From an uncultured Lachnospiraceae bacterium (GTDB lineage Bacteria; Bacillota; Clostridia; Lachnospirales; Lachnospiraceae): a stretch of DNA of 64,000 bases. This document shows, in pieces, positions 1-64,000 of this stretch. Each line of letters opens with the position of its first letter. Within the stretch, counting starts at the first letter, position 1. A model generated the notes under the pieces. The model was not told the DNA's origin, made no database searches, and saw only the letters and a list, made by a program, of their open reading frames with translations. The stretch covers positions 47,623 through 111,622 of the forward strand of contig CANOMQ010000009.1 of assembly GCA_947567595.1 (NCBI GenBank), read 5' to 3'. Made by a program: the position numbers and the translations under genes.

Positions 1-181
1 TTGTTTTTATTTCCCTATTGTATTGTTTTCTTCGTCCGTTTCATTGTATAAATCGGTACTGCCGTTTCTTTGATTGCTCCCTTTTCGGAAAAATGTTCCT
101 GCTGTATGCATTTGGGCGATGCTGCAGCGTTTTGCATCATTATTGATTTTATGCCTGCTTAACAGCCCTATAAACTGGAAT

Positions 182-592
182 TTATCTATTTCTTTTGAAT
201 TCATCCATATTCTTTTTACAAGTATATGCTTCCATTAGTTTTTCATCTTCCCAAGTCCATTGCTTTTCAACTTCTATCTTTTGAATAGTTTCTTCTTGTG
301 TTGGCTCTGCCGGAAAAATACTACACGGATATTGCTCACAGTATCCACAATGTATAATCCCTTTTTCTATTACGCACTTTCGGGTTTCACACAACGGACT
401 AAATAAAACTGCCTCTTCTTTTTCACAACAACAACCATCACATATAGTTGTGTTTGGGTCAGGTTCAAAGCCTTTCCATATTTTTTTCCATACATTACAA
501 ATTTCAGTACGTCTATCTTCTTTTTCGACATTAGGACGATATATCAAACATAAATCACATCGCATGCCACATTTAGAAAATATCTTCTCCAT
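182..592 (-). CDS. DUF3795-type cysteine-rich protein
   Basis: This is a 136-residue soluble protein rich in cysteines. An N-terminal CGMRCDLC cluster lies at residues 8-15, a CDGCCC cluster is central, and CGYCEQYPC follows. That arrangement is typical of the DUF3795 family of small putative metal-binding proteins, whose function is unknown. I chose the ATG at 592 because an AGGAGG site (599-604) sits 6 bases upstream; the longer reading from 607 would place that site inside the gene. No partner gene is evident: the next gene on this strand is the AraC regulator about 120 bases upstream. Metal binding is inferred from the cysteines only. Confidence 0.72.
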   Translation of the reverse strand: MEKIFSKCGMRCDLCLIYRPNVEKEDRRTEICNVWKKIWKGFEPDPNTTICDGCCCEKEEAVLFSPLCETRKCVIEKGIIHCGYCEQYPCSIFPAEPTQEETIQKIEVEKQWTWEDEKLMEAYTCKKNMDEFKRNR

Positions 593-711
593 TGTATACC
601 TCCTCAAATCCCGATTAATCAGTGAATTAAGTCTAACACACCTCCCCCGCTGAAAGCAATCCCTTCTAGGTCCCTTCTACGCCTGTTCCCACAACAAACG
701 CACAATTTATC

Positions 712-1587
712 TTATTTACTGCCAACATCATTCCCTTGAACGCCCATGTGCGGAAAAAGCGCCGTATCCGTTATCCGCTCCTGATACTGCCGCCGCTCGG
801 CCATGCGCAGGTAGTTTTTCGGTGTCATCCCCGCATAGCGCCTGAAATCGCGGATAAACTGCGGTTGGTCATAATACCCGAGCGCCACCGCAGCATCCGT
901 CATCTTGTCGGGGGCGCCGTAATTTAAAAACTCCAACGCCCGCTGAAACTGAATGATTTTGCAGAAGGTTTTGGGCGAAAATCCCATTTTTTCGAGGAAT
1001 ACCTTATTGAGATACCGCTCGGAATATCCCGTGCGCTCCCCTAGTTCCGACACCTTGATTTTTCCGTCCGTATCGTAAACCATCTGTTTGACCGTCAGCA
1101 CAAGCTCCGTTTTTCCATACGGCTTTTCGCTTTTGCGCTCCGCCTTCGTGTATGCGTCCAAAAAGACGCGAATCCGCTGATAAAAATCCGTTTCCATGCC
1201 AAGCTGCCTAAGCCAGCCCTTATCGCCCTTTACCAACGGCTCCAACGCAACGCATCTGTCAAACAGCGCCTTCATGGTCACGTTTAACAGCGCAGGCGAC
1301 ACGCCCGGCATCAGCCGCACGCCAAAGACTTCCCGCGCTATCCGCCCCTGCTCCACCTTATAGGCAGTCGGCGTTCCCCGCGCAAAGCCCTGCATTTTTC
1401 CACTGTCATATGCAAAAAACAGGTCAATGCAGCCGTCGGGCACCAGACGGATTTTATCGGATTTTTCGCGGCGGTATGTATAAAAATGCGAAATGCCCTG
1501 CCGCAGATACACCTCCTGAAAAAAATCCTCCGTGTCAAACACCAAATACGGCTGTGTCGGTTTTAGTTTATCTTTTTTCCAAATCAT
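712..1587 (-). CDS. AraC family transcriptional regulator
   Basis: A 291-residue DNA-binding regulator. The N-terminal ~130 residues resemble the DUF6597-type sensor domain found in AraC proteins (motif VPDGCIDLFF near residue 50). Residues ~165-265 form the two helix-turn-helix AraC domain, with KVSELGERTGYSERYLNKVF as the first recognition unit and the signature ALGYYDQPQFIRDFRRYAG as the second. It lies 82 bases downstream of the four-gene oxidoreductase operon on the same strand, separated by a long inverted repeat, so it is a candidate regulator of that operon. The effector is unknown. Confidence 0.9.
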   Translation of the reverse strand: MIWKKDKLKPTQPYLVFDTEDFFQEVYLRQGISHFYTYRREKSDKIRLVPDGCIDLFFAYDSGKMQGFARGTPTAYKVEQGRIAREVFGVRLMPGVSPALLNVTMKALFDRCVALEPLVKGDKGWLRQLGMETDFYQRIRVFLDAYTKAERKSEKPYGKTELVLTVKQMVYDTDGKIKVSELGERTGYSERYLNKVFLEKMGFSPKTFCKIIQFQRALEFLNYGAPDKMTDAAVALGYYDQPQFIRDFRRYAGMTPKNYLRMAERRQYQERITDTALFPHMGVQGNDVGSK

Positions 1588-1612
1588 AGCACCCTCTATG
1601 CTACCGTATTTT

Positions 1613-1672
1613 TAGCGAAATATAAAGTTTCTTGGGCAGTGTCTTTTAGCGCCCTAGAAACTCTTTTCGCTA
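1613..1672 (-). repeat. Long imperfect inverted repeat overlapping a stop codon
   Basis: The arms 1613-1637 and 1651-1672 pair through TAGCGAAA, AGTTTCT and GGGC blocks, with a ~13-base loop. The inner end of the structure includes the stop codon of the FAD oxidoreductase gene (1670-1672). In the minus-strand transcript it would form a strong stem, but no run of U follows. It may be a 3' stabilising or processing stem, or a poor terminator, rather than a classical intrinsic terminator. Confidence 0.55.
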
Positions 1673-2800
1673 TATTTTAGCATGGAACCTATCGTAGCGC
1701 AAGTCGTGCAAATCCACGTCCGTCCGCCCCGTCGTTATCAGTTCGGCAAGCTGATGCGCCGCGGCGGGCGCAATGCCAAATCCGTGTCCCGTAAAACCAC
1801 ACGCCAAGACAAGTCCCGGAACCTCGCCGACCTTGCCAAGCACGGGCACGCCGTCCGCGCACTTGTCCATCCACCCCGCCCAAGTCCGCACAATCTTCGC
1901 GTCCGCAAGGTTCGGGAAATATTTGATAATGCCCCGACAGATACAGGGTGCCGTCTTTGCGTAGCAAACTGGCGTTCCATTGTCTTTTGTAAAATCCTCA
2001 AGTCCTGACGAGCCGCCGAACACAAACGAGCCATGCTTTGTCTGATGCCCGTAGAAATCCGCCTCCGCCGTGCCAAGCATTTGGTCAAACATCTGTGGCT
2101 GCGCCTCGGTCACGAGCGCCTCGAGCATTGCGGACTGCATCGGAATGTCAATTCCGACCGTTTCCGCGATTTTGCGGCTTGCATATCCTGCCGCAAGCAC
2201 AACCGTTTCGCCTTCATATACATTGCCCGACGCGCAAACCACCTTTCGCAGCACGCCCTTTATTTTTTTCAGTTCTACGACATGCTCCCCCGTGATAAAC
2301 CGCGCGCCAAGCTTCCGTGCCGTCTTGTAATAGCCAAGCGTCGTCGTGAGCGGGTTCGCGTGACCGTCCGTCGGGCACCAGCTTGCACAGGTAACTTCCT
2401 CGGAAAGATACGGATTGATGCGGCGCACCTCGTCCCCGTCAATCATGCGCACGTCCAGCCCGACCTTGACTGCGCGCTCTGTCAGTCCCGTCAAAATCTC
2501 CCGATGTTTCTCGGTCTTTCCAAGACGCAGGTTGCCGTCCTGATGATATTCACAATCCGTTTCCAGCTCCTCCGAAAGCGTCTTCCAAAAATGTCTGATG
2601 CCGTACATCACGAGCGGCAATTCGCGCGGATCGCGCCCCGACTGTCTGACACCGCCGCCGTTTCTTGACGAGCCGCCGTTTCCGATATGGTCCGAGCCCT
2701 CAAGGCAGAGGACGCTGACACCCTTTTTTGCCAAATAATAGCTGACTGCACACCCGATAATCCCGCCGCCGATTACAATGACCTCCGCCGTTTTACTCAT
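1670..2800 (-). CDS. FAD-dependent amino-acid dehydrogenase (DadA/HcnC-like subunit)
   Basis: A 376-residue flavoprotein of the DAO family. The N-terminal Rossmann motif VIVIGGGIIGCAVSYYLA binds FAD. The NGGGVRQ stretch near residue 45 and the C-terminal VLACGFTGHGFGIAPA segment are typical of sarcosine oxidase/glycine oxidase/HcnC-like subunits that oxidise secondary or alpha amines. The start at 2800 follows an AAAGGAGGGG site; a longer frame to 2926 has no such signal and only overlaps the preceding gene. It is the last of four genes in an operon and overlaps the BFD-like gene by 8 bases. The likely substrate is proline, hydroxyproline, an opine or sarcosine; the sequence does not decide between them. 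Confidence 0.88.
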   Translation of the reverse strand: MSKTAEVIVIGGGIIGCAVSYYLAKKGVSVLCLEGSDHIGNGGSSRNGGGVRQSGRDPRELPLVMYGIRHFWKTLSEELETDCEYHQDGNLRLGKTEKHREILTGLTERAVKVGLDVRMIDGDEVRRINPYLSEEVTCASWCPTDGHANPLTTTLGYYKTARKLGARFITGEHVVELKKIKGVLRKVVCASGNVYEGETVVLAAGYASRKIAETVGIDIPMQSAMLEALVTEAQPQMFDQMLGTAEADFYGHQTKHGSFVFGGSSGLEDFTKDNGTPVCYAKTAPCICRGIIKYFPNLADAKIVRTWAGWMDKCADGVPVLGKVGEVPGLVLACGFTGHGFGIAPAAAHQLAELITTGRTDVDLHDLRYDRFHAKI

Positions 2801-3140
2801 CGTCCTGCCCCTCCTTTGCCTCGTTTGCTTCGTTTGCAAATATGCGCATCTCAATCGGACGCATCGGCGCCCTGCTTGTCGCAGGCTCCAGTTCCGCAGG
2901 GGATACGCCCAATTCGCGCGCCACAATCGCTTTGACCAGCTTCGCGCAGGTCTGCCCCTGACAAAGCCCCATGCCAGTCCGCAGATACCGCCTGATTTCC
3001 GTCATTGTCCACATGCCCTCGTGCACCGCTTTTCGGATTTCACCTTTTGTAATCTCCTCGCAGCGGCATATCAGCATATCATCGTCGGGGCTTGGAACAA
3101 ACGGCGCAAGTTCCCTTGATCTGTCATTTACTGTATTCAT
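2793..3140 (-). CDS. BFD-like (2Fe-2S)-binding subunit
   Basis: A 115-residue protein with a BFD-type [2Fe-2S] domain. ICRCEEIT near residue 25 and TGMGLCQGQTCAKLV near residue 55 supply the four cysteines. In related heteromeric dehydrogenases such a domain relays electrons between flavin subunits, either fused to the large FAD subunit or, as here, on its own. The ATG at 3140 follows GAGGAGG; an upstream GTG at 3158 would include that site. It sits 4 bases after the FAD/ferredoxin subunit and overlaps the next gene, so translational coupling is likely. Confidence 0.85.
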   Translation of the reverse strand: MNTVNDRSRELAPFVPSPDDDMLICRCEEITKGEIRKAVHEGMWTMTEIRRYLRTGMGLCQGQTCAKLVKAIVARELGVSPAELEPATSRAPMRPIEMRIFANEANEAKEGQDDE

Positions 3141-3144
3141 TCTG

Positions 3145-4728
3145 TCACGCCTCCTCACATCTGAAAAACCTTGCCTTCATGGCAAATGCCTTCGGTACCC
3201 GCATGGTGAGCAGGTGTGTCTTGTCATACGCCTTCGCGCTTTTCACCGACACGACCGCCGCCTCGCACACCCGTTTGCCGTCGCGTCCAAGCGCAACGCC
3301 CATTGTCCCTTCCGCAGGCAGCGGCAAAAATTCATACGGAATCGTCACGGTCGCCGTGCCGTCGCCGCAGTCCTCGTCCACCAAAAAGATTGCCTGCCCT
3401 GAACAGCTTGCGACGCACATTCCGCAGTTAATGCAGTCCGCATCTGCGACCGCAATCGGCAGCGACGTGATATTCGAGCCGATTGAAATGCACCTCTTCG
3501 GGCATGTGTCCTGACAAGGATTGCATGGAATGTTCTGCGTACACTCAATGACTGGGTGAACTCCCGTTCTATGTGTCACGCCGGGGAAGCGCTCAATTTC
3601 ATCGTCCGCGACAAACCCCTTTTTGAGCAGACTTGCGGAAACCGCAATCCCCTCTTCCGTTTTTTCAATGACCTGTCCACGGTTTTTCGGTGCGAACATT
3701 CCCTGCCGCAATCCGTCCAGCGCACCGTTTAGCGCGGAAAGCTCCCTGTCGCGCTCCTGCAAATCCATATATCCCAAATAATGCGCGACTGCAATGCCCG
3801 CCATGCGCCCTTCAATCATCGCCGAGCTTGCCTCCTCAATGCCCGACACATCGCCCGCCGCAAAAATCCCTGCGACAGAAGTCATGCCAAGCGCATCGCA
3901 GATAGGTGTCTGCCCGCCGCGTTTTGGATTGTCCTCCATTTGGCAGCCTGCCATTTTCAAAAGCTGTGACATGGGGGAAAGTCCGACCGCAAGACAAATC
4001 GTATCCACGTCAAAATGTTTTTCCGTGCCTGTGATAAACGCAAAATTGCTGTCCACCTCCGCGATGGTGACGCCCGTCACGCACTCCTCGCCCTCCGCCG
4101 CGACAATCGTGTGCGACAGATAGAACGGAACACCAGTTCTTGCAACCTTTGACGCATGAACGCCGTAGCCGCCGACACGCGGCGCGGCGTCCACAAGCGC
4201 AACGACCTCACAGCCGCATTGCAAAAGCTGGAAGGAAACCACAAGCCCGACATTTCCCGAGCCAAGCATTAGCACCCGTTTGCCGGGGCGTACGCCGTGC
4301 AAATTCATCATGGTCTGCGCCGCACCCGCACCAATCACGCCCGGCAGCGTCCAGCCCGGAAACGTCACCATGTTTTCCGCCGCGCCCGTCGCAATCAGAA
4401 CCGCGTCACCTTTATAGTGACAGATTTTCTCCCCTGTCTTTACAACGATTTCCTTATCCTGATAAAGCCCGATAACCGTCGCGTTCAGCCGCACCTCCAC
4501 GCCCGCCTTGTCCGCCTCGTCGAGAAGCTGCGCGCCGATATTGAAGCCTCTGATTTTTGCCCTGTGCTCCTTTGAGCCGAAAAATTTATGGATTTGTTTA
4601 AAAAGCTGTCCGCCCGGCTTTTCATTTTCATCAAACACAACCACCGCAAGCCCCCGCCGCGCCGCTTCAACCGCCGCCGACAAGCCCGCAGGGCCTGCGC
4701 CTACAATGATTAAATCGTATCGTTTCAT
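3145..4728 (-). CDS. FAD/NAD(P)-dependent oxidoreductase with C-terminal ferredoxin domain
   Basis: A 527-residue electron-transfer subunit. It begins with a dinucleotide-binding motif (LIIVGAGPAGLSAA) and has a second one (VLMLGSGNVGLVVS) near residue 155, the pattern of HcnB and the opine-oxidase A or hydroxyproline-dehydrogenase alpha subunit. Residues ~385-470 carry two cysteine clusters (PCNPCQDTCPKRC and CINCGMCVASC), a ferredoxin-like insertion expected to hold iron-sulfur clusters. It probably accepts electrons from the small FAD subunit and passes them to NAD(P), a quinone or another carrier. It lies between the 2Fe-2S gene and the BFD gene. Confidence 0.87.
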   Translation of the reverse strand: MKRYDLIIVGAGPAGLSAAVEAARRGLAVVVFDENEKPGGQLFKQIHKFFGSKEHRAKIRGFNIGAQLLDEADKAGVEVRLNATVIGLYQDKEIVVKTGEKICHYKGDAVLIATGAAENMVTFPGWTLPGVIGAGAAQTMMNLHGVRPGKRVLMLGSGNVGLVVSFQLLQCGCEVVALVDAAPRVGGYGVHASKVARTGVPFYLSHTIVAAEGEECVTGVTIAEVDSNFAFITGTEKHFDVDTICLAVGLSPMSQLLKMAGCQMEDNPKRGGQTPICDALGMTSVAGIFAAGDVSGIEEASSAMIEGRMAGIAVAHYLGYMDLQERDRELSALNGALDGLRQGMFAPKNRGQVIEKTEEGIAVSASLLKKGFVADDEIERFPGVTHRTGVHPVIECTQNIPCNPCQDTCPKRCISIGSNITSLPIAVADADCINCGMCVASCSGQAIFLVDEDCGDGTATVTIPYEFLPLPAEGTMGVALGRDGKRVCEAAVVSVKSAKAYDKTHLLTMRVPKAFAMKARFFRCEEA

Positions 4729-4751
4729 TTGTTTTTCCCCATTTCTTCCTT

Positions 4752-5072
4752 CTATTTAAATGGCTCCGCGCTTACACCGTACTGCGTCTGCACGATCATG
4801 CCTGCCCTAAGCGGCGTGATACAGGTTCGCACATTCGGCACGCCGTCAACCACCATCACACAGTCCGTGCACCTTCCAATCGCGCAGAAAATCCCGCGCG
4901 GCTTGTGCTCCTTCTGCGTATAGCGGTGTACCATCAGCCCTGCCGCTTTTAGCGCGGCGGCAATCGGCTCTCCTGCACAGCCCTCGACCGTTTTCCCGTC
5001 AAATGTAAACGTCACCGTTTCGCCTTTTTCCAAAACACCCAAAATCGGGTGCTCGGCAATTCGCTCTCCCAT
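4752..5072 (-). CDS. (2Fe-2S)-binding subunit, HcnA-like
   Basis: A 106-residue ferredoxin-fold protein. The cysteines in VEGCAGEP, FCAIGRCTDC and RTC match the plant-type [2Fe-2S] arrangement of the small HcnA-like subunit found with proline, hydroxyproline or cyanide-forming dehydrogenases. It is the first gene of the operon, 23 bases before the FAD/ferredoxin subunit, and has a strong GGGAGGAGAC ribosome binding site. Together the four genes encode a complete multi-subunit amine dehydrogenase. Confidence 0.85.
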   Translation of the reverse strand: MGERIAEHPILGVLEKGETVTFTFDGKTVEGCAGEPIAAALKAAGLMVHRYTQKEHKPRGIFCAIGRCTDCVMVVDGVPNVRTCITPLRAGMIVQTQYGVSAEPFK

Positions 5073-5101
5073 TGTGTCTCCTCCCTTTCTTCCGCATTCG
5101 A

Positions 5102-5149
5102 AAAGGCGCCCAAACCGCAGGTTTTCCTCCCGTCAGTTCAGACGCCTTT
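5102..5149 (-). repeat. Structured leader of the dehydrogenase operon
   Basis: An outer stem pairs AAAGGCG (5102-5108) with CGCCTTT (5143-5149). It encloses an inner AAACC-gca-GGTTT hairpin at 5112-5124. The structure lies in the untranslated region just before the first gene. It does not match the riboswitch consensus sequences I know, including glycine. It may be a regulatory hairpin or simply a stable leader. Confidence 0.4.
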
Positions 5150-5240
5150 GTCTGTGTATCACTATTGAGATTGTATGCGTTCTTGGGTTCGAAAAATTGT
5201 AAAAATCGGAACAGCCTCTGCGCGGGCGCTTTTATGGTAG

Positions 5241-6830
5241 TTATACGACTGCTTCCACAATCGTCTTGTTTCCGATTTGGATTTGTGTTACGCCGATGGT
5301 TTTGTTTTTGTTGAAATTAAAGCTGAGCATATAGCCCTTGTCCTTATGGTAATAGTCCAAATAATCGGTAAGCTGCTCCTCGCCGCGCTCGTTGTATTCA
5401 TTGCCATGCCAGATTTTCAGCTCGACGATGAACTGCTCACCGAGATAGTCCACGATGACATCCGTGCGCCTTGCGTCCCTTGTCTGCGCTTCAAGGTAGT
5501 AGTTTCCGGTGCCGTTGATGATGGGTTTTAGGTAGAGGAGGAAAAATTTTCGTCCGTATGCTTCAATGAAATTGATGTCCTTTTCGCTGTAGATTTCATG
5601 AAAATAGGCGACAAATTTCTCCAAAACCAAGTCCATGTCAAGACGGTTGTTTTTCACGAACTGTATCCGGTCGCTATCGCCCCTTGAATATGCGTCACTT
5701 CCCGCCTCCTGCGCCATAAATAAATTCAATAGGCACATTTCAAACATACGGTTTGCAATTACCACATGCCCGTTTTTTTCCTTTAAAAATCCAAACATTA
5801 CGCCCAAATTAATAGACCGCTGCTCACGACTGTACGTAATCTGTTTGCCGCGATATATGATGTCCTCTATCATATGATAGAGGTCTTGATATTGGTTAAG
5901 CTGTTTGACCATGCTCTCAAATAAAAGTGTGCTCTCCTTTAAAATACAATTCACCGCCTTCGCAACGCCCTCCTTCGTCCATGCTGCACTTAAATCGTTA
6001 TACACCTCATCTTCCATAAAATCCTCGTCAATGCACTTACAAATCGAGGAGACAAGGACAGGGTAGCCGGAGGTGTACTGATAAATCTCCTCCGCAATTC
6101 CCGGTACGTCCATGCCAGTGTGATAGTCCGCCTCATATTCCTCCAGCATTTCCGCGATTTGGGCGGGTGTAAAATCCATATTGATTTTAAACTTTGCCGC
6201 AATGTTCCATGGACTGTTATACTGATGTTCCGCATCAGGGCGCAGTTTTAATTTCAGATTTTTAATATCGTAGACGCCCGCAAGAATGACGGAATGAAAA
6301 ATCGGCGTTTTCTCGCGTTTTAAATAATAACCCCTAAGCTGCGCCAAAAAATCAATAAATACCTGATTATTGCTCGCGCTGTCAACCTCGTCTATGATTA
6401 ACACAATCGGAGCCAGACTGTTTTTGCAAATACTGCTCAAATCCAAAAACAGTTCTTTCAGCCCATAGTTCGTACCATCTTGTGCCGTTTTCTGCAATGA
6501 CGCCGTCAGTTGTTCCCTGTTTTCCACTCCCGCGTCCTGCAAGGCATTTCGTATATCCACCATGAACGAGTGGGAAAATGTTTCTTCATCTGAGAAGTCC
6601 TCTGTTGCCATCATCTGGAAATCAAGCGATATAACAATATACTCCTCCTTCAGATACTCCGCCAAAGCCCGAAGCGTCGTCGTCTTCCCATACTGTCGCC
6701 CACGGTTTATCACAAAATAACTGCCAAAATCCACATATTTATCCTTAATCTTCCTCAGCCGTTCGTCAATCCGAACCATATAATGCCGCTGCGGATTACA
6801 GGAACCCGTTATATTAAATCTTCGTTTCAT
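5241..6830 (-). CDS. AAA-ATPase-like protein with C-terminal PD-(D/E)XK (DUF1703-type) nuclease domain
   Basis: A 529-residue cytoplasmic protein. The N-terminal half has an atypical P-loop (RGRQYGKTTT, residues ~44-53) and Walker B IVLIIDEVDSAS (~residue 142). The P-loop variation is normal for the AAA-ATPase_like/DUF1703 family, where RPRRFGKS is common. The C-terminal ~90 residues hold TDVIVDYLGEQFIVELKIW, whose D...ExK spacing is that of a PD-(D/E)XK nuclease fold. The family is abundant and often multicopy in gut Clostridia and Bacteroidetes. A role in defence or DNA transactions is suspected but unproven. It is a single-gene unit with its own palindrome-containing promoter. Confidence 0.83.
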   Translation of the reverse strand: MKRRFNITGSCNPQRHYMVRIDERLRKIKDKYVDFGSYFVINRGRQYGKTTTLRALAEYLKEEYIVISLDFQMMATEDFSDEETFSHSFMVDIRNALQDAGVENREQLTASLQKTAQDGTNYGLKELFLDLSSICKNSLAPIVLIIDEVDSASNNQVFIDFLAQLRGYYLKREKTPIFHSVILAGVYDIKNLKLKLRPDAEHQYNSPWNIAAKFKINMDFTPAQIAEMLEEYEADYHTGMDVPGIAEEIYQYTSGYPVLVSSICKCIDEDFMEDEVYNDLSAAWTKEGVAKAVNCILKESTLLFESMVKQLNQYQDLYHMIEDIIYRGKQITYSREQRSINLGVMFGFLKEKNGHVVIANRMFEMCLLNLFMAQEAGSDAYSRGDSDRIQFVKNNRLDMDLVLEKFVAYFHEIYSEKDINFIEAYGRKFFLLYLKPIINGTGNYYLEAQTRDARRTDVIVDYLGEQFIVELKIWHGNEYNERGEEQLTDYLDYYHKDKGYMLSFNFNKNKTIGVTQIQIGNKTIVEAVV

Positions 6831-6875
6831 TCACAAACCTCCCTCTCCTCCGTCTATACCGCCATCTACAAAATT

Positions 6876-6904
6876 AGTTTACCATTCCATGGAACATATG
6901 TAAA
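6876..6904 (-). promoter_or_regulatory. Promoter with palindromic spacer upstream of the AAA/PD-(D/E)XK gene
   Basis: On the minus strand, TTTACA (6899-6904) and TAAACT (6876-6881) are separated by 17 bases. The spacer contains the perfect palindrome TTCCATGGAA (6885-6894), flanked by GTTTAC/GTAAAC. This geometry suits a repressor binding between -35 and -10. No cognate regulator is visible in the window. Confidence 0.55.
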
Positions 6905-6982
6905 CACAGAACACCCCCTGTTAATTTTTTCACGTTCACAAATCGTTCATATTTTCTTGAAAAATTATTCAATAAAAAAACA

Positions 6983-7010
6983 TTGTTTAGACATTTTAAT
7001 TCTATATACT
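6983..7010 (+). promoter_or_regulatory. Putative sigma-A promoter in the gap before the AGCS gene
   Basis: TTGTTT (6983-6988) and TATACT (7005-7010) are separated by 16 bases, in an AT-rich region with no coding sequence. A transcript would start near 7017, more than 300 bases before the next gene. It would serve a small RNA or a very long leader. Confidence 0.45.
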
Positions 7011-7016
7011 AACATC

Positions 7017-7127
7017 ATAAGGCGAGACACAAAAGCGCCTGACTGACAAACGATAATAATACTTAATTAATAACTTTTTCATAATAAATGCCAAGTAGTC
7101 ATCAGATTACTTGGCATCCTCCCTTTT
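7017..7127 (+). ncRNA. Candidate small RNA or leader RNA ending in a hairpin
   Basis: The stretch starts after the 6983-7010 promoter and ends in a perfect 9-bp hairpin, TGCCAAGTA/TACTTGGCA (7088-7115). The hairpin is followed by TCCTCCC and five T. There is no open reading frame. A C-rich, anti-Shine-Dalgarno-like segment next to the terminal hairpin is a feature of some Gram-positive regulatory RNAs, but six bases between stem and T run make termination uncertain. The stretch could also be the upper part of the symporter leader. Confidence 0.3.
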
Positions 7128-7220
7128 TGGAGCAAAAATTTTTATGCCACAAAAACAAGGTTTGTCCGGCAAAAATTTTATAATAATTTAACAAATTTTC
7201 TCGAAATTTTCATTTTTTTC

Positions 7221-7249
7221 TTGCATATTCCCCGCAAACCATGTATAAA
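7221..7249 (+). promoter_or_regulatory. Sigma-A promoter of the AGCS symporter gene
   Basis: TTGCAT (7221-7226) and TATAAA (7244-7249) are separated by 17 bases. The predicted start near 7256 is the first base of the following terminator-like stem, so the mRNA would begin with that hairpin. Confidence 0.6.
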
Positions 7250-7255
7250 TATAAG

Positions 7256-7312
7256 AAAAGAATATTCCACATGAGACGCAGCGCGGCGCCGCCTATGGAA
7301 TATTCTTTTTTT
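7256..7312 (+). terminator. Terminator/attenuator hairpin at the 5' end of the symporter mRNA
   Basis: The arms AAAAGAATATTCCA (7256-7269) and TGGAATATTCTTTT (7296-7309) are perfectly complementary, and the second runs into a series of T. The loop contains the palindrome GCGGCGCCGC. No plus-strand gene lies upstream, so a terminator here makes most sense as an attenuator, or as a 5' protective stem, in the symporter leader. The gene's AGGAGG site follows about 40 bases later. Confidence 0.6.
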
Positions 7313-7365
7313 GTGAAACACAGGTCTTTTGGGACTATATAACAGCAAAAGGAGGAATTAAATTT

Positions 7366-8916
7366 ATGCTTGATTTAATAGCAAACGTAAACGGCGCCAT
7401 AAACGGTGTCGTGTGGGGTATTCCCATGCTTGTCTTAATTATCGGCACCGGAATTTATCTGACGGTGCGCACGAAGTTTTTCCAACTGACGCGCGCGCGC
7501 CACGTCACCGCAAACACCATCGGCGGCGTGTTCCAAAAAGGGCACAGCGTCAAAAATTCCAGTGAAAAGGCGTCCATCTCACAGTTTCAGGCGCTCTGTA
7601 CGGCGCTTGCCGCAACCATCGGCGTCGGCAACATCGCGGGCGTGGCTGCCGCAATCGCATCGGGTGGGCCGGGAACGATTTTCTGGATGTGGCTTTCGGC
7701 ATTTTTCGGAATGATGACAAACTACTCGGAAAACGTGCTTGGTATTTATTATAGAAGGAAAAACAGCCACGGCGAGTGGTGCGGCGGTGCGATGTACTAT
7801 CTGCGCGACGGTCTTGGCTCTAAGAACGGTTGTTCCGCCATCGGTAAGGTGCTTGCCGTGCTGTTTTCGCTGTTCTGCGTGCTTGCGTCATTTGGTATCG
7901 GAAACATGAGTCAGGTCAACACGATTTCAAGCAACATTACGTCCGTATTCAAAATCGAGGCGCTTGACCGCACACTGGTGCTTGGCTCTACGAAAATTAA
8001 CCTATACGCATTGATTGTCGGGCTTGTACTGATGGTGCTTGCCGGGCTTGTCGTGGTCGGCGGCATTAAGCGTATTGCACAGGTAACGGAGAAAGTCGTT
8101 CCGTTCATGGCGTGCGCATACATTCTTGGCGCGCTTGTGATTTTTGTTGTCAATATCGGAAAGATCGGTGAGGTATTTGCGTCCATCTTTTCCTTCGCGT
8201 TTGGTTTTCGCGCGCTTGGCGGTGCGGCAATCGGTCTTGCAGTAAAAAATGCGGTGACTTGGGGCTTTAAGCGCGGCGTGTTCTCAAATGAGGCAGGACT
8301 TGGTTCCTCTGTTATGGTGCACTCGGCATCGAACGTTGTCGAGCCTGTAAAGCAGGGAATGTGGGGCATTTTTGAGGTCTTTGCGGACACGATTGTCGTT
8401 TGTACGCTCACGGCGTTCTCAATCCTCTCAACAGGATTAATTGATTTACATACAGGCGAAATGCTTTCCACAAATGAACAAACCGCGCTTGTCAGCGAGG
8501 CGTTTGGGACGGTATTTAACTTTGGCAGTGTCAATGTCGGCGGCATCTTTATCGCAATCGCCGTGCTGCTCTTCGCGTTCTCGACGGTGCTTGGCTGGAG
8601 CTACTATGGCACAAAGGCGTGGGAATTTCTGTTCGGCACGAAGGCGACGATTATTTACAAGGTCGTTTTCGTGGTGTTTATCGTGTTTGGCGCAACGATG
8701 AACCTTGACCTTGCATGGGATATTTCGGATACGTTCAACGGGCTGATGGCACTGCCCAACTTAATCGGCGTGCTTGTGCTTTCGGGGACGGTGATTAAGA
8801 TTACGAATAATTACGTGGCACGTATTTTTAAGGGTTCAAAGGAAAAGCCGATGATTTCCGCGTTTGAAGATATTCAGAAGGAGCAGGAGATAAAGCTTGC
8901 CAAGGAACAGGGCTAA
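7366..8916 (+). CDS. Sodium:alanine/glycine symporter (AGCS family)
   Basis: A 516-residue integral membrane protein with about 11 hydrophobic segments. The AGCS signature is present at ALAATIGVGNIAGVAAAIASGGPG (read as two overlapping short motifs, residues ~80-105). So is the conserved GVFSNEAGLGSS near residue 305. It imports alanine or glycine with sodium. The ATG follows a strong AGGAGG site. The gene is monocistronic, with its own promoter, a leader hairpin and a strong terminator at 8939. I looked for a glycine riboswitch in the leader and found none. Confidence 0.95.
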   Translation: MLDLIANVNGAINGVVWGIPMLVLIIGTGIYLTVRTKFFQLTRARHVTANTIGGVFQKGHSVKNSSEKASISQFQALCTALAATIGVGNIAGVAAAIASGGPGTIFWMWLSAFFGMMTNYSENVLGIYYRRKNSHGEWCGGAMYYLRDGLGSKNGCSAIGKVLAVLFSLFCVLASFGIGNMSQVNTISSNITSVFKIEALDRTLVLGSTKINLYALIVGLVLMVLAGLVVVGGIKRIAQVTEKVVPFMACAYILGALVIFVVNIGKIGEVFASIFSFAFGFRALGGAAIGLAVKNAVTWGFKRGVFSNEAGLGSSVMVHSASNVVEPVKQGMWGIFEVFADTIVVCTLTAFSILSTGLIDLHTGEMLSTNEQTALVSEAFGTVFNFGSVNVGGIFIAIAVLLFAFSTVLGWSYYGTKAWEFLFGTKATIIYKVVFVVFIVFGATMNLDLAWDISDTFNGLMALPNLIGVLVLSGTVIKITNNYVARIFKGSKEKPMISAFEDIQKEQEIKLAKEQG

Positions 8917-8938
8917 TACCATTTTCAATATACGAAAT

Positions 8939-8987
8939 GAAAAAAGCGCAGTCAGGATTATTTCTTCTATCCTGCCGCGCTTTTTCA
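8939..8987 (+). terminator. Bidirectional intrinsic terminator between the symporter gene and fbp
   Basis: AAAAAGCGC...AGGAT pairs with ATCCT...GCGCTTTTT around a short loop, with T runs on both strands. It lies between two convergent genes and would end both transcripts. Confidence 0.85.
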
Positions 8988-9062
8988 TTACTTCAATACC
9001 ATTCCGACATTCAGCACATCAATTTTCCGGCTCAAACCGTACCACATTACAATTTCCCGACA

Positions 9063-10982
9063 CTATTCCTTCCCGACACTTATCAACCCGCGCCGGTACG
9101 CCAAAAGCAATAATTCCAAGTCATTGATGGTATCAAGAATGACTTTCCCGTTATCCGTATCCTTCACCATCACACGGTCGCTCTCCGTCTCGAAAAAGTT
9201 CGAGGTTGACTCAATATCCTTATTCTCTGCAAGCACCTTTGCCACGCTCTCAAAGGGCTGGTGCGCCTTCAGACGCATCCCGTGCGAATTGTAAATCAGC
9301 GTATACCCCGCAATCCCTGTCGTTTTCTGATACGCGCGGCAGAACCCGCCGTCAATCACAATCAAACGGTTGTTTGCCTTGAGCGGCGATTCTCCCTTTG
9401 CCACTTTAATCGGCGTATGCCCGTTGATAATGTGGGAAATCGAGCTGTCCAAGCCAAACTCATGCAGGATTTTCCGGCAATATTTTTCCTGCTGGTAAAA
9501 GCTGTAATACGGATTTTTCGGTTCATCATACGTCGATTCGTCCACCACGAATGTCCGCTCAAAAGTCTTCATATTCCTACCCGAAAGCGGCGATTTTTTC
9601 CCGCACCACAGATACCACATAAAATCATTATTGGACTGATCGTAGGTGTCAAAAAACGCACGCCTTGCAATCTTACAGGCATAATCCATATATTCTTTCC
9701 CGTGATACATCGTGTCACCAATCCGCATACCGTCAAAATCGCCGTGTTCGTCCATCGGGATACAGCCGTGGAACAACAGATTGCCGTTGTAGCACAGATA
9801 AATATTTCCTTTTTCATACAAAAACCGAACGTGTTTTCGTAGCATATGGCTGTTGGTAAACGCTGTGCGCAAATCGTCGATGACCTCCTGCTCCTCCTGC
9901 GAAAGTATATACGGGTTTTCTTTGTCAACCGTCGGAAAATACGTGTCATTCAGCTCATAGTCCCTGTCACCGATGCGTACCACGCCGCGCTCCAAATCCA
10001 TCTTGTCCAGCAGAAGCCTGTCGTTCATATCATACTCGGGGTGACGCATGATAATCTGCCCCTCAAGCTTGAACAGGATCACGGAAATTGCCTTGGTTGC
10101 CGCGTCCATCGGCGCAAGCCCGGGATACGTATGCTCCGCAAAAAGCGCCAGCACGCGCAGGCTGATTGCGTAGGAATTTTCAAGGATTTCAATGCTGTTA
10201 TAACGGATATTGTTGCGCAGGATATTGGCAATACACGCCTCGTTCCCGCAAGCCGCGCCCATCCACAAAATATCATGGTTTCCCCACTCAATGTCAACGG
10301 AATGATGCCGGATTAGCAAGTCCATAATCTTATCCGCCTTCGGCCCCCTGTCGTAAATATCCCCGACAATATGCAGACGGTCAACCGCAAGCCGCTTGAT
10401 TAAACGGCACAGCGCCTCGATAAACGCATCCGCGCTGTCAATGTCAATGATTGTCTCGATAATCTTCTCGTGGTAGACAAGCTGGTTGTTGTCCTCGTCC
10501 GGCTGCGCGTGCAGCAGCTCGTCAATAATAAAGCTGAACTCCTCCGGGATTGCCTTACGCACCTTCGAACGTGTGTACTTTGAAGAAAGCAGTTTTGCAA
10601 GCTCTGTCAGGTTTCTGAGGTTTGTCTGATACCAGTGGGGCGTCACGATGTTCTGCCGTTTTAACAGCTTGATTTTTTCCTCTGGATAATACACAAGTGT
10701 GCAGATTTCCTGCCGCTCCTGCGCGCAAAGGCGGTCGGAAAACAGTAAGTCAACCTTTTCCTTGATAACGCCTGCCGCGTTGTTTAAGATATGGTAAAAC
10801 GCCTCGTATTCGCCGTGAATATCGCTCATAAAGTGCTCCGTGCCCTTTGGCAGGTTTAAAATTGCCTTGAGGTTAATGATTTCCCGACACACTGACGGTA
10901 TTGACGGGTACTTCTCCGCCAGTAATCTTAAATACCTTAGTTTTTCATCCATAAGCTGATTTAACAGTCTGTCCTGCTCCAT
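9063..10982 (-). CDS. fbp: Fructose-1,6-bisphosphatase, class III
   Basis: A 639-residue cytoplasmic enzyme that hydrolyses fructose-1,6-bisphosphate in gluconeogenesis. The calcineurin-type metallophosphatase motifs are visible: MSDIHGEY (~residue 54), VGDIYDRGPKAD (~residue 203), WGNHDILWMG (~residue 235) and a late INGHTPIKVA. The length is close to the Bacillus subtilis type. This class is confined mostly to Firmicutes. It is a single gene with its own promoter (11014-11043) and shares a terminator with the convergent symporter gene. Confidence 0.96.
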   Translation of the reverse strand: MEQDRLLNQLMDEKLRYLRLLAEKYPSIPSVCREIINLKAILNLPKGTEHFMSDIHGEYEAFYHILNNAAGVIKEKVDLLFSDRLCAQERQEICTLVYYPEEKIKLLKRQNIVTPHWYQTNLRNLTELAKLLSSKYTRSKVRKAIPEEFSFIIDELLHAQPDEDNNQLVYHEKIIETIIDIDSADAFIEALCRLIKRLAVDRLHIVGDIYDRGPKADKIMDLLIRHHSVDIEWGNHDILWMGAACGNEACIANILRNNIRYNSIEILENSYAISLRVLALFAEHTYPGLAPMDAATKAISVILFKLEGQIIMRHPEYDMNDRLLLDKMDLERGVVRIGDRDYELNDTYFPTVDKENPYILSQEEQEVIDDLRTAFTNSHMLRKHVRFLYEKGNIYLCYNGNLLFHGCIPMDEHGDFDGMRIGDTMYHGKEYMDYACKIARRAFFDTYDQSNNDFMWYLWCGKKSPLSGRNMKTFERTFVVDESTYDEPKNPYYSFYQQEKYCRKILHEFGLDSSISHIINGHTPIKVAKGESPLKANNRLIVIDGGFCRAYQKTTGIAGYTLIYNSHGMRLKAHQPFESVAKVLAENKDIESTSNFFETESDRVMVKDTDNGKVILDTINDLELLLLAYRRGLISVGKE

Positions 10983-11013
10983 TTCGTGACCTCCCTTGTC
11001 ATTGTGTTGATTG

Positions 11014-11043
11014 ATTATAGTGTACCATTTTCACCGTGTTCAA
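11014..11043 (-). promoter_or_regulatory. Promoter of fbp
   Basis: On the minus strand, TTGAAC (11038-11043) and TATAAT (11014-11019) are 18 bases apart, giving a leader of roughly 25 bases before the ATG at 10982. Confidence 0.6.
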
Positions 11044-11046
11044 ACA

Positions 11047-11080
11047 AGCAAAAAACGCAAACCCGAAAGCTTGCGTTTTT
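11047..11080 (-). terminator. Intrinsic terminator of the giant surface-protein gene
   Basis: On the minus strand, AAAAACGCAA pairs with TTGCGTTTTT around a short loop and is followed by six T. It lies 30 bases beyond the stop codon of the 2727-residue gene and overlaps the fbp promoter region. Confidence 0.85.
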
Positions 11081-11110
11081 GCCTGTTTACAATACAGTCA
11101 TTTCTATTTA

Positions 11111-14100
11111 TTAATACACTACTGCCTTCAATTTCACAACCAACGGTTTCGTCGTATTATCCGCGCCTTGAATATATACGGTGCACGGAACCGTGTATTT
11201 TTTGCCTGCCGTAACGGCTGCGCCATCCGAAAGCGATACATATACCGTATCATTCTCCGTGTTAAACGTTACTTTGTAATTCGTGTCAGCCGTCGTCACG
11301 TTGCTGATGGTATATCCGTTTTCTGCGTTCAGCTTATAAGATGCCCTGTGTCCTGCGTTTGATGTGCAGAGCGCACCGCCAAGCGTCATCACGGTTACCT
11401 TGGGCAGCTTGTTCGTAACGCTGACCGTAAATTTCGCGTCTGTTTTAACGGTCTTTCCATTGCTAAGTGTGAAAAGCAGAACGGGCTTGTATTTTGTCTT
11501 GGTATCCATTACCTTCCCCGTAACTGCCGTCAGGACAACCTTCCCGTCGTCCGCAAGCTTCACACGGAATAGTCCGCTATCCGGCGCTGTCTTATCCAGT
11601 CTTACATTCTTTATAGAAAGCGTCTCGGGCAGATTTTTCAATGCCGGCGTATAAACAATCGACGTTCCTTCCCTGTTTGCGAGGTTAATTTTTCCCTTTG
11701 CGGAAAGCTTTACCTCCGGCGCCTTGTCCGTGAGGGTAACAGAAATCGTCATACCTTTGACTGCCTGTGTTCCGACACTGCCGTCTACCATAATCTTGTA
11801 GCTGCCCTTTGCCGCACCGTTCTTTGGCGTTATTCTGATTTTTCCGTTACCAAGAACCTCCGCCTCGACTGCCTGTGCGTCCTTGTCCTTTGCCGGTTTT
11901 GCAGTAAGCTCCACAGGTACGCTGCTGCCTTTAATTCCTGCCGTGATGGTAACCGGTGCGGCATAGCCCTCGCTGATATTAATCGTCACCTTTGAAAAAT
12001 TCGCCCCAAGCTTTGCCTTGGAAAGGTCTAATACGGAAACCTTTCCTTTCAGCTCCATCTCAACGCCTGACGCCCATGTATTCTTTCTGATTTTCGCCTT
12101 ATAAGCGCCATTTTTTTCGCCCGTGTACGCCAGCCTGAGCAGACCTGCCTCCTGTGTAAGCGTCACACCGTCGCCCTCCGTTTTCGTAACCGTATAACCG
12201 TTCCAAGAAGCTTCTGCCTTTCCCTCATACAGCGCTACCAACGCACCCGCGTTCACGCCGCTTAAAAGGACAGCATCGCCAAGCTTTAAGGACGGCTTCT
12301 TATTTTGGACGGCTACGTTAATGTCGATTATCCATGTTCCGTAATCGCGTACCTTCACCTCTGCCTTTGCAGGATAGCTCTTTGCATCCTTATCAAGGTC
12401 AGCCGTTTTTGCTGTGAAAACAAGCGTTCCAGCCGCTTTATCATAGCTCTTCACCGTAAATTTCTCACTGCCCTTTGCCGCCGTGATACCCTCTATGATG
12501 TATTTGCTGCTTACGCTAAACTCCGCGCGCACGGTATCCGTACTGCTATAGGCAGCGTTTGGTTTCACGGTCTGCTTAAACTTCACGTTCTTAGCGGTAA
12601 TTTCAGTCACATCGATTGTCACGCCAAGCGTTTTCGGATATTCCGTTCCCGCTTCCGTCATCACTGTAAGTCCAAGCGTTACATTTGTCTTTTTGTCATA
12701 TTTGCTGCCGTTTGCAAGCCATATGAGCCATTCTCCGTTCTCGTCCGCCCCTGTTTTGAAATCCGCATTATCCGTCTCTACGGCTGTAATGTTATTTCCG
12801 TTTACCGCAACCAATCCAATCGGCGTATGCTGTGTACTGTTCTTATACACCGTAATCTTCTTGTTTTCCAGCTCCGGTTCACTGTCCGGTATTTCGCCTA
12901 CTATAATGTCCAGTGCTGTATCACCGGAAATGCCCTTTCCCGTACTGGTGTTTGTGACCGTCATCTGCAAAGAAAGCTTGTCGTTTCCTGAAACCTTTGC
13001 CGTTACCTTTTGGTTTGTTTCAGATGACAATGCAAGATTTGCACCCGACGTCCACTTCCAGTCAATGGTATAACCATTTGCGGGATTTTCGCCAACATAC
13101 GTATATGCACCGGTATAAAGCGCTTCTTTTCCGCTGTTTACAATACCCTTTCCGACAATCCGAACCGCGTCAAGCTTTGACACGTGCACGTCCAGGTACC
13201 GTTCAAAGGATACGTCGTCCTTATTATAAACCGCCATAAAATCCTGTACCGGATGCGAATTGTCCGCCGTCAGCTTCTGCGCAGGATTTTCCCAGCTCCA
13301 GCCCTCGGGCAGCTTAATATCCGCAAGCGTACTGTCCGCACCCTCAAGGAAGTATAATGTGCCAAGCTCCTTGACAATCTCGTCCTGCTCGTCATCGGAA
13401 ATCTCGTTCACAACCGTTATTGAACAAGACGCCGTAAATTCCGTACCGTCTAGCGCCGCCGTAATCACTGCGGTGCCTGCCTTTAACGCATCTGCCTCAA
13501 GCACAAGCCCTGTGCTTCCCGCAGGAATGGAAATGACACTCGTGTCAGAACTTGTCCATGTGATGCTGCTCTGCTGTGTCCATGCGCCCAAAGGCGTCAC
13601 AGATGCACTGATTTCCACCTTGCTGCCCGCTGACACGCTCTCGGGAGCCGATACACTGATACCGGTCGGTTTGAGCGGCTCTTTTGTAACGGTCACCGCA
13701 ACTGTTTTCGTTATTTTATCCGCCGTGACGCTGATATTTGTTGTACCCTCTGCAACCGCCGTCACAACCGCCTTGTTTTTATCGCTTTTATCCGCCGCGA
13801 CCGTTGCAACTTTCGTATTTTCTGATTTGAATGTCGGCGCAGTCTTATTTCCCGTAACCGTAATCGTGCCAACCTTTGCCGTGTCGCTGTCAAGGCTTAA
13901 GCTTAACTGCGTCGGAGATACCGTCCATGCGCTCGGCAAACCGCCTTTTATGCCAAGCGGTTCCGCGTCAACTGTGTATGTATATCCGTTCGAATCAACC
14001 GTAACAACCGTGTAGAGCACATCCGCATCGGGAAGGGCGTCTATCAAAGTCTGTTTAAAATAATACCATCCCGGATTGCTTGTTCCACTCTCCAAATCGC

Positions 14101-17100
14101 TTTTATTGATTGTAATGGATGCAACCTGTTCCGTATCATACGGCTTGTATATGGTTACCGTCACCGGAAATACAACCGTATTGTACATACCGATACCGAC
14201 CATCCTGTTGCTATCGCTCGTCCATGTAAATTTAGAGTCGGAAATCGGCTTGTATTTTCCCCGCTCATCCGCAAAGAATTTTGTTGTCTGGTCTGCCTTA
14301 TACGCCTCTCCAAGCGTATTGTGCGTCACCTTAATATAATAATATTTATACGCGTCGCTCTTCTTTAAACCTGTTACCTTTAATGCCACGGAATCAGCAT
14401 ATCTGTTCGACACCTCCGTTTTAAGTTCACTGACCGTATTCCCTAAAACATCTGTCAGTGCAACCGTAAAAGCATCCTTTTCCGTCACATTAATCGTATC
14501 AAACGATACCCGGAAGCTGTTGTCATCAATCCAGCTCGCATACGGTTCGTTGTCATACGTCATCACAAATTTTTCTGTCGGAAGTACCATAAATGTATAA
14601 GATGACAGTTTTTCATTCTGATAATTCAGTGTAATGGTATATTTTCCCTCTGCCAATGATGATACATCAAAAGTCATTCCCACCGTTGTGAGGGAAGCGC
14701 CATAATAGCTGTATGTCCATATTTTTTTCGCCTGCAATGGTGATGTAAGTGCTTCTCCTGTAAGCTCCGCCTGAAAATCTTTCGCACTGTCCGCATTGGT
14801 AAACGGAACCTCGGAATAAAAGTAAAAGCTCTTGTCGCCCGTAGCTGCTCCCACATATTTGGAGCCTGACCAATAGTTCGTTCTGTCGGCATTTACGGAA
14901 AAGGTTTCATGGTCACTGTAATCGCCGCATGTCATATCAAGCCTGTAATATCCTGCAGGCAGCTTATAAACCGCCCCCTCCTTCATCGGAACAAGGAACG
15001 AAATCGTTTCCGACACGGTTTCCGGATTTACTTCAATGGTTTCAACGACATTCTTTTGGGAGCTTGCATCATCCCACGAATTGTACCGTGCAAACCGAAA
15101 TGCCACGTTCTCCCGTTTCAAATTCGAGGTAACGCCGGTTTCAACCTTGTTGGACACATCATTATAAGCGCAGTAATAAATTCCCTGCGAAACATACGCA
15201 GTAAACGTATCGTTATCGAAAATGACTTCATATCCGTCCTTCGGCGTCACTTTCACGGAAACGCTGTTTCCTTCTTTTGGCGTCCATGTATCCGCTTTCC
15301 GGAACTTGACAATATAACCCTCCGAGGTTTCCTTCCTATTGATATATTCCGCCGTCTGCTGCACTCCCTCATAGGTAAACGCATAATCAAGCTTTGCTGC
15401 GTCAAATCCAGTGCCCTTTACCGACACATAGAAATAATCTCCCGTGCTGTCATAGTCGTAACCAATATCTCCACCTGTAACAAACGCTTTATCAATAATC
15501 TCCACAACACCCGGCAGCACTTCTTCCGTTTTGTCATCGTAGACAACGCGCAAATCATATGTACCGGCATCCGGGCTTTGGTACTTTATGCATTCAAGAC
15601 CGACAGAATTTTGGTTAACCTCCAATCCGCCCAGATTAATACTGCTGTTGCTCAGCGTTTTATATCGGTATTCATTGCCTGATGGATAATAATTGATATC
15701 TAAATCCATCGCAATAATACTATCGCCCTTCTGCATATATGCGGCGGATACCGGTTTATCACTGTATACACTTAAGTAATAAGAGCCCTGTCGCGCATTA
15801 AACCGATAAGGCGTTTTTTCAAGATAAGTTCCGCCCTCTTCCATTTTAAATGTTAAAGTTTTATCAACCTTCTTTTCCTCTTTTTCGTACATCTCGACAG
15901 TCAGCGTATGGTCTCCAACCGCAATTCCGGTGTCTTTATTGCACTGAATTTTTTCGCCGGAACCCCATACTGTATCATTAAAAGATACCGCAGTCCCATC
16001 TACCGTATATCGGAACGTATACGGAAGTCCTGTCTTATAGCCCTTCACTTTCACCAGCAGAGGGCTCTTTCCTGCTCTCTGATAATAGGTTTCCTCCGCA
16101 ATGACCTGCAATCCTTTATCACGCTGCGAAGACTGTGTATCATTGGAAAGCGTTACACCCTCCGGAAGCTTTGTAGAGACAGTCTCAAATTCTGCTGCCG
16201 GTATTAAGTTTTCCTTTAAGTATACAGAACGCAGACTTGCATTTTTTGACAAATCCGGTATCTTTGTCAGTTCATTTCCGGTAAGCTCCAATGAACTCAA
16301 TGCTTTGAGCTTTGACCAATCTACCACTGGAGTATCGGAAATTTCGTTATTTTCTAGATTAAGTGATGTAAGCTCTGTTAAAAGCTCAATACCTGTTAAG
16401 TTTGTTATCGCCGCTGTATCAAAATCTCTGCGATTCGCATATAACGAAGTAATCTTCTCAAGCTGAGCCGTTGTTACTGTCGTTGCATCACTGCCAAGAT
16501 TTGCCCCCTTTACAATCAGTTCTCTTAAACGTGCATCCGGGAATGTCGCTTCGAGCGGATGGGTCGCGTTTTCCTTCGTAGTAAAATCGTCCATTTCGAA
16601 TGTTTGTTCATATATATTTGAGGCATTGTTTGAACGTCCCTCAACATAAACAACAAGCTTCACTTTGTTGTATGTGGTTTTTTCTGTCAGACCGCTAAAC
16701 GTCAGCGTTTTTACCTTTGTTTTATCGTTTGAATAATAATATACGTATGTACTGATGTTTTTTTGTTCTGTTTCATCAGATGTATTGTAATACAGCTTTG
16801 CCCTAATTGTCTGGCTGCTGTCTCCAAGGCACATATCACCTGTATATGCCAAATCCGCATGAAATGTCGAAACACCTGTAGCTGCATTCGATACAGAAAA
16901 TGTCACATTCGGAATGTTTAGCCTTGTGTATTCCTCAGACAAATATTCCTTTTTGACAAATTTTCCTTCCGCATCCTTTTCTTCCAGTGTCTCTACCGCC
17001 TTGAACTGCACTTTGGATGTTTCCATCAGCAATGAATTACTGTCATAAAAGTTCTTGGATGTGCCCAATTTTGATTCAGCAAGCACTTTACCTGTGTTGT

Positions 17101-19294
17101 CTTTTTCCACAAGGTAAATTTCAAATTGTTCCGCGTAATCGGACGGTGTATAGGTACCGGAAGCATTGGTATGAAATCCGCTGAATTTTACGTTCATACC
17201 ACTGAAAACACCCTGTGCTGTTCCCTCTGTCGTCCGAAATGTCGTTGTGCCATAGATTGTGTTCTCATCAGAATACGAAGTTATTTTTACTTCATATTCC
17301 GTGTTCGGTGCAAGTTTTTTTAATTCCACGTCACTGCTGCCTGATTTATATAAGTAAATAGTGCCATCATTTGATTTCCACTCTGACTCAGAACCTTTTA
17401 CCCTGTAATATGCTTTAGCGTACACAGAACCGGAAGTGTTCCAATCAAAAAATTCGTCTGTATCCTTTAATGCGACAGTCATTGCCGCTGAACTTCCGCC
17501 AATGTCTTTTGTTTTAATATCCAATGATATGGCAGATGTATTTAATGTAAAATACTTTTCACCAACCGTTGTATTATTTTTACTGATTTTAACCTTTATC
17601 TCATAAGAAGCGCCTGCTCCCATATAATGCTCATCATATACAAGCCATTCTCCCTGATAATGATTTTCATTCGTAAGCTCAATACCGTTATATAAAGTGC
17701 TACCTGTTTGAGGTTTGCATTTAAGTTCTCTCCAAGAACCACTGTTTTCCTTAGCGTAGACGTTTACACGGTAGCTGTCCGAAGCTTCAGGTGTTTCGGC
17801 AAACTCTAGCTTCGCGTTCATCTTTGCGCCAAAGCTGAGCGGAGATAAGGTAATTACAGGCGTTATGCTGCCTTGTCCTGTAGAAACCTCCACTGTCTTC
17901 TCCACACCGTCAACAACGGCTTTCAATTCATATTCCGTTCCTTCATATAAATCCTGAATTGTTACCTGAACTGTGTAATTATTCCCTTTCATCAAGGTTC
18001 CCTGCGACTGCCTGTATTCATTTGCAGAGGCACCTTTCACACGGTAATACAACTTATATTGGAACGAATCTGACAACGCATCACTTTCGCTCAAACTTAT
18101 GGTATACTTTATCTTCGTTTTATCCGTTTCATCAGGCACCGCTTCAAATTGTAGTTTTTCGGCAATCTCTGATTCTTTTGTCGTAAAGGTTATATTTTCA
18201 AGGTTTTTCCTTAAATCTTTATTATATTGTTTACCTTCTGCAACCCATATCGGCATAGAGTATTCTTTCCCTGCTTTCAAATCGGATAATGAAATAGTAA
18301 CAGTACACTCCTTGGGTTCAGACGCAGGTTTAATTGAACCAGGAGTAGAAATTATCTCTTTTACACTTCCCGAAATGTCCTCATATTTTGTCCCTGCATA
18401 CAAATATGCGAAAGAAGATTCTAAACTTCCATTCGTATATAGTCCTGCATAATTGGTAAAGTTTACCTTAATGTCCGCTGAATTTGCCGTAATATTTTCA
18501 ACAGATACAGATGTATCAAATTTATAATCTGTTGTTGTAATCTCTTTCGTATCATATATCTTTGCATCATCGTTATTACTTTCTTTTAACAACAGCTCAT
18601 ATGTAGTATTTGGTTTTGTGCCATAGAGCACAACTCTATCGGAGGTACTGCTTACGTACCCTCTTTCATATTCCTGTGTTCCTTTTTCTCCCCAATAAAC
18701 ATAATAGGACTTGGACGTACTACTCTCAAGTTCAAGTACAATATAATAACCGCCCTCCTGCACGTTCTTAAACGATGCAGTCACAATCTCGCTGTCCTCC
18801 TGATTGACAGCCGTTTCGTCCATGTCTGTTTCTTCCGTCATGCTTTCCGTCTGCACCTGTGTCGGTTCCGAAGACGCCTCTTGCGTCTGCGCCTCGGTTT
18901 CCGTCATCTGCTGCGTTTCCTGCACTTCTTCTGACGGTTCCGCTATCGCGTCTGTCTTTGTTTCCTCCGTTGGCGATACTGTTTTTGACTCTGACGCCGT
19001 TTCCTGCTCCTGCGTCTCGTCCGTTCCTGCTGCCTGCGTTGTTTCCGGTTCTCCCTCCGCCGTTTTGGTCTCCTGAACGGTTTCCTGCCTTTCGGCAGTT
19101 TCCGTTTCCGTAATATCTGACCGTCCTGTCTCCTCCTCAATCTGCGCGGGCGAATCGTTATACCCCCCCCCCGCATCATTAACAGTTTCTTCCATTGCGC
19201 TTACTGCCTGTTCCTCTGCCGCAATCCCCGTCACCGGAAGACTTGTGGCAAGCAGACAGCCGCATAGTAAAATAGATAGCACTCTGCGAACCAT
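11111..19294 (-). CDS. Giant secreted surface protein (2727 aa) with LRR and Big_2-type Ig domains
   Basis: A signal peptide (residues 1-25) is followed by a Thr/Glu-rich low-complexity linker (~50-168), a probable stalk. Then come many fibronectin/Ig-like beta-sandwich units, a leucine-rich segment at ~920-1050 (motifs LTSLNLENNEIS, LSSLELTGNELT) and further Ig-like units. Two Big_2-like domains lie at ~1790-1960, and repeated beta-sandwich modules run to the C terminus. No LPXTG motif or C-terminal membrane anchor is seen, so attachment may be non-covalent or the protein may be released. Adhesion or surface-layer function is inferred. A G10 tract at codons 41-44 can change the reading frame. 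The gene has its own promoter and terminator. Confidence 0.85.
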   Translation of the reverse strand: MVRRVLSILLCGCLLATSLPVTGIAAEEQAVSAMEETVNDAGGGYNDSPAQIEEETGRSDITETETAERQETVQETKTAEGEPETTQAAGTDETQEQETASESKTVSPTEETKTDAIAEPSEEVQETQQMTETEAQTQEASSEPTQVQTESMTEETDMDETAVNQEDSEIVTASFKNVQEGGYYIVLELESSTSKSYYVYWGEKGTQEYERGYVSSTSDRVVLYGTKPNTTYELLLKESNNDDAKIYDTKEITTTDYKFDTSVSVENITANSADIKVNFTNYAGLYTNGSLESSFAYLYAGTKYEDISGSVKEIISTPGSIKPASEPKECTVTISLSDLKAGKEYSMPIWVAEGKQYNKDLRKNLENITFTTKESEIAEKLQFEAVPDETDKTKIKYTISLSESDALSDSFQYKLYYRVKGASANEYRQSQGTLMKGNNYTVQVTIQDLYEGTEYELKAVVDGVEKTVEVSTGQGSITPVITLSPLSFGAKMNAKLEFAETPEASDSYRVNVYAKENSGSWRELKCKPQTGSTLYNGIELTNENHYQGEWLVYDEHYMGAGASYEIKVKISKNNTTVGEKYFTLNTSAISLDIKTKDIGGSSAAMTVALKDTDEFFDWNTSGSVYAKAYYRVKGSESEWKSNDGTIYLYKSGSSDVELKKLAPNTEYEVKITSYSDENTIYGTTTFRTTEGTAQGVFSGMNVKFSGFHTNASGTYTPSDYAEQFEIYLVEKDNTGKVLAESKLGTSKNFYDSNSLLMETSKVQFKAVETLEEKDAEGKFVKKEYLSEEYTRLNIPNVTFSVSNAATGVSTFHADLAYTGDMCLGDSSQTIRAKLYYNTSDETEQKNISTYVYYYSNDKTKVKTLTFSGLTEKTTYNKVKLVVYVEGRSNNASNIYEQTFEMDDFTTKENATHPLEATFPDARLRELIVKGANLGSDATTVTTAQLEKITSLYANRRDFDTAAITNLTGIELLTELTSLNLENNEISDTPVVDWSKLKALSSLELTGNELTKIPDLSKNASLRSVYLKENLIPAAEFETVSTKLPEGVTLSNDTQSSQRDKGLQVIAEETYYQRAGKSPLLVKVKGYKTGLPYTFRYTVDGTAVSFNDTVWGSGEKIQCNKDTGIAVGDHTLTVEMYEKEEKKVDKTLTFKMEEGGTYLEKTPYRFNARQGSYYLSVYSDKPVSAAYMQKGDSIIAMDLDINYYPSGNEYRYKTLSNSSINLGGLEVNQNSVGLECIKYQSPDAGTYDLRVVYDDKTEEVLPGVVEIIDKAFVTGGDIGYDYDSTGDYFYVSVKGTGFDAAKLDYAFTYEGVQQTAEYINRKETSEGYIVKFRKADTWTPKEGNSVSVKVTPKDGYEVIFDNDTFTAYVSQGIYYCAYNDVSNKVETGVTSNLKRENVAFRFARYNSWDDASSQKNVVETIEVNPETVSETISFLVPMKEGAVYKLPAGYYRLDMTCGDYSDHETFSVNADRTNYWSGSKYVGAATGDKSFYFYSEVPFTNADSAKDFQAELTGEALTSPLQAKKIWTYSYYGASLTTVGMTFDVSSLAEGKYTITLNYQNEKLSSYTFMVLPTEKFVMTYDNEPYASWIDDNSFRVSFDTINVTEKDAFTVALTDVLGNTVSELKTEVSNRYADSVALKVTGLKKSDAYKYYYIKVTHNTLGEAYKADQTTKFFADERGKYKPISDSKFTWTSDSNRMVGIGMYNTVVFPVTVTIYKPYDTEQVASITINKSDLESGTSNPGWYYFKQTLIDALPDADVLYTVVTVDSNGYTYTVDAEPLGIKGGLPSAWTVSPTQLSLSLDSDTAKVGTITVTGNKTAPTFKSENTKVATVAADKSDKNKAVVTAVAEGTTNISVTADKITKTVAVTVTKEPLKPTGISVSAPESVSAGSKVEISASVTPLGAWTQQSSITWTSSDTSVISIPAGSTGLVLEADALKAGTAVITAALDGTEFTASCSITVVNEISDDEQDEIVKELGTLYFLEGADSTLADIKLPEGWSWENPAQKLTADNSHPVQDFMAVYNKDDVSFERYLDVHVSKLDAVRIVGKGIVNSGKEALYTGAYTYVGENPANGYTIDWKWTSGANLALSSETNQKVTAKVSGNDKLSLQMTVTNTSTGKGISGDTALDIIVGEIPDSEPELENKKITVYKNSTQHTPIGLVAVNGNNITAVETDNADFKTGADENGEWLIWLANGSKYDKKTNVTLGLTVMTEAGTEYPKTLGVTIDVTEITAKNVKFKQTVKPNAAYSSTDTVRAEFSVSSKYIIEGITAAKGSEKFTVKSYDKAAGTLVFTAKTADLDKDAKSYPAKAEVKVRDYGTWIIDINVAVQNKKPSLKLGDAVLLSGVNAGALVALYEGKAEASWNGYTVTKTEGDGVTLTQEAGLLRLAYTGEKNGAYKAKIRKNTWASGVEMELKGKVSVLDLSKAKLGANFSKVTINISEGYAAPVTITAGIKGSSVPVELTAKPAKDKDAQAVEAEVLGNGKIRITPKNGAAKGSYKIMVDGSVGTQAVKGMTISVTLTDKAPEVKLSAKGKINLANREGTSIVYTPALKNLPETLSIKNVRLDKTAPDSGLFRVKLADDGKVVLTAVTGKVMDTKTKYKPVLLFTLSNGKTVKTDAKFTVSVTNKLPKVTVMTLGGALCTSNAGHRASYKLNAENGYTISNVTTADTNYKVTFNTENDTVYVSLSDGAAVTAGKKYTVPCTVYIQGADNTTKPLVVKLKAVVY
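19163..19172 (-). repeat. Homopolymeric G10 tract (C10 on plus strand) in the surface-protein coding region
   Basis: Ten consecutive C on the plus strand read as GCG GGG GGG GGG on the coding strand (Ala41-Gly44), shortly after the signal peptide. A gain or loss of one or two bases would cause early truncation. Tracts of this length and position are typical slipped-strand phase-variation switches. Confidence 0.9.
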
Positions 19295-19345
19295 ACCGTT
19301 CTCCTTTCCCTCTTTACCGTTTCTTGATATTTGTTACTAAAAACC

Positions 19346-19374
19346 ATAGTATGCTATTTTGCATCATTTGTCAA
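19346..19374 (-). promoter_or_regulatory. Promoter of the giant surface-protein gene
   Basis: On the minus strand, TTGACA (19369-19374), a 17-base spacer and TACTAT (19346-19351) lie about 45 bases before the ATG. The near-consensus match suggests strong expression when the frame is intact. Confidence 0.7.
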
Positions 19375-19429
19375 TTTAAACGGAATATTATGCGAAAATG
19401 TGCAAAATTCCAAATACCAATTTAGAATT

Positions 19430-19636
19430 TTAAGTATCAAAAAAACGCATGATGCTCAATTCTGTGCTAACATTTTTAATCACCTCCGGTGATTTATACT
19501 CCCATGTTTTTGCCTTGAAAAGTTTTGCCCAGTAGTCCATTTTATATGCTTTGTCCTCGTTGGTTGCCAGTTCTATCTGACTTATGTCTAGCACATTCAA
19601 GGTAAAGTTGTCATTATAAATATAGTGTTTTTTGAC
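19430..19636 (-). pseudogene. Remnant of an Rpn family PD-(D/E)XK nuclease/transposase (central part)
   Basis: The minus-strand reading from ~19636 to the TAA at 19430 gives a protein-like peptide with the motifs FTLNVLDISQIELAT and MDYWAKLFKAKTWE. These are conserved in the middle of Rpn/TIGR01784 proteins. There is no start codon, no nuclease active-site region and no C-terminal part. It occupies the otherwise empty 19.3-19.7 kb gap. It is a decayed fragment, not an expressed gene. Family assignment is from memory of the motif. Confidence 0.65.
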
Positions 19637-19659
19637 ATCTCAGAATGAATTTTATGTAA

Positions 19660-19711
19660 AATAAAAAGAACACACACCGCGCATTTATCATATGCACAGT
19701 GTGCGTCCTTT
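19660..19711 (-). terminator. Intrinsic terminator of the opp operon
   Basis: On the minus strand a 12-bp stem (with G-U pairs) starts with AAGGACGCACAC and is followed by a T-rich run. It lies 25 bases past the oppA stop codon. Confidence 0.8.
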
Positions 19712-19736
19712 ATAGAATCACTTCATCCGGTCCTGA

Positions 19737-21551
19737 TTATCTGCCAAACTGGCAGTCATTGTTGCCTGACGCTGTTGTCCACATCTCAAGCATGTTAATC
19801 GGATCATTAAAGTCTGCAAGCCAGCCGTTACGTGCAATGTCATAATTGCCAACTTTTCTCTCGTTCAAAAATACATTCCAGTCTACCGTCTTGATTGTCA
19901 TGTTAATTCCGATAAAGCCGAAATCCTGCTGCAGCGCCTCTGCGATTGCCACGTGTGTTGTGGTATCGTTTGTGAGATACTCAAACGAAATCGGTGTAGA
20001 ATCAGAAAGTACGCCGTCATCTGTAAACTCATAGCCTGCAAACTTTAAGAGCTCGATTGCCTCCTCAACGTTCTCATCAAGCGCCTCAGGATCATAGTAG
20101 CCTGCCGTCGCCTCGTTCGGATACGTATATGCGTCGTCGTTCTCCTTGAAGATACCGCCGTTACCGTCAGCCATTCCTGCCGGAACAAATGTATTTGCCG
20201 GCTTCTGTCCTGTCTGTCCGATATTCTCCGCAATGTAGTCACGGTCAACCAAAAGTGCAAACGCACGTCTCATCGCATTTGCCTGTGCAGGCGTCTTATC
20301 TGCAAAGAGGTCGCTCTTTACGTTAAAGCCTACATAGTATGTTCCGATTTGGTCAATCGTATGGAATTCCGGATTGCCTAAAAGTGTCTGAATTTCGTCT
20401 GTCGGAATGGTATCCGCTACAAAGTCAAGGTCTCCTGCATTGTATGCCGCAAAAACTGCCGTATCGTCTGCGCTCAGCATGAACTGAAGCTTTTCAGTCT
20501 TCACTTCGTCCGCTCTGTGATAGTTCGGATTCTTTACATATGTCATAGACTCGTCATGTGTCCAAGATTCCAAAGTATACGCACCGTTTGAAACAAAGCC
20601 TGCCTCCTGGCACCATGCGCCGGGATTTGTCTGCCAATCCGCCGCTGCCTCTACCTCGCTCTGCTTTACGGGATAGTAAGCAGGGAATGCACAAAGGTCA
20701 AGGAAGTACGGACAGGGAGCAACCAGTTCCACCGTGATAGACTGCGCATCTTCGCTTGCCGTTACTGCAAGCGTACCGTCATCGTTGTGCTTGATTGCGT
20801 CAAACATGTAAAAATAATCTGCTGCCGTTTCCTCCGCAACAGCACGGTTCCATGCATAAACAAAATCATTTGCATTTAATTCGGAACCGTCTGACCACTT
20901 TAAGTCAGGGAGCAAATTAAAGGTATATGTCAAGCCGTCGTCGCTAACCGTATAATCCGCAGCAAGGTCGGGAACAACATTCGCATCCTCATCATAGGTG
21001 AAAAGACCTGAAAAGCTGTTTACCGCAAGACACGCACCGTCAACCGTTGTATTCAGCGCGGGATCAAGCTTATCCGGCTCTGACGCCTGATTTAGCCGAA
21101 GCGTATCACCCTCTGTCTCCGCAAACATCCAATACTTAAATCCGTAAGCATTTGCATACGTTCCTGACACATAAGGTTTCTGTAAATACATTACATTGTA
21201 GTAATAAATCGGCAGGATTGCGCCTGTCTCCATAATCATATCCTCAGCCTTGTGCATCAGCGCCTCGCGCTCCACAAAGTCTGTCGTTGTTCTGATTTCA
21301 TTAATTAATTCGTCATATTCACCCCAGTTTGCAGGGTCTACTGCGTTCTCTGCGTCTACCGCCGCGTCCGTTGAATCTGCATCTCCCGCCGCATTGTCCG
21401 CGCTTGGTTCCGCTCCGTCCTGTGCCTGCGTTTCTGCCGGCGTATCCACTGCATTGTCAGCCGCGGGCGCATCATTTGAGCCGCATGCTGTCAATGACCC
21501 CATTGCCATCGCAAGTGCAAGGCAAAGAGCCAATACCTGTTTCTTTTTCAT
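19737..21551 (-). CDS. oppA: Oligopeptide-binding lipoprotein, apparently circularly permuted
   Basis: A 604-residue SBP_bac_5 lipoprotein with lipobox SLTAC (Cys23) and an acidic Ala-rich linker to ~residue 72. Residues 76-144 (EYDELINEI, ALMHKAEDMI, PIYYYN, LQKPYVSG, GFKYWMF) match the segment that normally ends OppA proteins. The usual N-terminal region (DTLRLNQASEPDKLDPAL, residue ~149 on) follows directly. The protein stops after NNDCQFGR, exactly where that missing end would start. It is therefore a circular permutation, with the old C terminus moved behind the signal peptide. It is the last gene of the opp operon, after a 134-base gap that may hold an internal promoter. Function as a peptide receptor is likely. 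Confidence 0.9.
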   Translation of the reverse strand: MKKKQVLALCLALAMAMGSLTACGSNDAPAADNAVDTPAETQAQDGAEPSADNAAGDADSTDAAVDAENAVDPANWGEYDELINEIRTTTDFVEREALMHKAEDMIMETGAILPIYYYNVMYLQKPYVSGTYANAYGFKYWMFAETEGDTLRLNQASEPDKLDPALNTTVDGACLAVNSFSGLFTYDEDANVVPDLAADYTVSDDGLTYTFNLLPDLKWSDGSELNANDFVYAWNRAVAEETAADYFYMFDAIKHNDDGTLAVTASEDAQSITVELVAPCPYFLDLCAFPAYYPVKQSEVEAAADWQTNPGAWCQEAGFVSNGAYTLESWTHDESMTYVKNPNYHRADEVKTEKLQFMLSADDTAVFAAYNAGDLDFVADTIPTDEIQTLLGNPEFHTIDQIGTYYVGFNVKSDLFADKTPAQANAMRRAFALLVDRDYIAENIGQTGQKPANTFVPAGMADGNGGIFKENDDAYTYPNEATAGYYDPEALDENVEEAIELLKFAGYEFTDDGVLSDSTPISFEYLTNDTTTHVAIAEALQQDFGFIGINMTIKTVDWNVFLNERKVGNYDIARNGWLADFNDPINMLEMWTTASGNNDCQFGR

Positions 21552-21685
21552 AATAATGTGTTTCCTCCTTTTTTGATTTTAAAACTTAAATAAAACAGAT
21601 TTATCTATATTCACACTCCCTTTTCGGACAATACCCGTCGGGGAGATGTCAATATCCTCATTAAAAGTTACCAAACTTGTATTGA

Positions 21686-22648
21686 TTACCGATTATGACA
21701 TGCCACCATATGTCCGCCGCCCTTATCGGTAAGCGTCGGGCAAACCTCCGCGCACTTGTCTGTCGCAAAACGGCATCTCGTACGGAACGCACAGCCTGTC
21801 GGCATATTCATCGGACTCGGCACATCGCCGGAAAGCACAATTCTTTGACTCTGCTTTGCCTGAATCGGGTCAGGAATGGGCACGGCGCTCAAAAGCGATT
21901 CCGTGTACGGATGAATGGGATGCTCGTACACCTCGTCCGCATCGCCAATCTCCACAACCTTTCCAAGATACATCACCGCAATTCTGTTGGAAATATGTCT
22001 TACCACCAGCAAATCGTGGGCGATAAACAGATACGCCACGCCAAGCTTTGCCTGCAAATCCTCAAACATATTGATAACCTGCGCCTGAATGGAAACGTCA
22101 AGCGCACTTACCGCCTCATCACAGACGATAAACTGCGGCTTTACCGCCAAGGCACGCGCAATTCCGATACGCTGTCTCTGACCGCCCGAAAACTCATGCG
22201 CATAACGCGTCGCGTGCTCGGCGTTCAAGCCCACAAGCTCCATTAATCCTAAAATCTTCTCACGCCGCTCGTTCTTATTGGAATACATCTTATGTACGTC
22301 AAGAGGCTCCCCGATAATATCCTCCACCGTCATACGTGGATTTAGGGAAGAATACGGGTCTTGGAACACCATCTGCATATTTTTGCGGTGCTCCGCCATA
22401 TTTTTTGCGGTAATCTCCTCACCGTTAAATTTCACCGTGCCTGATGTCGGCTCATAAAGCCGCAAAAGCGTACGTCCAACCGTCGTCTTTCCGCAGCCCG
22501 ACTCGCCCACAAGCCCTAACGTCTCGCCCGGCTTAATATGAAATGTAACACCGTCCACCGCTTTGAGGGGCGTGGTTTTAAAAAATCCTGTCTTAATCGG
22601 GAAGTACTGCTTTAAGTCCTCCACCTCAATCAAATATTCACTGCTCAT
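21686..22648 (-). CDS. oppF: Oligopeptide ABC transporter ATP-binding protein OppF
   Basis: A 320-residue ATPase. Walker A GLVGESGCGKTTVGRT, the signature FSGGQRQRIGIARAL and Walker B FIVCDEAVSALD are all intact. The C-terminal oligopeptide/dipeptide extension with cysteines (TGCAFRTRC, CAEVCP) is present, as in OppF/DppF, where it may bind an iron-sulfur cluster. The start overlaps the OppD stop by 4 bases (ATGA). It pairs with OppD to power peptide uptake. Opp and Dpp cannot be separated by sequence alone. Confidence 0.94.
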   Translation of the reverse strand: MSSEYLIEVEDLKQYFPIKTGFFKTTPLKAVDGVTFHIKPGETLGLVGESGCGKTTVGRTLLRLYEPTSGTVKFNGEEITAKNMAEHRKNMQMVFQDPYSSLNPRMTVEDIIGEPLDVHKMYSNKNERREKILGLMELVGLNAEHATRYAHEFSGGQRQRIGIARALAVKPQFIVCDEAVSALDVSIQAQVINMFEDLQAKLGVAYLFIAHDLLVVRHISNRIAVMYLGKVVEIGDADEVYEHPIHPYTESLLSAVPIPDPIQAKQSQRIVLSGDVPSPMNMPTGCAFRTRCRFATDKCAEVCPTLTDKGGGHMVACHNR

Positions 22649-23667
22649 GACTGTCCCCCCTCCTGCGTGCTTGTGCCAAGTGTTCCATCTTTCAACTTTT
22701 TAAACGCAAGCCAGCACGACGCGAAATGTCCGTCGGGCATTTGCACCTGTGGCGGAATTTCCGTCAGACAGATTTTCATCGCCTCGTCGCACCGCGTACA
22801 AAACGCGCAGCCCTTTGGCATATTCAACAGGTTAATCGGCGTACCCGCAATCGGGACAAGCCGCTCCTTGCTGCCGTCCGCCTTGGGAACGGAACGCAGC
22901 AATCCCTTCGTGTACTCGTGTCCCGGACGGTAGAAAATATCCTCCGCCGTTCCGCGCTCGCACACGCGTCCGCCGTACATGACAATAATCTCGTCGCACA
23001 TATCCGCAATCACGCCCAAATCGTGCGTTACCATAATAATCGCCATGCCAAGCTTTTTCTGCAAAGACTGCATCAGCTCCAAAATCTGCGCCTGAATGGT
23101 CACGTCAAGCGCCGTCGTCGGCTCGTCCGCAATCAGAATATCCGGCTCGCACGCAAGCGCCATCGCAATCATCACACGCTGACGCATACCGCCCGAAAGC
23201 TCATGCGGATACTGCTTGATACGCTTTTCGGGCTCATTCACGCCGACAAGCTCCAGCATTTCCACCGCACGCTCCTTCGCCTGCTGTTTGTTTTTATCCG
23301 TATGGAGCAAAATCGCCTCCATCAACTGGTTTCCTATCGTAAATACAGGGTTCAGGCTGGTCATCGGATCTTGGAAGATAATGCTGCAGCACTTTCCCCT
23401 GAAATTTTTCATCTGTTTTTTGTCAAATTTCGTAATATCCTCGCCGCGGTAGAGCACCTCGCCGCTCACAATGCGCCCTGTTGACGCCAAAATCTGCATA
23501 ATCGAGTACGCCGTAACGCTCTTTCCCGAGCCCGACTCACCCACGATACCGAGGATTTTTCCGGGCGCCAGATTAAAGTTCACACCGTTTACCGCCTTGA
23601 CCTCACCCGACTCCGTAAAAAATGATGTATGTAAATCCTTTACCTGTAAAATGTATTCTTCGCTCAT
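22645..23667 (-). CDS. oppD: Oligopeptide ABC transporter ATP-binding protein OppD
   Basis: A 340-residue ATPase with Walker A GIVGESGSGKSVTAYS, signature LSGGMRQRVMIAMAL, Walker B ILIADEPTTALD and the cysteine-containing C-terminal domain (KGCAFCTRC). I use the ATG at 23667 because a GGAGG site precedes it; a TTG at 23688 would place that site inside the gene. It is coupled to oppF by an ATGA overlap. Confidence 0.94.
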   Translation of the reverse strand: MSEEYILQVKDLHTSFFTESGEVKAVNGVNFNLAPGKILGIVGESGSGKSVTAYSIMQILASTGRIVSGEVLYRGEDITKFDKKQMKNFRGKCCSIIFQDPMTSLNPVFTIGNQLMEAILLHTDKNKQQAKERAVEMLELVGVNEPEKRIKQYPHELSGGMRQRVMIAMALACEPDILIADEPTTALDVTIQAQILELMQSLQKKLGMAIIMVTHDLGVIADMCDEIIVMYGGRVCERGTAEDIFYRPGHEYTKGLLRSVPKADGSKERLVPIAGTPINLLNMPKGCAFCTRCDEAMKICLTEIPPQVQMPDGHFASCWLAFKKLKDGTLGTSTQEGGQS

Positions 23668-23700
23668 TTTCAGCCTCCATTTATTCAAACATACGTTCCT

Positions 23701-24792
23701 TTATTTCTTGAGTTTCGGATCAAACGCGTCGCGCAAGCCGTCGCCAAGCAGGTTGAGCGAAAGCACAATCAGACAAATCACCACCGACGGGAATATCAGC
23801 TTGTACGGATAGCTCTGAAGTCCCTCCCTCGCCGAATTTGCAAGGCTGCCAAGTGACGGCATCGGCGCCGCCACACCAAGACCGATAAAGCTTAAATAAC
23901 TCTCCGTAAAGATTGCCGACGGAATTTGCAGCGCAGTCGAAATAATGATAACGCTGATACAGTTTGGAATAATATGCTTTGCGATAATCCTGCCGGTCTT
24001 TGCACCCGTCGCCTTTGCCGCAAGCACATATTCGTTATTTTTAATCGTCAAAATCTGTCCGCGCACCAGACGCGACATGCTTACCCAATATAAAAGACCA
24101 TACACGATAAACAGGGAAATCATGTTGACACCAAGGCTTTGGAGCGCCGTGCCCTCAAGCTTTTCGGCAAGCGTTTCATTTAAAACCACCGACAAAAGAA
24201 TGATGACAAGCATGTCCGGCAGCGAATAGATAATATCCACAATACGCTGCATAATCAAATCGACCTTGCCGCCCATGTACCCCGAAATACTACCATAGAG
24301 CAAGCCGATAATCAAGACCAAAATACTGGCAAACAGTCCGACCGCAAGCGATACCCGCGTACCGTATACCACGCGGATAAAGTAGTCGCGGCACTGTGCG
24401 TCCGTTCCCATGATATGCGGAAAGACCTCGCCGCCCTCCGCGATATATTCCAGCTCCTTCTCCGAATACTCGAACGGCTTTAGGTTTTTCGCCGTCTTGT
24501 CACGCTTTCCGTTGACGCTGATAATCTGCGAATAGCTGTACGGCACGATATGCGGCGCGACGATAATCACACTCATAATGATAATCAGCACAATGATACT
24601 GCCGACGGCAAGCGGATTTTTCATCAGCTTTTTCATACCGTCCTTAAAAAACGTCGTGGACTCGCTCATCACGTCCTGCTGTTTTTTCTCCTCGTCCGTC
24701 GCTTTCTCAAAAACGGCGTCGTCAAAATTAAATTTCGATAAATCGACCTGTGCACTCAGCACATTTCTTTTTAATGTGTTCTGCTCTGCCAT
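23701..24792 (-). CDS. oppC: Oligopeptide ABC transporter permease OppC
   Basis: A 363-residue membrane protein. A ~75-residue cytoplasmic N-terminal region leads to a first helix (VGSIIVLIIIMSVIIVAP). A periplasmic-side segment then contains GTDAQCRDYFIRVVYGTRVSL, whose G-T-D-x-x-x-R-D pattern is typical of OppC. Five further helices follow, with the EAA-type loop AAKATGAKTGRIIAKHIIPN. It sits between oppB and oppD on one transcript. Confidence 0.93.
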   Translation of the reverse strand: MAEQNTLKRNVLSAQVDLSKFNFDDAVFEKATDEEKKQQDVMSESTTFFKDGMKKLMKNPLAVGSIIVLIIIMSVIIVAPHIVPYSYSQIISVNGKRDKTAKNLKPFEYSEKELEYIAEGGEVFPHIMGTDAQCRDYFIRVVYGTRVSLAVGLFASILVLIIGLLYGSISGYMGGKVDLIMQRIVDIIYSLPDMLVIILLSVVLNETLAEKLEGTALQSLGVNMISLFIVYGLLYWVSMSRLVRGQILTIKNNEYVLAAKATGAKTGRIIAKHIIPNCISVIIISTALQIPSAIFTESYLSFIGLGVAAPMPSLGSLANSAREGLQSYPYKLIFPSVVICLIVLSLNLLGDGLRDAFDPKLKK

Positions 24793-24807
24793 GTTCTATT
24801 CTCCTAC

Positions 24808-25719
24808 TTAATCCAGTTTAATTCTCGGATCAACAATGCTGTAAATAATGTCCGTAATCAAATTCATTGTCACCATGATAATCGCAAGGAACATCGTCGT
24901 TCCCATAATCATCGTGTAATCGCGGTTCGTAATGCTGGAAACAAATTTGGTGCCAAGTCCGCCGATTGTGAAAATATTCTCAACCACAAGGCTGCCTGTC
25001 AGTATGTACGCAAGCATCGGTCCAAAATATGTAATAACCGGAATGACCGCGTTTCTGAGCGCATGCTTGAAAATCACCTTCCAGCCCGCCACGCCCTTCG
25101 CGTTCGCCGTGCGGACATAATCCTGACCAAGCGCGTCAAGCATACTCGTCTTTGTCAGACGCGTGATGTACGCCATCGGATAAAGCGCAAGCGCAATCAC
25201 GGGAAGGACATAATGCGTCTTCTCGGGGTCAAACACAGGCGCCCATTTTAATTGAATACAGAAAACATAAAGCAACAGCGTCGCAAGCACAAAGCTTGGA
25301 ACTGCGGTAAAAAGCGTGGTGATAAAGACAATGAAACGGTCTATGAATGTGTTTCTTTTAAGCGCCGCGATACTGCCTAAAATCAAGCCCACAATCGCCG
25401 CCGTAAGCGCCGCCATGCCGCCAAGCTTCGCGGAAATCGGGAACGACTCACCAATGACTGTGGCAATGCTTCTGCCCGTTTTTAAAGAAACACCCAAGTC
25501 TCCATGAAGGAAATTTTTGATATAGATAATGAACTGCTCGCCGACAGGCTTATCGAGGTTGTATCGCGCCTCCAAAACCTTTTTGACCGCCTCACTCGGC
25601 GCCTTCTCGGAGGCGAACGGCCCGCCGGGGATTGCATTCATGGTAAAGAACGTAATCGCGGCGATGATAAACACTGTAGCGACTGCAAGAATTACTCGTT
25701 TGACGATGTATCGGAACAT
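24808..25719 (-). CDS. oppB: Oligopeptide ABC transporter permease OppB
   Basis: A 303-residue membrane protein with six predicted helices. It opens with FRYIVKRVILAVATVFIIAA and carries the permease loop YVRTANAKGVAGWKVIFKHA near residue 200 and GGLGTKFVSSITNRDY near the end, all typical of OppB. It is the first gene of the operon (oppB-C-D-F-A) and is read from the strong promoter at 25874-25902 through a ~150-base leader. Confidence 0.93.
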   Translation of the reverse strand: MFRYIVKRVILAVATVFIIAAITFFTMNAIPGGPFASEKAPSEAVKKVLEARYNLDKPVGEQFIIYIKNFLHGDLGVSLKTGRSIATVIGESFPISAKLGGMAALTAAIVGLILGSIAALKRNTFIDRFIVFITTLFTAVPSFVLATLLLYVFCIQLKWAPVFDPEKTHYVLPVIALALYPMAYITRLTKTSMLDALGQDYVRTANAKGVAGWKVIFKHALRNAVIPVITYFGPMLAYILTGSLVVENIFTIGGLGTKFVSSITNRDYTMIMGTTMFLAIIMVTMNLITDIIYSIVDPRIKLD

Positions 25720-25812
25720 TCGGTTTCACTCCTATCTTTTTGTTTTTTCCGCAAGGATTTTTCGTGACTGTTTCCATGCGGTGTACACTTGTGTATTGCA
25801 AATGCACACTTT

Positions 25813-25836
25813 CTTTACTGATTTGCCACAGTAAAG
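25813..25836 (-). repeat. Inverted repeat in the opp leader
   Basis: A perfect 8-bp stem, CTTTACTG/CAGTAAAG, with an 8-base loop lies about 30-55 bases into the predicted oppB leader. It could be an operator or an mRNA hairpin. Confidence 0.45.
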
Positions 25837-25873
25837 TGAAAATACCGTGCTAAAAAACGCGATATTCTTTTTT

Positions 25874-25902
25874 ATATTAGACGAATTAAAAAAATTTGTC
25901 AA
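25874..25902 (-). promoter_or_regulatory. Promoter of the opp operon
   Basis: On the minus strand, consensus TTGACA (25897-25902), 17 bases and TAATAT (25874-25879) are present. Transcription would start near 25867, giving a long 5' leader. It is divergent from the GntR operon promoter 170 bases away. Confidence 0.75.
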
Positions 25903-26068
25903 TATAGCGCGTATAGAAGAAACTGACAATTTCTGCATATTCATGCGGCTTCGGTGGCGTGATATGCATATTATCCATGCATTTTTTGTGTTCTTACCTA
26001 TTTAATGGCTATTCTATACAAAAAATTGTCAGTAATTTTATTTAATTTTTATTTTTCCTGATTTTGTA

Positions 26069-26123
26069 TTGACAAGGCTCCAATAATGTATTATTGTATT
26101 AGTGTACTATTGTTTTAATACAC
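26069..26123 (+). promoter_or_regulatory. Promoter and probable GntR operator
   Basis: TTGACA (26069-26074), a 17-base spacer and TATTGT (26092-26097) form the promoter. A 22-base palindrome with GTGTA/TACAC ends (26102-26123) covers the predicted start site. That size and TACAC-type half-site fit a YtrA-like GntR repressor, so autoregulation is likely. The ribosome binding site AAGGAG is at 26130-26135. Confidence 0.65.
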
Positions 26124-26143
26124 TGTGGTAAGGAGATGAAGAT

Positions 26144-26545
26144 ATGGCATGGGAACTAAATTCTGACCGTCCAATCTATGCACAGATACTGGAAAAGCTT
26201 CAGGTGCGGATTGTGTGCGGGGTGTATCCGCCGGGCGGGTGGCTGCCGAGTGTGCGGGAGCTGGCGGCGGAGGCAAGCGTCAATCCAAATACCATGCAGC
26301 GCGCCTTTTCGGAGCTTGAGCGCAGCGGGCTTGTGATAACGCAGCGCAATATGGGGCGCGTGGTCACGCAGGATACGCAGATGATCGAAGCCGTGAAGCG
26401 CCAGATGGCGGTCACGCAGACCAAGAGCTTTTTTGCAAATATGCGACAGCTTGGTTTTTCTGACAGTGAGATTATCTCGCTGGTAAACAGTTATACAAGC
26501 GATACCAAACATGCAAGTTATGCAGTTGTTTCTAATGAAGAGTAA
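26144..26545 (+). CDS. GntR family repressor, YtrA type
   Basis: A 133-residue regulator. Residues ~8-75 form the GntR winged helix, including PIYAQILEKLQ and the recognition region SVRELAAEASVNPNTMQRAF. The short ~50-residue tail is too small for a ligand domain and is the YtrA type used for dimerisation. It lies 14 bases before an ABC ATPase gene and an ABC-2 permease gene, the usual YtrABC-like arrangement. Such operons respond to cell-wall-active compounds in several Firmicutes; the inducer here is unknown. Confidence 0.92.
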   Translation: MAWELNSDRPIYAQILEKLQVRIVCGVYPPGGWLPSVRELAAEASVNPNTMQRAFSELERSGLVITQRNMGRVVTQDTQMIEAVKRQMAVTQTKSFFANMRQLGFSDSEIISLVNSYTSDTKHASYAVVSNEE

Positions 26546-26559
26546 GAGGGGGAATTTTT

Positions 26560-27288
26560 ATGAACGAACAATACACAACCGCAGCGCCGCTTTTGCAGAT
26601 TAACGATTTATGCAAGCGTTATCCCAATATGGGCAATTATATGTCGGTGTTCCATATGAACCTGACCATTCCGCGCGGACGGATTATCGGTCTGCTTGGG
26701 CCAAACGGGTGCGGAAAGACGACTTTGATTAAAATGATTAACGGACTGCTTGCGCCGACGAGCGGAGCGGTGTACATCAACGGACTGTTTCCGGGGGCGG
26801 AGAGCAAGCGCGTGATTTCGTACCTGCCGGAGCGTACTTATCTTGAAAACGGCATGAAGGTGCGTCAGATGATTGACTATTTTGCCGATTTTTACGAGGA
26901 TTTTTCCAAGGAAAAGGCATATTCCATGCTCGAGTCGCTTGGTATCAGCCCGGAGGCAAGGCTCAAAACACTTTCAAAGGGCACGAAGGAGAAGGTGCAG
27001 CTCATTCTTGTGATGAGCCGAAACGCGGAGCTTTATATCCTTGACGAGCCGATTGCGGGCGTGGATCCTGCGGCGAGGGATTATATCCTGCGCACGATTA
27101 TTACGAATTACAATCCGAACTCGACCATTATTTTATCCACACATCTGATTTCCGACATTGAGAGTGTGCTTGACGATGTGATTTTTATGAAGAACGGTTC
27201 GTTAATGCTTTACACTTCGGTGGACGCAATCAGAAGTCAGCAGAATAAATCTGTGGACGCTTATTTTAGGGAGGTATATGCATGTTAG
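26560..27288 (+). CDS. ABC transporter ATP-binding protein (YtrB-like)
   Basis: A 242-residue ATPase with Walker A GLLGPNGCGKTTLIKMING, Walker B ELYILDEPIAGVDPAA and switch His (STHLI). The signature is the variant LSKGTKEKVQL, common in YtrB/BcrA-like exporters. It overlaps the permease gene by 7 bases, so translation is coupled. It probably exports a toxic or signalling compound or reorganises the envelope. Confidence 0.92.
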   Translation: MNEQYTTAAPLLQINDLCKRYPNMGNYMSVFHMNLTIPRGRIIGLLGPNGCGKTTLIKMINGLLAPTSGAVYINGLFPGAESKRVISYLPERTYLENGMKVRQMIDYFADFYEDFSKEKAYSMLESLGISPEARLKTLSKGTKEKVQLILVMSRNAELYILDEPIAGVDPAARDYILRTIITNYNPNSTIILSTHLISDIESVLDDVIFMKNGSLMLYTSVDAIRSQQNKSVDAYFREVYAC

Positions 27289-28139
27289 GAAAACTCATGA
27301 AATACGAATGGAGGGGACTTCGTCTTCCGCTGTTGATTATGCTTGGGATTTTGGGCGCATCAACGCTGCTGACCTGTCTCTTGATTTTTACGATTAATCC
27401 GAGGTTTGACAATGTTGCCACAGGGTTTTCCGTGATGGGGCTTGTCCTTTCCATATTGCTTTATTATTTTGGCATTATCGGCTGTTCCGTGGGAACGATG
27501 TTGATTATTGCGATACGGTTTTACAAGACGACTTATACCGATGAGGGGTATCTGACGCACACGCTTCCCGTGGAGACGAAAACGCTCCTTGCGGCAAAGA
27601 CGATTACTGCCGTTTTGTGTTATCTGCTTATGCTTTTGGGGGTTGTGGCAACGCTGTTTATTATTATCGGTGCAATTTATACGCATGTCTGCAATATTTC
27701 GGCTTATGAAGGCGTTTATTTTGACCAGCAGCTTGGCGAAATGCTCGCGGAACTGTCTGACGGGTTCCGAAGGGAGTACGGGATTTCGTTTGGCGGGTTT
27801 GTCGCATTTTATGCCATCTTTATGGTGGTTGCCTGCATTTCGGCGATTATGACGGTGCTTGGGTGCGTGTCGCTTGGGCAGCTTTATACGAAGCACCGCA
27901 TTATTGGCGCGATTATTGCTTATTTCGCAGTGATGAGTGTGCAGCAGTTTATTTCGTATCTGGCAATGCTGCCAACGTATTCGCGTATGCTTCGGGCGGA
28001 GGCGATGGCGGAGACGATACCGATGTTTGAGATTATTTCGCCGACGATGATTCTTTCACTGCTTTGGGCGGTGGCGGTTTCCGTGATTATGCATATTGTG
28101 AATCTGCATATGATGACGAAACGGTTGAATTTGGAGTAA
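27282..28139 (+). CDS. ABC-2 type permease of the GntR operon
   Basis: A 285-residue membrane protein with six hydrophobic segments (first at ~18-40, last at ~255-275). There is no signal peptide or catalytic motif. Sequence alone gives little, but its position overlapping the ATPase gene makes it the membrane partner. A shortened Rpn-type remnant lies directly downstream in the same frame. Confidence 0.85.
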   Translation: MLGKLMKYEWRGLRLPLLIMLGILGASTLLTCLLIFTINPRFDNVATGFSVMGLVLSILLYYFGIIGCSVGTMLIIAIRFYKTTYTDEGYLTHTLPVETKTLLAAKTITAVLCYLLMLLGVVATLFIIIGAIYTHVCNISAYEGVYFDQQLGEMLAELSDGFRREYGISFGGFVAFYAIFMVVACISAIMTVLGCVSLGQLYTKHRIIGAIIAYFAVMSVQQFISYLAMLPTYSRMLRAEAMAETIPMFEIISPTMILSLLWAVAVSVIMHIVNLHMMTKRLNLE

Positions 28140-28157
28140 TAAGGGGTGTAGCCTGCA

Positions 28158-28646
28158 TTGGAATGTGTTGCTACAATGCTGAATATCCATTATGGGCATA
28201 ACATGGAGCTTTTGAACAAATGCAAGCGGCTTCATGATTACGCGTATTTTGTCGGGGAAGTAAATGGGAATATGAGTAAAGGATACTCCTTGGAGAAATC
28301 CGTGGAACTGGCTATGAATAAATGCGAGGATAATGATATTCTTGCTGATATTATTGGTAAGCATAGAAGTGAGGTGTTTCATATGTTGTTATTTGATAGG
28401 AAACTTTATGAGCAGGGACTTCGGGAAGAAGGTAGGGAAGATGGTATTGAGGAAGGCAGGCTGACTGATCGGGCAGAAGCCATTATTGAGCTTCTCGAGG
28501 ACATTGGCGAACCATCAGAAGCGCTTCAAAATATCATTATGGAGCAAACCGACATGCAGACATTGCGGGAATGGTTTAAAATTGCGAGAAAAGCGCAGTC
28601 GGTTGAATATTTTGAAGCACAAATCGGATTGGTAAGCCACCGCTAA
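28158..28646 (+). pseudogene. C-terminal remnant of an Rpn family PD-(D/E)XK nuclease/transposase
   Basis: An open frame of 162 codons starts only at a TTG, with an in-frame TAG three codons earlier and no ribosome binding site. It contains MLNIHYGHNMELLNKCKRL, a conserved C-terminal region of Rpn/TIGR01784 proteins, followed by the acidic EEGREDGIEEGR helix these proteins end with. The nuclease domain is absent. It is best read as a truncated relic abutting the ABC operon. A short expressed product cannot be excluded. Confidence 0.65.
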
Positions 28647-28652
28647 CCTCCA

Positions 28653-28726
28653 TACAAAAAAAATGATATGCAGACTATTTCCCCAACAGATAAAATCAGT
28701 TACCGAAATGGTCTGTATATCATTTT
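28653..28726 (-). terminator. Intrinsic terminator of the hprK-lipid kinase operon
   Basis: On the minus strand a long stem (AATGATAT and CAGAC blocks paired with GTCTG and ATATCATT) is followed by eight T. It lies about 40 bases after the lipid kinase stop codon. T runs on both sides make it possibly bidirectional. Confidence 0.8.
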
Positions 28727-28762
28727 CGCAAGCAGCTTTAATGGTTTGCTCTGAAAAACAAA

Positions 28763-29677
28763 TCAACGCACAATAATATCCATTGCCTCTTTATCGTCAA
28801 CAAGCTCCACTTTCGTATGTTTCCCGCCAAACTCCCCGTCAAGCGTCCATGCGACCTCGTCCTCCGACTCAAACACAATCCTTCCGGTTTTAAGATTATA
28901 CATATACTTTGTATCAATATCCGCAATTGCGAGCGCCGCCAGAATGGAATTAAGCTCCATCGGATTTTTGGGAACCTTTATCAGCGTAACCTCAAACAAT
29001 CCGTCATTTAAATCAATCCCGCCCTTAAACACATTTCCCGCGATACTCTTAAACCCGCCTATTGAATGGGAGTTCGTGACCATGCCATAAATAAAATCGC
29101 CCTCAATCATCACTTCCTCGCCACTTTCTGACACATATGTCACTTTCAGCGCATAGGATTTGATGTTTGCAAGCTGCTTAACGCCCTCCAAAATGTACGC
29201 CATATGCCCCAGCATATTTTTCATTTCCTGCGGCGTTCCGTAGGAAACCTCCGTAAACAGCCCGAATGCCGCAATATAAACAAACACGTCCCTGTTAAAG
29301 CGCCCGACATCACACGCAAACACATTGCCCGCCGCAATCATCTCAGCAGCCTTTTTCATTGTAGATGGAATTTTCAGGCTTTTTGCAAAATCGTTGGTAC
29401 TCCCTGACGGAATGTATCCGATTGTCGTCTTAAAGCCCGACTGTATCATACCGGTCACAATCTCGTCAAGCGTGCCATCGCCGCCGCTGCACACAATCAG
29501 CGCATAATCCTTGTCGCGCTCCCGCATGACGCGCTCCGCGTCCCCCCGGCTCTGCGTGGGATATACGGTCACTTCATAGTCCGCCTTTACAAGAATGTCA
29601 ATTATTTCCAACAAATGATTTTTAATCAGTCCCTTCCCCGAGTGGGGATTTAATATAAACAATGCCTTTTTACCCAT
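28763..29677 (-). CDS. Diacylglycerol kinase-like lipid kinase (YegS/BmrU family)
   Basis: A 304-residue cytoplasmic or membrane-associated kinase. The N-terminal ILNPHSGKG and VCSGGDGTLDEIVTG motifs form the nucleotide-binding site, and IGYIPSGSTNDFAKSL is the conserved GTxNDxA-like element (GSTNDFA here). It phosphorylates diacylglycerol or a related lipid and recycles it into phospholipid synthesis. It is the last gene of the hprK operon, 6 bases after whiA. Confidence 0.93.
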   Translation of the reverse strand: MGKKALFILNPHSGKGLIKNHLLEIIDILVKADYEVTVYPTQSRGDAERVMRERDKDYALIVCSGGDGTLDEIVTGMIQSGFKTTIGYIPSGSTNDFAKSLKIPSTMKKAAEMIAAGNVFACDVGRFNRDVFVYIAAFGLFTEVSYGTPQEMKNMLGHMAYILEGVKQLANIKSYALKVTYVSESGEEVMIEGDFIYGMVTNSHSIGGFKSIAGNVFKGGIDLNDGLFEVTLIKVPKNPMELNSILAALAIADIDTKYMYNLKTGRIVFESEDEVAWTLDGEFGGKHTKVELVDDKEAMDIIVR

Positions 29678-29683
29678 TTTATA

Positions 29684-30304
29684 TCAACCTTTACCTCTTA
29701 TACTGTCTGCCAATTCGCCAAGCTTTCTAAGCCTGTGGTTCACGCCCGATTTCCCGACAGGCGGAACGAGATACTCCCCAAGCTCCTTGAGCGTGGCGTC
29801 AGGATATTGGAGCCTGATTTGCGCCATCTCACGCAGGTTTTCGCTCAAATCATCAAATCCGTAATGCTCCCTGATGTACTCAATATCCTCAATCTGTTTG
29901 TTTGCCGCGCTGACCGTCTTTGAGATGTTTGCCGTCTCGCAGTTCACCCTCCGGTTAATCGAATTGCGCATATCCTTTAAAATGCGCAGATTTTCCAAGT
30001 TCATCAGGCTCTTGTGCGCCCCGATTACGTTTAACAGCCGCACAATGTCCTCGCTTTCCTTGATATAGACAACGATATAGCGTTTTCTATGCACGGTTTT
30101 TGCCGCAATCTCAAACATTTGCAGCGTTTCGATAATCTTCGCGGCATACGTTTCCTCCTCGCAGACAAACTCCAAATGATACCCTTTTTCGGGATTGCTC
30201 ATGGAACCTGTTTCCAAAAAAGCGTCCCGCAGAAATGCCCGCGCAGGATTTTTGGAAAAGCTTTTTTTCTCCAGCTCCTTCTTGATTTCTCCTGAAAATG
30301 ACAT
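29684..30304 (-). CDS. whiA: WhiA-like regulator lacking the N-terminal subdomain
   Basis: A 206-residue protein; WhiA is usually about 310. The first ~15 residues (MSFSGEIKKELEK) match the WhiA start. The sequence then jumps to ARAFLRDAFLETGS, which normally lies near residue 120, so roughly 100 residues (the WhiA_N half of the LAGLIDADG-like domain) are missing in frame. The second half (NVIGAHKSL, MRNSINRRVNCETAN) and the C-terminal HTH (TLKELGEYLVPP, SGVNHRLRKL) are intact. WhiA affects division and chromosome segregation in Firmicutes and sporulation in actinobacteria. It lies after rapZ; the usual yvcK between them is absent. Confidence 0.9.
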   Translation of the reverse strand: MSFSGEIKKELEKKSFSKNPARAFLRDAFLETGSMSNPEKGYHLEFVCEEETYAAKIIETLQMFEIAAKTVHRKRYIVVYIKESEDIVRLLNVIGAHKSLMNLENLRILKDMRNSINRRVNCETANISKTVSAANKQIEDIEYIREHYGFDDLSENLREMAQIRLQYPDATLKELGEYLVPPVGKSGVNHRLRKLGELADSIRGKG

Positions 30305-30336
30305 AACTTCACTCCATTCAACCGCACTCGGCAGTA

Positions 30337-31191
30337 TTAACCGATCGTATCACGGTGGCGCAGCGTAAGCCCATAGTCGCCCTTATCCTTAAGCCTGTTG
30401 TAAAGCTCACCTGCAAGCGTCACACTCCGATGCTGCCCGCCCGTACAACCAATAGCAATGACAAGCTGATATTTGCCCTCCTTAATATAATTCGGGATTA
30501 AAAATGTAATCATATCGGTAAGCTTATCGATAAACTGATGTGCCTCCGAAAATCCCATCACATAATCCTGAACCGCCTTATCCAGTCCGGTTTTATGCTT
30601 CAGCTCATCAATGTAAAACGGATTGGGCAGAAACCGCACGTCAAACACAAGGTCCGCGTCCTGCGGAATGCCGTGCTTAAAGCCAAACGACATCACATTC
30701 ACCATCAGGCTGTTGTACGCCTGACCGCTCACAAAAATCCGGTCAAGCTCCGTTTTCAGCTCCCTCGTCAAGAGGTTTGTCGTGTCAATCACATACTCCG
30801 CCACCGCCCGAATGCTCTCCAAAAGCGCCCGCTCGCGCCGGATACCGCTCATCAAATCCCCGTCAACCGAGAGCGGGTGAATGCGGCGCGTTTCCTTGTA
30901 ACGCTTTAGCAGCACATTGTCCGATGCCTCCAAAAAAAGGATTTCAAACGTGTAGGTCTGGCGCAGCCTTGTAATCAGCCTCGTAATGTCCTCAAAGGAC
31001 TGGTCTGCCCGCACGTCAAGCCCCAGCGCGACTTTTTGGATACCGTTGTCCGGCATTGCGAGCAGCTCCATAAATTTTTCAATCAAGGGTACGGGCATAT
31101 TGTCGGCGCAGTAAAATCCCGCGTCCTCCAGCATTTTCATCGCCGTCGATTTTCCGCCGCCGCTCATTCCCGTAACAATCACAAACCTCAT
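30337..31191 (-). CDS. rapZ: RapZ/YvcJ nucleotide-binding regulator
   Basis: A 284-residue protein with P-loop GMSGGGKS (residues 8-15), FYCADNMPVPLIE, and the conserved C-terminal IGCTGGQHRSV and LRHRD elements. In enterobacteria RapZ is an RNase E adaptor controlling GlmS. In Bacillus subtilis YvcJ hydrolyses nucleotides and affects competence. Here it stands between murB and whiA, as in many Clostridia. Confidence 0.96.
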   Translation of the reverse strand: MRFVIVTGMSGGGKSTAMKMLEDAGFYCADNMPVPLIEKFMELLAMPDNGIQKVALGLDVRADQSFEDITRLITRLRQTYTFEILFLEASDNVLLKRYKETRRIHPLSVDGDLMSGIRRERALLESIRAVAEYVIDTTNLLTRELKTELDRIFVSGQAYNSLMVNVMSFGFKHGIPQDADLVFDVRFLPNPFYIDELKHKTGLDKAVQDYVMGFSEAHQFIDKLTDMITFLIPNYIKEGKYQLVIAIGCTGGQHRSVTLAGELYNRLKDKGDYGLTLRHRDTIG

Positions 31192-31264
31192 CTGACACCA
31201 AACCTGCCTTTCTATCCCACATCACAGCATTCCAATCCCAAACATTGACAAACAAATAACAATG

Positions 31265-32179
31265 TCAGTCAAATTCGCCTAAACAAATTACCTCCGTCTC
31301 AATATCAACGCCCGCGCTCTCCTTCACGCGTCTCTGCACTTCCCGGATTAACGCGTAAATATCGGCAGACGTGGCACCGCCCTTGTTGACCACAAAACCG
31401 CAGTGCTTTTCGGAAACCTGCGCGCCGCCCACACAAAAACCGCGAAGTCCCGCGTCCTGTATCAGCTTCGCCGCAAAATACCCCTCGGGACGCTTAAAGG
31501 TCGAGCCGGCACTTGGATATTCCAACGGCTGTTTGTCGCGCCGCCGCGCCGCCAAATCGTCCATTTTTTCCCGAATTTCCTCCGAAGCACCCTCCTGCAG
31601 CGCAATTTCCGCTTCGAGCACGATATAGCGCTCCTCCTTCAACAGGCTGTGACGGTATGCAAACCGCATTTCGTCCGCACGCTTTTTGACCGTTTCGCCC
31701 GCGTAATCCATCAGCGTCACGCTCTTTATAACCTGCTTCATCTCGCCGTCATACGCGCCCGCGTTCATCACAACCGCGCCGCCAAGGCTTCCCGGAATCC
31801 CTGCCGCAAACTCAAAGCCCGTCAGCGAATGCGCAAGCGCCGTCCTTGCAATCTGCGCAAGCGTCGCCGCCGCACCGCAAATCAGCGTCGTTCCCTCCAC
31901 CCGAATATCGCCAAACCCCTTGGCAAGGTGGATTACCACGCCTTCAAAGCCCTTGTCGCTGACAAGCAGATTACTCCCGTTTCCAAGTAAATAAAAGGGT
32001 TCTCCCGTTCTCTTTAGCAGCCTTAACGTTTCCTCAAGCTCTGTCTGGTCGGAGGGCTCCACGAAAACCGCCGCCGCGCCGCCCGTCTGAAACGTCGTGT
32101 GCGCCGACATCGGTTCCCCTTCCACAACACGCCCTCCCCTGATAACCGAGGATAACTCATTGACCAACTCTTTTTTCAA
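31265..32179 (-). CDS. murB: UDP-N-acetylenolpyruvoylglucosamine reductase
   Basis: A 304-residue FAD enzyme that reduces enolpyruvyl-UDP-GlcNAc to UDP-MurNAc in peptidoglycan synthesis. LGNGSNLLVSDKGF and AGIPGSLGGAVVMNAGAYDG are the FAD-binding segments. SAGSTFKRPEG carries the catalytic serine region of the short (type II) MurB, and the C-terminal glutamate lies in IETEVICLG. It is in the middle of the hprK operon. Confidence 0.96.
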   Translation of the reverse strand: MKKELVNELSSVIRGGRVVEGEPMSAHTTFQTGGAAAVFVEPSDQTELEETLRLLKRTGEPFYLLGNGSNLLVSDKGFEGVVIHLAKGFGDIRVEGTTLICGAAATLAQIARTALAHSLTGFEFAAGIPGSLGGAVVMNAGAYDGEMKQVIKSVTLMDYAGETVKKRADEMRFAYRHSLLKEERYIVLEAEIALQEGASEEIREKMDDLAARRRDKQPLEYPSAGSTFKRPEGYFAAKLIQDAGLRGFCVGGAQVSEKHCGFVVNKGGATSADIYALIREVQRRVKESAGVDIETEVICLGEFD

Positions 32180-32254
32180 TTACATAACCTCTATCACTTC
32201 ATATTCTAAATACAACAGGCTTTCTGATACAAGCCTTATTTCCTGACACAAGCC

Positions 32255-33202
32255 TTAACCAAGCACAAGCTTTGCCGCCCCGTAAATGCCCGCGTCATTC
32301 CCAAGCGTTGCAAGCTTAAACACTGCATTTTGGCAGGCATGGAACGTATACTTCTGATAATTCTTTTCAATAAACTGGAACAGAATTTCGCCCGCCTTCG
32401 ACACGCCGCCGCCAAGCACAAAGACCTCGGGATTGACAACCGCCGCAACTGCCGCAAGACCTTTTCCAAGATACATCCCATACTCCTCAGCGATTTCGCA
32501 GGCAACCTTGTCGCCATCTTTCACCGCATCAAACACTGCCTTTGCACTAAGCGTTCCTTCCGCCTGCGCGGTACGCAGAACGCTGTCCTCTTCTGACGCC
32601 GCAAGCCTGCGCTTTGCAAGACGCACAATTCCGGTCGCGGAGCCATACTGCTCAAAGCACCCATGATTGCCGCAGCCGCATGCGTCCGGTTCATCGTCCA
32701 CAAGGTGCATATGCCCGATTTCGCCGCCTGCGCCCCTTGAACCCGTGACAATCTTTCCATTCGTGATAATGCCGCCGCCGATACCCGTTCCAAGCGTGGC
32801 AAGCACGATGTCCTTATAGCCCTTTGCACCGCCGCACCACATCTCGCCGAGCGCCGCCACATTCGCGTCATTTCCTGCTTTTACATCAATGCCGAGCAGA
32901 CCGCTAAGTGTTTCATTGATGTTGAACACGTCCCAGCCAAGATTGACCGCACGATAAACCATGCCCGCATCGTCAACCGGTCCCGGAACGCCGATGCCCA
33001 CGCCGATTACCGCCTCCTTCGCAATTTCGCGCTCCTGCATTTTTGCAAGTATCGCGTCCGCAATGTCCGGCAGGATTTTACTTCCGTTCTCCTGTGTCCT
33101 CGTAGGAATTTCCCACTTTTCAACCACTTCTCCTTCGGGGGTAAAAAGCCCGATTTTTACTGTTGTGCCGCCTAAATCTACTCCAAAACAATATTTGCTC
33201 AT
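32255..33202 (-). CDS. ROK family glucokinase
   Basis: A 315-residue cytoplasmic sugar kinase. The ATP-binding motif DLGGTTVKIG is at the N terminus. The ROK zinc site CGCGNHGCFEQYGS is at ~residues 170-183, preceded by GEIGHMHL with the substrate-binding Glu-His. It phosphorylates glucose to glucose-6-phosphate. I prefer the ATG at 33202 (GGAGG site 11 bases upstream) to the ATG at 33220, which has no good site. It follows hprK by 27 bases, linking sugar phosphorylation and catabolite control. Confidence 0.95.
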   Translation of the reverse strand: MSKYCFGVDLGGTTVKIGLFTPEGEVVEKWEIPTRTQENGSKILPDIADAILAKMQEREIAKEAVIGVGIGVPGPVDDAGMVYRAVNLGWDVFNINETLSGLLGIDVKAGNDANVAALGEMWCGGAKGYKDIVLATLGTGIGGGIITNGKIVTGSRGAGGEIGHMHLVDDEPDACGCGNHGCFEQYGSATGIVRLAKRRLAASEEDSVLRTAQAEGTLSAKAVFDAVKDGDKVACEIAEEYGMYLGKGLAAVAAVVNPEVFVLGGGVSKAGEILFQFIEKNYQKYTFHACQNAVFKLATLGNDAGIYGAAKLVLG

Positions 33203-33229
33203 TGGTTTCTCTTCCTCCATTTTTATTTT

Positions 33230-34168
33230 TTACAGTTCCTCTTCCCTTGGCTTTGACAGCGAATTTTGTACACGCTGATACAGCTCCTGCGCCGCGTTGT
33301 AGCCCATCTTTTTCTGACGGTGGTTGACTGCCGCCGACTCGCAGATAATCGCAAGGTTTCTGCCCGGTCTGATTGGAATGTTGTGGCAGACTACCTTATT
33401 GCCGAGATATTCCGTGTAATTTTCCTCCAGTCCGAGACGGTCGTAATTTTTCTCCTTGTCCCAGTCCTCCAAGCGGATTACAAGGTTGATGTTCGTGGTG
33501 TCCATTACGCTCTGCACACCATAGAGCGTCTTAACGTCTATGATACCTATGCCGCGCAGCTCGATAAAATGCCTTGTGATGTCAGGCGCCGAGCCGACCA
33601 GCGTATCGTCGCTGACCTTCCTGATTTCCACCACGTCGTCCGATACAAGACGGTGTCCACGCTTAATCAGCTCCAGCGCAGCCTCGCTTTTTCCGATACC
33701 GCTCTCGCCCGTAATCAGCACGCCCTCGCCATATACATCGACGAGCACGCCGTGCACGGAAATGCACGGTGCAAGCTCGACATTCAGCCACCGGATAATC
33801 TCCGCCATAAACGCCGAGGTCGGTTTTGCCGTTTTTAAGAGCGCCACGTTATTTTTCATTGCAAACTCCACAAAAAGGGGATCCGGCATTAAATTCCTGC
33901 AAAAGATAATACATGGTGTTTTTTCCGAGAGAACGCGCGGATAAACCTCTCGTTTTTTCTCGTCGCTGATGTGCTCCATATAAGAGTATTCCACAAAACC
34001 GATAATCTGAGGCCGTGTTTCCTCAAAATGTTCAAAATATCCCGAAAGCTGCAATGCGGGACGGTTGATGTCGGGCTGGTGGATTTTAATGCTTGTAACA
34101 TCAATCTCGGGGGTGAGGTTGATGAGCTTAAGCTTTTCGATTACACGTTCAATGCTTACACTTGACAT
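33230..34168 (-). CDS. hprK: HPr kinase/phosphorylase
   Basis: A 312-residue bifunctional enzyme that adds or removes phosphate on Ser46 of HPr and so controls CcpA-dependent catabolite repression. Walker A is GESGIGKSE (~residue 154), and VSDDVVEIRK follows. The HprK signature is in the LRGIGIIDVKTLYG and VIRLEDWD region, with IPIRPGRN near the end. It is the first gene of the operon running to the lipid kinase. Confidence 0.96.
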   Translation of the reverse strand: MSSVSIERVIEKLKLINLTPEIDVTSIKIHQPDINRPALQLSGYFEHFEETRPQIIGFVEYSYMEHISDEKKREVYPRVLSEKTPCIIFCRNLMPDPLFVEFAMKNNVALLKTAKPTSAFMAEIIRWLNVELAPCISVHGVLVDVYGEGVLITGESGIGKSEAALELIKRGHRLVSDDVVEIRKVSDDTLVGSAPDITRHFIELRGIGIIDVKTLYGVQSVMDTTNINLVIRLEDWDKEKNYDRLGLEENYTEYLGNKVVCHNIPIRPGRNLAIICESAAVNHRQKKMGYNAAQELYQRVQNSLSKPREEEL

Positions 34169-34310
34169 ATTCGTATCCTTACCTCGTTCTTTCTATATAT
34201 AAGTATTTCTATATAATTTCATTTGCCTCTATTCTAACATATTATTGTCAGGGGTGCCATTCCTTTTTTCAGTTTGTGACACGGCTGCATTTCAAAAGCA
34301 TAGCCGCATT

Positions 34311-35324
34311 TTAAAAGCGCGGGTACGTGGCAAGCGTGTGGAATGCCAAGTCAATCGTGGGATTATTCACCCTGTCAACAACGGACTTTACAAGCCTCCT
34401 GCCCATCTCCTCAATGCGCACGTCGACCGTGACAATGTCATTTTTGAAAAAATCGGACTCTAACGTATTGTTAAAGCCTGTGATTACCGTGGTTTTCACC
34501 GCCTGCGCGTCACGCTGCAAGAGCGCAAGCGATACGTTTTTTGCCACATCATCATCCTCGCAGACAATCGCGTCTGGTATGTAGGGCATGTGATTGACAA
34601 TCTCCTCCACCACCGCATAGCTGAAGCTTTCCTGACCGCGCGGGTTGGTGTACTGGATTTGCGCGTCGAGCTGAATTTTGTTTTGGTTGCACGCGTTCAA
34701 AAATCCAAGATAGCGCGCCTGTATCATGCGCGAGCCCTCCGCGTAACCGATATAGGCAAACCGCTCACATTCCTTTTCCTTGATGATATAATTTGTCAGG
34801 CGGTTCATCGAATAAAACCCTTCCATATTGACAATATCGCCAAGCTCAATATATTCCTGCGCATTAACGGGCGTGTTGAAAAAGGTCATCGGAAGTTTGG
34901 CACGGCTAACTCCTTTCACAAACTTAATCGGGAAAATGCACAGAAAAATAATGCCCTTCACATCTTCCGCAATCAGCCGCAGTGTCTCGCTGCCGTCCTT
35001 ATCGTTTTCGTCCACCACATGAAGCTGCATGCGATAGCCCTCGTCATTGACCGCGCTGCTAATCCCCGCGAGCGCCCGCGTCCAAAACATGGACTGCATA
35101 TGGTTAAAAAGTACCAAAATCGTGCCTGTGTTGACCTTTCTATGAATGCTTTTTACTTCCTCCAACAGGCTTGCGTCCAGCTTCGCATAGCCCATCTGCC
35201 ATGCCTTCTGAATAACCGCCTGCTTTGTCTGCGGCGACACAAGCCCTCCGCTGAGCGCCTTTGCCACCGTGTTGCGGCTCAAGCCCATCTGTGCCGCAAT
35301 GTCCTGTATTGTCACTTTTTTCAT
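34311..35324 (-). CDS. LacI family transcriptional regulator
   Basis: A 337-residue regulator with the LacI headpiece TIQDIAAQMGLSRNTVAKAL at residues 4-23 and a periplasmic-binding-protein-like sensor domain after it. The hinge-region sequence is not the canonical one, and the effector cannot be predicted. It has a consensus promoter and an inverted repeat just downstream of the predicted start, suggesting autoregulation. Its target genes are not evident; neighbours are hprK and a DUF4179-like remnant. Confidence 0.92.
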   Translation of the reverse strand: MKKVTIQDIAAQMGLSRNTVAKALSGGLVSPQTKQAVIQKAWQMGYAKLDASLLEEVKSIHRKVNTGTILVLFNHMQSMFWTRALAGISSAVNDEGYRMQLHVVDENDKDGSETLRLIAEDVKGIIFLCIFPIKFVKGVSRAKLPMTFFNTPVNAQEYIELGDIVNMEGFYSMNRLTNYIIKEKECERFAYIGYAEGSRMIQARYLGFLNACNQNKIQLDAQIQYTNPRGQESFSYAVVEEIVNHMPYIPDAIVCEDDDVAKNVSLALLQRDAQAVKTTVITGFNNTLESDFFKNDIVTVDVRIEEMGRRLVKSVVDRVNNPTIDLAFHTLATYPRF

Positions 35325-35414
35325 CTGTATCCTGCTGCCCCTTTCCCTTGTAACGGCTCTTGTCCTTTTCAGCCTGCAAAAATGATGAATTTCCCCTTAT
35401 CAATCCGTATTAAT

Positions 35415-35439
35415 TTGGTAATTTTGTCCATATTACCAA
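35415..35439 (-). promoter_or_regulatory. Possible operator in the LacI-regulator leader
   Basis: TTGGTAAT (35415-35422) and ATTACCAA (35432-35439) form a perfect 8-bp inverted repeat with a 9-base centre, about 12-36 bases past the predicted start site. It is a candidate self-operator; the wide spacing is unusual for LacI proteins. Confidence 0.45.
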
Positions 35440-35457
35440 CAGACTCCTCTTTTTTAC

Positions 35458-35486
35458 AGTATAATAAACGCTCAATTATTTGTCAA
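35458..35486 (-). promoter_or_regulatory. Promoter of the LacI-regulator gene
   Basis: On the minus strand, TTGACA (35481-35486), 17 bases and TATACT (35458-35463) are present. The leader to the ATG at 35324 is about 130 bases. Confidence 0.7.
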
Positions 35487-35564
35487 TTTCAGGTTGCATT
35501 CTTTTGCAAATCTTTTTTGCAATTTTTCACGTCCTGCCACCGTCCCATGCATCGTTTTTGCACA

Positions 35565-35600
35565 CAAAAAGAACTGCCCTTCACAAAGCAGTCCTCTTTT
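35565..35600 (-). terminator. Intrinsic terminator after the DUF4179-like remnant
   Basis: On the minus strand AGGACTGC pairs with GCAGTTCT (one G-U), followed by a T run. It ends 9 bases before the remnant's stop codon region on the downstream side. Confidence 0.65.
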
Positions 35601-35608
35601 TTCATATG

Positions 35609-36298
35609 CTATTCGTTTACGGCGACTCGGTAAAAATCGCTTTCCGAATACAGCCCGTCAACCTTTTTCCGGAAAAGCAGATACGCCACCGCGTCCGTAT
35701 CAATAATCCTGTCATTCGCAAACGTCGCGGCATAGGTCTCCCTGTCATCTGCACAGTAGCCCTCCGCGCCGCCGTCACATAGATATTGGTAGACCGTGCC
35801 ATCCTTTAGCTGCACGCCCGCAAGCGGCGGTGCCTCCACAAAATGCGTGCTTTCAATCGGATTGCCGTCTTGGTCATATCCTGTTTCCGTGTACTCCTGA
35901 TATGGGAAATGGTACTCCACATGCATGGAAATTGGCGAAAGCTCCGCCCGCACCACTGTCGCGCCCGTGTCGCCAAGCGGTTCATTCAGACTGTATTCCT
36001 TCCGGCTGTCCGTTCCCTGCAAATTCCATTGAAAGCTCCATTTTCCAGTTACCTCATGCTCCCGTTCATACGCTGCCTTGGAAACCGTTCCCAAATTTTC
36101 AAACTCCACAGAGACTTCTTTATTTAAAAAATACCCCTTCTTACCATTATAAAGCGTTATCAGATACTCCAAGCTGCCGTCTTTTTGCACATAGCGCGCC
36201 AAGCTGCCCGGTGCGTCATAATCAATCGGCGAGCCGTCCGCGTAAACCACCCTTCCGTCCGGCCCGGTCACCAAGCCATCGTAAAAGCTGCCGGACAT
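35609..36298 (-). pseudogene. 5'-truncated DUF4179/DUF5643-like extracellular domain
   Basis: An open frame of 229 codons beginning with MSGSFYDGLV has no ribosome binding site and no signal peptide or membrane helix. Motifs such as GKWSFQWNLQG and RAELSPISMHVEYHF resemble the extracellular C-terminal half of DUF4179/DUF5643 membrane proteins, which are often encoded with ECF sigma factors. The cytoplasmic and transmembrane part is missing, and an in-frame stop lies just upstream. It is probably a decayed fragment. Family assignment is moderately certain. Confidence 0.5.
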
Positions 36299-36575
36299 AT
36301 TGTTTTCATTTATTATTTATTTCATAACAGGTTCTCACAAAATATGTCATTTGTAAATTCTATGTAGTCTGCTTTTTGTAAATGAAATTTTTCCTTCATT
36401 TTCCAATCCTGTTTTGTCATTTTTTTGCTTTTCAAAGAATAACGCATGATATTTTCTTGTCTTTTCCATATATTGCCACTTTGAGGATTGTTTGAACTAA
36501 AATTTCATTTTTCTGCAATTCTTCCAATTTCTGCACTTATACAATGCATTCCTGTTATTCATTTAGTTTATATCG

Positions 36576-38060
36576 TTATCTTTCCCCCGTCATTCCCTTT
36601 TCATGGAGCAGACTCATTTTAAGGTCATAATAATCCGGCGTCATGTCCATATAGTGTACATGCGGGTTGATAAAGCGCTGTTCCTCCTGCCATATTTCCT
36701 CGCTTAGCTGCTTCTTCACATAATCACGGATTTGCTCCAGCGTGGGAAGCTCGTACACCCTTTTGCCGTTTTCAAACACCTTGACCTGCAAGGACTTTGC
36801 GGTACAATTGGTAAACTTAAGATTGCGCCACGGCATTTGCGGGTCCACGAAACGGAACTCGCCGCTCATGTCAATAACCTCGTCCGCCTTTGCAATCAGG
36901 TCTGCCTTTGCCTTTCCCTTTTGGTCGTAAATCCGGTAAACCTTTTTCAGTCCCGGATTGGTGATTTTTTCCACCGTGCCTGAAATCTTAATACGCGGTA
37001 TAAATGTGCCGTTCTCCTCAACTGCCGTAATTTTATAAACTGCCCCAAGCAGTGCAAGCGTATCGTCCGAATAGTCGCTTGTCGCGCCCGTAATCAGGCG
37101 CTCGCCCACGCCGTAGCTGTCAATGCACGCTTTCTGTGCATTTAAGGAAGTAATGGTGTGCTCGTCCAAGCTGTTGGACACGATTATCTTGCAGTCGTCC
37201 AACCCTTCCTCGTCAAGCATTTTGCGCACCTTAATCGACTGGTACGCAAGGTCGCCGCTGTCGATACGGATACCCTTAAGCCGTTTGCCCATCGGCTCCA
37301 AAATCTCATGCGCGACGCGGATTGCATTGGGAACGCCCGACTGAATCGTGTCGTAGGTGTCCACCAATAGCACGGTGTTATCGGGATAGTTTACGGCATA
37401 ATTTTTGAACGCCTCGTACTCGTCCTGATAATACATTACCCAGCTATGCGCCATCGTGCCGCTGACCGGAATACCGAACATCTGCCCCGCGAGCACGGTC
37501 GCCGTTCCCGCCGCGCCTCCTATGTAGGACGCCCTTGCGCCGTATACTGCAGCGTCCATATTATGCGCGCGCCGTGCGCCAAAGTCCGAAACCAGCTTGC
37601 CTGCCGCAGCCTTCACGATACGCGCCGTTTTCGTCGCCACCAGCGACTGGTGATTGACCTGCGCAAGAATTGCCGTCTCAACAATCTGTGCGTCAATCAG
37701 GGGTGCCACAATTGTCATGATTGGCTCATTCGGGTACATGATGGTGCCCTCCGGGAAGGAATAGATGTCGCCGTGGAATTTGAAATTTTTCAGATAATCC
37801 AAAAATGCGTCCGTAAAGGTGTTGAGGGAGCGCAGATATGCGACGTCTTCCTCCGAAAAGTGGAGGTTTTCGACGTATTCCACGATTTGCTCAAGCCCCG
37901 CAAAGATTGCAAAGCCGCCCCGGTCGGGGTTTTTGCGGTAAAACACATCAAATGCGACGCGTGATTCCATGTCGCCGTCGTTGAAATAACCGTTTGCCAT
38001 TGTAAGCTCATATAAGTCCATTACCATTGTGAGGTTTCGTTTATCTGCTTGTTTCATCAT
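36576..38060 (-). CDS. pncB: Nicotinate phosphoribosyltransferase
   Basis: A 494-residue enzyme that joins nicotinate to PRPP to make nicotinate mononucleotide, the salvage entry to NAD. MVMDLYELTMANGYF opens the domain. SDFGARRAHNMDAAVYGARA and GTMAHSWVM (~residues 160-210) and the IRIDSGDLAYQS phosphate-binding segment are family signatures. The first of two ATG codons (38060) follows a GGAAAGGA site; an upstream in-frame ATG at 38096 does not. A TATAAT at 38138-38143 on this strand is a likely -10 box. It is a single-gene unit. Confidence 0.94.
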   Translation of the reverse strand: MMKQADKRNLTMVMDLYELTMANGYFNDGDMESRVAFDVFYRKNPDRGGFAIFAGLEQIVEYVENLHFSEEDVAYLRSLNTFTDAFLDYLKNFKFHGDIYSFPEGTIMYPNEPIMTIVAPLIDAQIVETAILAQVNHQSLVATKTARIVKAAAGKLVSDFGARRAHNMDAAVYGARASYIGGAAGTATVLAGQMFGIPVSGTMAHSWVMYYQDEYEAFKNYAVNYPDNTVLLVDTYDTIQSGVPNAIRVAHEILEPMGKRLKGIRIDSGDLAYQSIKVRKMLDEEGLDDCKIIVSNSLDEHTITSLNAQKACIDSYGVGERLITGATSDYSDDTLALLGAVYKITAVEENGTFIPRIKISGTVEKITNPGLKKVYRIYDQKGKAKADLIAKADEVIDMSGEFRFVDPQMPWRNLKFTNCTAKSLQVKVFENGKRVYELPTLEQIRDYVKKQLSEEIWQEEQRFINPHVHYMDMTPDYYDLKMSLLHEKGMTGER

Positions 38061-38198
38061 AGTTTTTGATTCCTTTCCGTTGTTGGTGATTGGCATGTTT
38101 TTTCTTATGAAAATACACCAGTTGATATTTTATTCTGATTATAACAGATTTTTACGGTTTTTACACCATTAAATTTTGATTGGCGCCATTTGCTTCAC

Positions 38199-38231
38199 CA
38201 AAAAACCGCTGTCATAATCAAACAGCGGTTT
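38199..38231 (-). terminator. Intrinsic terminator of the chemoreceptor gene
   Basis: On the minus strand AAACCGCTGT pairs with ACAGCGGTTT, followed by six T. It lies 15 bases past the receptor stop codon. Confidence 0.85.
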
Positions 38232-38246
38232 GTAAAAAATATGAAA

Positions 38247-40067
38247 TCACAACTGAAACTTACTTGCCTGTTCATTCAGCAGATGGCTCAGTTTTACCAG
38301 TCCATGCGTATCTTCCGCACACTCCTCAATTGTCTCAGACAAAAGTGTCGCACTCGCGCTTGTTTCCTCCGTGGACGCCGCATTTTCCTCAACCACACTT
38401 GCCAAACTGTTTACAGAATCCGTAACAATCTGCTTTAAGGAGTCCAAAATCTCCGTCTGACCTCCGATTTCCCCGGTCACCTCTTCTACCAGCGAAACTT
38501 CATTGTTTAAATGATGAAACGCGGTTCTTGTTTCTTCCAAACAGGTCTGCTGCTTTTGCACATTGCGCATAACCTCATCCATTTTGTTGACAGAGCTCTC
38601 CACATTATGGATAAGCTCCTTGACAATTTCCTCAATCTCCTTCGCATTGGTTGAAGATTCCTCGGAAAGGTTTCGGATTTCCTCCGCCACAACGGCAAAC
38701 CCTTTACCGGATTCCCCTGCCCTCGCCGCCTCAATGCTTGCGTTGAGCGAAAGCAGATTGGTCTGATTTGCCAAGCCCTTGATAATTTCAATCGCCTTGT
38801 TGATATTTGCAGCAGAATCATTGTTTTTATTGGTCTGCACGGATACCGTATCAATCGCTTCAATCGTTGCCTTGGTAATAGTATCCAGTTCCTGAATGCT
38901 TTCGGAAGCGCCTGTTGAGTGCTGTGTCATGGCAGAAACTGCCTCTTCGAGCTTGTGAACGCCGGTCTTTTCCACTTCGATAACCCTGCCCAGCTCCACA
39001 ATCTTATCATTAACAATTTCCGTCTCATTTGCCTGATTGGTTGCGCCCTGCGCCAAATCATCAATCGCCTGATTAGCGTCTCTGATACTCTTTGAAATAT
39101 ATTCAAACTTCTCGCTAAACCGCTCACTGCTCTGCATCAGGCTCTCTCCGGTATGTACGACACTGCCAAGCATGTTTGCCAATGACTGGCGGACATTCTC
39201 CAGCGAACGTGCCATCGCCCCGATTTCATCAGCACGGCTCATCAGCACCGGGCTGACCGTAAAGCTTAAATCGCCCATTGACGCCTGATGAAGATTGCTC
39301 TCCACCATTTTAATGCCTTTCGTAAGCCGGACACCGCTCGCTGCGGAGATTCCCAATGCTGCAAACAGCATAACAATCGCCGCAACACCATAAATCAATA
39401 GCATTCCTGAAAACTGCTTCTCAATGGACGCCTGCATACCCTCTATCTTTGCATTCATTTCATCTACATAATTTCCGGTGGCAACTGCCCAGCCCCACGG
39501 CTCAAACATTTGGGAATAAGCAATCTTAGGTGCAACTGTCACACCGTCCGACTTTGTGAAATAAAATTCATTGTATCCGCCTCCTGCCTGCGCGGACGCC
39601 ACCACATTCTGCGTCACCGTCACACCGTTCTGGTCGGTCATGTCATATCGGTTGTTACCCTCCTGCTCTGTCAAAATAGGGTGCATAACCAATACATAAT
39701 CCTTACCGTCTATCCAGATATAGCCCGACGCGTCGTCCCTGTAGCGCATGGCACGTACGGCGTTTTTTGCCAGCTCCTGCGCCTCCGCTTCCGTCAGTTC
39801 GCCGCTCTGGCTGCGGTCATAATAGCTCTGTATTACTGCTATCGCTCCCTGAACTTGGGATTTAATCTCCATCAGATAGCCGTCCATCATGGAGGTCTCA
39901 TACAATTCTACAGACTCCTCCATTGATTGGCGCAAATCATAAATTCCCAAACATGCCAATCCAATTGTCGGAATAGAAACCATAATACAAATAATTAAAA
40001 TCAGCATTACCGTTAAACTCCGAAAACCTTTTGTCTTATGTTCCTCATTTGCTGTTTTTTCGTTCAT
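38247..40067 (-). CDS. Methyl-accepting chemotaxis protein with Cache sensor
   Basis: A 606-residue receptor. A transmembrane helix at ~18-40 is followed by an extracellular single-Cache (sCache_2-type) domain, with [16 protein letters not shown] and [14 protein letters not shown] second helix (~235-255), a HAMP-like linker and a long coiled-coil signalling domain follow. The hairpin tip is [30 protein letters not shown] (two overlapping short motifs). Cache domains of this kind often bind small organic acids or amino acids. The ATG at 40067 follows GGAGG and lies just downstream of the promoter; a longer frame to 40157 would start upstream of that promoter. Confidence 0.94.
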
Positions 40068-40104
40068 GTAACCCGCCCTCCATTTCATTAACATTGATAC
40101 TTCC

Positions 40105-40132
40105 ATTATACGCTTTTGCACGCTAAAGTCAA
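40105..40132 (-). promoter_or_regulatory. Promoter of the chemoreceptor gene
   Basis: On the minus strand, TTGACT (40127-40132), 16 bases and TATAAT (40105-40110) are present. The start near 40098 supports translation from 40067. This is a sigma-A-like pattern, not the motility sigma-28 pattern. Confidence 0.65.
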
Positions 40133-40169
40133 TGAAATGACAAAAAGAGCCAATCACATTAATTACGTC

Positions 40170-40616
40170 TCAAATCTCACTTTCCTCAAGCACAACCGTG
40201 TCAAAAATCGTCTCCTCAATTACCTTCACGCATTCATCTGTACACTTCTTAATATCATTCCCCCAAAACCGGATTACTGTCCAGCCTTCAAACAGCAGCC
40301 GCTTGTTGATTGCATCGTCCCGCTCCCGGTTGCGGGAAATTTTGCCAATCCAAAATTCGCTGTTATTTCCTTTCTCCAGTCTTGGACGCAGAACCTCCCA
40401 GTCCTTTCCGTGAAAAAATTCCCCATCACAAAAAATCGCAATCTTATACTTTGTCAGCACAATATCCGGGCTGCCCGCAAGCTTTTTGTAATTCTTGCGG
40501 TAGCGGTACCCTTTTTTCCACAAAGCCTTCCGCAGTATCACCTCTATGCTCGTATCCTTTCCACGGATATTTTTCATGTTCTTATGCCGCTGCTCCTTTG
40601 TCAAAACATCTGCCAC
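40170..40616 (-). CDS. vsr: Vsr-like very short patch repair endonuclease
   Basis: A 148-residue PD-(D/E)XK-type nuclease of the Vsr family, which nicks at T:G mismatches left by deaminated 5-methylcytosine. MKNIRGKDTSIEVILRKAL, the catalytic SPDIV and FWGNDI are clear. Two differences from E. coli Vsr are seen: the His of its FTHG motif is Asp here (FCDG), and the zinc-binding cysteines are absent. This is common in the clostridial branch. No cytosine methyltransferase gene lies nearby. It follows the ABC-2 permease gene by about 45 bases on the same strand. Confidence 0.88.
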   Translation of the reverse strand: MADVLTKEQRHKNMKNIRGKDTSIEVILRKALWKKGYRYRKNYKKLAGSPDIVLTKYKIAIFCDGEFFHGKDWEVLRPRLEKGNNSEFWIGKISRNRERDDAINKRLLFEGWTVIRFWGNDIKKCTDECVKVIEETIFDTVVLEESEI

Positions 40617-40661
40617 AAAACCACCTCAACAATCAGCCAAAGAGCGTTTATTTCACTCCAT

Positions 40662-41564
40662 TTATTTCTTCCGCCGCCTCTTCCCAGCCGTCCCATGCAT
40701 CGGATTAATCCGCCAAGCCGCCGCGCACATAAACACCAGCGACAGCGCAAGCAGGCACGCCGCCGACAAAAACAGCCACGTCTTCCCCTGTGACAAATGA
40801 TACGTCAGGTACCCGACCTCGTTCTTGGAAAAGTTCGAGCCTTCCATTCCAAACAGTGACTCCCCCCGCATAACCTGCATAAAAAATTCCTCAAAAAACA
40901 CAAACGGATTAAACAGCAAAAACAGAAACGACTCGCCCGCGCTCTTTCCCCGCGTCCACACATATTTCAAAATCATCGGGACAAACGTCAGAAAATAAAT
41001 CCCGAAATAAAACACAAACGACAAAATCACCGCCGTAATCGACTTGCGGCAGATTGCGGAACACAAAATCCCAATGCTCCCCGACAAAACCGACAGCAGG
41101 ATAATCACCAGCACAAAATAAAACAGACTGCTCCACCCAAGACCGCCCGCGATAAACGAAAGCGCCATAATCGGCATACCCGCCACCACAAAAAACAGAA
41201 TGCGGATAACCGCCGAAATCACCTTCCCAGCCACAATCGAAAACGGCGACATGCAAGTCGTGAGCATAATGTCAAACGTCTGACGCTCCCGCTCGCCCGA
41301 AATCGACGACGCCGTAATAATCGGCACCGTCAGCGCCACAATGCACACCTGTGCAATCGCAAGCACAGGAAACAGCACGATAAAATAGCTGTAAATATTG
41401 CTGCTGCTGTAAATGCTGCCACTCTGCGACTGAATGAACGCCATCGCAAGCAGAAACGCCAAGACAAGCACCGTCCCGTAAGCAAACACCCCCCAGCTAA
41501 ACCGCATACTACGCGCCGTCACCTGCAAATCTTTTTTCACAATCGGATTTACCCGTATTCTCAC
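40662..41564 (-). CDS. ABC-2 type transport permease
   Basis: A 300-residue membrane protein with six predicted helices (first at ~25-45, last at ~270-290). The loop SISGERERQTFDIMLTTCMS near residue 90 is typical of ABC-2/NatB-like permeases. It overlaps the ATPase gene by 4 bases and is the third gene of a GldF/GldA/GldG-like export cassette. Confidence 0.88.
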   Translation of the reverse strand: MRIRVNPIVKKDLQVTARSMRFSWGVFAYGTVLVLAFLLAMAFIQSQSGSIYSSSNIYSYFIVLFPVLAIAQVCIVALTVPIITASSISGERERQTFDIMLTTCMSPFSIVAGKVISAVIRILFFVVAGMPIMALSFIAGGLGWSSLFYFVLVIILLSVLSGSIGILCSAICRKSITAVILSFVFYFGIYFLTFVPMILKYVWTRGKSAGESFLFLLFNPFVFFEEFFMQVMRGESLFGMEGSNFSKNEVGYLTYHLSQGKTWLFLSAACLLALSLVFMCAAAWRINPMHGTAGKRRRKK

Positions 41565-42490
41565 TGTTCTTCTCCTCCCCCCGTAAGCTGCATAAATAAA
41601 GACTCCAAATTACCCTCTTCCTTGTAAAAGCCCGTCAGCACCACCTCGTTTTGTATCAGCCTGCCAATCAACGCGCTGACCTCCTCGTCCGTGCCGCCGC
41701 CCGAGATAATAATTTCATTCTCCCGCACCGACTCCACGCGCACATTCGCCTGCTCCTTCAAAAACCGCACCGCCGCCTCCATGTCGGAAATGACCTGCAC
41801 ATGAATGCGCTTCCCGCCCGAAAGCTGCTGCATAATATCCTCAATGCGTCCCGCTGTGACAAGCTGCCCGCGATTCATAATCCCGATACTCGTACACATC
41901 TCGGAAAGCTCTGAAAGAATATGCGAGCTAATCACAATCGTCTTACCCATAGAATGTAGATTTTTTAACAATTCCTTCATCTCCACCCGCGCACGCGGGT
42001 CAAGCCCCGAGCTTGGCTCGTCCAAAATCAGAAGCTTCGGATTGTGCAGCAATGCCCGCGCCACGCAAAGGCGCTGCTTCATGCCGCGCGAAAGCGTATC
42101 CACATAGACATCTTTTTTGTCCGAAAGATTGACAAGCTCCAGCAAATCATCGGAAAGCTTCGCAATATCCCGTGAGTACATTCCATACATCGAGCCGTAC
42201 ATATCCATGTATTCCCTCACTTTCAGATTGTCATATACCCCAAAGAAGTCCGGCACATAGCCAATCATGCGCTTCATCTCCCGGCTCCCGACTGGTGCCT
42301 CGGAATCGCCAATCACGACAAGACCGCTGCTTGCCCGAAGCAGCCCGCAGACAATGCGGATTGTCGTCGTCTTTCCCGCGCCGTTTGGCCCCACAAAGCC
42401 AAACAAATCGCCCTCGGGAATGTGTAGCGTCAAATGGTTGACCGCCGTAAACGAACCGTAATTTTTCGTCAGATTATTAATGTAAAGCAT
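41561..42490 (-). CDS. ABC transporter ATP-binding protein (GldA/NatA-like)
   Basis: A 309-residue ATPase with Walker A GFVGPNGAGKTTTIRI, signature LSRGMKQRLCVARAL, Walker B LLILDEPSSGLDPRA and a ~90-residue C-terminal domain. It begins 1 base after the upstream membrane-protein gene and overlaps the permease gene, so the three form one translational unit. Confidence 0.93.
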   Translation of the reverse strand: MLYINNLTKNYGSFTAVNHLTLHIPEGDLFGFVGPNGAGKTTTIRIVCGLLRASSGLVVIGDSEAPVGSREMKRMIGYVPDFFGVYDNLKVREYMDMYGSMYGMYSRDIAKLSDDLLELVNLSDKKDVYVDTLSRGMKQRLCVARALLHNPKLLILDEPSSGLDPRARVEMKELLKNLHSMGKTIVISSHILSELSEMCTSIGIMNRGQLVTAGRIEDIMQQLSGGKRIHVQVISDMEAAVRFLKEQANVRVESVRENEIIISGGGTDEEVSALIGRLIQNEVVLTGFYKEEGNLESLFMQLTGGGEEQ

Positions 42491-42491
42491 A

Positions 42492-44507
42492 TCATTCCTC
42501 CACTATCGTATACAAACAGCCAAAAGAAGTCTCGCTGCAATTGCCGTCCGCCGCCTGCTCCCAATCCGGCGTCACGCCCACAATAATGACCTCGTCAGAC
42601 TGCGCCCGCGCGCACGCGTACGTAACACCCATACCAAGCGCCGCCTTCATGTCAATATCCCTGAGCGCTTCCTTTTCATCGTCGTCCCACATCGTATCCC
42701 GCAGATAGCCGTAATAATAAGCCTCCGCAGGCGTGTACGTGCTGCTGCTGTAAGAATAAGAGCTGGAATTTGTCCGCGACCTTGTTATCGTATCCTCATA
42801 CGCACACGTACTGCCTGCCACCGTAAAGCCTGCGCCTGCCTCAAGGTTGTTAAAAATCAAAATCCTGTTATCCGTAATCAGTGCAAAATACGGAAAATCC
42901 CACTGTGTCCCATTCGTAATCGTTTTCTTGTCATCGTCCCACAAAAACGCCCCCGCACGCTCCTGCGCGTCCTTGCCTGCCACAAAATAAGCGTCCTCAA
43001 AGCCTTTCTCAGGGAGAATGCCAATCGCAAAACGGTCCCCTTCCTTCTGAACGCGATGATAATAACTTTCTTCCTCTTCATCGCCATAAATATACCGGCT
43101 GCTCATCATCGGTCCCACATACGCATACCCGTCCGCAATCGGCAGGCTCCACTCCTTATGCCCCGCGTCATAGCAGCGCAGATATGTCGCAACGGGCTTT
43201 TTACCTGAAAGGTCTTCTATGTTTACCGAATATACGTTTGTACTTGCAACCTCAAAGCCTCTGCCAGCCCAGTATACCAAAACAATGCCGACAAGCGATG
43301 CAAGCGGCACCGCAAGCCAGTACAAATCCCGCTTCTTTATCGTGCGCAAAATCAGATACAGAACCGGTCCCACAAAAATCACGTATCCGATGACAAGGAT
43401 TTTTAAACCGCCAAATTGCAGACGGCTGCTGCCGCGCCCCAAAATCGTAAAAATCCGCTCCAAATTGTAGTCCGAATCGTACTGCATATCCGCCGACTGG
43501 TAAGTGACATTTGCCATATCAAGCGCATTGTTCAAAACCTGCTCCACCACAGCCTCCTGCGTTTCACCGTTCAAATACGCGTCCGCACGAACCGCGCCAA
43601 GCTGCGTCAGCGCACAGGGCAGAAGGCTCACTGAACCGTCGCCCCATGACGCGCCGTATTGCAAATACGGATGAAACGTATTGTTGGAGTCGGAAAATTC
43701 CACCATCGTAAGCCCCGACGTATCCACATAATCCGACCAGTGTATTACGCTCTCATCGGTGCTGTCCGCCTCGCTATACGAAATATCCAAAAACGTCAGA
43801 CCGTCCAGCGTTTCCTTCGCATGGCTTCCCGTGCCGACAAGCAGCACGCCGCCCTTGTCCACCCACGTCTCAATCGCCGCGCACTCCTCCTCGGTAAGCA
43901 CCTGCGTATGGAAGCTGTCAATGACCAAAAAAGCCAATCCATTTAATGATGAAACAAGACCTCCCTGCTGCAGCTCCACAAGCTTAACCGGATATGTCCT
44001 GTCCCCAAAAGAAATTTCATTTCCGCCCATGTCCAAATACGTGAGCGACGCGTACGAATCGCTTAATATGCCCATCGAAAGCGCCTCTCTGCCGTCCTGC
44101 AAAATCCGTGGGAATATCTTTTCCGCAGTTTTTTTCATTTTCCTGTCAAACAGCGTCACCCGCACAAGCCCATCCGTGCGGTTAATGCTTTCCTTCGGCA
44201 GTCTGACCACAAACTGCTTCGTGCTGCCCTCCGGCAAAGAGAGTACCGTGTCATAAACGCAGTCCGTACTGCTTCCGTAGACAAGCCCCGTCTCCGCCTT
44301 TACACGCACCGTTCCCTCCCAGTCCGTGCTCAGATTTCGAACCGTCACCTGCACATCATACGTCGGCTCGTCCGAAGGAAGCACCTGCGCCTCAATATAA
44401 ACCGGAGCTATCTCCGCCGCCCGCGCTGCCTGCCCTGCCGCGCCCAAAAGCACGGCAAACAGCAAAGCCGCAAAAACCTTCACGTATCGTTTTATTCGCT
44501 TTTTCAT
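42492..44507 (-). CDS. Membrane-anchored extracellular protein of the ABC cassette (GldG-like)
   Basis: A 671-residue protein with a signal peptide (residues ~1-30). An Ig-like segment (~45-125) follows, then a DUF4350/GATase-like extracellular part (WVDKGGVLLVGTGSHA near ~230). Two adjacent helices lie at ~365-412 (LVIGYVIFVGPVLYLIL and WLAVPLASLVGIVLVYWAG), and a ~250-residue extracellular tail follows. No catalytic residues stand out. The ATG at 44507 follows GGGGGA, and the TTG at 44519 lies upstream of that. The position directly before an ABC ATPase and ABC-2 permease resembles GldG in ABC export systems. Confidence 0.72.
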   Translation of the reverse strand: MKKRIKRYVKVFAALLFAVLLGAAGQAARAAEIAPVYIEAQVLPSDEPTYDVQVTVRNLSTDWEGTVRVKAETGLVYGSSTDCVYDTVLSLPEGSTKQFVVRLPKESINRTDGLVRVTLFDRKMKKTAEKIFPRILQDGREALSMGILSDSYASLTYLDMGGNEISFGDRTYPVKLVELQQGGLVSSLNGLAFLVIDSFHTQVLTEEECAAIETWVDKGGVLLVGTGSHAKETLDGLTFLDISYSEADSTDESVIHWSDYVDTSGLTMVEFSDSNNTFHPYLQYGASWGDGSVSLLPCALTQLGAVRADAYLNGETQEAVVEQVLNNALDMANVTYQSADMQYDSDYNLERIFTILGRGSSRLQFGGLKILVIGYVIFVGPVLYLILRTIKKRDLYWLAVPLASLVGIVLVYWAGRGFEVASTNVYSVNIEDLSGKKPVATYLRCYDAGHKEWSLPIADGYAYVGPMMSSRYIYGDEEEESYYHRVQKEGDRFAIGILPEKGFEDAYFVAGKDAQERAGAFLWDDDKKTITNGTQWDFPYFALITDNRILIFNNLEAGAGFTVAGSTCAYEDTITRSRTNSSSYSYSSSTYTPAEAYYYGYLRDTMWDDDEKEALRDIDMKAALGMGVTYACARAQSDEVIIVGVTPDWEQAADGNCSETSFGCLYTIVEE

Positions 44508-44533
44508 TTTGTCCCCCAATCATTTCTTATCCC

Positions 44534-46813
44534 TTATAATTCATAAACGCCGCTTTCCAAAACCGCCTTATAATACGTCGCAAGCGGAATGAAACACTGC
44601 CCGAAATTCTTCGGACTGCCGCTGCCCGCCACGACCGCGTCACCATAGATGGTCTTTTTCCCAAGCGCGCTGCCCGCAGGCGTATAGATCGCCTTCTTGA
44701 ACGTCTGCTTGCCATACTTTAGATACTCCGCGTCGCCCGTCAGCTCATACGCAATCACAAGCGACTCTAACAAAAGCGTGTTCGTTCCAAGCCGGTTTAA
44801 GCTCGGCAGCTCCTTATAATAAAACAGCCCCGTGCGCTCCATATAGCAGTTTTCAATCAAATCCTCCACCGCGTTAATCATCATGCGCTTCAGTTCCTCA
44901 TTCGGGAAAACACGGTAATAGCGCATTAAGCTACCCACAGCCACCGAAATCATAAAGCCCACGCGCACCACCGTATTATCCGTATACGGTGCCAGCCAGT
45001 CGCCGCCGTACTGCTCGCCCCACACCCTGAAATCCGCAACGATTTTGTCCGCCTTCGCAAGCCACTTCTTGTCGTTCGTCTCCACATAAAGCGCCGTCAG
45101 CGAGCGCAGCGCCCAGCCTGTCTCGCGCGCATTCACCTCGCCCACCTTCGCATACTTGGGCGTATCCAAAAGCCGCAGCACATTCTCGCCAATGCCAAGC
45201 GCCGTTTCCAGCCCCCGCTCATCACCCGTAAAATGATAATAGTCCAAAAGCCCCTCCACCCACTGGTGCGAGCAGACCATCAAATCCTCGTGCTTTCGGA
45301 CATTGCCACGGCAGTGCCCGTTCGTGTGCTCCCACTGACCGCCTAAAAACAGCGGATTTTCGCTGAAATGGCATACATCGACGTCCATCCAGTGGCTTGC
45401 CGCCGCGATATTGTAATCCAAAAACCGCCGCATTCCGTTCCTGACATATAACAACGCGCACGCGTGCGGAAAATCGTACTCGTTGTTGCTCCACACCAAG
45501 TCTCCGCCGCCCCTGCCCTGCGTCGTGTAATTCATATCCGGCGTGTCGCCGAAATTCAGCATTCCATATGCCCGCGCATGACCGTCCGCGCTTGCAATCA
45601 GCGCCTGCTCCACCTCGGGCACAAACTGCTCCGTAAACACATCTAAATAACAGCCCGAATGCCTGTGAACCTCCGGCAGGACATATGGTCTGTCCGGCAT
45701 CTGGTAAATCAGGCTCCTGTTGTCAAGCGCCTCCAAGGTCTCCTCCGCGTCATGGAAATGCAGCAAAAACCGCTGCTCCCGCGACATGCCGGACTCCATC
45801 ACCACCTTGTCCACATCTTGGGGCACAAGCATTACTGACACACCCTCACTGTCGGCGCGCACCGCCTTCGGGAAGTTCTGCTGCGCCTGAAAAATCGTCG
45901 CGCAAACGCCGCCCCTTGCGTCCGTGCAGTCGGCAAAAAACGTGCCGTAAAAGACCTCCGCAAAGTGCTCGTTTGACTCGTACACAAGGCTTTTTGCGTC
46001 CACGCACATCGAAACTGCCTCGCCGCAGTCGCTGATAATAAAGTCTGTTTTATAATTCGAGGACGCCGCGCATGTCCTCGTTTCTGACACTTGTGTCATA
46101 TTTTCGCCTTCGTCTGCCCTGTCATTCAATTTTACATCAAACACAAGCGACGTGATTGGGAGCTGCTCCGGCGTCGTGTTGATAATCCGGTACGATACCT
46201 CAATCCACGGCTTTTTCGCGTATGCGGTCAGTTTTACCTCGAAGTCAATCTGCTCCCCTTCCGTTTCTGCGCAGACATTCCTTCCCTTTGCCTTTAATAT
46301 TGTACAGACCGCCCCGGTCTCCACAATATCCCACCGACCAATTTCCATCTGATAACAATTGTCTTGCCTGCCGCCGCAGAGCACAGGGCCTGTAAACTGC
46401 CGCTTTTCGTAGCGTCTTCCATTTGCCTCAACATATTGGAAAATACTGTCACTTTCATGCTCCACCGCAAAAGAAATGACACCCGTGTCAACTTTTATGC
46501 CCCTGTCATTCTGCCGCACTTCTATTTCAAACGCGTCCTCCACCTTGTCCGTGTGCGCGTCCATATCGCATTTTAACACAACGCCCTTATTTGCAGGCAA
46601 ATCCGCAAGAAACCGCAAAAACAGGAACCGCACGCTTCCGTCGTCATGCCGCGCCGTCACCTTCTTTTGCAGCGGAAGCATGCGCTCGTTCTGATAGACC
46701 ACAACATGATCCAAATCATTCAGCGTTCCCTTCTTTACCGGAATGCCGATAAAGCAAGGCTCTTCTTTTCTCTCGTATTTGTAGAGCTTATCAATGTAAA
46801 TATCTGTAATCAT
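44534..46813 (-). CDS. Exo-rhamnogalacturonan lyase-like protein (YetA/PcRGLX family)
   Basis: A 759-residue protein without a signal peptide, hence cytoplasmic. An N-terminal beta-sandwich region (FIGIPVKKGTL, DGSVRFLFLRFLADLP), a second beta domain, and a C-terminal helical toroid (~430-740; HACALLYVRNGMRRFLDYNIAAASHWMD in two short blocks, ETGWALRSLTALYVETNDKKWL) match the three-part YetA/PcRGLX architecture. PcRGLX is an exo-acting rhamnogalacturonan lyase, so degradation of pectin oligosaccharides is plausible. The ATG at 46813 follows GGAAAGGAATAGGG, and the promoter at 46900-46928 rules out the longer frame. It is 26 bases before the GldG-like gene. Confidence 0.75.
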   Translation of the reverse strand: MITDIYIDKLYKYERKEEPCFIGIPVKKGTLNDLDHVVVYQNERMLPLQKKVTARHDDGSVRFLFLRFLADLPANKGVVLKCDMDAHTDKVEDAFEIEVRQNDRGIKVDTGVISFAVEHESDSIFQYVEANGRRYEKRQFTGPVLCGGRQDNCYQMEIGRWDIVETGAVCTILKAKGRNVCAETEGEQIDFEVKLTAYAKKPWIEVSYRIINTTPEQLPITSLVFDVKLNDRADEGENMTQVSETRTCAASSNYKTDFIISDCGEAVSMCVDAKSLVYESNEHFAEVFYGTFFADCTDARGGVCATIFQAQQNFPKAVRADSEGVSVMLVPQDVDKVVMESGMSREQRFLLHFHDAEETLEALDNRSLIYQMPDRPYVLPEVHRHSGCYLDVFTEQFVPEVEQALIASADGHARAYGMLNFGDTPDMNYTTQGRGGGDLVWSNNEYDFPHACALLYVRNGMRRFLDYNIAAASHWMDVDVCHFSENPLFLGGQWEHTNGHCRGNVRKHEDLMVCSHQWVEGLLDYYHFTGDERGLETALGIGENVLRLLDTPKYAKVGEVNARETGWALRSLTALYVETNDKKWLAKADKIVADFRVWGEQYGGDWLAPYTDNTVVRVGFMISVAVGSLMRYYRVFPNEELKRMMINAVEDLIENCYMERTGLFYYKELPSLNRLGTNTLLLESLVIAYELTGDAEYLKYGKQTFKKAIYTPAGSALGKKTIYGDAVVAGSGSPKNFGQCFIPLATYYKAVLESGVYEL

Positions 46814-46899
46814 CGTATCCCTATTCCTTTCCTTACAGCAATACCACCAAGTTGCAGCTTTCACAGCCGGAATGCGGTCATTACACACTCCTTTCCATC

Positions 46900-46928
46900 A
46901 TTATAAAACCTTACATTATATTTCTCAA
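46900..46928 (-). promoter_or_regulatory. Promoter of the lyase/ABC gene cluster
   Basis: On the minus strand, TTGAGA (46923-46928), 17 bases and TATAAT (46900-46905) are present. Transcription would start near 46893, about 80 bases before the lyase ATG at 46813. Confidence 0.65.
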
Positions 46929-47035
46929 CTCTTTTTGAACTGTCCCCTTAAAAAAACTAAAAATTGTGTATTTTTTAAATGACATTCATATTATATAGTT
47001 ATACCTAGCGAATAGATTGGAGTTAGGAGTTGAAC

Positions 47036-47899
47036 ATGAAAAAAATAGCACTTGTAAACGATTTGTCCGGCTTTGGAAAATGCTCGCTCACCGCGGCAAT
47101 CTCCGTCGTGTCCGTCATGGGCATTCATGCCGTGCCGCTGCCGACGGCTGTTTTATCCGCACAGACCGGTTTCCCAAGCTTTTACTGTGACGACTATACA
47201 GACCGAATGGACTTTATCATAGATGAATGGAAGAACATGAATGTGCATTTTGACGGTATCCATTCCGGCTATCTTGCGGGGCCAAATCAGATACAGAAGG
47301 TACTGCATCTGTTAGATGCGTTTCAAAAAAATGACACGATTTACCTCGCCGACCCGGTGTTGGGCGATGACGGCAGGCACTTCAAAGTGTTCACCCAAGC
47401 GCTTTTGGACGGAATGAAGCAGCTTTGCACACGCGCTCAAATCACGACGCCAAACCTCACGGAGCTCTGCCTTCTGACAGAAACGGACTACAAAGCACTT
47501 ACGGCATTTTCCAACGAGAGCGATTATCTCGCGCACATTGAGACCGTTGCACACAAGCTGCTACGCACAATGCCTGCAAATGCCTGCGTGCTTGTAACAG
47601 GGATTATCCGGCACTGCGGCAGGGAAACCTTTATGGGAAACATGGCAGTCACCGCAGACCATTCCTTTTACCACGAAACGCCCTACATTCCGAAAAGCTT
47701 TTCCGGCACGGGCGACCTGTTTTCCGCGATTGTCTGCGCCTCTTTGGTAAACGGTCTTAGCGTAGAGGACGCCGCAAAAAAAGCCGCTTATTTTCTAAAA
47801 CCTGCCATTGAGGACGCGGTTGCAGAGCAGATTGAGAGCAATCATGGCGTTGATTTTGAGAAATATCTCGGACGGCTGATTGTACCAAATATAAAATGA
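47036..47899 (+). CDS. Pyridoxamine/pyridoxal kinase (ribokinase fold)
   Basis: A 287-residue kinase. ALVNDLSGFGKCSLTAAI at the N terminus, ADPVLGDDGRHF (~110) and the anion-hole/catalytic FSGTGDLFSAIVCASLV (~220, catalytic Asp in GTGD) identify the PdxK/PdxY/ThiD group. The enzyme phosphorylates vitamin B6 forms for PLP salvage. The ATG at 47036 is 6 bases after AGGAG; a TTG six bases earlier is not needed. The next gene is an ECF S component, which supports a B6 uptake-and-trapping unit. Confidence 0.88.
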   Translation: MKKIALVNDLSGFGKCSLTAAISVVSVMGIHAVPLPTAVLSAQTGFPSFYCDDYTDRMDFIIDEWKNMNVHFDGIHSGYLAGPNQIQKVLHLLDAFQKNDTIYLADPVLGDDGRHFKVFTQALLDGMKQLCTRAQITTPNLTELCLLTETDYKALTAFSNESDYLAHIETVAHKLLRTMPANACVLVTGIIRHCGRETFMGNMAVTADHSFYHETPYIPKSFSGTGDLFSAIVCASLVNGLSVEDAAKKAAYFLKPAIEDAVAEQIESNHGVDFEKYLGRLIVPNIK

Positions 47900-47924
47900 A
47901 AAACATTACAGGAGGAGTTTTATT

Positions 47925-48467
47925 ATGAAAGCAACAACCAACACAAAAGTAACACAGTCCGCAAAGATGCGTTACATCACGCTCACAGGGCTGATGGCGG
48001 CAATGATTGCGCTGATGACAGCCTATATCTGCCACATTCCGACCGGAGTGAACGGCGGCTATATCCATTTTGGCGACTCGCTGATTTATCTTGCAGCCAC
48101 ACTGCTTCCCACGCCATATGCGCTTGCGGCGGCGGCAATCGGCGGCGGGCTTGCGGATTTGATGACAGCGCCCATATGGGCACCCGCAACGATTATCATT
48201 AAAATGCTGATAACCATTCCGTTTACGAATAAATCCGCAAAAATCATCACACCGCGAAACATCATCGCAACCGTTATCGCCTATTTCATATCAGGCATCA
48301 GCTACTTCTTTGCGGAATACATTATTTTCGGCGCATTTAGCACGGCGCTGCTTGCGTCGATGTCCGGCAGCCTCATTCAGTCCGGCGGAAGCGCAGTCTG
48401 CTTTATCATATTTGGCATTGCACTCGATAAGGTACATATCAAAAACAGGCTGAACAATTTGTTGTAA
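47925..48467 (+). CDS. ECF transporter S component, probable vitamin B6 precursor uptake (TIGR04002-like)
   Basis: A 180-residue membrane protein with five to six helices. Its features are those of ECF substrate-binding subunits: HFGDSLIYLAATLLPTPYAL near residue 50 and AAIGGGLADLMTAP near residue 70. The energising EcfA/EcfT proteins are not in the window and are presumably shared. It lies 25 bases after the pyridoxamine kinase gene, so a B6 vitamer is the best substrate guess. Confidence 0.82.
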   Translation: MKATTNTKVTQSAKMRYITLTGLMAAMIALMTAYICHIPTGVNGGYIHFGDSLIYLAATLLPTPYALAAAAIGGGLADLMTAPIWAPATIIIKMLITIPFTNKSAKIITPRNIIATVIAYFISGISYFFAEYIIFGAFSTALLASMSGSLIQSGGSAVCFIIFGIALDKVHIKNRLNNLL

Positions 48468-48514
48468 TTGCGATAGAATTTCGCTAAAAAACGCATTAGA
48501 AAGGCAGGGTAACA

Positions 48515-49111
48515 ATGGCAGATATTCTCTATACATACAAAAAACAAGTGTACGCAAACATCACAAACAAGTGTGACTGCAGCTGCACCTTCTGCATACG
48601 TTCCTTAAAAGACGGGGTGGGGGACGCCGAAACCCTTTGGCACCAAAAGGATCCGACCTTAGAAGAAATCAAGACAGCTATGGACAATTTCGACTTTACG
48701 GGATATAATGAACTTGTATTCTGCGGTTACGGCGAACCGACCTGTGCGCTTGACATCTTACTCGAAAGCGCAGGCTACGCAAAAAAGCAGTTTGGGCTAA
48801 ACATACGTTTGAACACGAACGGACTTTGCAATCTCTATCACGGGCGCAATATCGTACCCGAGCTTGCCGCCGTGATTGACAGCGTTTCCATTAGTCTGAA
48901 TGCCCCGACCGCGGAAAAATACAATGCGGTTACAAGACCGCAGTTTGAGAACGCATTTCCCGCACTGCTGGAATTTGCCTCGCTTGCACAGGAAGCGTTT
49001 TCGCACACGCAGCTCTCTATCGTAGATGTCCTTCCCAAGGACGAGATTGCGCAGTGCCAAAGGCTTGCGGACGAACGCGGGATTTATCTCAAAATCCGAA
49101 AATACAGTTAG
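48515..49111 (+). CDS. Radical SAM protein, TatD-family-associated type (TIGR04038-like)
   Basis: A 198-residue radical SAM protein. The cluster-binding motif is in NKCDCSCTFCIR (C-x3-C-x2-C, residues ~20-27), with GYGEPTCALD (~75) as the glycine-rich SAM-contacting element. The short length is normal for the TatD-associated family, whose reaction is unknown. Here no tatD gene is adjacent; instead it follows a B6 kinase and an ECF S component. Confidence 0.88.
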   Translation: MADILYTYKKQVYANITNKCDCSCTFCIRSLKDGVGDAETLWHQKDPTLEEIKTAMDNFDFTGYNELVFCGYGEPTCALDILLESAGYAKKQFGLNIRLNTNGLCNLYHGRNIVPELAAVIDSVSISLNAPTAEKYNAVTRPQFENAFPALLEFASLAQEAFSHTQLSIVDVLPKDEIAQCQRLADERGIYLKIRKYS

Positions 49112-49130
49112 CTTTATAACACATTTCATT

Positions 49131-49171
49131 GAAACACCCATACTGTCCAAAATGGGTGTTTCGTAGTTTTT
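49131..49171 (+). terminator. Terminator after the radical SAM gene
   Basis: GAAACACCCAT (49131-49141) pairs perfectly with ATGGGTGTTTC (49152-49162). A T run follows after four bases. It would separate the B6/radical SAM unit from the aminotransferase, at least in part. Confidence 0.65.
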
Positions 49172-49204
49172 CACTATTTAATAAGGAAGAAAGGAACATA
49201 CCCC

Positions 49205-50377
49205 ATGAATGTAGAACCATCAAAACGCCTCAACCATTTTCAAACCGGAATATTCGCGGCTTTGGACGCAAAGAAAGACGCACTGATAAAGACCGGAAAA
49301 AAAGTTTACAATCTCTCCGTAGGAACGCCCGATTTTCCCGTGTTCCCGCATATTCAGGAGGCTTTAATCAATGCTGCCAAAAACCCCGACAATTTCCATT
49401 ATGCATTAAAAGATTTGCCGGAGCTGACTGCCGCCGTTCAAGGTTATTATCAAAAACGGTTTGGCGTGACGCTTTCCGCAGACGAAATCACCTCGGTAAA
49501 CGGTTCGCAGGAAGGCATTGCCCATATCGGCATGGCGCTCTGCAACGAAGGCGATGTGGTGCTTCTCCCCAATCCCGGCTATCCCGTCTTTGAAGTCGGC
49601 GCATATTTTGGATATGCCGAGCAGTATTTTTATGATTTAAAGGAAGAGCATCACTTTATCCCGCAGTTTGACGAAATTCCCGAAGAGATTGCAAGGCGCG
49701 CAAAATACATCATGGTATCCTATCCGTACAATCCGGTCTGCGCAGTCGCACCGCGCGCATTTTATGAGGAATTGATTGCGTTTGCAAAAAAATATAACAT
49801 CATCATCGTCCACGACAACGCCTACTCCGACATTATCTATGACGACGTGTACGGCGGTTCGTTTTTGGAATTTCCCGAGGCAAAAGAGCTCGGCGTGGAG
49901 TTGTTCTCCCTCTCAAAATCCTTCAACCTGACAGGCGCAAGGGTTTCCTTTGTGGTCGGAAACAAGGACGTAATCGACGCGGTAAAGCTGCTGCGCTCAC
50001 AGTATGATTTTGGAATGTTTCTTCCCACACAGTATGCCGCCATCGCCGCGCTCACAGGTCCTCTTGACGGCGTAAAAGCGCAATGCCGCAAATATCAGGA
50101 GCGCCGCGACGTGCTCTACAACGGGCTTCGCGCAATCGGCTGGGACGTGCGCAAAAGCGAAGGCACCATGTTTGCATGGGCGAAAATTCCTCCCAATTTT
50201 GGCTCCTCACAGGAATTCTGCATGGAATTAATGGAGCGGACAGGCGTTATCTGCACCCCCGGCGACGCGTTCGGCAGCATGGGCGAAGGATATGTGCGCT
50301 TCGCGCTTGTGCTCCCTGTTGAAACGCTCCGCGAGATGATTGAAGTGATTGACAAGAGCGGAATCATAGCGCACTAG
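49205..50377 (+). CDS. PLP-dependent aminotransferase, class I/II
   Basis: A 390-residue fold-type I aminotransferase. The PLP lysine is Lys238 in SLSKSFNLTGARVSF. Also present are SYPYNPVCA (Asn176), HDNAYSDIIYD (Asp204, Tyr207) and a C-terminal VRFAL with the substrate-carboxylate arginine. It resembles LL-diaminopimelate or alanine/aspartate aminotransferases, but the substrate is not decided by sequence. It lies just after the B6 salvage unit. Its last 150 bases overlap, on the other strand, the open frame of a helix-turn-helix gene. Confidence 0.92.
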   Translation: MNVEPSKRLNHFQTGIFAALDAKKDALIKTGKKVYNLSVGTPDFPVFPHIQEALINAAKNPDNFHYALKDLPELTAAVQGYYQKRFGVTLSADEITSVNGSQEGIAHIGMALCNEGDVVLLPNPGYPVFEVGAYFGYAEQYFYDLKEEHHFIPQFDEIPEEIARRAKYIMVSYPYNPVCAVAPRAFYEELIAFAKKYNIIIVHDNAYSDIIYDDVYGGSFLEFPEAKELGVELFSLSKSFNLTGARVSFVVGNKDVIDAVKLLRSQYDFGMFLPTQYAAIAALTGPLDGVKAQCRKYQERRDVLYNGLRAIGWDVRKSEGTMFAWAKIPPNFGSSQEFCMELMERTGVICTPGDAFGSMGEGYVRFALVLPVETLREMIEVIDKSGIIAH

Positions 50378-50695
50378 CCTGCGTATCTTCGTATACGCCA
50401 AAAAACGCCGGAACATGAATTTATTTTCCTTCGGTTCAAGAAGCCATACGTTCTCGTCCCTTTGGATTAATAAATCCTCCATATGCAGCCCAAGCATACC
50501 GCTTAAGATGTACAGATTGTCCACGGACGGCAGGTTCCGCCCCTTATACCAGCGGTAGATGGGCTGCGGACAGGACAGCCCGAGCTTTTCCTGCACATCG
50601 GTAACGGAAAATCCGGCTTCGCTCACAAGCCTTTTTATCAGATGCCCGGTCATAACCATGTCCATTGAAGTGTATTTTTGTTGTGGTTCGCTCAT
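50228..50695 (-). CDS. Helix-turn-helix regulator with 3' end overlapping the aminotransferase gene
   Basis: A 155-codon frame. Residues ~10-75 form an XRE-like HTH (GFSVTDVQEKLGLSCPQPIYRW, read as two short blocks, and KGRNLPSVDNLYILSGMLGLHMEDLLI likewise), similar to small Lachnospiraceae regulators of about 105 residues. The start at 50695 follows AAGGAG. The last ~50 codons lie antisense inside the aminotransferase gene, and their composition looks like a shadow. The natural stop may therefore have been lost. Target unknown. Confidence 0.75.
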   Translation of the reverse strand: MSEPQQKYTSMDMVMTGHLIKRLVSEAGFSVTDVQEKLGLSCPQPIYRWYKGRNLPSVDNLYILSGMLGLHMEDLLIQRDENVWLLEPKENKFMFRRFLAYTKIRRLVRYDSALVNHFNHLAERFNREHKREAHISFAHAAERVAGGADNACPLH

Positions 50696-50899
50696 ATGTG
50701 AAATCTCCTTTTTATCGAACATATTTTCTATATCAATTATAATGCATGCTTGCGTGAAAGTAAATAGATTTCTGCAAAACAATTTTGGACATTTAGTCCA
50801 ATGAATTTCACACTTTTTTCACAAAATATACGTTCTTTGGACACATTTATCGTGTAAGATAAAGATTGTTAACACGAAACATACCCTTCCCCTTTTTTT

Positions 50900-50932
50900 A
50901 AGGCTTCGGTTCCCCGCCGGAGTCTTTTTTTT
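50900..50932 (+). terminator. Plus-strand intrinsic terminator in the 50.7-50.95 kb gap
   Basis: AAGGCTTCGG (50900-50909) pairs with CCGGAGTCTT (50917-50926) with G-U pairs, then eight T. It works only on the plus strand. The nearest plus-strand gene ends 520 bases upstream. Either aminotransferase transcripts run this far antisense to the HTH gene, or a small RNA ends here: a CGTGT/ACACG stem lies just upstream, with a possible -35 TTGGAC before it. Confidence 0.7.
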
Positions 50933-50956
50933 CGTCCCAAATTCATACACGCATAT

Positions 50957-51565
50957 TCAAATCCCCATCCGCTCCAACGCCGCAGCCGCTTTCTCATTTC
51001 CTTGTCCGGCGGCCTGCGTGTACCAAGACTCCGCCATATCCATGTCTTCCTCCACGCCCTGACCTTTTTCGTAACAAAGCCCCATATTATACTGCGCGCG
51101 GGCATTTCCCTGTTCGGCGGCTTTTTTCCACCATTTCGCCGCCATGCCCATATCTTTCTTCACGCCCCTGCCGCTGCAATAGCAGTTGCCTAAATTAATC
51201 TGTGCGGACATCTCGCCCTGTTCGGCGGCTTTTGCATACCAAAGGACTGCCTTGCCCCAGTCCTGCTCCACACCCCTACCGTTGGCATAGCAGACACCCA
51301 GATTGAATTGTGCGTCCGCATGTCCCTGTTCGGCGGCTTTGCGGTACCAGTAAGCCGCGTTTGCGTCGTCCTGCTCCACGCCCTCGCCATTTTCATAACA
51401 GACGCCAAGACCAGCCTGCGCGTTGATACTGCCCTGCTCGGCGGCTTCCGTCCACCAATAGACATACTTGTAACAGTTTCCCAGCTCGTCCAGTGCGGCG
51501 GCTTTGTCGGCTGAAACATCAGTTTCCTCCTCTTGCATAAACAAATCTGACTGATTGTTCTCCAT
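50957..51565 (-). CDS. Sel1-repeat protein
   Basis: A 202-residue protein with four full 36-residue Sel1 repeats (residues ~45-80, 81-116, 117-152, 153-188; consensus AQ..LG.CY..G.GV.QD...A..WY.KAAEQG). A shortened first repeat (~25-44) lacks about 15 central residues. Sel1 repeats form alpha-solenoids that mediate protein-protein contact. There is no signal peptide. It lies directly downstream of the ankyrin-repeat gene on the same strand, with GGAGAG as ribosome binding site. Partner unknown. Confidence 0.9.
   Translation of the reverse strand: MENNQSDLFMQEEETDVSADKAAALDELGNCYKYVYWWTEAAEQGSINAQAGLGVCYENGEGVEQDDANAAYWYRKAAEQGHADAQFNLGVCYANGRGVEQDWGKAVLWYAKAAEQGEMSAQINLGNCYCSGRGVKKDMGMAAKWWKKAAEQGNARAQYNMGLCYEKGQGVEEDMDMAESWYTQAAGQGNEKAAAALERMGI
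51015..51445 (-). repeat. 108-base tandem repeats coding Sel1 units
   Basis: The four Sel1 repeats are similar at DNA level with a 108-base period; a TTCGGCGGCTTT element recurs at about 51113, 51221, 51329 and 51437. The near identity suggests recent duplication or gene conversion. The repeat number may vary between strains. Confidence 0.65.
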
Positions 51566-51682
51566 AATCCATTCTCTCCGATCTATTTTTTTCTACAATT
51601 CCTACTAATTCCCTGCTCCCGCCACAAGCAATTGCTCCACTGTAGCAGCATATTATCAAGCTGCATGTTCTATTTTCTCCTT

Positions 51683-53929
51683 TCAGACATCTTTTGCACC
51701 TGCTGAAAGCAACAGCTCCACAAGCTGCGGCAGCTCTGCCTCGATTGCATAGGAAATGACGCTGTTTTGTTCATTGTCAACGGCATCCACGTCCGCGCCC
51801 TCCAAGACCAGCATTTGGGCGAACTCGGTTTTTCCTTCGGCGACCGCATACATCAGGGGGGTATGTCCGTCCGATGTTTTTGCGTTGATGTCCGCGCCTG
51901 CCGAAAGCAGTGTTTTCCCTAGATACGGATTTCCTTTTGCGGCTGCCAGATGTAACGCCGTGACACCGTCCCCGTTCGCGCAGTCTGCCGCCGCGCCTGC
52001 CGAAAGCAGCACCTTTGCAAGCACCAGATTGGCATTCCTTACCGCCATCATAAGCGGGGTATCGCCAGTGTCACTGGCTTTGTTGATACTGTCCCGGTTT
52101 TGTTTCCTGCTTCGTTCCAATAAGAGCCTGACAATTTCAATCTGCCCGAACTGGCAGGCATAATGGAGCATTGTAAAGCCTTCCATGTCGGTGTCGTCTG
52201 TGTCCGTTCCCATACGCGAAAGAAGCTCCTTTACAAGCTGTTGCTGTTTTGCGGCAATGGCATACACGACGGCTGTCCTTCCGGTGTTATCCTTCATGCA
52301 AACATCGACTGCCGGATTTTTCAAAAAGCTGAGCACGGCGGCTGTCCTTGCGTTTTTTGCCATGAACATTAACGGCGTATAGCCATTATTATCGGCGCAG
52401 TTTACGTCAGCTCCGGCTTTTACAAGTAAATTGATGATTGGCAGGGTGCCCAGCGCCGCCGAAAAGTGCAGCGGCATGTCATTTTTCCTGTCCCCGATAT
52501 TCGGGTCAGCGCCGTTGTCAAGCAGCATTTTCACAATATCAAGCGCATTGTTTTTGCAGGCGTAAATCAAGGGCGTGTTGCACTCCTCGTCGCGCTCATT
52601 GATGTCGATGTCCCCGCGTTGTAAAATGACCTGCACGGAGCGCTTCTGATTGTTTTTGCACGCCTGCAGCAATGTGTCTGCCCCCATCAGCTCCAGTGCG
52701 CGCGAATAGCCTTTCTGTGCCGCAATGCTCTCGGCAGTCATGCCTTCGTTATTTTGCAGCTTATAATCCGCACCCGCCTTTAAAAGCCAAAGCACGGTTT
52801 CCTCCCTTGCTTTCATACAGGCATAGATTAAGGGCGTGTTGCCGTCGTTGTCCTGTGCATTGATGTCTGCCCCGGCGTCCACAAGTGCCCTTGCCACCTC
52901 CTCCATGACCACGACTGCCTGATGCAGCGGGCGCCTGCCGTCATTTCCGGCTGCATTCACGTCCGCGCCTTTTTTGATAAGCTCCAGAGCAATGAGGCGG
53001 TTTTTCGTCGGGGAAATGCCCTCTCCAAATCCGGTGAACCAAAATTTCATGGGAAACAGGGACTTCATCAGTACGGTATATCCGTCGGTATCTGTGAGGT
53101 CTAGCTGTGTCAGCAGGGAAATGATTTTCTGTTTCTTTGTAAACATGGGATCGTTTTCTTTAACGGTTCTGCCGCAAAATTCCCGGAAAAAGTCTGACGG
53201 ATAGCGTACCAGTGAAAAGACTGGGGAATTGCCTTCTGCATCGTAAGCTGTCTCGTCTGCCCCTGCATCAAGCAGGATTTTGACCATTTCCACATTGCCA
53301 AACTGGATTGCAAGCGCAAGGGGCGTAACGCCGTCCGTTTCCACTGGCAATTCCTTGTCCGTAACGGGGGCGCTTCCGGCTGCGTTTATGTCAAAGCCCT
53401 GTTCAAGCAGTATTTTGGCAAGGCGGATGTAGCCCTGCATTGCGGCGTACATCAGGGGGGTTGCTCCGTATTTGTCTGTCTTGTCGAGCGGCAGGAGGTC
53501 GTAAAGTCCGACCATGTGGACTGCTGTCAGTTCGTCGCGTCCTGCCAAAAGAGATAAGATGTTATCGCCGTCGAGCGTTTCCGAATATATGTTTGCCCCA
53601 AGTGCAATAAGCTGCGTTATGACCTTGGGCTTTAGTGCGTTGTGCTCGAGTGCGTCGTCTATGTACCGCAGCAAAAGGCAGTCATTGCCTGCAAGGTTAT
53701 AGTTGATGTCGAAGCCGTTAGAAATCAGGTATTCTACGAGGGTTATGTTGGTTTTGTTGAATTGCAGGGCTTGCAGAATGATGTCTGTCAGGTCGCACAT
53801 ATCGCTGTCGTCATCAAAATGGATTTGTAATATATGTTTTTTTAGATATGGAAGCGCGCCGTAGCAGTCTGCTTCACTATTTTCATGGTGAAAGAAGGAT
53901 TTTAGCTTGTTTTTTAATTCTGTGTTCAT
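51683..53929 (-). CDS. Large ankyrin-repeat protein
   Basis: A 748-residue protein built almost wholly of ankyrin repeats, about 15 to 17 units from ~residue 60 to the end. Clear units read DGVTPLALAIQFGNVEMVKILLDAGAD, DNDGNTPLIYACMKAREETV, DGHTPLMYAVAEGK (each shown in part only). Some units in the N-terminal third are degenerate, and two longer insertions lie near ~195 and ~270. There is no signal peptide or catalytic domain. It is a cytoplasmic interaction scaffold of unknown partner, upstream of the Sel1 gene in the same orientation. Confidence 0.9.
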   Translation of the reverse strand: MNTELKNKLKSFFHHENSEADCYGALPYLKKHILQIHFDDDSDMCDLTDIILQALQFNKTNITLVEYLISNGFDINYNLAGNDCLLLRYIDDALEHNALKPKVITQLIALGANIYSETLDGDNILSLLAGRDELTAVHMVGLYDLLPLDKTDKYGATPLMYAAMQGYIRLAKILLEQGFDINAAGSAPVTDKELPVETDGVTPLALAIQFGNVEMVKILLDAGADETAYDAEGNSPVFSLVRYPSDFFREFCGRTVKENDPMFTKKQKIISLLTQLDLTDTDGYTVLMKSLFPMKFWFTGFGEGISPTKNRLIALELIKKGADVNAAGNDGRRPLHQAVVVMEEVARALVDAGADINAQDNDGNTPLIYACMKAREETVLWLLKAGADYKLQNNEGMTAESIAAQKGYSRALELMGADTLLQACKNNQKRSVQVILQRGDIDINERDEECNTPLIYACKNNALDIVKMLLDNGADPNIGDRKNDMPLHFSAALGTLPIINLLVKAGADVNCADNNGYTPLMFMAKNARTAAVLSFLKNPAVDVCMKDNTGRTAVVYAIAAKQQQLVKELLSRMGTDTDDTDMEGFTMLHYACQFGQIEIVRLLLERSRKQNRDSINKASDTGDTPLMMAVRNANLVLAKVLLSAGAAADCANGDGVTALHLAAAKGNPYLGKTLLSAGADINAKTSDGHTPLMYAVAEGKTEFAQMLVLEGADVDAVDNEQNSVISYAIEAELPQLVELLLSAGAKDV

Positions 53930-54004
53930 CGCCGGGTTCCTCGCTTGGGGGGATTTTTGATTTTATTTTTCATGGAGGTGTTGGGATTATGGATAAAAGA
54001 GTCG

Positions 54005-54532
54005 TTATTGTCCATTCTCAACAAAGCTATATATTTTAACCAATTTCGTATTATCCAACCTACTATTTACTATCCCGATGTGATACACCTGCTTAGAATG
54101 TTGAATTTCCATGCACTTCGCCTCTTTGCCATCATTTATTACCGTATAATTCATATGGCTGAACATCGTTGCACTTAAAATAAAAGGATATGCTATCGCA
54201 GGTCTGAAGCAGGAAGCGATATAAAGATCATGAAACTGAATGTAGTCATCTTCCTTTTCCAAATCCGCTTAATATTTTTCAGCAAGTACCCCATGTACAT
54301 ATCCTCCAAATTGATTTTCTGTTGTTCTCGCGAAATATGGGTTTTCCTCAATATGGCTGCATATATACTTCCCAATATCATCATCTTCAATTACCGCTAC
54401 AAGCGTCCCGCTTTGAAAATCCACGCCATGATATACGCAGTCCTTGAATGATACCCATAAATCGGGGAAAAATTCCACTGCCTCATCCCATGTCAGATTT
54501 TTTCCTATATACTGGTTCTTATCCACTGCCAT
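54005..54532 (-). pseudogene. Unknown gene interrupted by one in-frame stop (87 + ~87 codons)
   Basis: The ATG at 54532 has a strong AAGGAGG site and opens an 87-residue frame (IGKNLTWDEAVEFFPDLWVS and FARTTENQFGGYVHG). A TAA at 54269-54271 ends it. The same frame then stays open for another 87 codons to 54005 with protein-like sequence (HDLYIASCFRPAIAYPFILS, VYHIGIVNSRLDNTKLVKIY), but no ribosome binding site. A single ~175-residue ancestral protein broken by a nonsense change is the simplest reading. Two coupled small genes or stop readthrough are alternatives. I do not recognise the family. Confidence 0.55.
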
Positions 54533-54702
54533 AAAGCCCCTCCTTTCTGTTCCACTTTATTTCTCTGGGCAAACAGTGGCTTTCAGAGAAAATTATCGTG
54601 CTTTGTATCTTTTGTTCATTACTTTTTCGTTACTTGTATTATAGCACAATTTACTAGCAAAATAACTTTTAATTTGGAAAATGCTTATATCAACCCCCAA
54701 TT

Positions 54703-55035
54703 TTACTTTTCCAACCCGTAACTTTCTATCCTCCACCCGGACTTTTCCCTGACAATATCCGTTTCCAAGTACGATAGGGAATCGTCATTCACCAAAACAC
54801 ATTCTACTGAAAAATGGCAGGTTTTTCCCATGTTAAACAGATTGATGTTCTCAATCCCTTTAACCCTTACAATCTCCACTTCGTCAAATTCTCCTCGGTT
54901 TGGCTGATAGCACTCAGGCTCACCCGTATAGGATTTTGCCAGCAGCGCCTTCACCCCGTCAATATCGCCTGAAAAATATGCTTTCGAAAACTGTTGCGCA
55001 ACGATGCCTGCCTTTTTGTTATGTTTCTTTTTCAT
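54703..55035 (-). CDS. NTF2-like small protein after BlaI (possible BlaR1/M56 C-terminal remnant)
   Basis: A 110-residue protein with no signal peptide. AQQFSKAYFSGDIDGVKALLA followed by ESGYLETDIV-like beta strands and WRIESYGLEK suggests an NTF2/DUF4829-type alpha+beta fold. In related bacteria, similar domains occur at the C-terminal end of BlaR1-like M56 metalloproteases encoded after BlaI. Here the membrane protease part is absent. The ATG at 55035 overlaps the blaI stop by 17 bases, so translation may be coupled, although no strong ribosome binding site is close. The BlaR1 link is from memory and uncertain. Confidence 0.55.
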   Translation of the reverse strand: MKKKHNKKAGIVAQQFSKAYFSGDIDGVKALLAKSYTGEPECYQPNRGEFDEVEIVRVKGIENINLFNMGKTCHFSVECVLVNDDSLSYLETDIVREKSGWRIESYGLEK

Positions 55036-55429
55036 TTTTGTGTGCGCGTTCCTTTCCGTTTTCCTTTTCCAAGGAATCAAGAAATTCCCGCAGTTCCTTT
55101 ACTTCCTTCCCCGAAAGCCTGCTGCCATGATATAAGCTTGCCACCAGCTTTGCGGCGGACTTATCATACAACTTCTCCAAGAAGGAGTCGCTCTCTTCCA
55201 TTTTATACTGCTCCTCCGATACAATGGCAGTATAGTAATTTGTGCGCGTGCTTCTGTCACAGGATACATAGCCCTTCTCAACCATACGCGCCAGTGCCGT
55301 CATCAGGCTTGCCAGCTTCCAGTCAAGCTTTCCCCGCACTTCGTCCAAAATCTGATTGGAAGTCAGTGCCTCATTTTTACGCCATAACGCTTTCATAATT
55401 TCAAATTCGGAGTCGGATAATTTTTTCAT
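55019..55429 (-). CDS. BlaI/MecI/CopY family transcriptional repressor
   Basis: A 136-residue winged-helix repressor. LSDSEFEIMKALWRKNEAL and TSNQILDEVRGKLDWKLASLMTALARMVEKGYV (read as two short blocks) give the HTH and wing, with the dimerisation helices and SKLYHGSRL-type tail after it. These repressors are normally inactivated by an adjacent BlaR1-type sensor protease. No such gene is present here, only a small NTF2-like gene. The promoter at 55483-55510 is close to consensus. Confidence 0.92.
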   Translation of the reverse strand: MKKLSDSEFEIMKALWRKNEALTSNQILDEVRGKLDWKLASLMTALARMVEKGYVSCDRSTRTNYYTAIVSEEQYKMEESDSFLEKLYDKSAAKLVASLYHGSRLSGKEVKELREFLDSLEKENGKERAHKNEKET

Positions 55430-55482
55430 GATTTATTCGTCCTTTCAAAAATGATAATCGGGTTGTTGTTCTTTTATCTAAT

Positions 55483-55510
55483 ATTATACAATAAGTTAAT
55501 TTTATGTCAA
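55483..55510 (-). promoter_or_regulatory. Promoter of the blaI-like gene
   Basis: On the minus strand, TTGACA (55505-55510), 16 bases and TATAAT (55483-55488) are present. An AT-rich imperfect dyad across the -10 (TTATTGTATAA...TTAGATAA) may be the repressor's own site, though no clear TACA-TGTA core is seen. Confidence 0.7.
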
Positions 55511-55523
55511 GGGAAATCCGTGT

Positions 55524-55562
55524 ATAAAAATCAGGAGTACCCCGACTTTTCGGAATACTCCC
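55524..55562 (-). terminator. Intrinsic terminator of the glucosidase gene
   Basis: On the minus strand a 12-bp stem starting GGAGTATTCCGA with a 4-base loop is followed by a T run, 22 bases past the glucosidase stop codon and just upstream of the blaI promoter. Confidence 0.8.
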
Positions 55563-55583
55563 TTGTGTGTCATTCTATTGCTA

Positions 55584-57209
55584 TCATTTCTTTGCCTTCC
55601 AATACATCCTAGCCTCATAAGGACGCAAAGTCGCTGGCTGCTCAATGTCTTCATAATTGCAAATAAGAAGCTCCATAGAGGACGCCATATCCTCCAGCGG
55701 GCACTCTGGCGTCTGACCGTAAAAATTGCAGATAACTAAAAGCTGCGCTTCCTCATCTTCCCTGATATATGCAAATATATTCTCGTCCTCCGCAAGCAGC
55801 AGCTTAAAATCCCCTTCGACAAATACAGGATAGTCTTTGCGCAGACGAATCAGTTTTTTATAACAATTGAAAATGGAATTTTCATCTTCTACCTGCTGCG
55901 ACGCATTTATTTCTTTATAATTCGGATTGACTTTTATCCAAGGCACCGCGTCCGTAAAGCCTGCATTTTTCCCATCGTTCCACTGCATTGGCGTCCTTGC
56001 GTTATCCCGGCTCTTTGCGTGAATGGACTTCATAATGTCCTCTTCCTTGTAACCGTTCTCCAAACGCTCCTTATACATATTCAGGGTCTCAATGTCCCGA
56101 TATTCCTCTATGCCATATGCCACATTGGTCATTCCAAGCTCTTCGCCCTGATAGATATAGGGCGTGCCCTGCATTCCATGCAAAAGGATTGCCAGCATTT
56201 TGGCTGATTTTGTCCGGTTTTTTCCGTCATCTCCCCATCGTGAAACAATTCTTGGAAGGTCATGGTTATCCCAAAAAAGACTGTTCCAGCCTTTTCCATA
56301 CAGCTCCTTCTGCCAGCGTGCAAATACCTCCTTCAGCTTCAGAAACGGCAGAGGCGACAAATCCCACTTCTCTTTTCCTTCCACTTGGTCTAAGCAGATA
56401 TGTTCAAACTGGAATACCATGGACAGCTCACTGTTATCGGGATTGCTGTACAATTTTGCAAGCTGTGTTGTTGCACCCCATGCTTCCCCGACAGTTACCA
56501 AATCCGCTTTTTGGAAGGTCTCCCTGCTCAGCTCCCTTATAAATTCATGAAGCCTTGTACCATTCGTCGTAATCTGCCTGTCCGGCTCCTTTGCAACCAA
56601 GTCAATCACATCCAGCCGGAACCCTCCTACTCCTTTGGCAATCCACCAGTTAATCATATCGTAAATCTCCTGACGGACCTTTGGATTTTCCCAGTTCAAA
56701 TCCGGCTGCTTTACGGAAAACTGATGAAAATAATACTGCTGTATTTCGGGAACCCATTCCCATGCCGAACCGCCAAACGCCGCCCTCATTTCATTCGGCG
56801 GTACGCCTTCTTTGCCATCCCTCCACACGTAATAGTCATGATAAGGATTTTCCCTGCTCTTTTTGGCCTCCTGAAACCAGTGATGTTCGTCCGAAGAATG
56901 GTTTAATACCAAATCCATGATAATACGGATATTATGTTTCCCTGCCTCCGCAATCAGCCGTTCCATATCCCCAAGCGTGCCAAACATCGGATCAATATCC
57001 CGGTAATCCGAAATATCATATCCGTTGTCATCCTGTGGGGATTTATATACCGGAGAAAGCCAGATTGCATTGATTCCCAAGTTCTCTAAATAGTCCAATT
57101 TGGATATCATTCCCTGCAAATCGCCTATTCCGTCATTGTTGCTGTCCGCGAAGCTGCGGGGATAAATCTGATAAATCACAGCGCTTTTCCACCATTTATT
57201 ATTGCTCAC
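55584..57209 (-). CDS. malL: Oligo-1,6-glucosidase / alpha-glucosidase (GH13)
   Basis: A 541-residue cytoplasmic GH13 enzyme that cleaves alpha-glucosidic bonds in isomaltose, sucrose or related sugars. The (beta/alpha)8 barrel motifs are IMDLVLNHSSDEH (region I), GGFRLDVIDLVAKEP (nucleophile Asp), TVGEAWG (acid/base Glu) and FWDNHDLPRIVSRWG (third catalytic Asp). The probable start is the GTG at 57209, 8 bases after AAAGGAG. The ATG-type reading from 57227 would place that site inside the gene. It is a single-gene unit with its own promoter and terminator. Confidence 0.94.
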   Translation of the reverse strand: MSNNKWWKSAVIYQIYPRSFADSNNDGIGDLQGMISKLDYLENLGINAIWLSPVYKSPQDDNGYDISDYRDIDPMFGTLGDMERLIAEAGKHNIRIIMDLVLNHSSDEHHWFQEAKKSRENPYHDYYVWRDGKEGVPPNEMRAAFGGSAWEWVPEIQQYYFHQFSVKQPDLNWENPKVRQEIYDMINWWIAKGVGGFRLDVIDLVAKEPDRQITTNGTRLHEFIRELSRETFQKADLVTVGEAWGATTQLAKLYSNPDNSELSMVFQFEHICLDQVEGKEKWDLSPLPFLKLKEVFARWQKELYGKGWNSLFWDNHDLPRIVSRWGDDGKNRTKSAKMLAILLHGMQGTPYIYQGEELGMTNVAYGIEEYRDIETLNMYKERLENGYKEEDIMKSIHAKSRDNARTPMQWNDGKNAGFTDAVPWIKVNPNYKEINASQQVEDENSIFNCYKKLIRLRKDYPVFVEGDFKLLLAEDENIFAYIREDEEAQLLVICNFYGQTPECPLEDMASSMELLICNYEDIEQPATLRPYEARMYWKAKK

Positions 57210-57266
57210 GTTGTGTACTCCTTTCAATGAATTTTGTATCTGTTTTCTATTGCAACTATTTTTTCC

Positions 57267-57295
57267 ATTATAATATGTATTTGGAGCAAATACAA
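57267..57295 (-). promoter_or_regulatory. Promoter of the glucosidase gene
   Basis: On the minus strand, TTGTAT (57290-57295), 17 bases and TATAAT (57267-57272) are present, with a leader of about 50 bases to the GTG start. No cre-like site is obvious. Confidence 0.65.
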
Positions 57296-57364
57296 TCTAA
57301 TCCTCTCATTCCCCTAATATCTTTCAAAACCGGTCTCAACTGCCCCTTGTTCCTTCACTTATTT

Positions 57365-58147
57365 TCAGGTATTGTTTTTCCCTTTCATCGAAACAGAAGA
57401 AAGAACCACAACCACCAAAACCCCAGCCCCGACAACAACGCACACGCCTGCCACAAGCACTGCATACTCCAAAAACCCGTCCCATTCCTGATGGTAAGCC
57501 CTGCCCAAAAACGGAATGACAAGGACAACCGCAGCATACCAGACACTCGGCACTGCTATCTTTTTCCTGCATTTCCCCGCGTTTTCAAGCCGCCGCGCGC
57601 CAAACAAACCCGTACAGGCTTTTTCCGCAATCCAATATAAAACGAACAAAGACGAAAAGTATACCGCCGTCCCAATCATCGTGTGCAGCCGCTGCGCCGT
57701 AATTCCCTGTTGTGTCAGCAGCTTTGACGTAAACCTGTTTTCTGCAAGCAGAAGCGGAAGATAAACTGCTGCCGTTATCCGTATCCCGTTTACGATAATA
57801 GTTGTCATATAGGCAAATCCCGCGCTGAACAAAAGCCAAAGCGCTTTTTTCCTGCCCGTCGCCAGCCGATGGGTAAATGAGAACACTGCCATCAGGAATG
57901 TCAGCACAAGAAACCGCACGCCCGCGCACGAGGCGGCAATGATAAACCGATACTTGCCACTGACATACCCGATTTTTGCAACGTATTCAAACGAAATACC
58001 CCCAAGAATTTTCACCCACCATGCGACGGGGGCTAAAATCCATATAAGGGCGTCGCTGTCCGCCGTATTGTAAAACTGCCGGAGCAAAACCGCGGCAAAT
58101 ACGGCAGACAGGTAAACAGAAAGAGAAGTCAGCCCGCTTTTTTTCAT
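57365..58147 (-). CDS. Exosortase (XrtK-like)
   Basis: A 260-residue membrane protein with about seven to eight helices. It has the exosortase/archaeosortase catalytic set: Cys74 in AASCAGVRF, Arg123 in VNGIRI, and His155 in QRLHTMIG, each beside a hydrophobic helix. Exosortases cleave C-terminal sorting signals and transfer the protein to a surface acceptor. It starts at 58147 with an ATGA overlap with the preceding gene and a GGAG site 7 bases upstream, so it is translationally coupled to its likely substrate, the VIT-VWA protein. C-terminal helices beyond ~195 are an extension to the core. The XrtK subtype is my best recollection; the exosortase fold itself is well supported. Confidence 0.82.
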   Translation of the reverse strand: MKKSGLTSLSVYLSAVFAAVLLRQFYNTADSDALIWILAPVAWWVKILGGISFEYVAKIGYVSGKYRFIIAASCAGVRFLVLTFLMAVFSFTHRLATGRKKALWLLFSAGFAYMTTIIVNGIRITAAVYLPLLLAENRFTSKLLTQQGITAQRLHTMIGTAVYFSSLFVLYWIAEKACTGLFGARRLENAGKCRKKIAVPSVWYAAVVLVIPFLGRAYHQEWDGFLEYAVLVAGVCVVVGAGVLVVVVLSSVSMKGKNNT

Positions 58148-60252
58148 TGTAATTCTCCACGCTTTCCAAAGCATTTCTTTTTCCTCATACGCACAAACTG
58201 CAATACCGCAAGCCCCAAAACCATTGCCGCCAAAAACAGCTCCCCGGGCTCGCTGCCCATCATATAGCCGCCGATTGCAAAGTCCGAAACCTCCAAAGGA
58301 AGCGGGAGCGGCTGGTCGGTATCGAGCGCGTTTCCATCAGGATTGCGTATGGTCTCCACCACCGCGATAAATGAGGTGTAGGGCGTGAGCATATTGTAGG
58401 TCAGACCAAGCTGCGTTATCTCGTCCTTTACATCAGGATTGTCGTTCGTCATTCCGTAGTCGGTAAGCCGTTCCACCTTTTTCTGCGCCCACAAATAACT
58501 CAATGTGTTGCTCTCCAGCGTAACCGCAGAAGGGGATTGCGCAGTTGCGTCGTCCGCAGTTTCAGTGCGAACCTGTTCGGCATTTGGCAGGATTTGGGCG
58601 ACGGAAACGCTCTGTTCATACGCTCCACTACCCGTCTTTCCCGTAATCCGAACGCTTCCCGCAGGCTCGCCGCGCCACTTTCCAAGCAGGATAATGGGCT
58701 TTTGCGCGTACAAGGTCGGAAGTACGGCAGGCTCTACGTCGTAAACGTCAAAGCCCTCAAACGACACATCAATGTCTGTCATCACGGGCGACTGAATGTA
58801 TGTTTGGAACTGCTTCGCTGTCTTGTCAGCCTCCTTCCCGTCAGTGACGACAAACGGCTCTCCCTGTCCGGTTCTTGCAATCCCGTTGATGAGATAGCGG
58901 TTGACCGAGCTGCCAATTCCAAATGAAAAAAAGTCAGATGTCCCCGCGTTTTCCCCAATCAGACGGAAAATATCCGCCTCGTCAAAAATATAACCGTCCG
59001 TAATCACAACAACGCTGCGCGACACGTTCTCCTTTGCCGGAATTGCAACTGCCTTTTTAAGCGCGGGCAAAAGCTCCGTACCGCCGCCGCCCTCCTGTGC
59101 GTCAATCATTCGTATGGCGCGTTTGGCGTTCTCCTCTGTGGCAGCAAGTGACATGTCCGATAGTTGGTACGCCTCGTCTGAAAACAAAATCAGGTTGAAC
59201 ATATCGGTCTCGCGCAAATCTGTCACAAGGTTTTTAATCAGCTTTTTCGCCGTGTCCAGCGGATAGCCGTACATAGAGCCGGAAATATCCAGCACAAAAA
59301 TGTATTCGCGCGCCGGAATGTCGGCTGTCTCGAAGCGGTTTGGCGGCTGCACCATCAGCATAAAGAAATTCTCATTTTCGCCCTTGTTGAGCAAAAGTCC
59401 TGTCGAAATTTCCTTGCCTGTCAGCTTGTAGTCCAAAATAAAGTCCCTGTTTCCGGCATAATCGGACGCGTCCGCAAGCGAGACAGCCGCCTTTGTCTCG
59501 TTCTCCCACACGACATTGACTTGATGGGAGCTGCTTGTTAGCTCCGTAATCGGCACTGCCGCCGAAATACTGACACGAATGTCATATTTGTCCTTTGGCA
59601 AAACGCCCTCATGCAGGTACGGCGTAGACGCCCATTCCTCGCGCACACCGCTTTCATCTAAAACGGGGCTGACATAGCGCGGCCCGACAACGGTCGGATA
59701 TACAAACTGATAAATCCCGTCCGCAGGCGTAATCAGCTCCGTGTAATGGAGGTCAATCGACACCACGTCGTTCGGCATAATGTTTGCCACGTTCATCGAA
59801 AATACATTCGGTCGTTCCTCCTCCAAAAGGGACGCGCTTTTACCCTCCTCCTTCGCCTCCTCAAATTCTTCCTCTGCTTCTTCCTTTTCCTTAATCTGCG
59901 CCGTCACAAGCTGGTTTCCAATGCGCATCTGCATTCCGTGAACCGTGACCTTGTCGGACGCCGGAAACATGTAGCTTGCGTTGAGCGGGGCAGTTCCTTC
60001 GTTCGCGTAGGTCTGTAGTACGTGTATGTCCGCAATCATGCCGTTGATGTCAACCGTTACGCTTGTCTCCTTTAGCGGGAAGCTGTCAAGCGACGGGTCT
60101 TGTGTTTCCACGTAAAAATAAGGCGCGCCCGTCTTGTCCGTATCCTGCCCCTCCTCCTCGGCATATGCCGTCAGGCTAAGGGAGCTGATTAAGACAAGCG
60201 CCGCCCCTATGAAGCTTATGAAACAAAACAGTTTTTCGTATTTTTTCATCAT
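58144..60252 (-). CDS. Secreted VIT-VWA protein with exosortase-type C-terminal signal
   Basis: A 702-residue secreted protein. It has a signal peptide (residues 1-31) and a VIT domain (~45-195; VLQTYANEGTAPLNASYMFP). An acidic coiled segment (~120-148) follows, then a VWA domain (~315-490) with a complete MIDAS (Asp322-x-Ser-x-Ser326, Thr392, Asp419). The end is tripartite: GSEP (666-669), a hydrophobic helix (~672-688) and a basic tail with RMRKKK. That is the layout of PEP-CTERM-like exosortase substrates. Metal-dependent adhesion or surface binding is the likely role. The exosortase gene overlaps its stop codon. Confidence 0.85.
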   Translation of the reverse strand: MMKKYEKLFCFISFIGAALVLISSLSLTAYAEEEGQDTDKTGAPYFYVETQDPSLDSFPLKETSVTVDINGMIADIHVLQTYANEGTAPLNASYMFPASDKVTVHGMQMRIGNQLVTAQIKEKEEAEEEFEEAKEEGKSASLLEEERPNVFSMNVANIMPNDVVSIDLHYTELITPADGIYQFVYPTVVGPRYVSPVLDESGVREEWASTPYLHEGVLPKDKYDIRVSISAAVPITELTSSSHQVNVVWENETKAAVSLADASDYAGNRDFILDYKLTGKEISTGLLLNKGENENFFMLMVQPPNRFETADIPAREYIFVLDISGSMYGYPLDTAKKLIKNLVTDLRETDMFNLILFSDEAYQLSDMSLAATEENAKRAIRMIDAQEGGGGTELLPALKKAVAIPAKENVSRSVVVITDGYIFDEADIFRLIGENAGTSDFFSFGIGSSVNRYLINGIARTGQGEPFVVTDGKEADKTAKQFQTYIQSPVMTDIDVSFEGFDVYDVEPAVLPTLYAQKPIILLGKWRGEPAGSVRITGKTGSGAYEQSVSVAQILPNAEQVRTETADDATAQSPSAVTLESNTLSYLWAQKKVERLTDYGMTNDNPDVKDEITQLGLTYNMLTPYTSFIAVVETIRNPDGNALDTDQPLPLPLEVSDFAIGGYMMGSEPGELFLAAMVLGLAVLQFVRMRKKKCFGKRGELQ

Positions 60253-60291
60253 ATTGTACCCAGTCCTTTCCTATTATTATGACCGGAGCGT

Positions 60292-60316
60292 TTTGGCGTT
60301 GCTTTTCCGCGCCAAA
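60292..60316 (-). repeat. Inverted repeat in the leader of the VIT-VWA gene
   Basis: TTTGGCG and CGCCAAA form a perfect 7-bp stem around 11 bases, about 40-65 bases before the ATG. It has no T run, so it is not a terminator. It may be an operator or an mRNA hairpin. Confidence 0.4.
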
Positions 60317-60489
60317 GCCTTCCGTTACTGATACAATACAATGGATGTCCATCAAATTTGCATACTATTTCGCAGCAAACAAGATACATTTTTGCATAAG
60401 ATTTGCATATTTTTCATGGGGGTGATATAGCGTTTGTATTAGGGGGGAGCGTGTTGTCAAGTCGGGAGTGGAAGTATAGAGAAATGGCA

Positions 60490-60518
60490 TTGTGATACAG
60501 GTTGTTATGTGTTATAAT
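60490..60518 (+). promoter_or_regulatory. Promoter of the 204-residue unknown gene
   Basis: TTGTGA (60490-60495), 17 bases and TATAAT (60513-60518) are present. The predicted start near 60525 shows that translation cannot begin at the in-frame codon at 60492. It supports 60612. Confidence 0.7.
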
Positions 60519-60611
60519 TCTAATGGTGCTGACAGGGGCAAGTTGGGATTTATCCGGGGGATAGCTTGCGCTGTCAAAAATTCGCGGGCATTGGCAGGAA
60601 TGGAGATTTAT

Positions 60612-61226
60612 ATGGAAGAAACGAAAATGATATTTTTAGCAGATGGAAGAAAAATTGTTTTAGACGATGATGATGAGCTTATTTTATCTTTGGTTTCAGG
60701 CAACCAGAAAGAGGATACTTGTCAGGTACCATATCCTTCCGGCGGCTATGGCGGAGGAGCATTGCAGCTTTCTCCATCTGAAAGATATTTCATTTTTTCC
60801 TACTTTTCCGGTGAAAGCGAGGAAGCATTTTCACTGTTTGAAATTGAAAACGAGCGGTTAAAGCCATTATATCATTGCGGGTATTTATATGGTGAAGACG
60901 CCCACTATAGCTTCGTGAATGATGAGAAGCTTTTGGTTCAGACTTTTCGTACCGAATTTTGGTATGAAGAAAATGCGAAAATTGATGAAAACAACGATGT
61001 CTACTATGAATTTGGCGAGTTCAATTTATTGAACCTTGAAACACATGAGCTGAGCAGGCATACCATTCATGTTTACCCTTCTGATGATTGGGAAGAGGAA
61101 GAAACGGATATTGGTCCGTTTATGCTTGACGAACTCAAGGACTGCCAGTTTCACGTTATTGTACCGTGGGGAAAGGCAACATTCTATGAGCCGTTGGAAG
61201 ACGTTCTTGTTATCAGGCTGAAATAA
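60612..61226 (+). CDS. Hypothetical protein, unknown family
   Basis: A 204-residue acidic soluble protein with no signal peptide or membrane helix. The start follows GGAG at a 6-base distance. Its sequence alternates beta-strand-like blocks (MIFLADGRKIVLDDDDELIL, RYFIFSYFSGESEEAFSLFE) and ends in a strand-rich segment (FYEPLEDVLVIRLK), which suggests an all-beta or propeller-like fold. I do not recognise the family. It has its own promoter and terminator between the exosortase pair and proC and is the only plus-strand gene in this part. Confidence 0.7.
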   Translation: MEETKMIFLADGRKIVLDDDDELILSLVSGNQKEDTCQVPYPSGGYGGGALQLSPSERYFIFSYFSGESEEAFSLFEIENERLKPLYHCGYLYGEDAHYSFVNDEKLLVQTFRTEFWYEENAKIDENNDVYYEFGEFNLLNLETHELSRHTIHVYPSDDWEEEETDIGPFMLDELKDCQFHVIVPWGKATFYEPLEDVLVIRLK

Positions 61227-61228
61227 CA

Positions 61229-61263
61229 GCGGTAAACCTATCAAAGATTTACCGCCATTTTTT
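61229..61263 (+). terminator. Intrinsic terminator between the unknown gene and proC
   Basis: GCGGTAAA (61229-61236) pairs with TTTACCGC (61248-61255), followed by a T run. It lies 3 bases after the plus-strand stop codon and just beyond the proC stop, so it may serve both convergent genes. Confidence 0.75.
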
Positions 61264-61270
61264 ACGTCCG

Positions 61271-62080
61271 TTACGCCATGCCTTCCGCCTTCTCCACGCA
61301 AGCCTCCACCGCGTCCATCACTGCCGCGCGCAGTCCTTTTTCCTCCAAGACCTTCACCGCCGCAATCGTCGTTCCGCCCGGGGAGCAGACCATGTCCTTC
61401 AACTGCCCGGGGTGCATTCCCGTTTCCAGCATCAGCTTCGCGCTGCCAAGCACGGACTGCGCCGCAAACGTATACGCCTGCGCCCGTGGTATCCCCGCGC
61501 ATACCGCCGCGTCCGCAAGCGCCTCAAGGAACAGGAACACATACGCCGGAGAACTGCCTGCCACGCCCGTAAACGCGTTAATCAGCCGCTCCGGCAGCAC
61601 GCTCGCTGTTCCGAAGCTTTCCATCATGCGAAGCACAAGCTCCCTGTCCGCGTCCGACGTGCCGTCCTTTAAGCACACACACGTACACGCCTCCCCGACA
61701 AGCGCAGGGGTGTTTGGCATACAGCGCACCAGCCGCACAGCCTTCCCAAACTGATCCTCAAGCCATGCAATCGTCTTTCCCGCCGCAATCGAAACCACAA
61801 GCGTCTTGTCACCCACACTGTCCTTAATCTGCGCGATAACCTCCGGCAGAAAAACAGGCTTCACCGCAAGCACAAGCACGTCCGCGCACGCCGCCACCCT
61901 TTGGTTATCCGTGCAGGTCTCTATCCCAAACTGCCCCGCCACGCGTTTTGCTGTCTCGGCAGTCTTTGCAGAGCCGATAAGCTCATCACGCTGGTAAAGC
62001 CCTTTCCCGATAATCCCGCCAATCATCGCCGTCGCCATATTCCCTAAACCAATAAAACCAATTTTCATCTTAAAATCCAT
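61271..62080 (-). CDS. proC: Pyrroline-5-carboxylate reductase
   Basis: A 269-residue enzyme that reduces pyrroline-5-carboxylate to proline with NAD(P)H. The Rossmann motif KIGFIGLGNMATAMIGGI is at the N terminus. VRCMPNTPALVGE (~120) and the dimer-domain signature PAYVFLFLEALADAAV to SPGGTTIAAVKVLE (~165-240) are intact. Starts at 62080 (AAGGG site) or 62068 are both possible. It follows the large unknown gene by 37 bases on the same strand. Confidence 0.95.
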   Translation of the reverse strand: MDFKMKIGFIGLGNMATAMIGGIIGKGLYQRDELIGSAKTAETAKRVAGQFGIETCTDNQRVAACADVLVLAVKPVFLPEVIAQIKDSVGDKTLVVSIAAGKTIAWLEDQFGKAVRLVRCMPNTPALVGEACTCVCLKDGTSDADRELVLRMMESFGTASVLPERLINAFTGVAGSSPAYVFLFLEALADAAVCAGIPRAQAYTFAAQSVLGSAKLMLETGMHPGQLKDMVCSPGGTTIAAVKVLEEKGLRAAVMDAVEACVEKAEGMA

Positions 62081-62117
62081 TCCTTTCCCTTCATGATTTA
62101 ACCAATTTTATCCAATT

Positions 62118-64000
62118 TCACCCATTCTCCAGTGTATCACCCACCAGCTCCGCCCAAAGCACCTCGTAAGGGCGTTCCTTTACCGGATTTTCGCCCGCAT
62201 ACTCCGCAAACCTTCCCGTAACCCGGTCAGACTCGTCCAACTCTAACAGCAAAAGCTCCAACGCATTGCGCAGCGGCGTCGCGCCGTCATGAATCAAATA
62301 CGCAGGAGTAACCCGTCCCTGAAATGTGTCCTTGGGATACTTCTTCCCCTCCACATCTAAATACGTGCTGACATCTGCCACATGGTACTGAACCGTCCGC
62401 TTCTCTTCCTGCACCCATGCCATCAGAAAACGCCCGCTGTCCTGAAGCAGGACAATATGCTCCCTGCCCCCCGCATCCGTCTCCCAAGTCAGACGCAGCT
62501 TGCAAAAATCCCCCTTCAAAAAACGAAACAGCGTTTGTTGCAGCTTACTTTTGTTTGTCATTTCAATCTCCATCATTTCCACGCCGCCCTGTTCGTCTAC
62601 ACACGCAGCAGATGACGGGTAAAAGGAGAAGTAGAACGGGGCGTCCAAGCGGTTATGAGCGCGCTCCATAGGGAAACCGCCCAAAAGCTGTTTATCCAAA
62701 TGGTACTTGGATCTGCCGCAAAAAACGTTAATCGCATAAACCCAAATACCGCCCGCCATGAAATCCACATTATTCGGATAACGAACCTGCCGGAAAATAA
62801 CGCCCAAATGCCGCCGTATACTCGAAAAGCCCCGGTGGATTACATCGTGAAACAGCTTGCTTTGACGAAACGTTACCAGTGAAACGTTGTCCTTCATCTT
62901 ACCATACAGCTCCGGCTTTTCCAAAAGGGCATACGATTTTGCACGGAAATCATCAAAATACAGGCAGGCATATCCGCCGCCGCCCTTGATGAACACCAAC
63001 GAACGCCGCGTGTCATAATCCAGCTCCTCCCCGATTGGCGCTGCGATATTCCATGACAGCTCCAGCCGTTCCAGCCTGTTATCGACAAACTGCACGAGCA
63101 GCTCCTCCAGCTTTTCACAGGTGACAGCCTCCCCTAGCAGTTCCACCGGAGCATACCAAAGCGGCGGTTTCTCCTTGTCCTTGCAGACAACGTTAAAATC
63201 CGGCTCGGCATAAACCGCATTTGGCAAATTTACCAGCAATTCCATCGGGAACGGAGGCGGCGACAGCTTTTCCTGCAATATCCGCCGTGACAAAGCGACT
63301 GCGCTCTCGGCGTCCGCCACGTCGTCATACAGCCCGTTTCGCAGCATCTGCCGCCCGATAGGGAGCTGTTCAAACAAGAACAGTGCATGGCTGCGCTCAA
63401 CCCATTCGCAGCCATAAAGGTGTTCCGTATCCTCGGCAAACACCGCAAAGGGCAGTACACTCTCCGGCGGCAGGGAAGTAATTTCCGATGACTCCTCTTC
63501 ATCTATATCCCACGCAAGCCCCGCTTCGCCCGGCAAGGGCAGGCTGCACACCTGTCCGGCAAGGCAGGCGGCAATCAAAGACCGGCTGTCCTTTGGCGCG
63601 GCAGTGTCCTCCAAACGGCGCAGAATTTCCGCTTTTACCGTTTGAAATGCGTCATATGTAGTGGCAGTAATTGGCAGGACAAAGAAAAATACGTCGGTGT
63701 CTACTAATTCGAATATTTGTTCCCATTCCAAACACGCACGGTACACCGGATTTTGGTTGACGAAAAATTCCATATAACGCAGATGAAAACGAACTTCAAC
63801 GGTATCCGCTCCAAGCGTATCGGTAAACGACTTTGGAAAAATGGTTTCGTCCGTTACCTCCAAAAATTCCCTGCTCCACTCCGGCAAATACGGAAGCTCC
63901 TGATTGAGGTACTCCAACAGACCGCGACCGGATTCCGGGTCTCTTGCCTGATAAAATCCGGTGTTCAGCCAGTGGCGGAAGAAGGGGCTGCTTTTCAGCG
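62118..64000 (-). CDS. Large unknown protein, 5' end beyond the window
   Basis: The frame is open from the stop at 62118 to the window edge, at least 626 codons. A TTG at 63917 is only the first possible start in the window; the residues before it (SPFFRHWLNTGFYQARDP) are protein-like, so the true start lies outside. No membrane helix, signal or known catalytic motif is visible. Aromatic- and acidic-rich blocks (RFHLRYMEFFVNQNPVY, VDTDVFFFVLPITATTYDAF) and a beta-rich C-terminal third are the main features. I do not recognise the family. It probably shares a transcript with proC. Confidence 0.75.
   Translation of the reverse strand, partial: LKSSPFFRHWLNTGFYQARDPESGRGLLEYLNQELPYLPEWSREFLEVTDETIFPKSFTDTLGADTVEVRFHLRYMEFFVNQNPVYRACLEWEQIFELVDTDVFFFVLPITATTYDAFQTVKAEILRRLEDTAAPKDSRSLIAACLAGQVCSLPLPGEAGLAWDIDEEESSEITSLPPESVLPFAVFAEDTEHLYGCEWVERSHALFLFEQLPIGRQMLRNGLYDDVADAESAVALSRRILQEKLSPPPFPMELLVNLPNAVYAEPDFNVVCKDKEKPPLWYAPVELLGEAVTCEKLEELLVQFVDNRLERLELSWNIAAPIGEELDYDTRRSLVFIKGGGGYACLYFDDFRAKSYALLEKPELYGKMKDNVSLVTFRQSKLFHDVIHRGFSSIRRHLGVIFRQVRYPNNVDFMAGGIWVYAINVFCGRSKYHLDKQLLGGFPMERAHNRLDAPFYFSFYPSSAACVDEQGGVEMMEIEMTNKSKLQQTLFRFLKGDFCKLRLTWETDAGGREHIVLLQDSGRFLMAWVQEEKRTVQYHVADVSTYLDVEGKKYPKDTFQGRVTPAYLIHDGATPLRNALELLLLELDESDRVTGRFAEYAGENPVKERPYEVLWAELVGDTLENG

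Follow-up and report, generated by a model that had tools for sequence, protein, structure and literature searches.

The window analysed here, i.e. the whole stretch of 64,000 nucleotides of DNA from an uncultured Lachnospiraceae bacterium, carries an operon in the order oppB (24808..25719), oppC (23701..24792), oppD (22645..23688) and oppF (21686..22648), followed by a permuted binding-protein gene as the last gene (19737-21551; 604 amino acids, from the ORF list and its translation). All five genes are on the minus strand, and the names of the four opp genes come from reading and from the conserved gene set. A terminator-like hairpin with a T-run (20 pairs; 19665..19711, minus strand) lies 3' of the binding-protein gene; it is a pattern match only, and the pattern gave 12 sites in the region versus 8.1 expected. 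Just downstream of the operon (11111-19294, minus strand) a 2727-amino-acid protein with a signal-like start is encoded, with weak matches to LRR and bacterial Ig-like (Big_2) models, which score under the curated cut-offs.

The binding protein begins with a lipoprotein signal peptide that was recognised by eye (residues 1-23, lipobox LTAC with Cys23; 21483..21551), followed by a low-complexity linker (residues 24-75; 21327..21482) and by the displaced canonical C-terminal segment, located by phmmer and profiles (about residues 76-144; 21120..21326). A short junction of the old C-terminus with the old N-terminus, seen as a gap between profile matches (about residues 145-148; 21108..21119), leads into the canonical N-terminal and middle region, which was located by Pfam, phmmer and profiles (about residues 149-604; 19740..21107). 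This region includes W577-LA-D580 (19812..19823), read from the alignment as the docking motif for the peptide alpha-amine, and the new C-terminus NNDCQFGR (19740..19763); all of these features are on the minus strand.

The Pfam family SBP_bac_5 matched residues 191-598 (259 bits; cut-off 32.4). The NCBIfam OppA equivalog NF011684 scored 205 bits, below its curated cut-off of 947, with a best match at 148-601 and two stretches counted; the canonical-order relative L052 was matched in one stretch, 36 to 572, likewise below the cut-off (252 bits). The window protein's own genome gave five other matches, all of them distant, the longest with 32% identity over residues 159-598.

The window gene is the last member of an oppBCDF-linked set, and the order oppB-C-D-F-binding protein was found at 40 of 43 subfamily loci (the window, L176-L215, L234 and L235), permuted or canonical; the canonical-order orthologues occupy the same operon position as the permuted genes. 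The remaining three loci hold a part of it: L190, with the binding-protein gene before oppB, and L189 and L205, which are cut by contig ends. Opp genes were seen at 16 of the 18 outgroup loci (L216-L233) and not at L217 and L220 within the stretch examined. At L234 (genome G034), genes resembling oppC, oppD and oppF (39-55% identical) form a second set upstream of the opp operon.

Segment order in the window protein and its relatives

When the window protein was compared with PDB chains (phmmer), DppE (8ay0) was matched in two stretches in swapped order: residues 144-598 aligned with chain positions 16-444 (i-E 1.1e-50), and residues 72-138 with chain positions 444-512 (i-E 1.8e-7). The same two stretches were found in four other printed PDB alignments, with the short one weaker (i-E 0.01 for 8are, 0.002 for 3tcf, 0.002 for 9rd1 and 1.5 for 3o9p). 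A PDB profile search with alignment A1 reported stretches at E 1e-30 only and is uninformative on the short segment. A profile of the C-terminal segment, built from 19 canonical-order relatives, scored 84.2 bits at residues 78-146 (single-sequence E 2.3e-28); among 1000 shuffled versions of the window protein, the highest score was 6.8 bits. In a six-frame scan of the 64-kb window, the next best places of two C-terminal profiles scored only 7.2 and 4.9 bits, so that no second copy of the segment was found there; the remainder of the fold likewise had no further copy in the window. Both large OppA segments are present in the window protein, each once, and the protein ends right after NNDCQFGR, where the C-terminal segment starts in canonical relatives.

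The canonical linear segment order of the SBP_bac_5/cluster C proteins is therefore not followed, the C-terminal segment coming first; two aligned segments are swapped relative to the homologues, and the old termini are joined by a short linker. An earlier note, made from the letters of the window, had placed the end segment of OppA at residues 76-144 and the normal N-terminal region from about 149, with a stop at the point where the moved segment would begin and no leftover copy in the flanking DNA; each of these points was borne out, the separate alignment to OppA-type structures included. By sequence comparison, the window protein is a circular permutant of an OppA/DppE-type (SBP_bac_5) peptide-binding protein.

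The permuted order is common to 102 distinct genes, window included, and is conserved across many genera. Across 155 scored ORFs, in a count where genes fetched twice are counted twice, the segment order was CK (permuted) in 112, KC (canonical) in 37 and CKCK in two, and four were K-only, namely two distantly related paralogues, the latter half of a stop-cut gene and a truncated copy. Of these 102 genes, 90 have their stop exactly where the profile match ends (the NNDCQFGR site), 101 have Q[FLY]G[RK] as the last four residues at that end, and in 101 the two profile matches are 7-11 residues apart (18 in the remaining one). Low-complexity tails of 13-15 residues past the usual QFGR/QFGK end were seen in L105, L120 and L121, and are acidic in L105 and L121.

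All 80 loci kept from the genome contigs (the best 80 of 332 relatives) hold a permuted gene; as these are the nearest relatives, this share says nothing about frequency. In the window's own genus, nine of 38 genomes have a permuted gene, six further genomes match only through a canonical-order protein (about 40% identity), and 23 gave no match at E 1e-30. At E 1e-100 or better, 34 of 299 genomes drawn from the family matched (24 permuted, 10 canonical, by match ranges) and 19 of 391 from the class (3 permuted, 16 canonical); of 398 genomes from the phylum four matched, with the permuted form only in the window's own genome. With L044 as query (E 1e-140), 38 of 397 family genomes matched (26 permuted, 12 canonical); the two family draws overlap. 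Only few candidates per genome (3-4) were scored in these searches, for which reason a missing match is weak evidence.

An artefact of assembly or rearrangement in the window genome, one of the points on which the earlier note would have fallen, is excluded by the 102 distinct genes with the same order and by low dN/dS: against the near relatives L008 and L009, the moved segment gave dN/dS values of 0.15 and 0.08, and the rest of the protein 0.05 and 0.03 (for four relatives at a greater distance, the comparisons are partly saturated). The order also occurs in records not titled as MAGs, i.e. COE1 (L056) and Proteiniclasticum aestuarii (L084), and in the one-contig genomes G222 and G307, and nothing was found in favour of an artefact, to which we give almost no credence. 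The G307 gene (L049) is interrupted by a single in-frame TAG, for which a pseudogene, an error or recoding are all possible. As to whether the form is unique or clade-wide, a question raised in the same note, it proved clade-wide and labile, with canonical-order orthologues nested among the permuted genes.

Trees, direction of the changes and the loop site

Identity between the canonical-order orthologues (L050-L055 and others found later) and the permuted ones reaches 72%. From 142 distinct units, 76 were first selected, leaving out near-copies and distant paralogues, and nine long or distant rows, among them L133_P, were left out for a binding-protein tree of 67 rows. In this tree the canonical orthologues fall inside the permuted clade: L052 pairs with the permuted L044 at 100/100, and L050 and L054 group with six permuted rows at 100/100. 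A tree of OppBCDF only (49 rows, from 59 loci with at least two opp genes, out of 61 loci in all) gave the same mixed clades. An operon tree was computed for 49 of 71 loci; the rest were mainly near-copies or outgroups, and L272 was left out because its opp genes are only 29-54% identical. In the operon tree, five changes are forced by the starred branches, with a bootstrap range of 5-5.

A single permutation, with the nested canonical orthologues explained by tree error or recombination, would place all permuted rows in one clade. In AU tests, for which the groups were picked after the trees were seen, this clade was rejected on the binding-protein data (67 rows; dlnL 102, p 3e-16) and on the transporter data (49 rows; dlnL 285, p 3e-8), and none of 200 operon bootstrap trees had a single change. 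The permuted lineages L044/L189 and L266 are each represented by a single genome; with L189 and L266 removed, one permuted clade was still rejected on the operon data (p 5e-6). Several inner branches are unresolved, and the transporter and operon trees were computed with a simple model, which leaves some room for one permutation; we consider it very unlikely. Quick trees of both halves of the binding-protein gene keep the mixed clades (SH-aLRT 96 and 88 for one, 99 and 96 for the other), and recombination within the gene is not supported.

A further binding-protein tree of 68 rows was obtained by dropping 12 of the 67 rows and adding 11 new and two earlier ones. The L167-L173 group stands near its base on a long branch, and the two loci of this group join the G190 group in the transporter tree. 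Taken together, the trees support the view that the order has changed at least five times in this OppA subfamily, at one loop, with the oppBCDF set constant.

With canonical outgroups as the root, the best full trees can be explained by 5-6 changes when gains and losses are both permitted; gains alone require from 7 changes (transporter and operon trees) up to 10 (binding-protein tree). A history of five gains without loss is compatible with the operon data (p 0.435); a three-gain history was rejected on the transporter data (p 0.009) and not on the binding-protein data (p 0.176). The initial reading of L050-L055 as necessary reversions is weakened, since the three-gain (binding-protein) and five-gain (operon) histories fit.

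Two accounts of the direction can be given. All changes might be independent permutations of a canonical ancestor with a long loop, the canonical order never being regained; the five-gain fit would agree with this, as would L273, which is already long-looped at the site and in the operon tree is the canonical sister closest to the mixed clade, and against it stand the higher number of changes in the best full trees and the shared C-terminal end point of the permuted lineages, which would need to be hit each time. We regard this account as possible, with a probability a little short of even. Alternatively, chain order may be a freely switching trait of one operon-bound orthologue, rotated, returned to canonical and rotated once more, always at the same loop hot spot, the anchor shifting lobes each time and the transporter unchanged; we hold the chances of this bolder account to be evenly balanced. 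The changes would be repeated gains on the first account, and gains together with returns to the canonical order on the second.

At the switching site, the outgroup proteins are mostly short-looped, for example NNDAQWSNKEYDELI, and canonical members of the subfamily read for example QFGKDPSNTAAPDWTKYDELI, or are QFGK-DPSNTAAPDW-like. Permuted members end with QFGR, QFGK or similar, and many of the linkers before the segment end with AAPDW or KSSEAAPDW. Similar residues thus make up a loop in the canonical proteins and lie at both chain ends in the permuted ones; the linker of the window protein reads NAVDPANW at that place and is less similar. The canonical-order relative L273 (G087) has an even longer loop at the site, and as this long loop is already present, loop lengthening may have come first and made the site permissive.

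The order changes could have occurred through in-frame tandem duplication and subsequent trimming. Tandem fused genes are known in the family: at L109 (3668-7588) and L114 (3455-7441), from MAGs titled Chloroflexi and Anaerolineaceae, two permuted units are joined by a long low-complexity linker in one predicted lipoprotein, the product of which is perhaps a bivalent binding protein. Taken by itself, the central part of a fusion of this kind has the order of a canonical protein with a long loop. The fused genes sit inside a permuted lineage and are therefore not the original intermediates, and a partly trimmed intermediate with the segment at both ends was not found among the 155 ORFs. Neighbouring duplicate permuted genes were found at L133 (1926-5599), where the first copy has diverged and ends with NNFCFLGR, and at L102 (3949-6220), where the first copy is truncated.

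Docking motif, membrane anchor and comparison with known systems

W577 and D580 align with OppA chains and are invariant in the 60 permuted sequences of alignment A1, window included. The Trp/Asp motif by which relatives dock the alpha-amine of the peptide is thus present, its role being taken from these relatives. D580, which we take to correspond to Asp419 of Salmonella OppA, was matched to D501 of AliD and Asp431 of BbOppA4 by counting. As described in the parts of the papers seen, domain I of AliD is formed by residues 29-63, 191-296 and 583-617, domain II by 64-190 and domain III by 297-582 (PMC11192437); domain III of BbOppA4 comprises 286-503, and Asp431 docks the peptide (PMC5736914). 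Both terminal pieces of these relatives are assigned to domain I (PMC11192437, PMC5736914, in the parts seen).

In the permuted protein, the last ~70 residues of the canonical fold come first, after the signal peptide and linker, and the chain ends at an internal loop of the canonical relatives. As the old N- and C-terminal pieces are both parts of domain I and a short linker connects them, the fold would close as in OppA, with the packing of the moved segment judged by homology. The cut lies ~24 residues past the presumed docking residue D580, i.e. in domain III, as mapped by alignment end points and counting rather than by a residue-by-residue display of AliD and BbOppA4. A cut in domain III would place the lipid anchor on lobe 2, the domain that docks the peptide N-terminus, instead of lobe 1, and it is plausible that the tether has moved in this way; hinge dynamics, which the earlier note also raised, might be altered as well. 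If true, the membrane anchor passes from one lobe to the other at each order switch, with the transporter unchanged.

A loose pattern for the lipobox matched 83 of the 102 distinct permuted genes and not the other 19, hence the anchor may not be universal and some members may not be lipoproteins. In five members (L087, L088, L089, L092 and L095) the permuted segment follows almost directly after the signal peptide without a long linker, and the linker seems dispensable. The permuted protein would still trap peptides and hand them to OppBCDF. The invariance of the proposed docking residues, the retention with oppBCDF and the low dN/dS speak against the alternative that the permuted proteins have given up peptide binding and serve another role, which has in our judgement only a very small probability. 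A permuted peptide-binding lipoprotein of an Opp-type ABC importer, with at least five order changes at the same loop within the subfamily, is very probably what the window gene and its relatives encode.

Natural circular permutations are usually regarded as old, single events between distant proteins. Here, opposite orders exist in proteins that are up to 72% identical and belong to the same operon, so that the cost and benefit of chain order and lobe tethering can be tested with natural pairs. Since linear profile models omit the moved segment (the Pfam match covers only residues 191-598), similar switches may be overlooked elsewhere.

With the OppA/DppE/AliD-type proteins of cluster C (SBP_bac_5), the permuted protein shares the sequence of both segments, the docking motif, the lipoprotein signal and the Opp operon; it differs in segment order and in its new termini, which lie in a part aligned with domain III. 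Permuted binding proteins are known from other families, none was found described for SBP_bac_5 in our searches, and the switching seen here is unusually frequent. More precisely, no report of a permuted OppA/DppA protein was found among the literature matches listed, which covered few subscription journals. The chains of ProX and OpuAC, for example, are related by such a permutation. Among substrate-binding proteins, circular permutation is described for the glycine betaine-binding proteins, a different family, in which the permuted structures share <24% identity, as against up to 72% here (PMC2395249, in the part seen). CIRPIN, a database of permuted pairs, could contain a pair of the present kind (PMC12667903, in the part seen).

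A further parallel is Tp0684 (MglB-2) of Treponema pallidum, likewise a tethered substrate-binding protein with a circularly permuted topology, for which 'Type Ic / Cluster Bc' was proposed; it binds glucose with a conformational change, and the authors suggest that the permutation may have to do with tethering (PMC4990184, in the sections seen). Tp0684 differs in its glucose-binding cluster B fold, where the first three N-lobe strands of a relative come last, and in that the moved part leaves a weak sequence trace; switching within the same operon is not described in the sections seen (PMC4990184). As to the route, permutation by duplication is described for DNA methyltransferases and for saposin/swaposin, and tandem duplication followed by trimming is likewise the probable route here; unlike in those cases, as far as the part of the source seen goes, several switches would have taken place at one site within one operon-bound orthologous group (PMC3320104).
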